Source: a virus. From it: DNA of 24,454 nucleotides. The notes beneath the pieces are model-generated. The model did no database searches, was not told where the DNA came from, and worked only from the letters and a program-made list of their open reading frames with translations. A program made the position numbers and the translations under genes. Positions 1 through 24,454 of the stretch are shown in pieces. Location of the stretch: the IMG/VR virus record IMGVR_UViG_3300031741_000020, positions 1 to 24,454 of that record. One strand, given 5' to 3'. The number at the start of each line of letters is the position of its first letter. Within the stretch, counting starts at the first letter, position 1.

Positions 1-422
1 CCAACGACAATCAATCCGTTAAGCATTGCACCTGAGGATATAGTACCAGATATTGCCTTGACTCTCCACATAGGAGCGGACGGGTCTGTAAGATCGAATA
101 TAGTGTATTGAGTAGCTTCAAAGATAATAGCAACCACAGCCGGAAACTTACGAGAAGCACCACGAGTCGCAGTATTCAGTGTCTCATTGTACCAACTCAA
201 AGCCTGACAGCGTTCTCGCCAGAGTCCTCCATCGGAATCCTTGGTGGTGTCATAGATGAAGACATCAACAGGTTGCACAGCGGATAACTCTTCAGCAAGT
301 TCAGGACACATGCATTGCAATTCATCCAGCTTGTCAAAGTTACGATTTAATATCAGATCGTAACGGGCCTCCTCATAATCAGGCTTTTCAAGGCCTATTC
401 TATCGGTTCTTGTAATTGCCAT
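1..422 (-). CDS. Distal tail/fibre-associated protein, 3' end beyond window (partial)
   Basis: The ATG at 422-420 shares one base with the stop of the upstream gene (TAATG) and has a GAGGAA ribosome site about 6 bases upstream. The frame stays open to the window edge, giving 140 codons. The sequence includes the stretch VFIYDTTKDSDGG followed by a W-R-E-R and a WYNE motif. I recognise this signature from hypothetical structural proteins near tail fibres in many environmental and marine phages, where it forms a repeat-rich beta protein. Its place after the tip protein and a small tail protein fits a distal tail, fibre or receptor-binding role. That role is inferred from position. The C-terminus is missing, so length and repeat number are unknown. 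Confidence 0.75.
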   Translation of the reverse strand, partial: MAITRTDRIGLEKPDYEEARYDLILNRNFDKLDELQCMCPELAEELSAVQPVDVFIYDTTKDSDGGLWRERCQALSWYNETLNTATRGASRKFPAVVAIIFEATQYTIFDLTDPSAPMWRVKAISGTISSGAMLNGLIVV

Positions 423-877
423 TATGCGTTCCTCACTTCAATAAGCCATGTTTCGGTAAGTGTTTCAGATGCCCCAATAACAAAATCCGCAAACGTTGTT
501 CGGTTAAACATATTACCAACCGAAGCAGCATCAAATAAACCAGCCTCTCTAAATGTCCCTACAACCGCACCGAGAACGTGTTCAACTTGAAACTGTACTT
601 TGTTATTCTCAGGAAAAGCAAGCAGCGTTACGGCGGCAGCATCCCGTCTTAATTCGCTAACAAGGGAAGTGTCACCAAGAGCCGCTGCCGTGTTACTGTC
701 GCCAAGTGCTAAATGGGTCATAGGACTAAAGGCTGAACCGCCAGCAATGACAGTAGCTAACCCTACTAGACCATAATTTACGACCATGTTTTTGATAGTA
801 AGTTCAGACAATGAACCATCTTCTCGTTTGGCACTTAGTGTAAGTGTACCTACAACTTTAAACGCTGTTTCAATCAT
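422..877 (-). CDS. Small structural protein of the tail-tip region, unknown function
   Basis: This encodes 151 residues. The frame opens further upstream at 931, but I chose the ATG at 877. It has GGAG eight bases upstream, formed by the last codons of the tip gene, while the upstream extension overlaps that gene entirely. The protein is rich in Ala, Thr and Val with alternating hydrophobics typical of beta structure. Its middle has a segment (VGLATVIAGGS, then SPMTHLALGDSNTAA) resembling proteins found just after tail hub genes in siphophages. It has no signal peptide and no membrane segment. The stop overlaps the start of the next gene, so it is co-translated with the distal tail protein. 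Virion component is an inference from position and composition. Confidence 0.75.
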   Translation of the reverse strand: MIETAFKVVGTLTLSAKREDGSLSELTIKNMVVNYGLVGLATVIAGGSAFSPMTHLALGDSNTAAALGDTSLVSELRRDAAAVTLLAFPENNKVQFQVEHVLGAVVGTFREAGLFDAASVGNMFNRTTFADFVIGASETLTETWLIEVRNA

Positions 878-878
878 T

Positions 879-3800
879 TTAATCTCCGTATGGTAATATT
901 CCGTATCCACAGAAGCCGTATCCACCAGCACCGCAGGTATTTAAGTACAAAGTATCTTCAATCACTATTCTATCAGTTGATATATTAAAATTCTTCAGGA
1001 ACACATTGTCAGTGTCATCAAGGATTACTGTCTCAGTTAGGATAAGTCCCTTCAATTGAGTAAAAGAACTATCATCTACTGCCACTATGTCCTCAAGTTC
1101 AAGGTGTGCAGTAACAACAGGATTCGATATCTTGATGTTGAAAAGGTTTATCTGCTTCTGTTTACCCTTTCCGAACGTTCGTTCTACAGACAGAATATTC
1201 CCTGTTACTGTAAACCTTGGGTCAATGAACTGGATAGCTGATACTCTGTCCCCTTTCTCCAATTCATACGCATTCATAAACATATTGAAAGAATACACTG
1301 AATTGGGTCTGGACAATAGGGCTATCAGTCTGTTCGCCTGTAATGTGGCTATCGGTTGGGAGTTTATAAGACTTAGCTCCCGTTTATATTCCTTACGAAA
1401 GAAGAGTGCCACTGACTCATCGTCAACAGCGGTTTCTTTTAAACTAAACACACCATCAACATAGTTTTTATCGTATAAAACAGTAATGTCGTTACGGATA
1501 CCTGATGTTGGTTGATTATCCGTCTTCCTCGACCTTAGCTGGATGTCGTCGGTATTTACTTCAAAGTCTACTTCAAGATCTGTGGCTTCAAAGTACGTGA
1601 TTAACTTTATTTTACCTTGATTAAATAGTAGCCGACACATCCCCTCACGCAGTACTTGTTTGAGTGCCGCGTGTAAACGTATGCCAGCATCAAGAACACC
1701 ATTAAGGTAGTAGGATATATTATCGTAGTTTGTGTGAGCTGTATCAAAATCTGTTGTATCAATATAAGCACCAGAGTCCGAGTGAGCCTCTATCATGTGC
1801 CTTACAACCTGCGCTGGTGTTGGATCGGCCCCAAGGTTAGATGTGACATCGCAGACAAGTGTCTCCGCGTAAACAACACGCTCTTCATCTGGTGTTGGAA
1901 TTGCTCCAGGTTGGTACGTTATTTCCCATTTGACATAACTGAATGATACACTGCTAGAGCGTGTTATGTCTTCTGTGTTTGGCCCTGTTATCTGGTGAAA
2001 AACGCCTATTCTAGTGTTTAATAACGTAGACCAAGACATGGAGCCAAGACTAAAGCTCTTTTCCACGCCAGACAGGTTACTGCTTATAGTTGAAGACCAA
2101 AGATTGGTATCGTTTGCCCTATCGCTTGTACTCCGCTTTATTACGGCCACATTAACAGTGGCGTTGGAAACAGTGGCAGAGAACAGTACTTTCACATTCA
2201 CATTAGTGATAGCACCAAGGCTTGAAAGATCACGGTTAAACTTGGAAGCTAATTCTTGATAAGGAGATGGAACAGTACCAGAAGGTATAAAGTAAGATAC
2301 AACCCACCTTACACTTGCATAATTAACCTCTCCCCCTTCAAACACTCCGTTTGCAAAGCTTTGAATATTTGTATAAACAACTCTAATTGAGCACAAGGCT
2401 AATTGAGCAAAGGTTGATACATATGCGCTTACATTATATGTTGTCAATGTTCCATTGAACTTCAAGTTTGTTGAGAAGGCTCCTGTTGCACTCTTCTGAT
2501 CAGAGTCAAGGGAATGGGCTGTTCCTCCAGAATCTATAAAAAATATCTCAACCTTTGCTTCAGCATTCTTCACAAAGCAGTTGCGTATTTTTACAGAAGC
2601 TGTTATTCCTGTAAGATTACCAAGGTTTGTGTGAGTGGTAGGGTAAGTAACTTGCTCCCAACCGGATATACCATCTGTTGGAGAATAATTACCATCATAT
2701 GTACCAAACCCATATGGAAGTTGACCATTACCAACTAGCTGTGAAACACTTGGAAAGTTGGCTATGTTATAATATGAGCTAGGTGTGCTTCTTGTTCCTG
2801 TGTCATAACTTCCTGCCCCACCGCCGGTTTGTTGACTTATTACAAGGGAGGCGGAACCTGAAGGGCTGTTTATAGACGAATCGCCTGTTGGTTCAGAAGC
2901 CGTATTTCCATAATGCTGTTCAGTAGTATTTCCATACTCCGTAGATGTAACGGGGTCGGGTATAATATCATCACCGCCAGCGCCAGGAGAAACTTTCAGC
3001 CAAGGTGGTCTACCATGGAAACGAGCAAGAACAGGATTCTGCCCTGGAAATAGCTCAACATCATTGGCGTAGGGTTCACCGTTAGCTAACAGGTTATCTA
3101 CCAACTGAACAGGGCCGGAACAAATAGCGTAATCATAAATAGCCCCATAAGGTGATACCAAGGCTCCCCGTAGATGTGGTCTTGCTGTTGTACCATTCTG
3201 TGCTCTGGCTGTTATGTTTATCCCAGAGGCGCTAATCCAATCGTATGTCATATCTTCCGAATCTATAGATACAACCCCAGAAGCGGCAAATCCAACGCCG
3301 TTATCAATGAAGAATGTTCCAAGACCATCGAAAGTCATATCTTGCGCTAGGGCTGTAACCCGAGATGTCTGTAAGTCCTTTAAAGGCATGCCAGTTGCTT
3401 TACCAACAACAATTGACTGCTCTTGCAGGTCTGCTTCCTGAACCCACAAGAAAGGGTCAGTCTTCATTAGTGTAGAAACAATATCAATACTTAAAAGCAT
3501 TGACGCTTCTGAGTGCCTGATAGGGTCTTGACAGACCATTACGTCTATCAGAACAGGGGTGGAAGCTATCCCTGAAAACCATTGGTAAAGCTTAACAACA
3601 GTGTTCTCGACACCAACTGCAAATAACTGTTTAACAAATGTCTTTGACACAGGCGATACAACAATGGATATTGTAGCCGAACGTATTTCTAATGAGTTCC
3701 CTTCAAAGATATTAGAAATTACGGTATTGTCTTTTAGTGTACCCCAAGACTCCACCCAAGGTTGATAGTCATTAGCCAGCCCTTGACCTTTACCTACTGT

Positions 3801-3914
3801 AACATCACTCAGGTAAAACGTTTCATCTGGTAACTCAAACTCAATCAACTGAATAGGCTTTCTACTCTTCGACTGAATCTCGTTTATAAAATCTTGTGGG
3901 AGATTGGTTATCAT
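879..3914 (-). CDS. Tail tip / tail hub (central fibre-like) protein
   Basis: The protein has 1011 residues. It sits directly after the tape measure and a distal tail protein, where siphophages encode the tip attachment (lambda gpJ-like) protein. Residues about 1-170 look like a baseplate hub domain (early FELPDETFYLSD, later DPIRHSEASM). Residues about 690-920 resemble the conserved tail-tip core. Between them, about residues 410-545 and 545-670 are two beta-rich segments ending in similar motifs (VRWVVSYFIPSG and VKWEITYQPG), which suggests a duplicated beta-sandwich insertion that may bind carbohydrate. The C-terminus is Gly/Tyr/Cys-rich (CGAGGYGFCGYG). ATGA overlap couples it to the gene before it. 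The exact family is not identified. Confidence 0.75.
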   Translation of the reverse strand: MITNLPQDFINEIQSKSRKPIQLIEFELPDETFYLSDVTVGKGQGLANDYQPWVESWGTLKDNTVISNIFEGNSLEIRSATISIVVSPVSKTFVKQLFAVGVENTVVKLYQWFSGIASTPVLIDVMVCQDPIRHSEASMLLSIDIVSTLMKTDPFLWVQEADLQEQSIVVGKATGMPLKDLQTSRVTALAQDMTFDGLGTFFIDNGVGFAASGVVSIDSEDMTYDWISASGINITARAQNGTTARPHLRGALVSPYGAIYDYAICSGPVQLVDNLLANGEPYANDVELFPGQNPVLARFHGRPPWLKVSPGAGGDDIIPDPVTSTEYGNTTEQHYGNTASEPTGDSSINSPSGSASLVISQQTGGGAGSYDTGTRSTPSSYYNIANFPSVSQLVGNGQLPYGFGTYDGNYSPTDGISGWEQVTYPTTHTNLGNLTGITASVKIRNCFVKNAEAKVEIFFIDSGGTAHSLDSDQKSATGAFSTNLKFNGTLTTYNVSAYVSTFAQLALCSIRVVYTNIQSFANGVFEGGEVNYASVRWVVSYFIPSGTVPSPYQELASKFNRDLSSLGAITNVNVKVLFSATVSNATVNVAVIKRSTSDRANDTNLWSSTISSNLSGVEKSFSLGSMSWSTLLNTRIGVFHQITGPNTEDITRSSSVSFSYVKWEITYQPGAIPTPDEERVVYAETLVCDVTSNLGADPTPAQVVRHMIEAHSDSGAYIDTTDFDTAHTNYDNISYYLNGVLDAGIRLHAALKQVLREGMCRLLFNQGKIKLITYFEATDLEVDFEVNTDDIQLRSRKTDNQPTSGIRNDITVLYDKNYVDGVFSLKETAVDDESVALFFRKEYKRELSLINSQPIATLQANRLIALLSRPNSVYSFNMFMNAYELEKGDRVSAIQFIDPRFTVTGNILSVERTFGKGKQKQINLFNIKISNPVVTAHLELEDIVAVDDSSFTQLKGLILTETVILDDTDNVFLKNFNISTDRIVIEDTLYLNTCGAGGYGFCGYGILPYGD

Positions 3915-4270
3915 GTGATACTTTCCACAGTAAAGGAACCGCTTCTAAGACCGAAATTTGTCAGAGGGAAACTTATAGTAGGCGTGGTGAATCTTACAGT
4001 TGTAGTCCCACCTAGATCATCGGTTAACTCAAACTCGTTCATCATACCATTAGCGGTATTAATAAACCAACTCATAATGGCTTGATAGTCGTTATCGCTA
4101 ATGTCAGAAAAATTGTATGTAGTCGTAGTGTTCTGTACTTCAAACGATTCTACGTGGGTTATACCAGAGGCCGACATATCTTTAGCCTGAATAAGTGACA
4201 CACTCGGAGTAAGTGGGTATTGTGCAGGCTGTTCAAGTTCAACTGTGAGTAAACCTAATTGGAATATCAT
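3911..4270 (-). CDS. Minor / distal tail protein
   Basis: This encodes 119 residues. It overlaps the tape measure gene and the tip gene by ATGA at both ends. A weak ribosome site (AAGAG next to the ATG) implies translational coupling. The sequence is beta-rich, with an aromatic and polar pattern (TTTYNFSDISDNDYQAIMSWF). It ends in a segment rich in Thr, Ser and Phe. Size and position between tape measure and tip protein match the minor tail proteins (lambda gpM/gpL-like or Dit-like) that join the tube to the tip. This is positional inference; no catalytic residues are visible. Confidence 0.65.
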   Translation of the reverse strand: MIFQLGLLTVELEQPAQYPLTPSVSLIQAKDMSASGITHVESFEVQNTTTTYNFSDISDNDYQAIMSWFINTANGMMNEFELTDDLGGTTTVRFTTPTISFPLTNFGLRSGSFTVESIT

Positions 4271-6045
4271 GCTCTTGCCGTGTTAGTTATTTGTTGGTCT
4301 GTTATAGTGGTTATATCCGAGTTTGAAACTTGCTGATTAAAGTTGTTTGTAATAGTGGTGCCTCCTGACGGCTGGGCTTCAATGCCTAAGGATGCCCCAG
4401 CCCAATCTGCACTACTGCCACCAGCAGCTAAAAAGCTCATGAACCTTTCATGGTTGTTGAGACTAGACTGTCTGTCAGAGCCGGTGGTGTCAGTCTTAAA
4501 GGGAGAGCTATAGACTCCTGCAAATATGATGTCATTCATATCTCTAATGATCTTATCCATTTCATGGGAAGCAGCAGCCTCAGCAGCCCACCCCTCGGCT
4601 GTGGTTGGAGTACTATACGAAAAACTATGACTTCCGCCTGACGTGCCGTCTATATAGCTATTGGCCTCCTCCCTCTGAGCATCCTCAACAGCTTTAAGCC
4701 TATCCACCTCTGCGGCAGCATCAGCTATACTATTAACAGCTTTGGCAACTCCTTCAGCAGCAACTGCTTGTCCATTCAAAGCAAGAATGGAGTTTTTTAC
4801 AGCCTCTATTACTTTGTCAATCTCCTCTTTCAGTTCTTTTTCAGTTGGTATCACAGTCTCTGCGACTTCGTCAGCCATGGCTGTGGTAGCATCAGTAACT
4901 GATTTTACGCCTTCTGCGTAGCCCTCAAATGTGGATATTGACTCATTTGTTGCTTCATTTACTATGTCTAATGATGACTTAACCTTAATCAGAGCTTCTT
5001 TATTTTTTGTTAGCGCTTCCGTGTCCTCCTCCACTACTACTCGGTGTTTGTCTAGCCATTCAGCAGCTTCTTTGGCATTCATAGTAGCAAACTCAAACCA
5101 GCTCAATTGATCATTGCCAACTGCCTCAAACAAAGCAAGTGAATTAGAGAATGCCACCATCCTCTCATATGTCCACACAACAGCTTCACCTAGCTGTCTT
5201 ACCATCTGTCCAGCATTGTCAAAGAATTCATCAAGCTTTACGTCAATAAGAGCTTCATTAGCTGTTACCCAATCATTCATAGCTGTTAATAGTTTAGTAG
5301 CATATGGCAATAAATGCTCGCCTATAGCTACCTTCATGTTCATTATGAGCCCTACTGCCTTTTTTAGCTGGAACGTATATGTGTCCTGACTGCGTATTGT
5401 GTCGCCAAGCGCTTTACCTGATCTTTGTATAATCAGAGTGTAAACAGCTTGTGCCATCATAGCGTTTGTTACAGAGTCCTTGGTTTCCAGATTATTGGTT
5501 ATCATGGCTTGCTGTGTTATTTCTGTTTTCTTCAGAACAACACCAAACTGCTTCATTGCTTCATACTCGCCTGTGAGTGCAGACGTCATTGCCCTTACAG
5601 CTTGCTCTGGTGATTTGTCATGGAATGATGCAAGATCCTGAGCTAGTTGCACAACCTTATTTGATAGTATAGCTGCAGCTTCGGACTGCATATTAGTGCC
5701 ATCTATAATGGCTTTTGTAGATGCCAGATACTCTGTTGCAGCGTATGTGGATAATGCGTAGTTGTCAGTGAGTTCCTTTACCCACATGTCAGACGCATCT
5801 GTCATACCCTCAAATACTACATTATACTTATTACCAGCTTCTTCCATTCTAGCTGCAGCCTCTATGGACTGTTTTGCCACAAGTATGGCCACACCGGCCA
5901 CTGCTACTGCTAAGGCAGCTGCAGCCTTGGCTATGGTAGCAAACTTAGGCGTTACATTACGCTCTGTAGTGTCTACAGCTTTGTCGAACTTCTGCAGAGA
6001 GCTTATGGCGCCTTTTGAATCTAGCTCTAGTTGTATAACTGGCAT
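4267..6045 (-). CDS. Tape measure protein
   Basis: The protein has 592 residues and is helical and Ala-rich. Residues 36-57 form a hydrophobic segment (AKAAAALAVAVAGVAILVA) typical of tape measure proteins, which insert into the host membrane during DNA ejection. The following region (AARMEEAGNKYNVVFEG, then SPEQAVRAMTSALTGE) matches the TP901-type tape measure core. The C-terminal third is low-complexity and Ser/Gly/Asn-rich. At about 1.5 angstrom per residue the tail would be near 90 nm. An AAGGAT ribosome site precedes the ATG, one base after the stop of the frameshifted chaperone reading frame. This order (chaperone, tape measure, distal tail) is the canonical siphophage order. Confidence 0.92.
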   Translation of the reverse strand: MPVIQLELDSKGAISSLQKFDKAVDTTERNVTPKFATIAKAAAALAVAVAGVAILVAKQSIEAAARMEEAGNKYNVVFEGMTDASDMWVKELTDNYALSTYAATEYLASTKAIIDGTNMQSEAAAILSNKVVQLAQDLASFHDKSPEQAVRAMTSALTGEYEAMKQFGVVLKKTEITQQAMITNNLETKDSVTNAMMAQAVYTLIIQRSGKALGDTIRSQDTYTFQLKKAVGLIMNMKVAIGEHLLPYATKLLTAMNDWVTANEALIDVKLDEFFDNAGQMVRQLGEAVVWTYERMVAFSNSLALFEAVGNDQLSWFEFATMNAKEAAEWLDKHRVVVEEDTEALTKNKEALIKVKSSLDIVNEATNESISTFEGYAEGVKSVTDATTAMADEVAETVIPTEKELKEEIDKVIEAVKNSILALNGQAVAAEGVAKAVNSIADAAAEVDRLKAVEDAQREEANSYIDGTSGGSHSFSYSTPTTAEGWAAEAAASHEMDKIIRDMNDIIFAGVYSSPFKTDTTGSDRQSSLNNHERFMSFLAAGGSSADWAGASLGIEAQPSGGTTITNNFNQQVSNSDITTITDQQITNTARA

Positions 6046-6046
6046 A

Positions 6047-6690
6047 TTATGTGATCCTTGAGGATATGTCTTGAAGGATATATAATGAATCTAAAATTTC
6101 TTCTGTACAGAAAGAGTGCAACTCACAATATTCTTTTATAGAAGGGAAGTGTGTACTGCAGGCATTGAACATATTGTAGTAAAAAATATCCGCAGCTAGC
6201 AGCATTGGCTCGGTAGCTAATATGTCTACTTTTACACCTTCTTTAGCCATTCTGTGATACCATGCCAAATTCTTACCGTTAGCACGATACCACAATATAG
6301 CTTCCGCTACTTTTCCCCAATGTCCTCTGCTTTGAAGTTACTTCTAGTTACAGACAACTCTGACACGTCTTCCCTAAAGTCAGGTGATGCCACCATATAC
6401 TCTAGGCCTAATTCCCACGTATATTTTACATTCTTGCCATCCGACTCTGCTTTCCAGTCTAGCAAAATTGTCTTTGCCATTGCTTCAAGTGTTATCTTAT
6501 CTTGTAACTCTGTGCTATCTGCAGTAGACCTTAACATAGCTAGATGCGGCAACTGCAGCCTAGTTACTTCTGCCTTAAACTTAGGATTGCCTAATTTAGC
6601 CACCTTAACGTCAAAGCCCTCCTTGGTTACCATCCATTTGCCATCATCTGCAGCTTTTGCATCTACTCCGTATGCCTTTTTGAAATCCAT
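6047..6690 (-). CDS. Tail assembly chaperone, -1 frameshift fusion (gpGT-like)
   Basis: The frame that ends at 6047 has no ATG of its own; its first possible start is a TTG at 6295. It stays open upstream through the end of the preceding gene. In the -1 frame it continues in phase across the sequence GGGGAAAAG at 6318-6310. Slippage there gives 127 residues of the G-like protein plus 87 more, 214 in all, with the join reading GEK-VAEAILWYRANGK. In lambda and most siphophages the minor frameshift product (gpGT) recruits tail tube subunits to the tape measure, and the frameshift sits exactly here. The stop lies one base before the tape measure ATG. The site is read directly; frameshifting itself is inferred. 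Confidence 0.8.
6307..6690 (-). CDS. Tail assembly chaperone, short form (gpG-like)
   Basis: This encodes 127 residues. A strong AGGAGA ribosome site lies seven bases before the ATG. The N-terminal half contains the pattern VAKLGNPKFKAEVTRL, which resembles the tail chaperone signature in many phages (a Leu-Gly-Asn-Pro motif followed by a helix). The rest is helical and charged, as expected of a soluble assembly factor absent from the mature tail. It lies between the tube gene and the tape measure gene. Its stop (TAG, 6309-6307) immediately follows the slippery sequence, so most ribosomes would make this form and a minority the longer fusion. Confidence 0.82.
   Translation of the reverse strand: MDFKKAYGVDAKAADDGKWMVTKEGFDVKVAKLGNPKFKAEVTRLQLPHLAMLRSTADSTELQDKITLEAMAKTILLDWKAESDGKNVKYTWELGLEYMVASPDFREDVSELSVTRSNFKAEDIGEK
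6310..6318 (-). promoter_or_regulatory. Programmed -1 frameshift site
   Basis: The minus strand reads GGGGAAAAG directly before the in-frame TAG. In frame the last codons are GAA AAG. A one-base backward slip re-pairs AAG to AAA perfectly and GAA to GGA with one G-U mismatch. The resulting -1 frame is open until 6047. The nearest upstream stop in that frame (TAA, about 25 bases before) limits where the slip can happen. The sequence differs from lambda's GGGAAAG but has the same layout. No obvious downstream stem was identified. Confidence 0.75.
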
Positions 6691-6720
6691 GATGTTTCTC
6701 CTATGTTTATGGATTATTAT

Positions 6721-7659
6721 TTATGCTACTATTCTTGTGATCTTAATTGCTGAGTCGGTAACGCTATCGCCAAGAATCGAAAAAGCCGCGTTATCCATAA
6801 TATCGTCGTCTGTACCAGAAATTGGAATCTCGTCAGTATTTAATTTACACTTAGGTAATAAGAATGTGTAACCATTGCCATTAGCATCTGTTACAGTCCA
6901 ACCGAAGCTAAATGGTGTGCCAGCCTTTAGTTTGTTTTTAAAGGTTTGGTCTTTGAAGTACATAGTGATTGAACCAGTACCACGGAAAGAGTGAGCGTTG
7001 GTTGAACAGGCGCCAAGAACACCAACACCAGTCTTGCCTGTTACGTTGTTTGTGAGGTTAATATCCCATTCCTTGATGTCACACTCGCCAGAAGCAACAC
7101 CATCAATCTCGATATTTGACACGTTTGATACAGTCGAGAAAACCGGATTATCGGTTGCATCTGTGTAAGTGGCACCAGTTGAGACTACTGCAGCTGGTGT
7201 CTCTTTTAGGCCAACAAAGGAGAAAGTATTCGTAACCAATGCCTGGTCTTTATACGACATTGCCCACTCGTCAACAACCATACCGAAATATTGTAGATAC
7301 TGTGCGGTTGTGAGGGATAGTTCCATATAGAGTGGTTGGTAGAAGTCTCCGTCTACAGCCACATTAGCCACCCACGCTTCACACGCAATGGCGTTAAGTA
7401 TTAATTCATCATCCAGCGAAGCTCCATAAGTCATTTCAGCCTCAATACCGCCACCTACAGTGAACCCAGTGAGGGTTACATCTGCAAGGCGTCTGTTGCC
7501 TTTAATGTTCGCCGACTCAGTAGTAACTACCTGTGAGCCAATGTCAGAAGAAGAATAAGCTATCTTCTGTAGCAGTGGCGTAACTGGCATTATTTCTGGT
7601 GTGGCTGGCGCTTGTTTTATCATAGCCAGATAAGTATCTGAACCTGTTGCTGTTGGCAT
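6721..7659 (-). CDS. Major tail tube protein
   Basis: The protein has 312 residues and is beta-rich, with a near-perfect ribosome site (AAGGAGAG). The early segment (PVTPLLQKIAYSSSDIG followed by a RRLADVTLTG motif) is typical of the siphophage tube family PF18906-like proteins. So are the later SFSFVGLKET-type pattern and the alternating polar strands of the C-terminal half. It lies between the tail terminator and the tail chaperones, the standard place for the tube gene. The product polymerises as stacked rings around the tape measure protein. Family assignment is from recall of the pattern, not a search. Confidence 0.85.
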   Translation of the reverse strand: MPTATGSDTYLAMIKQAPATPEIMPVTPLLQKIAYSSSDIGSQVVTTESANIKGNRRLADVTLTGFTVGGGIEAEMTYGASLDDELILNAIACEAWVANVAVDGDFYQPLYMELSLTTAQYLQYFGMVVDEWAMSYKDQALVTNTFSFVGLKETPAAVVSTGATYTDATDNPVFSTVSNVSNIEIDGVASGECDIKEWDINLTNNVTGKTGVGVLGACSTNAHSFRGTGSITMYFKDQTFKNKLKAGTPFSFGWTVTDANGNGYTFLLPKCKLNTDEIPISGTDDDIMDNAAFSILGDSVTDSAIKITRIVA

Positions 7660-7670
7660 TGTGTCTCTCC

Positions 7671-8054
7671 TTAGTTACATTCTTCGTAAGTGAATGGTAT
7701 TATCACTTTTAATTGATACCAATTATGCTGCATACCTACCCTAATGGTTCTGGCAATTTTAAATCTAAGCTGCCCTGTGTCCCACCTGTTGTACAATGTG
7801 CTCAGGCTATCTGCTAGATCAGCTATCTGACTGGAGCCTGTATTAGCAGGCACAAATATAGAGATATCTATATATCCATCGCCTCTAGCCCTTCCGCCTA
7901 TTGACACAGCATTTGAATCTGTCCATTCAACTTGAAGGCGTATAAAGGATGTTCCTATGATTGGGGTATATTCGACATTATCCCAATCAATGGGCGTTGT
8001 AACCCAATTGTCAAATAAACGTGCCTCTATTAAGTCTATGGCTTCTTTAAACAT
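7671..8054 (-). CDS. Tail terminator protein
   Basis: This encodes 127 residues. It resembles the DUF4128 / gpU-like family: an N-terminal helix (FKEAIDLIEARLFDNW), a TSFIRLQVEW strand, and a GRARGDGYIDISIFVP strand. These are followed by a helix and the conserved LRFKIARTIRVG region. Such proteins form the hexameric ring that caps the tube and joins it to the head. No SD site is visible; the start lies inside the last eight bases of the upstream gene, so re-initiation is likely. Position before the tube gene supports the call. Confidence 0.75.
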   Translation of the reverse strand: MFKEAIDLIEARLFDNWVTTPIDWDNVEYTPIIGTSFIRLQVEWTDSNAVSIGGRARGDGYIDISIFVPANTGSSQIADLADSLSTLYNRWDTGQLRFKIARTIRVGMQHNWYQLKVIIPFTYEECN

Positions 8055-8469
8055 CGTATTTTTTATTTGTGAAATATTTGGATAAGACTATAGCTTGCGC
8101 CTCTATTCTTTGCCTGGTAGGCTCTACCATCGGTTGTGCTCTCATCCTTGGTGTGCCATTCTCAAGGTACATTGCATAAGCTGTATTATTGTACAGTGTC
8201 ACTTTGTCGTCAGCCTTTATACGTGTACCTGGCCATGTGGCAGTTGCGAATGAGGAACCAGACTCGTTAGTATGTACGCTCTCAGATGGTCTACCAGTCG
8301 TCACAGACCAATTACTCCTAAGAAAGCCAGTGTCTTTAGCTGATCTTATAACTAGCTCTCTAAATGCGTCTATACTAAGTTTTTGGAGTATTTCACTAAA
8401 ACCTTCGCCAGCCAATTCACTAAGACCTTTTAACACAGGGCCTAATTGGCTTGGCTTAATTTTTCTCAT
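8047..8469 (-). CDS. HK97 gp10-like head-tail joining protein
   Basis: The protein has 140 residues. The order of motifs fits the HK97 gp10 family: an N-terminal helical part, AKDTGFLRSNW (the conserved D-T-G-x-L-R-x-S), a strand region with YNNTAYAMYLENGT, and a Pro-containing tail (RAQPMVEPTRQR). This family acts in the neck between connector and tail. It follows the preceding connector gene by a single base and overlaps the terminator gene by eight. An AAGG about eight bases upstream serves as ribosome site. Confidence in the family is good; the precise neck position is inferred. Confidence 0.8.
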   Translation of the reverse strand: MRKIKPSQLGPVLKGLSELAGEGFSEILQKLSIDAFRELVIRSAKDTGFLRSNWSVTTGRPSESVHTNESGSSFATATWPGTRIKADDKVTLYNNTAYAMYLENGTPRMRAQPMVEPTRQRIEAQAIVLSKYFTNKKYDV

Positions 8470-8470
8470 G

Positions 8471-8854
8471 CTATGGCCTTACCCACAACTCATAATGAGC
8501 GTTTACAGGGTCTTCTGACACAGCTTTTACTTCCCACTCTGTAAGGGAAGGGTCGACAATAAGGTCACCTATCTTTGGCACCACAGGCAGATTCAAAGCA
8601 GGGAAGATCGCTACCCTATCAATGGCACGAATTGTCGACCCATCGTTCAGCATCTGTTGGTATTTCTGCAGTGATCCACCACCTAGTGCGTCGAAGACTA
8701 CGTCCAGGCTGTACGATGCATCTATAGGCTTTGTGACATTACCAGCTGTATAGCTGGACTCCAACATACTCTGGTATACGCAAGCCTTGGTAGCACCGTA
8801 TTTAGCGAATAGTGGCCATTTGGCCTGTAATGTGGCTGCTGCAGAGAACGCCAT
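8471..8854 (-). CDS. Head closure (stopper) / head-tail connector protein
   Basis: This encodes 127 residues starting at the ATG at 8854, which overlaps the upstream stop (TGATG). A GGAG lies about eight bases before it. A longer in-frame start at 8899 would sit inside the upstream gene and is not supported. The protein is beta-rich with a C-terminal pattern GDLIVDPSLTEWEVKAVSEDPV and LWVRP. This resembles stopper proteins (SPP1 gp16/HK97-type), whose core is a small beta barrel. It likely closes the portal channel after packaging. The call rests on pattern, size and gene order. Confidence 0.6.
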   Translation of the reverse strand: MAFSAAATLQAKWPLFAKYGATKACVYQSMLESSYTAGNVTKPIDASYSLDVVFDALGGGSLQKYQQMLNDGSTIRAIDRVAIFPALNLPVVPKIGDLIVDPSLTEWEVKAVSEDPVNAHYELWVRP

Positions 8855-9318
8855 CACATAAGCTCCATAGGAACTATAGACGTCGATCCGCCAGAGCACA
8901 ATCCATAAGGCTTTAGCATGTCCCTGGTCAGATCACTGACAATTGGGTTCGCTGTAGAGCCAGCGTCAAATTTTAGAGTAACAGATCCAGCTTTAAGCTC
9001 TGTAAGTGGGTCACCACCGTCAGTGCTTGTAGAACCAGCATTGTTAATTGCATAAGCAATCTCACATTGTGCATTTTTAATTGCAATTGGTGTGTCAGGG
9101 CAATCAGCTGTTCTTGGAAAAGCTAATACCTGATCGTCCTCACATGCATCACCGTACCAAACACATAGTAAGTCAAGTTGTTGAGCAGCTGAGACTAAAG
9201 ACTTCTCCTTAGTAGGCTCATCAAGCAATGCCCAGGTCTCATAGCCGTAGCGCACTGCAAGATAAGCGTCTGCTTCCACAACTGTTACATATGTGTCTGT
9301 ACCCACGGTGATGGTCAT
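8854..9318 (-). CDS. Head-tail adaptor (DnaT-like family PF20557)
   Basis: The protein has 154 residues. The N-terminal part (YVTVVEADAYLAVRYGYETW, then a helix ending in AAQQLD, then LAFPRT) matches the family often labelled 'DnaT-like ssDNA-binding'. In head-tail modules this family behaves as the gp6-like adaptor that docks on the portal. The gene follows the capsid protein and a small protein, exactly where the adaptor is expected. A DNA-binding role is therefore unlikely here. A GGAG lies nine bases upstream of the ATG. It is coupled to the next gene through TGATG. Confidence 0.72.
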   Translation of the reverse strand: MTITVGTDTYVTVVEADAYLAVRYGYETWALLDEPTKEKSLVSAAQQLDLLCVWYGDACEDDQVLAFPRTADCPDTPIAIKNAQCEIAYAINNAGSTSTDGGDPLTELKAGSVTLKFDAGSTANPIVSDLTRDMLKPYGLCSGGSTSIVPMELM

Positions 9319-9321
9319 TTG

Positions 9322-9561
9322 TTATTCTCCGAGCTCGGCTTTCTTAATTGCTCCGTATTGAGCCTTTGTCATAAGTCTGGAACCTTCCCGCTTTGCTTCG
9401 AACTCAAGATTAGCTGTAGGGACTGTTACTTCTACTAATGGCTCTTCACCTTCGTTAACGTCCACCTGGATGGCTGGATAGCCATAAATGGTTGAACCAG
9501 GTGTATAAATGAGTTTGGCAATGTACATCTTGGTGGTAGCTTCTGGTTTTACTTCTGACAT
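9322..9561 (-). CDS. Small protein downstream of the major capsid gene, unknown
   Basis: This encodes 79 residues, acidic to neutral and probably beta-rich, with a C-terminal segment carrying LMTKAQYGAIKKAEL. AGGA lies eight bases before the ATG. Small proteins in this slot are sometimes head decoration or fibre-like proteins, but I do not recognise the family. The gene is separated from the capsid gene by a strong hairpin (9585-9602) and ends three bases before the adaptor gene. Confidence 0.7.
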   Translation of the reverse strand: MSEVKPEATTKMYIAKLIYTPGSTIYGYPAIQVDVNEGEEPLVEVTVPTANLEFEAKREGSRLMTKAQYGAIKKAELGE

Positions 9562-9584
9562 GGTTTCATCCTGTGTGATATGTA

Positions 9585-9602
9585 GCCCCTCCGAAGAGGG
9601 GC
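9585..9602 (-). terminator. UUCG-loop hairpin after the capsid gene (RNA stabiliser or partial terminator)
   Basis: The minus-strand RNA reads GCCCCTC-TTCG-GAGGGGC, a 7-bp perfect stem closed by an extra-stable C(UUCG)G tetraloop, 18 bases past the capsid stop. No T-run follows (TACATATC), so it is a poor intrinsic terminator. It more likely protects the capsid message from 3' exonucleases or weakly attenuates. Confidence 0.7.
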
Positions 9603-9619
9603 GGTTTAACTGCAGTTAC

Positions 9620-10552
9620 TTATGCTTTAGCGCCAGTAAGGCCTGTAAGGCGTGCAATACAACGACGATTAAAGATGGCAAAGTTCATGTAAGCCTTGAT
9701 ACGATAGATGTTCTCGTCCTTGGTTTCCATGGCTCCTACATCCTCAAAGGTAATACCAGCTGGAGTGGCTTGTGGGTAGATCATAGCAGCACCAACTTTC
9801 TTGGTACCGTCATCCCACACGCCAAAATAGGCTGAAGAAAGAACGCCGCCTGTAAGGGCTGCACCAGCTGCAGTTTCGGTTACAGACAGCCAATCGTTCT
9901 GGAAAATTGGGATACCGTTATATACGTCCATCTGCACAGTTCTATCACCGACTTTAACCTCGGCCATTGGAACTCCGCCAAGGGTTCGAAGCATGTCACG
10001 ATATGCACGAAGATCGCGACCTGTCATCATAATCCAGTCAACAACACCGTCTTTCGATTTAACCTTGTCAATAGCTGCATCAAGCATGGCGAAAGTCATA
10101 GCTCCACCAGTTACGTACTGCTCACTATCCACGAGGGAGTGAAGAGAGTTCATGGCTGGTGCAGTACCACTACCAGTAGCCATTCCTTCTTGGAGATTAC
10201 GGCCAACCTGCTTGGACTTAGATGCAACTTCCATTGCAACAACATCATTAATATCAGAGCCAGACATTGCGATCTGGAGCTTATTAATCTCAGCGTCACC
10301 AATACATGTGGTAGGCTCAAAAGGTACGGCAGTTACAGCGGATGGCGCCTTTGCCGTAATAGTTCCGCCGATAGCCAGGAACTGAGCATCGCCCATTGTG
10401 GTCTCACGATTTACAGTAATGCCTGAACCTGCGAAGCCGATCCAAGGGATAAAGCCCCAAATAGGGTTGGTAGTGAAAATGTCTTCTACGATACCAGCGA
10501 TAAGCTGATCTCTGGTTCGTTTTTTAAACTCGGGAAGGGTCATTGTAGTCAT
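9620..10552 (-). CDS. Major capsid protein (HK97 fold)
   Basis: The protein has 310 residues. I chose the ATG at 10552 because a perfect AAGGAGG lies eight bases upstream. The longer frame from 10648 runs back through the leader hairpins. The sequence has a helical N-terminus (LPEFKKRTRDQLIAGIVEDIF), a GDAQFLAIGGTITAK strand region and the FVPF-like VPFEPTT. A long Ala-rich helix (VVAMEVASKSKQVGRNLQEGM) follows, then an axial-domain-like GGVLSSAYFGVWDDGT and a C-terminal RIKAYMNFAIFNRR. It follows the scaffold gene and has its own promoter and structured leader. There is no long N-terminal delta domain, in line with a separate scaffold. Confidence 0.88.
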   Translation of the reverse strand: MTTMTLPEFKKRTRDQLIAGIVEDIFTTNPIWGFIPWIGFAGSGITVNRETTMGDAQFLAIGGTITAKAPSAVTAVPFEPTTCIGDAEINKLQIAMSGSDINDVVAMEVASKSKQVGRNLQEGMATGSGTAPAMNSLHSLVDSEQYVTGGAMTFAMLDAAIDKVKSKDGVVDWIMMTGRDLRAYRDMLRTLGGVPMAEVKVGDRTVQMDVYNGIPIFQNDWLSVTETAAGAALTGGVLSSAYFGVWDDGTKKVGAAMIYPQATPAGITFEDVGAMETKDENIYRIKAYMNFAIFNRRCIARLTGLTGAKA

Positions 10553-10574
10553 TGTTGTGTCCTCCTTGGACAAT

Positions 10575-10601
10575 AAAAAAGGGGCATACCTCACGTATGC
10601 C
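10575..10601 (-). terminator. Intrinsic terminator / attenuator inside the capsid leader
   Basis: The minus strand reads GGCATAC-GTGAG-GTATGCC followed by CC and six T. A second upstream copy of the 5' arm, GGGGCATAC (10618-10626), can pair over nine bases with the same 3' arm (10581-10589). It also overlaps the small GAAC hairpin at 10624-10635. The hairpin lies between the promoter and the capsid start, so it can only act as an attenuator or must be read through. Confidence 0.65.
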
Positions 10602-10652
10602 GTTATCTGGCTGTGAAGTATGCCCCTGTTCAGGGAAACGAAGGACACCTGT

Positions 10653-10670
10653 TCAGATGCACCGTCTCAT
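10653..10670 (-). CDS. Possible five-residue leader peptide (MRRCI)
   Basis: An ATG at 10670-10668 is preceded by AAGGAG with an eight-base spacer and reads Met-Arg-Arg-Cys-Ile-stop. Its SD overlaps the 3' arm of the first leader stem, and its stop lies in the loop of the second CTGAACAG repeat. A ribosome on it would disrupt these stems. Whether it is translated is unknown. Confidence 0.4.
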   Translation of the reverse strand: MRRCI

Positions 10671-10726
10671 AAGTTATGCTCCTTACCTTTTCTGTTCAGT
10701 CCGGGTAAGGCTTAATTATTATATAA

Positions 10727-10755
10727 ATTATACTCTAAACCTTCTTAAAAGTCAA
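10727..10755 (-). promoter_or_regulatory. Strong sigma70 promoter for the capsid/tail genes
   Basis: On the minus strand TTGACT (10755-10750) is separated by 17 bases from a perfect TATAAT (10732-10727). The predicted start is near 10720. It lies in the 273-base gap between scaffold and capsid genes and would boost capsid and tail expression independently of the terminase promoter. Confidence 0.85.
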
Positions 10756-10825
10756 GATAAATCTTCAGAAATCGATCATCTATATGATATCATTGAAGAA
10801 ATTCTATGATTCAATCTAAGAGATC

Positions 10826-11530
10826 TTAACTCACGCCTCTTTCTTTAAGGCCTGCACTTATATTCTGCATGGATGAATTACCACTTGCATCACCTGTTCC
10901 ACTACCAGCTGAGTGCCCGTCCCCGCCTGCGCCGTCGGACGCCTTCATTATTGAGTCTTTCGCTGGATATGCATCAATAATAGATGTCATAGCCTCGTCA
11001 AAGCCTGCAAGCTCTCCTGGCTTAGTCTTTGAGTAGATGGGGTTCCCTGCAGCGTCATTTGCCGACCCATCTGGGTTGAAGTGTTTACCAAATGTCGCTT
11101 GTGCGATGTCCGGTGGCAGCACCGTTCCCTTGATGACCTTACTAGTGGCAAACTGTGAACCTGTAGTAGCCTCAAAAAGTTTCGTATTAAGACCGGTCTT
11201 CTCTGTCTCCCAGGTCGTTTCCTTATCTGCCCACGTTTTGTTAATAAGATCACGTTGTGCCTCCAAGTCAGCTTTGCCTTTGTCACTCATACCACCAACA
11301 TCCTCTAGGGCCTTACGGGCTGCTGTGGCATCCAGATCACCAAAAGCCTCCAGTGCAGTGGCTGCATCTGAGAGCTTTTTTCTACGGTCATTGCTCTCTG
11401 CCGTTATAGTAGCTATCTTAGCCTGAGCACCTATGGCATCAATTGTAATCTCGCTCTCACCATCAATTACTACAGGGTGTCCGCCTTTCATTTCAATAGC
11501 TTTTCCATCTTCAGTCAGTTTGTACTTCAT
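10826..11530 (-). CDS. Capsid scaffolding protein
   Basis: The protein has 234 residues. The N-terminus (MKYKLTEDGKAIEMKGGHPVVIDG) and the long charged helical middle (residues about 35-130, rich in Ala, Glu, Lys, Asp) fit the DUF6651-like scaffold proteins of siphophages. So does the Gly/Ser-rich tail with a conserved PxxIAQATFGKHF region. It lies directly upstream of the capsid gene, and the capsid protein lacks a built-in scaffold domain. The ATG overlaps the stop of a 50-residue gene (ATGA), with AGGAG about seven bases upstream. Confidence 0.8.
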   Translation of the reverse strand: MKYKLTEDGKAIEMKGGHPVVIDGESEITIDAIGAQAKIATITAESNDRRKKLSDAATALEAFGDLDATAARKALEDVGGMSDKGKADLEAQRDLINKTWADKETTWETEKTGLNTKLFEATTGSQFATSKVIKGTVLPPDIAQATFGKHFNPDGSANDAAGNPIYSKTKPGELAGFDEAMTSIIDAYPAKDSIMKASDGAGGDGHSAGSGTGDASGNSSMQNISAGLKERGVS

Positions 11531-11679
11531 TTTAAATCTCCTGTGTTTTTCTTGGTTTTATAATCTGTTATGTGTTTTTCTTCTACTACAGAGAAGTCTT
11601 GCTGTTCCCCCTCCTTACGGGTTACTCCATATAGTTTGTGTAACTCTGCCTGTCTGCTTTTAGTTATATATACTTTCAT
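11527..11679 (-). CDS. Small conserved-position protein (50 aa), unknown
   Basis: This is a 51-codon frame. Its ATG overlaps the stop of the GNAT-like gene (ATGA at 11679-11676) and its stop overlaps the scaffold ATG (ATGA at 11530-11527). AGAGGA lies about six bases upstream. The product starts MKVYITKSRQAELHKLYGV and is basic, with many Lys, Glu and Thr. Perfect coupling at both ends makes it a real gene. I do not recognise the family; a small head protein or scaffold cofactor is possible. Confidence 0.7.
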   Translation of the reverse strand: MKVYITKSRQAELHKLYGVTRKEGEQQDFSVVEEKHITDYKTKKNTGDLK

Positions 11680-12143
11680 TTTTTCCTCTTCTTTAGCTGA
11701 CCAGCTATATAGGTTGCATATCCTTCTATATGCTCTTTTGGTACTGTCATGTCATTAAAGTCATCTTTAGTGCCTTTTCCACCTGCCTTCATGTACAGTG
11801 CAGCTGCCTGTGGGTTCTCGGCATATACTACCAGCTTTTTACCAATAGACTGTTCGTATAGCTTACCAAGAACACGCATGCCAGAGGTTGTTTTTGATAC
11901 ATCGTCCCACCCACCTAGAGAGCCCATTGTATTTATTCTGTTCACCCCTTTACGTGTTATTAGGGAGCCTGCACCTATTACTTGCCCTGTTTTTGTGTCT
12001 AGGTCAATAGCGCCTGCTGCGCCTTTAGCCATAAGCTCTAGCGATCTCTTTACATAGCCGTAGGCATGCATTTTTGATTTGTCTTCAGGCTCTTTAAGTG
12101 TGGCTAGCAGCCTGCCTGCCTGCTCTTTGTAACAGTTACTCAT
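11676..12143 (-). CDS. GNAT-like acetyltransferase-fold protein in the head module
   Basis: The protein has 155 residues. The C-terminal half carries a pattern like GNAT motif B (VVYAENPQAAALYMKAGG; compare the usual N-x-x-A-x-x-x-Y-x-K-x-G). Before it is a strand-turn region (GQVIGAGSLITRKGVNRI). An obvious acetyl-CoA loop (Q/R-x-x-G-x-G/A) is not evident, so catalysis is uncertain. It starts inside the last eight bases of the MuF gene, after a GAGAA-type ribosome site. Similar small GNAT-fold proteins occur beside MuF genes, where they may modify host or virion proteins. Function is inferred weakly. Confidence 0.55.
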   Translation of the reverse strand: MSNCYKEQAGRLLATLKEPEDKSKMHAYGYVKRSLELMAKGAAGAIDLDTKTGQVIGAGSLITRKGVNRINTMGSLGGWDDVSKTTSGMRVLGKLYEQSIGKKLVVYAENPQAAALYMKAGGKGTKDDFNDMTVPKEHIEGYATYIAGQLKKRKK

Positions 12144-13323
12144 CGCATTTCTCTATTGTTATTAAGTAGCCACCGTCTTCTCCGAATGTGGTATTCAATA
12201 AGCCTGTTGTTGTGTATGGTTTATTGATAGGGCCTATATTGAGTTCTGTTACGCCCAGATCTTTGAGTAAAATAAGCTTTCCATTCTTATCCACAATATC
12301 ATTGAACCCTATCTGTTTGGATCTGACTAGATCCGCCCTTGTAGGGCCTATGGCATTATCTTGGAAGCTCTTTGATCTGGTCATCCACCAGTCGGCGTAG
12401 TTGCCGTCAATGGTGCCTTTTGACAGGATCTTTCGACCAGGTGACCTGATATACCATTTTTCATGTATCTCGTCCATTTCGTCAACGTCTATGCCTAGTT
12501 CTCTCCAAGTCTTGGTAATGGGTAGAAGCATGCATCTACATCTAGGATGTAATGGGCAAGACGGTGCTGATTTTGTACTTTTATATTGCTCGCCATCAAG
12601 AGCAGCGCACCTAGGACAAGTGCCTCTACCAGTCGTCGTATTGCCATTCTCCATGATAGCAGACCACTCAACTCTGTCGATGATGTCTTTGTTTGCTTCA
12701 TATATGTCCTCATGTGCCTTAGCATTAGCTGACTGTATGTACGATTTAGTGACAGTCTCTATATTCTGCTTATTGCCCTTAGCTGACAGCATATTATCAT
12801 ATCTGCCACCTAGTTCGCCCATAAGCTCTTTATAGCCTACGCCCCTTATCTGAGCAGATGCTATCTCGGCTTTTAGTGCACCATTCTCTTCTCGCATAGC
12901 TGACCACAGCCAATCGTCTAGGTATTTGCCTCCTAGCTTCTCATCCTGCACCATAGAGCCTATCTGTGCAGCCGACCTGGTTACATTGTCGAAGCCTTTA
13001 ACCCTGCCATCCCACGATAAGATCCTGTTAGTGTCCTTATACGAGAATGCACCAGCCTCGCCTGTGGCCTGCGCTATTGGTTTAGTGAGTTTATCAGTTA
13101 GCACCTTAACCATAGAGTCAGCCTCTTTGTACACTCTCTGCAAGCGCTCTCTGGATGGATAATTGCTATTCTTTTTAATGGCAGCCTGTATGCTCTTATT
13201 TGTAGCCTTCTTAGCTGTAGTGTAATACCTCAGAAGGTCTTTTATAGCCTTATCTTCGAATCCGTCAATCTTCTGGCGTTGTTCGATGAACTGAGCATAT
13301 TGTATTTTAGTTTCTTTTTTCAT
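12136..13323 (-). CDS. Minor head protein, phage Mu F-like (SPP1 gp7 family)
   Basis: The protein has 395 residues. The long helical N-terminus is followed by the MuF core with the conserved metal-binding pattern TCPRCAALDGEQY near residue 235 and CPLHPRCRCMLLP near residue 258. These Cys and His residues define the family. MuF proteins sit inside the capsid near the portal and are injected or assist assembly. The region after residue 290 is a C-terminal extension without a recognised domain. It lies between portal and scaffold as in SPP1. The ribosome site is weak (AAGG about six bases before the ATG). Confidence 0.9.
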   Translation of the reverse strand: MKKETKIQYAQFIEQRQKIDGFEDKAIKDLLRYYTTAKKATNKSIQAAIKKNSNYPSRERLQRVYKEADSMVKVLTDKLTKPIAQATGEAGAFSYKDTNRILSWDGRVKGFDNVTRSAAQIGSMVQDEKLGGKYLDDWLWSAMREENGALKAEIASAQIRGVGYKELMGELGGRYDNMLSAKGNKQNIETVTKSYIQSANAKAHEDIYEANKDIIDRVEWSAIMENGNTTTGRGTCPRCAALDGEQYKSTKSAPSCPLHPRCRCMLLPITKTWRELGIDVDEMDEIHEKWYIRSPGRKILSKGTIDGNYADWWMTRSKSFQDNAIGPTRADLVRSKQIGFNDIVDKNGKLILLKDLGVTELNIGPINKPYTTTGLLNTTFGEDGGYLITIEKCDE

Positions 13324-13390
13324 TGGTTGCCTTTATGTCATTAGCCCATGCTATAACACTTACTAATTCAGTATCATACGTCTTCTTCAT
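13307..13390 (-). CDS. Possible 27-residue ORF bridging portal and MuF genes
   Basis: An ATG at 13390 inside the portal 3' end has AGAGGG about five bases upstream. It runs 27 codons, starting MKKTYDTELVSVIAWAND, to a stop inside the start of the MuF gene. It spans the otherwise empty 50 bases between those genes. It could carry ribosomes onto the weak MuF start. No family is recognised and chance is not excluded. Confidence 0.25.
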   Translation of the reverse strand: MKKTYDTELVSVIAWANDIKATNEKRN

Positions 13391-14858
13391 TATCGCCCTC
13401 TGCTTCTCCGTCACCAGGAGCATCGCCAAACGCAGCACCAGCCATTCTGGCCATATCAATACTGTCTTGCTTCTCTTGCTCCATATCGTCTTCCATATCA
13501 TCCCACGATAGGTGCTCTTGAAACACACCACGACGTCTGAACTCTGTAAAGCATGCCTGCGCTGAGAGTATGCCTTGCTCATTAGCCTTTAATATGGCAT
13601 TAAGCTCTGCAGGGTCAGCCACACCGAAGTTATACTCTTTATTGACGGTCAGGCCATCATCTGGAAATTCCTTACCTACGAACGATGCTGCTATTTTAAA
13701 TGATTGTATAAGTATGGATTCGAACTCTGTGGCCCACGTGCCTAGAGAGCTATTAGACTCAGCTGATGTAAGGGCCTTCTCGGTAGCTGTCATACTACCT
13801 GTACGTGGTATTAGTTGCTGTAAGCCATACAGGGCCATCTGAGCTTCTGTCTCTTTTATGTCTTGTAGCCCTGCTGCTATGCTAGATCCGGTCATTTCAA
13901 CAACTTTAAGGTCAGCTGAATCCTCTTCGCTGTTAATCAATGCCCTACCCATCGGTAATACAGCCAAGTCCAGATGTTTACCGAAATACAGGGGAAATCT
14001 ACAATAAGCAAGATAATTGTCTTGATTGCTAGAGGATCTCCAATGTTTGCCATTTAGCTCTGCGAGATCCATAAGAGGGGTCTCACCTATCAATTGTGAT
14101 ATCTCTTCGCCAGGTATGAATACAGTTACCGGTATTATATTCACGGAGAATGTGCCACTGTCTATCAGTGTATATGTGGTATTATCTTCTTCATGTAATT
14201 CCCACTTCCCTGGCTCTAAGACCCTTACTCTTTTTACTCTTTTATAGCCGAAGCGGCCTATGCGTACCAATGATGTCTCCTTTATACGCAATTGGACTAT
14301 AAAGCCACTATCGTCTATTATCCCGCCTAGCATGTCATCTGTGTTGATCTCTTTGAAATAAGGCCGTATACCAGCGTTCTTTTCATCAGCAACAGTCTGT
14401 ATGCTATCGTCTTTCTTCGGCATGTCAATTAGTATGTACGACATACCTTTGCTTACGCCATTAAAGAAGTTGCGTTTACAGAATACGTTCATATCGTTGC
14501 CAGACGTATCTATAGCCATGCCCCATTCAGTGAATATGGGGTCTATGCCGTCTTTCATGACTATGTCGGACTGGAACACCTGCCCTGTAAGAAATGACGT
14601 TGTTTTTCGGTATATATTAAGAAGTGTACTGGCATCTAGCCTAGAGTTGTACGATGTGTCAGACTCCAATGTGTGATCTGGTAAAAATACCTTACCAGCG
14701 CCTTTCATGGCAGATGTACCACCTAAGAGTGTCTTAGGCAGTAAGCTGTCTGTGTGCCATTGTCGCATGCTGTTGTCCATTATAGCTACTGCATCCGGTT
14801 GTTCGGTAGTTATCCCTGTGGTGCCTGTAGTGATATTGTTTACTGTCTCGCTAGCCAT
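13374..14858 (-). CDS. Portal protein (DUF4055-like)
   Basis: The protein has 494 residues. Landmarks include LPKTLLGGTSAMKGAGKVFLP near residue 40 and NIYRKTTSFLTGQVF near residue 85. GMSYILIDMP follows near 140, then an LAELNGKHWRSSSNQDNYL segment near 270 and the clip/crown region with GSMTATEK. The C-terminus is very acidic (DDMEDDMEQE onwards), as in many portals. It follows the large terminase gene and precedes MuF. It forms the 12-subunit channel for DNA packaging and exit. GGAGG lies six bases before the ATG. Confidence 0.88.
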   Translation of the reverse strand: MASETVNNITTGTTGITTEQPDAVAIMDNSMRQWHTDSLLPKTLLGGTSAMKGAGKVFLPDHTLESDTSYNSRLDASTLLNIYRKTTSFLTGQVFQSDIVMKDGIDPIFTEWGMAIDTSGNDMNVFCKRNFFNGVSKGMSYILIDMPKKDDSIQTVADEKNAGIRPYFKEINTDDMLGGIIDDSGFIVQLRIKETSLVRIGRFGYKRVKRVRVLEPGKWELHEEDNTTYTLIDSGTFSVNIIPVTVFIPGEEISQLIGETPLMDLAELNGKHWRSSSNQDNYLAYCRFPLYFGKHLDLAVLPMGRALINSEEDSADLKVVEMTGSSIAAGLQDIKETEAQMALYGLQQLIPRTGSMTATEKALTSAESNSSLGTWATEFESILIQSFKIAASFVGKEFPDDGLTVNKEYNFGVADPAELNAILKANEQGILSAQACFTEFRRRGVFQEHLSWDDMEDDMEQEKQDSIDMARMAGAAFGDAPGDGEAEGDNEEDV

Positions 14859-14883
14859 GTAGTCCTCCGACTGGTTCGAGATG

Positions 14884-14903
14884 GCTCCCAGGTGCTCCCA
14901 GGT
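14884..14903 (-). repeat. Tandem 10-bp repeat in the portal leader
   Basis: GCTCCCAGGT occurs twice head to tail on the plus strand (14884-14893, 14894-14903), giving two GGGAG motifs on the minus-strand leader 26-36 bases before the true portal SD. Function is unknown. Confidence 0.6.
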
Positions 14904-14950
14904 TGATCTCAGATCGATATAGATATCTTCTCTATATATTGATATAGAAT

Positions 14951-14972
14951 GATTCTAAGATCTCTTAGAATC
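14951..14972. promoter_or_regulatory. Perfect 10-bp dyad in the terminase-portal gap, possible operator
   Basis: GATTCTAAGA and TCTTAGAATC flank a 2-bp centre. Its 14-bp core TAAGATCTCTTAGA recurs on the opposite strand at 10815-10828, near the end of the scaffold gene and about 60 bp upstream of the capsid promoter. No convincing promoter was found in this 160-base gap (14859-15019), which is otherwise AT-rich and gene-free. Confidence 0.5.
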
Positions 14973-15019
14973 GATTTAAATGATTCGTATTACGATAATG
15001 TAATTAGCAATTATATGAT

Positions 15020-16255
15020 TCATAACTCCATAATCTTTGTAGTAACCTTTTTAATTGGATACAGAAAGGCTATAGGGTATGTGCCTGCATCTGTCATATC
15101 ATCGAACTTACCATGGCCTTTCTCTGGTAGCCCGTTCTGGTCATATACCTGTTGTTCTAAGGCATCACTGAAGTTAGGGCATTTGTCTATGTTAACGAAT
15201 AAGGTTCTCTCACCTAGACCATTGCATAGCATCTTGTTCGTGGCCATTACTCTGTCTTTGATGTTTGGATTCTTTTTGTTGGCTTTGACTTTAAATCCCG
15301 CTTGTCGCAGAGTAGCAATATCTGATATGGTGGCATTGACAGACTTTCGTGAACTCCCTGATGCATCTGGATACACAGTAATTGAGTGTAAGGGGTATCG
15401 CTCTTTAAGGACTCTGATTGTATCGGGGGTGTCGTAAGAGTTGAAAACCTCATCCACAGCGTGCAGATTATCGCCCCTATGCACATAAATGATAGCGCAC
15501 CCACGACCCACATTAAAGTCCATTCCCACCATAAGATTATCCGTTGACTGTATAAGCTCATTACTGCTGTTCTCCTCTCTGTCGTATTCATTCCATACTG
15601 GCATAGCCACCAGGTTGACGAATTCGCCATTGATGTATGCCTCGATTAACTGTGCTGGATAGTTGGCTCTTAGCTCATCTATGTAGTCATCCGGTAGGTT
15701 GTGTGCGTTGGAGTAGGTGGACATCTGGATGAGCTCGCTACCTGGTATTGGATTCTTTTTGAATAGCTCATATGTGGCCTTAAAGCCTTCAGGCGTTGTT
15801 GTGACGTACATCTGGTTCTTCTTTGGCGCTTTCTGTCTACATCTAGCCTTTGCCTTTCTCCAAGCCTCCAATGCCTTTTCTTCTGGTAGTACGTCCAGCT
15901 CATCGATAAATGCATCTAATACCTCAAATCCAATGATTCTATGTGGGTGCTCCATACTACGGCAGAATACAGATCCATAGCCATGTATATGTATTGTGTT
16001 CTCTGACCTATTTATCTTAAATGGTATGCCCTGCTCTGTGAGGTAGGATTCAATCTTAGGGTACCAAATGTCTTTAATCAGAGGAATAGTAGGTGCCAGG
16101 TAAAGCATGTTATAACCGGGATAGTCCTTCATAGTGGCTATCATTCTGAACATGCCCACCTCAGTCTTGCCAGAACCGAAGCCTGCCACGGCTGCTACGG
16201 ACTTAGCTGTAGACATCATAAACCTGGACTGAGGCTCTGACAGATGGATAGGCAT
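15020..16255 (-). CDS. terL: Terminase large subunit
   Basis: The protein has 411 residues. The ATPase domain has Walker A GFGSGKTE (25-32), Walker B LDAFIDELD (113-121, catalytic Glu 119) and coupling motif TTTPEG (152-157). The nuclease domain has Asp 246 in MVGMDFNVG, Asp 297 in VYPDASG and a late FDDMTDA motif, giving the expected RNase H-like acidic triad. It packages DNA through the portal and cuts the concatemer. The ATG overlaps the upstream stop (TAATG), with GAGGAA nearby. Both domains appear intact. Confidence 0.95.
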   Translation of the reverse strand: MPIHLSEPQSRFMMSTAKSVAAVAGFGSGKTEVGMFRMIATMKDYPGYNMLYLAPTIPLIKDIWYPKIESYLTEQGIPFKINRSENTIHIHGYGSVFCRSMEHPHRIIGFEVLDAFIDELDVLPEEKALEAWRKAKARCRQKAPKKNQMYVTTTPEGFKATYELFKKNPIPGSELIQMSTYSNAHNLPDDYIDELRANYPAQLIEAYINGEFVNLVAMPVWNEYDREENSSNELIQSTDNLMVGMDFNVGRGCAIIYVHRGDNLHAVDEVFNSYDTPDTIRVLKERYPLHSITVYPDASGSSRKSVNATISDIATLRQAGFKVKANKKNPNIKDRVMATNKMLCNGLGERTLFVNIDKCPNFSDALEQQVYDQNGLPEKGHGKFDDMTDAGTYPIAFLYPIKKVTTKIMEL

Positions 16256-16629
16256 TACTTGTCTTCCTCAGGCGTAGGGACGTAGTCCTTGTGAAGAATA
16301 AACGCAGTGGCCTGTCCCAGCTTGGGATTGTTCAAGGTGCCATCAGCCTCTTTCTGCATCTTCAGCAATTCCATTAACTCTTTAGCCTGAGCCATGGTTA
16401 TGCGACCTTTCGATAGTGCCTCTAACACTTGTTTGGTATTCTCGGCGTCCATGACTCTAAGGTCATCTGCAGAATCCACCATCTTAGACAGGCGCTCAAA
16501 TGCATAGCCAAGCCAGATGCCACTCTCACTAGAGAACTCACCTTCACCCCTGAGTACCATCTGCAGCTCTTCTAATAGCATCACTGCATTGTCGTCTATG
16601 AATTTCTTTCTTAATTGTTCAGCGTCCAT
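16255..16629 (-). CDS. Putative terminase small subunit
   Basis: This encodes 124 residues, almost wholly helical and acidic. Residues about 72-92 (ALSKGRITMAQAKELMELLK) resemble the oligomerisation helices of small terminases. No clear helix-turn-helix is seen, so DNA binding is not shown. It lies directly upstream of terL with a 1-base overlap and is first gene after the promoter at 16660-16688. GAGGAA is about six bases before the ATG. It may instead be an accessory head-packaging protein. Confidence 0.5.
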   Translation of the reverse strand: MDAEQLRKKFIDDNAVMLLEELQMVLRGEGEFSSESGIWLGYAFERLSKMVDSADDLRVMDAENTKQVLEALSKGRITMAQAKELMELLKMQKEADGTLNNPKLGQATAFILHKDYVPTPEEDK

Positions 16630-16659
16630 ATTGTTCCTCTTTTATTGATTCCACATGTT

Positions 16660-16688
16660 ATTATATCATATCTAATCTTTTAATTCAA
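16660..16688 (-). promoter_or_regulatory. Sigma70 promoter for the terminase/head operon
   Basis: On the minus strand TTGAAT (16688-16683), 17 bases, then TATAAT (16665-16660). The predicted start is near 16653, about 25 bases before the small-terminase ATG. The -35 box lies in the left arm of the inverted repeat 16671-16811. Confidence 0.75.
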
Positions 16689-16811
16689 GATTCAATCTCT
16701 ATATATATATTCATAATCCATAAGATTACTCCAAATAGTTGATATATATAGATAATTTTCAATTTCTTCAAATATATACTTAGGAGATGAATCTTGAATT
16801 AGAAGATTAGA
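16671..16811. repeat. Long inverted repeat with mirrored promoters
   Basis: Arms at 16671-16693 and 16789-16811 match over 23 bases with one mismatch, separated by 95 AT-rich bases that pair further imperfectly. Each arm carries TTGAAT followed by a 17-base spacer. The left arm leads to TATAAT on the minus strand and the right arm to TATTAA (16817-16822) on the plus strand. The second would fire into the primase 3' end. The gap 16630-16833 holds no convincing gene. Confidence 0.65.
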
Positions 16812-16833
16812 GATCATATTAAATGGCCTTGAT

Positions 16834-19185
16834 TCATCTGAATTCTGTGTATTTAGGGTTAAGTACCATCTTATCACCTGAAATCTTCAAATATCCTAGC
16901 TCAATTAAGAAATCTTGACCAGCATCCACTATGTCAGTATCTGTGCTAGGACGATTGTAATTGGTCATACGGATGAAAACACTAGGATTAATGCCTTCCA
17001 GACAGAGCTCAACATTGCTAGGTGAAGTCAATGTTTTCAGTACTTTCTTAGCCCCTCTGACCTTTGTGGCATATGTCTTTAATTTGTATTCTACATTTTT
17101 CTTTTGAACCAGGTACTCAGTCATGCTAGCAACACAGTTAAAGAACATCGTGTCCATAGGGTGGGATTCTGTTCCATAGAATGTGTCACAGTTGTTGTAA
17201 GCATATATACAACCACCTAGAACATATGCTAAAGTATTGCATTTGTTCAATAATTCTTGCCTTCCCTCGTTCTCTTCACCTGGTGCATACCTGTGCCAAT
17301 ATGTATTGAACAGGTCATTATACTTATCTATATGATTGTCATTAATGCATATTTTAGTCACTGGTTTCACGAGCTGTGGGCTATCCATATCATCTGTCTC
17401 ATAGTGGAAATCACTATCGAGATCGTTGAATATTGCTAATTTGTATACGGTATCCCAGTATGTCTGGAGCTTTTGTTCATTTATCTCACAATTTTCTCTT
17501 GTCTTAGATGTGCCTTTGAAATCAGGCTCTTTCCAGTAAATAGGTAATATCCTGGCAGCCATACCACTTGAGTTTATGTTTGAATTCGATATGAATTGTG
17601 TCTCATAAATATCTGGTTGGACAAATATCATACCAGACGCAACTGGCCTGAACTCTAATGAACGATCTGAGCCTTTCCTATCGTGGCGATACATACTACC
17701 TGACATGCCTCGAAGGGCGAAGTCAGTACCAGAATCGGACTTACTGTATTTATTGGTCCAGGCTGACAATATGCCTTGACCTTCCTCAGCTACATAGTTG
17801 ATAACGCCACCAGCATTGAATGCCTTTTGTACTGCACCCTCTTCTGTGATATCATCCACAAATAAGCCAGGTACTCGTCTGTTTTTTAATGCCTCTAATG
17901 CATCCACGAGGACATGTGAACCTTTATTTGATCCGAGTATATCTGCAAGACTTACTGCTTTACCTTCTTTTGGCTTTATGGCAGCGCCTTGTGCCTGCGT
18001 GATAGCCTTATCGATTGACTTCATATCCAGCTGTATTCGTGGATCGTCTTTATTAAAGGCATCTACCTGCTCTTTATTTGCTTTAACCAGGCCTTTCAAA
18101 ACTTGGTCATATACACCGGATTTGAAACGACCAGAATCTGCAATAAAGAATGCAGTTAGGTGGAAATAAGACTCTAGACTCTTAGAACCTGCTTGAACCT
18201 TAGCCTTTTTGTTAATGCTCATACATGTGCAGATTAATAAAGCAGGTAATACATCGTGAACAGACATAAGATTATATGAAGCTATCTCTTGTGCTGCTTC
18301 CATCATACTCTTTGGAACCCATTCAGTAGGGAATTCGACCTCTTCGTACATATCATATGATTCGGGGATAGGGGTGGGTGTCTCCCAATCGTCATAAGTT
18401 AATATTGTTACATCGCCAGCTGATTTCTTGGCCGAGTTTATGAATTTTCCTATCTGGTTGTAGGCCAGCGTATAACGTGGCTCATTACCTTCTGCTTGTG
18501 AAAACAGAGAATCAAGCATACCCTCTATTTTGTCCTGAGAGTATCGATATGTCCAATGCATTATAAGGGAGTTCATTGGGCTAGTGATATGTTTGCCAGA
18601 TAGGAACATCTGGATAGCTGATATCGGATCGAATTTTTCAGATTCTGGAACAATATCAATAGCTTGCCTCTCATCTTCAGGGAGAGGAGGAAAGCCCCTA
18701 ACTAGCGTTGTCCATTCGTATATGGTGCCAGGTGAGGCAATTACCTCTGCTTTAAAACCATTTTTACTGTTTGTCGTCTCAGGCATGCGTAAGATGCGGG
18801 GAATATCTTTGACATTTGGATCACCGTCAAATACAATAACTAATGCTTCTTGGACTTTCTTCCATTCAGCAAAATTAGTTGTTGATGTAAGCCAGTAATA
18901 ATGGTATTTGTCAGGTGATGTCTGGACTACAATACTAGGTGTAAGAGGCCATTGTGTTCTCGGCGCTTTTCGTGGGTTGTCATCGTCCAGGAATATAGCT
19001 CGGCAACGGACGATGTTTTGCTCTTTACGATTGGAAGAGCCATCATTCTCATTTACTGTGAAATAAATGTCTGTTGTAGCAGTGTTTAAGCACCAGTCGA
19101 GGTCATGCGTGGGGGTGGCCCTGTCACTGATACTGACGTATAAGTGGTTACCAGGGAATAAGGATAGAAATTCTATAGCATCCAA
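16834..19185 (-). CDS. Primase-helicase (RepB-like primase plus DUF3987-like ATPase)
   Basis: The protein has 783 residues. Residues about 1-160 resemble a prim-pol/RepB-type primase: acidic motif IFLDDDNP (Asp 67-69), YHYYWL (94-99), and DIPRILRMPETTN (127-139). Residues about 300-700 fit the DUF3987 helicase-like domain, with a degenerate P-loop ADSGRFKS (349-356) in which the usual first Gly is Ala. It probably primes and unwinds DNA for phage replication. I chose the TTG at 19185 because AAAGGAG lies eight bases upstream and the nearby ATG is out of frame. It is transcribed from a promoter at 19362-19390 through a leader with a terminator. Confidence 0.78.
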   Translation of the reverse strand: MDAIEFLSLFPGNHLYVSISDRATPTHDLDWCLNTATTDIYFTVNENDGSSNRKEQNIVRCRAIFLDDDNPRKAPRTQWPLTPSIVVQTSPDKYHYYWLTSTTNFAEWKKVQEALVIVFDGDPNVKDIPRILRMPETTNSKNGFKAEVIASPGTIYEWTTLVRGFPPLPEDERQAIDIVPESEKFDPISAIQMFLSGKHITSPMNSLIMHWTYRYSQDKIEGMLDSLFSQAEGNEPRYTLAYNQIGKFINSAKKSAGDVTILTYDDWETPTPIPESYDMYEEVEFPTEWVPKSMMEAAQEIASYNLMSVHDVLPALLICTCMSINKKAKVQAGSKSLESYFHLTAFFIADSGRFKSGVYDQVLKGLVKANKEQVDAFNKDDPRIQLDMKSIDKAITQAQGAAIKPKEGKAVSLADILGSNKGSHVLVDALEALKNRRVPGLFVDDITEEGAVQKAFNAGGVINYVAEEGQGILSAWTNKYSKSDSGTDFALRGMSGSMYRHDRKGSDRSLEFRPVASGMIFVQPDIYETQFISNSNINSSGMAARILPIYWKEPDFKGTSKTRENCEINEQKLQTYWDTVYKLAIFNDLDSDFHYETDDMDSPQLVKPVTKICINDNHIDKYNDLFNTYWHRYAPGEENEGRQELLNKCNTLAYVLGGCIYAYNNCDTFYGTESHPMDTMFFNCVASMTEYLVQKKNVEYKLKTYATKVRGAKKVLKTLTSPSNVELCLEGINPSVFIRMTNYNRPSTDTDIVDAGQDFLIELGYLKISGDKMVLNPKYTEFR

Positions 19186-19219
19186 AAGTGTTTCTCCTTT
19201 GTACTCCAGAAATAAAATG

Positions 19220-19253
19220 CTCTCTCGTCGTACGCCTGTCTACAACGAGAGAG
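19220..19253 (-). promoter_or_regulatory. 9-bp hairpin in the primase leader
   Basis: CTCTCTCGT and ACGAGAGAG form a perfect stem about 35 bases upstream of the primase start, between the attenuator-like terminator and the SD. It may protect the message or separate the SD from upstream structure. No T-run follows. Confidence 0.55.
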
Positions 19254-19289
19254 TAAAACCAGATGGCCCCGGAGAGTAGCCGTTGGTTT

Positions 19290-19309
19290 AAAAAGAGGTA
19301 GCTTACCTC
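19290..19309 (-). terminator. Intrinsic terminator in the primase leader
   Basis: The minus strand reads GAGGTA-AGC-TACCTC followed by five T. It lies about 50 bases downstream of the predicted start and about 105 upstream of the gene. AGGTAG near the transcript's 5' end (about 19352-19357) could pair with CTACCT of the 3' arm, a possible antiterminator. A further stem (19316-19321 with 19340-19345, CTCCTT/AAGGAG) precedes it. Confidence 0.6.
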
Positions 19310-19361
19310 GACAGTCTCCTTCGATTGAACCAGGCGTGAAAGGAGCTGATCTACCTATATT

Positions 19362-19390
19362 AATATATAAATGATGAAAAAGATAATCAA
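19362..19390 (-). promoter_or_regulatory. Promoter for the primase gene
   Basis: On the minus strand TTGATT (19390-19385), 17 bases, then TATATT (19367-19362). The -35 overlaps the first operator-like site (19386-19400), so a protein on that site would block the promoter. Confidence 0.6.
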
Positions 19391-19490
19391 TAATGTTGAT
19401 AGTTGGTATCAATAAAATTGATACGTTATTTGTCAAAGTTTTGACAACGCAAAGTCAAAAATATGACAAAAATAGTGTCAAAGTTTTGAT
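19386..19490. promoter_or_regulatory. Array of five operator-like palindromes (left cluster)
   Basis: Sites: ATCAATAATGTTGAT (19386-19400), ATCAATAAAATTGAT (19408-19422, within a 19-bp perfect dyad 19406-19424), GTCAAAGTTTTGAC (19432-19445), GTCAAAAATATGAC (19454-19467), GTCAAAGTTTTGAT (19477-19490). Their centres are spaced 22-23 bp, about two helical turns. This could be a repressor array controlling divergent promoters or an iteron-like replication origin next to the primase gene. The same motifs recur at 22763-22923. Confidence 0.7.
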
Positions 19491-19528
19491 AGCAAAATAT
19501 ATCTTGACAAACATTTACGGATGTGTGT

Positions 19529-19599
19529 ACGTTGCGTTCTGTGCGAATCACCTGATAGATATACAAGGAGACTTCTGAGGGATGCGCTCAGAACGCGAC
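19529..19599 (-). repeat. Dyad element E (minus-oriented member of the early-block family)
   Basis: GTTGCGTTCTG (19531-19541) pairs with CAGAACGCGAC (19589-19599) over 11 bp with one wobble. On the minus strand it ends CAGAACGCAACGT, identical over 13 bases to element F and close to the GCAACRTC tail of elements A-D. It marks the left border of the rightward early genes. Confidence 0.55.
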
Positions 19600-19644
19600 C
19601 AAGCTGTTGAAATCATTGAAGAAAATAGTGTTACCATACGGTAA
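19582..19644 (+). CDS. Possible 20-residue peptide, first rightward ORF
   Basis: The ATG at 19582 has AAGGAG eleven bases upstream and starts MRSERDQAVEIIEEN, a plausible amphipathic helix. It begins inside the right half of dyad element E and ends in a GTTACC-ATAC-GGTAAC hairpin. It may be a leader peptide, a remnant of a longer gene or chance. Confidence 0.25.
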   Translation: MRSERDQAVEIIEENSVTIR

Positions 19645-19738
19645 CAAAACCTAAGTGATTGATATTGTTGACTTTCTTGTATATAGACATGTCTCTATAT
19701 AGATAGAGAAAAAAAAGATTCAGAGATTGAATAATAAT

Positions 19739-19787
19739 GAAGAAAAAGGTTTACAAAATAATCTGACCGATTATAATAGGAGATATC
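19739..19787 (+). promoter_or_regulatory. Early promoter, copy 1
   Basis: TTTACA (19750-19755), 16 bases, TATAAT (19772-19777), about 60 bases before the 208-aa gene. The 49-base block around it recurs at 21510-21558 with four differences. Confidence 0.75.
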
Positions 19788-19831
19788 AGATGGAGAAATA
19801 CTCTATCTAATCCAATCACAGGAGATCCAAA

Positions 19832-20458
19832 ATGAAAATGAAAGAAATGAAAGAAATCGCAACCCCTATTATTGAGTCTGGTTTTGAATCCGGCGCAGAT
19901 CACGATGACATCAAAGGCGCATTGGTCGCTGCAAAAATTCCTTTTGGTAAGATAAATTCCCTTTTCAAGACCATCGCAATTGAACTCGAGTTGATGCGAG
20001 ATCCTGCTGATATCAAATCCGAGATCGATGCTCAGGTCACTGAATCCGAATGGGATGCCATTGACACTTGGGACCAGATCACCTCTGTAGTGGAAGAGAT
20101 CATGGATGAAGTTGAAGGTTCCACTGAGGCGCAGGTCCTCTCGGTTATTCGTGCATACTTTAAAGATCAGGGTCTCACTCTTCCAAAGAAGACTGCCAAG
20201 AAGGCAGGTGCTCGTTCTACCGGTGGAAAGATTCAGGCAGCTGTTTTTGGTCTGTTCGCATCTACCCAGAAACCCACCAAGCAAGAACTTTATGATGCCG
20301 TGGAACCCTGTATCTCTGGTAAGATCGAGACTAATACCATCTTTAATGTGAAACATTATTTCATCCTCTGTTATGCCCTTTGTAATAACATGACCATGGA
20401 AGATGCTCATGCTGAGACCAAAGATATGGTTTTCGGTGCAGCTGACTCTGCAGAATAA
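19832..20458 (+). CDS. Early protein, 208 aa, unknown
   Basis: The GGAGAT ribosome site and a dedicated promoter suggest strong early expression, and codon use looks smoother than in its neighbours. The protein is acidic and mostly helical, beginning MKMKEMKEIATPIIESG. A basic Lys/Ala/Thr-rich linker near residues 119-132 (PKKTAKKAGARSTGGK) separates two helical parts. The linker resembles flexible nucleic-acid-binding tails. No known domain is recognised, and no membrane segment or signal peptide is seen. First clear gene of the rightward block; it may be a host-takeover or DNA-associated protein, but this is a guess. Confidence 0.8.
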   Translation: MKMKEMKEIATPIIESGFESGADHDDIKGALVAAKIPFGKINSLFKTIAIELELMRDPADIKSEIDAQVTESEWDAIDTWDQITSVVEEIMDEVEGSTEAQVLSVIRAYFKDQGLTLPKKTAKKAGARSTGGKIQAAVFGLFASTQKPTKQELYDAVEPCISGKIETNTIFNVKHYFILCYALCNNMTMEDAHAETKDMVFGAADSAE

Positions 20459-20472
20459 TCTGCTAAATATCT

Positions 20473-20551
20473 GAACTTTTTCTAGCCGCCACGGTCACTT
20501 TGTTGGTATAATATCCAGCAAAACTGACCGTTCGGCTCACAACGCAACATC
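20473..20551 (+). repeat. Dyad element A
   Basis: This 79-nt element starts GAACTTTTTC and has three nested stems: AGCCG/CGGCT, ACGGTCA/TGACCGT and TTTGTTGG/CCAGCAAA (one wobble). Its loop carries TGGTATAAT, an extended -10 motif. It ends CGCAACATC. Aligns without gaps to element B. Similarity to C continues about 13 bases further (RATATATGATATA). Confidence 0.75.
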
Positions 20552-20557
20552 GATATA

Positions 20558-20566
20558 TGATATAAT
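20558..20566 (+). promoter_or_regulatory. Possible extended -10 promoter for the 127-aa gene
   Basis: TGATATAAT matches the TGnTATAAT extended -10 motif, 35 bases before the next ATG. No good -35 lies 17 bases upstream. Confidence 0.4.
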
Positions 20567-20600
20567 TTTCAATGGTCTATCAATGACCTAAGGAGAAGAC

Positions 20601-20984
20601 ATGATTTCAAAAACACAGATTGGTGATATTCGGAACAGAGTCCAGGTAGCATTGGACCTTGTAGGAAAAGATCTTGGTATGGATCTCAAGATGGGCGCTA
20701 TCAGTTACGACAGTGATGGATTCAGATGTAAATTGAAAGGTCGTTGGGAAGATTCACTGCCAGAGGTCTGCGTCGATTATGACAATCACCAGATATTCAG
20801 TGGATTGCCCATGAGAGGTTCTGTTATTGAGTTCCAAGGTGATCCTTACCAGGTTTACGGATACAAGAAACGTGCCACCAAACGACCTATCATTATCGCA
20901 GATATGGGGGGGTCTCAATATGTCATATCAGAACGTGCATGTGAGAACTCTAAGATAATCCAAGAAGCAGAAGAGGCAAACTAA
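20601..20984 (+). CDS. Early protein, 127 aa, unknown
   Basis: AAGGAG lies six to seven bases before the ATG. The protein is mixed alpha/beta, with an N-terminal helix (IGDIRNRVQVALDLVGKDLG) and then strands around LPEVCVDYDNHQIFSGLP and FQGDPYQVYGY. The last part is charged. I recognise no family or catalytic motif. Its stop overlaps the start of the next gene (TAATG), so the two are made together and may work together. Confidence 0.8.
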   Translation: MISKTQIGDIRNRVQVALDLVGKDLGMDLKMGAISYDSDGFRCKLKGRWEDSLPEVCVDYDNHQIFSGLPMRGSVIEFQGDPYQVYGYKKRATKRPIIIADMGGSQYVISERACENSKIIQEAEEAN

Positions 20985-21196
20985 TGTCAGTAATACCAGC
21001 ATATGGTCGAGACTACAAATCGGCAAAGGCGGCAAAGGCGGCATGGGAATCTGGTAAGGTGGATTTCATTCTGAAAGATATGTCTTCCCCATGGGATGGG
21101 AAATATTGTAGTGGTCGAGATTTCTATGGTCAGAGTGTGGAGATCCGATATCAGAAAAAGACCAGACTGGTTTTCGGGACATGCATACCTGACTAA
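20984..21196 (+). CDS. Small conserved phage protein, 70 aa (PAYGRDYKS motif)
   Basis: The N-terminal PAYGRDYKSAKAAKAAWESGK and the following DFILKDMSSPWDGK are a pattern I recall from many unrelated phages as a small hypothetical protein of early or replication regions. Its function is unknown. It is translationally coupled to the upstream gene by a one-base overlap. It has no membrane segment and ends in a beta-like KKTRLVFGT strand. Confidence 0.8.
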   Translation: MSVIPAYGRDYKSAKAAKAAWESGKVDFILKDMSSPWDGKYCSGRDFYGQSVEIRYQKKTRLVFGTCIPD

Positions 21197-21200
21197 GTTA

Positions 21201-21282
21201 GATCTCCCTGAATCGATCCTACAGGTCATGCCTTGATATTATATCAGGTACGACCTGAGGGATCGATGCATGGAGCAACGTC
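21201..21282 (+). repeat. Dyad element D
   Basis: This 82-nt element has nested stems ATCGATCC/GGATCGAT (21212-21219, 21260-21267), CAGGTC/GACCTG (21222-21227, 21252-21257) and an inner TGATAT/ATATCA. Its centre has TGATATTAT. It ends GGAGCAACGTC like B. Stem sequences differ from A-C while length, order of stems and tail agree. The rest of the spacer (21283-21380) is AT-rich without a gene. Confidence 0.65.
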
Positions 21283-21392
21283 TGGTATCTTACTGATATT
21301 GTTAGATATTTTTAGATGATATTTTCAGCATATCGAAAAACATCATATAAAAATACGTAACAATAACATATACTTAATTTTAAGGAGTCAAA

Positions 21393-21602
21393 ATGGATTG
21401 CGTTTTTTGTGAATCATGTCAATCAGAGGTCCAAAAGAATGATGCCTATAAGGCAGAATTTGTCTGGTACTGTACCGAATGTTTTGATCGATTAATAGTG
21501 AAGAAAGACGAAGAAAAAGGTTTACAAAATAATCATACCGATTATAATAGTAGATGTCGGGCGGAGAATAAATCTCTGACCCTAACCGGAGAAATAAAAT
21601 GA
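21393..21602 (+). CDS. Small cysteine-rich (zinc-finger-like) protein
   Basis: This encodes 69 residues. AAGGAG lies about six bases upstream of the ATG. Cys 3, 6, 9 and Cys 27, 30 (CxxC pairs with a 17-residue loop containing FVWYCTEC) suggest a small zinc-binding module within the first 39 residues. The last 30 residues are encoded by the second copy of the early promoter block (21510-21558), in frame from residue 40. The tail may therefore have been gained when the promoter was copied here. The stop overlaps the next start (ATGA). Confidence 0.65.
   Translation: MDCVFCESCQSEVQKNDAYKAEFVWYCTECFDRLIVKKDEEKGLQNNHTDYNSRCRAENKSLTLTGEIK
21510..21558 (+). promoter_or_regulatory. Early promoter, copy 2, inside a coding region
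   Basis: TTTACA (21521-21526), 16 bases, TATAAT (21543-21548). It is 56 bases before the 99-aa gene, as copy 1 is 60 before its gene. Identical to copy 1 at 45 of 49 positions. Confidence 0.75.
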
Positions 21603-21898
21603 CAAAACTACAACAAGCAATCAAGGCAGAGTTATTCGCAGGTGCAACCGCAGAAGAGATCAAATCAGTAGTCGACCAGATGAACGATGCATATTGTATC
21701 GTTACAGCATTTAAGGCAGGCACCAAAGTATGCAAGATCTGTAATGAGATCCACCCAATATCCGAGTTCAATAAGAGAACCCAGAATAAAGACGGTCTGA
21801 ACGCATCTTGCAAATCATGCCTGAAAACCTGGAACAAAGAGTATAAGGCCAACAAGGCCAGAGCCAAGGCTCAACTCGAATCTTTTCAAACTGCATAA
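21599..21898 (+). CDS. Zinc-finger protein, 99 aa
   Basis: After an N-terminal helical part with GATAEEIKSVVDQMN comes a CKIC-x22-CKSC zinc pattern: CKICNEIHPISEFNKR, then a segment ending CKSC near residue 75, and a Lys-rich helix. This resembles the zinc-binding half of recombination endonuclease VII and HNH proteins. The catalytic H-N-H part is missing, so it is probably only a nucleic-acid-binding module. GGAG lies about eight bases before the ATG. It has its own promoter within the preceding gene. Confidence 0.75.
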   Translation: MTKLQQAIKAELFAGATAEEIKSVVDQMNDAYCIVTAFKAGTKVCKICNEIHPISEFNKRTQNKDGLNASCKSCLKTWNKEYKANKARAKAQLESFQTA

Positions 21899-21906
21899 TT
21901 TAACCT

Positions 21907-21922
21907 GGGGTCGAAAGACCCC
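21907..21922 (+). terminator. GGGGTC-GAAA-GACCCC hairpin
   Basis: A 6-bp GC-rich stem with a GNRA loop lies eight bases after the zinc-finger gene. It is followed by TTATAG, not a T-run, so it is more likely a message-end stabiliser or weak terminator. Element B starts six bases later. Confidence 0.6.
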
Positions 21923-21927
21923 TTATA

Positions 21928-22006
21928 GAACTTTCCCTGGCCGTCGCGGTCGAATCGTTGGTGGTTATATCAACAGATCCAACCGTTACGGCCACGGAGC
22001 AACGTC
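21928..22006 (+). repeat. Dyad element B
   Basis: This 79-nt element aligns without gaps to A. The outer stem TGGCCGT/ACGGCCA is longer than in A and keeps pairing through A-T to G-C change. The second stem CGGT/ACCG is shorter. Its loop is GTGGTTATATC. Its tail CGGAGCAACGTC holds the GGAG upstream of the next gene's ATG at 22012. Confidence 0.75.
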
Positions 22007-22011
22007 CAAAA

Positions 22012-22326
22012 ATGAGGCCACAAGTGAGACCATCAAAGAGATCCACCATCTGTATATTAGGTATTGTCATTGTTTTTATATTCGGTGCCTACATAGACGG
22101 GCATGCCATGTCCGATAAGTCATTCTTCGAGAACACTTATTCATATCCGACCAGAAACATGTGTCGCAGTATTGGCACCCAGTACGGTTTTAAGTATGCC
22201 ATCCAATGTGCACGTCTGGTGGAAGAGAACAACAGAAGAGAAGAGAACAGACAGGCACAATTAGATCTGACCAGATCACTGACATTATTGGTGGAACAAA
22301 TCACCAGGGACAGAAGACGAAGATAA
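22012..22326 (+). CDS. Small single-pass membrane protein
   Basis: This encodes 104 residues from the ATG at 22012. The frame can be opened from a TTG at 21958, but that start lies inside dyad element B. GGAG in the element tail is 12 bases upstream, a long spacer. The N-terminus is basic (Arg, Lys in the first 10 residues), followed by a membrane segment at about 11-28 (TICILGIVIVFIFGAYI). A roughly 70-residue Cys- and Arg-rich part follows and ends RDRRRR. Topology is probably N-in. Function is unknown; early single-pass proteins are often superinfection exclusion or host-modifying factors. Confidence 0.65.
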   Translation: MRPQVRPSKRSTICILGIVIVFIFGAYIDGHAMSDKSFFENTYSYPTRNMCRSIGTQYGFKYAIQCARLVEENNRREENRQAQLDLTRSLTLLVEQITRDRRRR

Positions 22327-22329
22327 GCT

Positions 22330-22409
22330 GAACTTTTTCTGGCTGTAACGGTGCTCGTTGTTGATGTACTATCCAGCAACAGGCATCGTTCGACGTATGG
22401 AGCAACATC
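22330..22409 (+). repeat. Dyad element C
   Basis: This 80-nt element has stem ACGGTGC/GCATCGT (one wobble), with two base pairs exchanged relative to A (C-G to G-C, A-T to C-G). The inner stem is GTTGTTG/CAGCAAC. The outer stem is weak. It ends GGAGCAACATC and similarity to A continues into RATATATGATATA. Confidence 0.72.
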
Positions 22410-22485
22410 AATATATGATATACCTAGGACGAAGACGAAATGTAAGAACTCCAGTTAACTTTAAACAAATAAGCGTAGGATAAAA

Positions 22486-22677
22486 ATGATTAAATGCATA
22501 GAAATAAACTGCCCATCCTGTGGCGATCTGCACTCCGTAGCTGTAAACGACTCTAACTATAATAAATGGGTAGGCGGAGAGCTGATACAGAATGCAATGC
22601 CGAACTTGACACCAACTGAACGAGAGCAATTAATAAGCAGAATATGTCCAAGATGTCAAGATGCCATATTTGTATAA
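22486..22677 (+). CDS. Small zinc-ribbon phage protein, 63 aa
   Basis: Cys 9/12 (NCPSC) near the N-terminus and Cys 54/57 (ICPRC) near the end form a zinc-ribbon pair. Between them a conserved pattern (YNKWVGGELIQNAMPNL, then EREQLISRI) matches a small family common in diverse phages, often listed as hypothetical. AGGAT lies five bases before the ATG. Probably a protein- or nucleic-acid-binding adaptor; no enzyme motif. Confidence 0.82.
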   Translation: MIKCIEINCPSCGDLHSVAVNDSNYNKWVGGELIQNAMPNLTPTEREQLISRICPRCQDAIFV

Positions 22678-22688
22678 TACATACTTAG

Positions 22689-22759
22689 GACGTTGCGTTC
22701 TGGCGGAGACGTACACAAAGAATAGATGATTATACCAGAAGAATCCAGCCAGAGCGTTC
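22689..22759 (-). repeat. Dyad element F (minus-oriented)
   Basis: This 71-nt element has stem GCGTTCTGGC/GCCAGAGCGT (10 bp, two wobbles). On the minus strand it begins GAACGCTCTGGC, carries TGGTATAAT in the middle as element A does, and ends GCAACGTC. It marks the right border of the early block, pointing opposite to A-D. Confidence 0.6.
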
Positions 22760-22762
22760 TAA

Positions 22763-22923
22763 GTCACTGTCAATATAGTGACACATACCAGTAGTCAAAA
22801 AGGTGACTTAGTGTAAATGCTAAAGGTCAATATTTTGACTGTTTTATGGTGTCAAAGTTTTGACAAAGTAAGTCGCAATATTATATATCAATATTATTTA
22901 TATGATATATCAAAATTAGTGAT
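22763..22923. promoter_or_regulatory. Operator-like palindromes (right cluster)
   Basis: Sites: GTCAATATAGTGAC (22769-22782, within a longer dyad from 22763), GTCAAAAAGGTGAC (22794-22807), GTCAATATTTTGAC (22826-22839), GTCAAAGTTTTGAC (22851-22864, identical to 19432-19445) and ATCAAAATTAGTGAT (22909-22923), the last touching the -35 of the promoter at 22924. Same GTCA-N6-TGAC and ATCA-N7-TGAT forms as the left cluster. The 303-base gap 22678-22980 holds element F, this cluster and the promoter, but no gene. Confidence 0.7.
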
Positions 22924-22952
22924 TTGACATACAAGAAAAACTGTATTATAAT
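22924..22952 (+). promoter_or_regulatory. Perfect sigma70 promoter for the recombination module
   Basis: TTGACA (22924-22929), 17 bases, TATAAT (22947-22952), both at full consensus. The predicted start is near 22959. Such a strong promoter next to operator-like sites suggests repression by a phage or prophage repressor not present in this window. Confidence 0.9.
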
Positions 22953-22980
22953 AATCATTATCAGATAGGGAAAAAGAGTT

Positions 22981-23412
22981 ATGGAATTGGCCAAGCCTCT
23001 GTACCTATTGAAAACGTTACAACGAGAGCGTATTATGGACAAATTGGAGATTGACCATTTCCTTGCATGGAAAAACTTGTCAATTGATCTGAAAGTGTTA
23101 AAAGAACAAGAGGCAAAAGCAAGACGATTGCTTTGTGGTTACATACTGGGTGGAGACACAGGCGAATTTAAGGAAGTCATCGAACTTGACGGACACAAAA
23201 TTACAGCCACATCTAAAATATCCAGAACCTTGGATCAAGGCATTGTGTCTGCACTTATGTCCGAAATGACAGATGAGGACAAAAGCGCTCTTCGTTTCAA
23301 GCCGGCGTTAGACCTGAAGGCATATCGCAAATTGCCTCTGACGTCTATTTTGCACGAAGCCGTCACGGAGAAACCAGCAATGCCAACCCTTTCGGTGGAA
23401 TACAATGATTAA
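22981..23412 (+). CDS. Protein preceding the Sak4 ATPase, unknown
   Basis: This encodes 143 residues from the ATG at 22981, with AGGG about 10 bases upstream. An internal ATG at 23035 with GAGAG upstream is an equally possible start, giving MDKLEIDHFLAWKNL and 125 residues. The protein is helical and charged (LKVLKEQEAKARRLLCGYI, later LDLKAYRKLP) and resembles small proteins that accompany Sak4/DUF669 modules in phages. Its stop lies eight bases inside the next gene. Probably replication or recombination accessory. Confidence 0.75.
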   Translation: MELAKPLYLLKTLQRERIMDKLEIDHFLAWKNLSIDLKVLKEQEAKARRLLCGYILGGDTGEFKEVIELDGHKITATSKISRTLDQGIVSALMSEMTDEDKSALRFKPALDLKAYRKLPLTSILHEAVTEKPAMPTLSVEYND

Positions 23413-24082
23413 ATTAACAACAACCGCGATGGCATCACCATTTGCAAATATCCTGGTATACGGAGAAGCTGGTGTGGGTAAAACCACATTATGTAAGACA
23501 GCAAAGAATCCACTGATAATCAGTGCTGAAGGTGGCCTACTAGCCCTGAAGGGTGAGGATATACCGGTACTTGCGATAAATACCAGAGAAGACTGCAACG
23601 AGGCATATGAATGGTTGACTATGTCTGACGAAGCAGATAAGTACGATACAATTTGTATTGATTCACTTTCGGAAATTGCAGAGGTTCTTTTGTCGGATGA
23701 GAAATCCAAGACGAAAGACGCAAGGCAGGCTTATGGCGTTATGAATACCGAGATGGAAATACTTATTCGGGCATTCAGAGACATCCCGAAGCATGTATAT
23801 TTCTCTTGCAAGCAGAAACGATTGACAGATGACTCAAGTGGGCGAGTGACGTTTATACCATCTGTCCCTGGTCAGACGCTGCTGCAAGGACTACCATACT
23901 TTTTTGACGAAGTCCTTTGTATGAGGATTGCGCAACTTGAGGATGGTACAAAATATCGTTATCTGCAGACTGAGAAAGATCTGCAATACGATGCAAAAGA
24001 CAGATCTGGCGAATTAGCAAAACAAGAAGAACCTAACCTGGCGAAAATTATCGCTAAAATAACAAAAACACAGGAGAAATAA
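23405..24082 (+). CDS. Sak4-like RecA-fold ATPase (AAA_24), recombination
   Basis: The protein has 225 residues. Walker A is GEAGVGKTT (20-28) and a Walker B-like YDTICIDSLSE lies near residue 80-90. The C-terminal half has the family pattern VYFSCKQKRLTDD, with a PSVPGQTLLQGLPYFFDEV motif near 160. This family (PF13479, Sak4) anneals or exchanges single strands for phage recombination, usually with an SSB-like partner. DUF669, which follows, is a common neighbour. All key motifs are intact. Confidence 0.9.
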   Translation: MIKLTTTAMASPFANILVYGEAGVGKTTLCKTAKNPLIISAEGGLLALKGEDIPVLAINTREDCNEAYEWLTMSDEADKYDTICIDSLSEIAEVLLSDEKSKTKDARQAYGVMNTEMEILIRAFRDIPKHVYFSCKQKRLTDDSSGRVTFIPSVPGQTLLQGLPYFFDEVLCMRIAQLEDGTKYRYLQTEKDLQYDAKDRSGELAKQEEPNLAKIIAKITKTQEK

Positions 24083-24083
24083 C

Positions 24084-24454
24084 ATGGCATTACTACCAAA
24101 CAAAGCAAATTCAGAAGGCAACAACGAAGGCATTGGTGATCGGTCCCCACTCCCTATAGGCGATTATGTTGTATGTGTCGTTAAAACTGAGTTCAAGGCC
24201 ACAAAGGCCAAGACAGGTCATTACCTTTCTGTTCATATGAAAGTGCAGGATGGCGCCAGAAAGGGTTCAATGTTGTTCCTGAATCTGAATCTGGATAATC
24301 CTAATCCAATCGCAGTTGAGATCGCCAATAAGGAGCTAAACAGCATTTGTCAAGCAATTGGCAAACAAGGTGTTGAGGACAGTGAAGAATTGCATGGCAT
24401 TCCATTGTGTGTGACAGTTGGTATTCAGCCAGCAAAAGGTGACTATCCACCCAG
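24084..24454 (+). CDS. DUF669 protein, 3' end beyond window (partial)
   Basis: AGGAG lies seven to eight bases before the ATG at 24084. The first 123 codons begin MALLPNKANSEGNNEG, then the core with PIGDYVVCVVKTEFKATKA and a KTGHYLSVHMKVQDGARKG strand pair. The motif LFLNLNLDNPNPIAVEIANKE and ELHGIPLCVTVG follow. This is the DUF669 pattern found next to Sak4 ATPases, probably an OB-fold-like partner that binds single-stranded DNA. The C-terminus is off the window. Confidence 0.85.
   Translation, partial: MALLPNKANSEGNNEGIGDRSPLPIGDYVVCVVKTEFKATKAKTGHYLSVHMKVQDGARKGSMLFLNLNLDNPNPIAVEIANKELNSICQAIGKQGVEDSEELHGIPLCVTVGIQPAKGDYPP

Follow-up and report, generated by a model that had tools for sequence, protein, structure and literature searches.

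The window, a linear IMG/VR virus record of 24,454 bases, encodes on its minus strand a major capsid protein that is ~35–41% identical to those of the Mesyanzhinovviridae and their relatives (YuA, Xp15, PaMx11). The gene is preceded by a leader of ~145 nt from promoter to terminator on the same strand, and upstream of this leader lies a scaffolding-like gene (Table 1). The 79-aa gene just 3′ of the capsid gene (9322–9561, minus strand) has no homolog in the related contigs compared. The capsid frame stays open through the terminator up to a GTG at 10648 (10552–10648, minus strand), a mechanical ORF with no sign of use.

A sequence-only reading of this DNA had described the leader as a set of mutually exclusive RNA elements, and all the elements it named are present on the minus strand, beginning with the strong promoter it placed before the capsid gene. 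A GC-rich hairpin with a U-tract stands between promoter and gene, the arrangement of an intrinsic terminator or attenuator. As claimed, the 3′ arm of this hairpin (10594–10581) has two alternative partners, an outer one at 10626–10613 and an inner one. The three copies of CTGAACAG (10699–10692, 10656–10649 and 10633–10626, minus strand), two of which had been described as GAAC hairpins, are likewise present, but in the first copy the loop is closed by just 2 bp, as the tip of hairpin 1. The window holds five copies of this 8-mer versus 0.8 expected by shuffling, and only 6 in 5000 shuffled leaders contained any 8-mer three times. The predicted fold of the leader was better than those of 200/200 shuffles (z = −3.8 and −4.5).

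Two further elements exist in the window but did not extend to the relatives described below. The stem of hairpin 1 (CCUUACC/GGUAAGG) covers the SD-like AAGGAG of a five-codon ORF, as had been proposed, although neither the ORF nor its SD is kept elsewhere. The nine-base segment GUGUCCUUC is complementary to the capsid SD region (p = 0.02–0.035 in the window) and is absent in L096, L107 and L182; the capsid SDs of L096 and L107 are identical to that of the window, yet the segment is missing. It was therefore rejected as a general feature, being private to the window. The small hairpin presenting the SD is identical in L096 and L107, and missing in L098, L182 and L187.

Table 1. Elements of the capsid leader and the adjoining genes, in window coordinates
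Feature	Positions	Strand	Remarks
Major capsid protein gene	9620..10552	minus	310 aa; PHROG 212 (major head protein family)
Small hairpin GUCC-AAGGA-GGAC	10559..10571	minus	Capsid SD in loop; from sequence
Intrinsic terminator GGGGCAUACUUCAC...GUGAGGUAUGCCCC-UUUUUU	10575..10626	minus	GC-rich hairpin and U-tract
Inner alternative partner GGCAUAC of terminator 3′ arm	10595..10601	minus	
Hairpin 3, UCCCU-GAAC-AGGGG	10623..10636	minus	10626–10623 common to terminator 5′ arm
Pyrimidine linker CGUUUC	10635..10640	minus	Adjoins hairpin 3 on 5′ side; conserved in alignments
Hairpin 2	10635..10668	minus	Outer stem GAGACGG/UCGUUUC; GAAC-loop tip 10660–10645
Nine-base segment GUGUCCUUC	10640..10648	minus	Complementary to capsid SD region, this phage only
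Five-codon ORF MRRCI, ATGAGACGGTGCATCTGA	10653..10670	minus	Judged non-functional as leader peptide
Linker CAUAACUUAUGAG, hairpin 1 to hairpin 2	10666..10678	minus	Conserved; holds ATG of leader ORF
Hairpin 1	10681..10710	minus	Outer stem variable, 7 bp; spacers of 4 nt; tip CU-GAAC-AG
Sigma70-type promoter TTGACT-17-TATAAT	10727..10755	minus	11/12 consensus match
Gene upstream of capsid leader	10826..11530	minus	DUF6651 / head scaffolding-like

Related leaders and their paired stems

With the window capsid protein as a single query, searches of IMG/VR and GTDB yielded no relatives; alignment-based capsid queries recovered relatives that single-sequence queries had missed. The pattern TATGAG..CTGAAYAG..CTGAAYAG, built from the first relatives and searched without use of the protein, returned the same contigs and two more. 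Scanning IMG/VR for the triple CTGAACAG pattern gave mostly unrelated contigs; three matches (L045, L046, L067) were later shown by protein searches to encode the capsid gene, and 63 other triple-pattern contigs gave no significant match to R2, a covariance model of the three hairpins. Two hairpin-3 pattern searches added no new members. The collection, small and all metagenomic, comprises eight distinct leaders with GAAY loops (the window, L096, L107, L098, L182, L180, L187 and L215; capsid identity of the seven relatives ~58–79%) and two leaders with other loops (L184 and L097).

The eight GAAY leaders have a common order: promoter, hairpin 1, linker CAUAA-N-UUAUGAG, hairpin 2, linker CGYUYC, hairpin 3, terminator, SD and capsid gene. 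The UAUGAG portion of linker CAUAACUUAUGAG is conserved and the ORF starting there is not. All 10 terminator-bearing leaders have a promoter matching 9–11 of 12 consensus positions, 194–220 nt upstream of the capsid start. Each hairpin of the GAAY leaders has the loop GAAC or GAAU closed by a U-A pair, replaced by C-G in hairpin 2 of L180 and hairpin 1 of L215. Since the motif pair occurs once per record and always in front of the capsid gene, the leader is, as far as these fragments show, a gene-specific control rather than a general antitermination site. The sequence-only reading had named relatives that keep promoter and gene but lose repeats or stems as the outcome that would speak against it. 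This outcome did not occur: promoter, loops, stems and terminator persist.

Two side observations concern single contigs. L215 (JAOZVI010000082.1) is a phage contig binned in a Flavobacteriaceae MAG despite its sigma70-like promoter and strong SD, and is probably mis-binned. L185 carries two CCU-GAAU-AGG hairpins before its capsid gene (2890–2950), with neither a terminator nor a good promoter match, so the loops there need some role other than antitermination.

R2 scored 65–99 bits for the eight GAAY leaders and their near-identical copies. Beyond these, a scan of 0.42 Mb of relatives found only L184 (18 bits, E 0.38), exactly in its capsid leader, and a scan of 0.84 Mb of contigs chosen for CTGAAYAG patterns returned only the L180 and L181 contigs; neither set held a match outside the GAAY leaders with E < 0.3. 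In the model alignment, which is biased towards its own structure, 88.7% of the cells were paired versus 72.4% in shuffles that ignore the common descent of the leaders (0/500 reached this value), and 16 of 24 pairs had two-sided changes. Sliding the partner strand along lowered the pairing to 41–59%. Part of the pair counts comes from hand or model-fitted alignments: by hand, the outer stem of hairpin 1 was paired in 56/56 cells, with two-sided changes in 7/7 columns, and hairpin 2 in 36/36 cells, with such changes in 4/4. Against the same kind of shuffles, the terminator was paired in 96.6% of the cells over 10 leaders (0/500 shuffles as high), and hairpin 3, which has just 4–5 bp and little variation, in 94.6% (4/500). 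The fixed loops on varying stems, and the CTGAATAG or CCGAACGG that relatives carry in place of CTGAACAG, disfavor a role of this repeat as a DNA operator.

Mutual exclusion of hairpin 3 and the terminator

Hairpin 3 and the terminator have 3–4 nt in common, which serve as the 3′ arm of the former and open the 5′ arm of the latter. Written as hairpin arm, shared strand and terminator arm, the triplet reads CCC-GGG-CCC in the window and L096, CGC-GCG-CGC in L107, L180, L187 and L215, UGC-GCG-CGC in L182, and CCGU-ACGG-CCGU in L184. An exchange of GGG for GCG, or the reverse, in the shared strand is accompanied by matching changes in its two partners, the 5′ arm of hairpin 3 and the 3′ arm of the terminator. 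The two partners never pair with each other; they change together because both pair with the shared strand. In the capsid tree, the window and L096 (both GGG) have L215 (GCG) as their sister, and L098 (GGG) sits among GCG leaders, which indicates that the change arose more than once. Both pairings have thus been kept through compensatory changes, and their mutual exclusion appears to be under selection. The exclusive pairings and repeated recognition loops of an RNA switch, as originally proposed for the window alone, are in this way supported by the relatives.

In computed folds, forcing hairpin 3 cost 9.5–10.0 kcal/mol in 8/8 GAAY leaders and shifted the base of the terminator 3–5 nt off the U-tract. 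Seven of these eight retain the inner partner of the terminator 3′ arm over 6–7 bp (GGCAUAC, GGCGCC or GGCAUC), whereas L184 (AGAW loops) and L097 (AGGW loops) lack it; it is possibly a holding partner for the freed 3′ arm.

A candidate attenuator and competing explanations

Taken at the level of sequence, the leaders combine conservation, covariation, a strand shared by hairpin 3 and the terminator, and exclusivity to capsid genes. With moderate confidence, we read them as protein-dependent transcription attenuators of the capsid gene, in which a factor that binds the loops would turn capsid synthesis on. Unless its action were conditional, it would make no sense to have a strong terminator follow a dedicated promoter just ahead of the capsid SD. 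The conserved strand sharing suggests that the loop hairpins set this condition, and loops that are the same within a leader and vary between lineages suggest a loop-binding factor, most likely a protein. Transcription would start at the dedicated strong promoter, and the RNA would fold into three hairpins in a row with the same GAAY loop. If the factor is lacking, the terminator, ~10 kcal/mol more stable, would take the 3′ arm of hairpin 3, and transcription would stop before the capsid gene. The factor, most likely a protein of the phage that is produced or becomes active at a late stage of infection, would bind the loops co-transcriptionally and lock hairpin 3. The terminator base next to the U-tract could then not form, and the polymerase would read into the capsid gene. 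If this holds, an RNA-binding factor, which may be a phage protein, sets capsid output at a step later than transcription initiation. The literature searched contained no case of regulated attenuation immediately ahead of the capsid gene of a tailed phage.

The own promoter, compact fold (z −4.5), strong terminator and repeated loops would also suit a stand-alone small RNA of ~145 nt whose loops act in trans, with read-through into the capsid gene being incidental. We consider this unlikely: right ahead of the late gene in greatest demand, a constitutive terminator would halt transcripts arriving from upstream too, and the compensated strand sharing of hairpin 3 and the terminator would be left unexplained. 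In sister clades, moreover, one and the same leader holds repeated-loop hairpins and, opposed to them, structures that sequester the SD.

A phage protein bound to the loops could instead modify the polymerase, as in nut/boxB- or put-like processive antitermination, with no local block of the terminator. Lambda boxB, bound by N/NusA, is CCCU-GAARA-AGGG with a pentaloop. Hairpin 3 (CCCU-GAAC-AGGG) resembles it as a short hairpin in a phage leader with similar closing pairs and a loop starting with GAA; the leader offers several copies of the site, three loop hairpins in all, and the pyrimidine linker CGYUYC precedes hairpin 3. However, the loop is a tetraloop, CGYUYC fits boxA poorly and no clear boxA is found, and the conserved overlap of hairpin 3 with the terminator is not required by such a mechanism. 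We therefore regard this explanation as improbable.

The sequence-only reading had suggested that a protein such as the capsid protein could bind the loops and give feedback on head synthesis; in the negative form of this idea, loops occupied by free capsid protein would shut its production down. The position before the capsid gene agrees with this idea, and repeated sites could sense concentration. However, binding that stabilizes hairpin 3 disrupts the terminator and should favor read-through, i.e., activation; the nine-base anti-SD is not conserved; and in the sister clade with RGN triloops (see below) the loop hairpin and the SD-blocking fold also look like alternatives. Negative feedback thus seems a poor prospect for this leader. 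Ribosome-controlled attenuation by the five-codon peptide is the weakest explanation and is very improbable: the window ORF has its SD inside hairpin 1 and its stop inside hairpin 2, and similar peptides (MSRGT, MSKGT and MSKAT) occur among the relatives, but other leaders encode MRWVTE, ATG followed by TGA (L187), 22 codons (L180), 11 codons (L184) or a GTG only (L215), so that frame, length and SD vary, conserved regulatory codons are lacking, and the proposed leader peptide was rejected.

Exchanged loops, sister clades and known systems

L184 (capsid 64% identical) and L097 (54%) also have three hairpins, with loops AGAA, AGAA and AGAU in the former and AGGU, AGGA and AGGU in the latter, and hairpin 3 again overlaps the terminator. 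The wider group provided 64 non-redundant capsid leaders, in which identical-loop hairpins were in excess (15/64 at p < 0.05 versus 3/63 control segments; Fisher p = 0.002), although most of the 64 lack the pattern at such strictness. Long complements to the SD were in excess as well (10/64 at p ≤ 0.05; binomial p = 0.001).

In one sister clade (L102, L105, L108, L190–L195), the leaders carry C-RGN-G triloop hairpins (several of them assigned by visual inspection), the last of which overlaps another stem, and the SD is paired by an anti-SD such as GCCUU in nearly all predicted folds. Examples with RGN triloops are L105 (2880–3000), L193 (110–224) and other leaders of the L102/L189–L195 group, where GCCUU is predicted to sequester the capsid SD by pairing with AAGGU. 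In these folds, the sister clade seems to have the switch in a form that acts on translation. Within the last 60 nt before the capsid start, L124, L140, L134 and L005 (Xp15) also have a hairpin with a GGU, GGC or GGG loop and a 5′ arm complementary to the capsid SD. For L124 and L140, the anti-SD consists of the hairpin loop together with this 5′ arm (CUCCGGUG with CACCGGAG or CACUGGAG); the L124 pairing is CUCCGGUG with CACCGGAG.

From the loop-swap and SD-pairing patterns, a wider reading may be offered tentatively, though we hold it to be rather doubtful. The capsid leader of the Mesyanzhinovviridae and their uncultured relatives might be a modular sensor RNA of 2–3 hairpins, all with the loop typical of the lineage, that times or tunes capsid synthesis through interchangeable outputs. 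A phage protein co-evolving with the loop, perhaps an assembly protein, would be its ligand. These outputs would be an intrinsic terminator in the window clade and SD sequestration in the sister clades. Loops that are swapped between lineages on a kept architecture predict a protein–RNA pair whose partners could be traced through their co-variation; orthogonal hairpin–protein switches would then be available as a family.

Several known systems share parts of this design. The BglG/LicT RAT is a single bulged hairpin that is stabilized by protein and overlaps a terminator at its 5′ arm; the capsid leader has the same overlap, but with three simple loop hairpins of other sequence. The closest likeness is to ANTAR/EutV dual-hairpin antitermination. 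Like the capsid leader, ANTAR targets have tandem small hairpins with the same loop upstream of an intrinsic terminator, the terminator being in the alternative fold (PMC3369931). The targets of EutV, NasR and AmiR have hexanucleotide loops in which position 1 is A and position 4 is G, and both hairpins are needed for binding (PMC3369931). In the capsid leader, strand sharing and covariation likewise make a loop hairpin exclusive with the terminator. Read as a hexaloop, however, its UGAAYA has U at position 1 and A at position 4, and the leader also differs in having tetraloops (GAAY), three hairpins, outer stems that are both large and variable, and a phage capsid gene downstream. No ANTAR match was found among the ten window proteins scanned against Pfam (a 24-kb fragment, so that a host protein is possible), and Rfam gave no family above the gathering threshold for the leader, only chance-level matches. 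By its loop sequence, and with no Rfam match, the leader does not appear to be a member of the ANTAR class.

An orphan protein of 208 aa, encoded on the plus strand at 19832–20458 and divergent from the late genes, has homologs (59% and 30% identical) in two other GAAY-clade contigs. Its model is all-helical (pLDDT 76). No family was assigned, and it was not proposed as the loop binder, since a fold search with the model gave no match at E ≤ 0.001.

A published description of capsid-leader switches in the Mesyanzhinovviridae and their relatives was not found in a search that covered mainly openly accessible literature. As in the window clade, several leaders of YuA, Xp15, PaMx11 and their relatives have two hairpins with one shared loop (GUGAU, GGG or GGU). 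In those examined, no terminator stands between the hairpins and the capsid gene, and some have an anti-SD overlapping a hairpin instead. The leaders of L008 (YuA) and L010 (CN1) carry, at about −90 to −48, two GUGAU-pentaloop hairpins with different stems, GGA-GUGAU-UCC and CGG-GUGAU-CCG.
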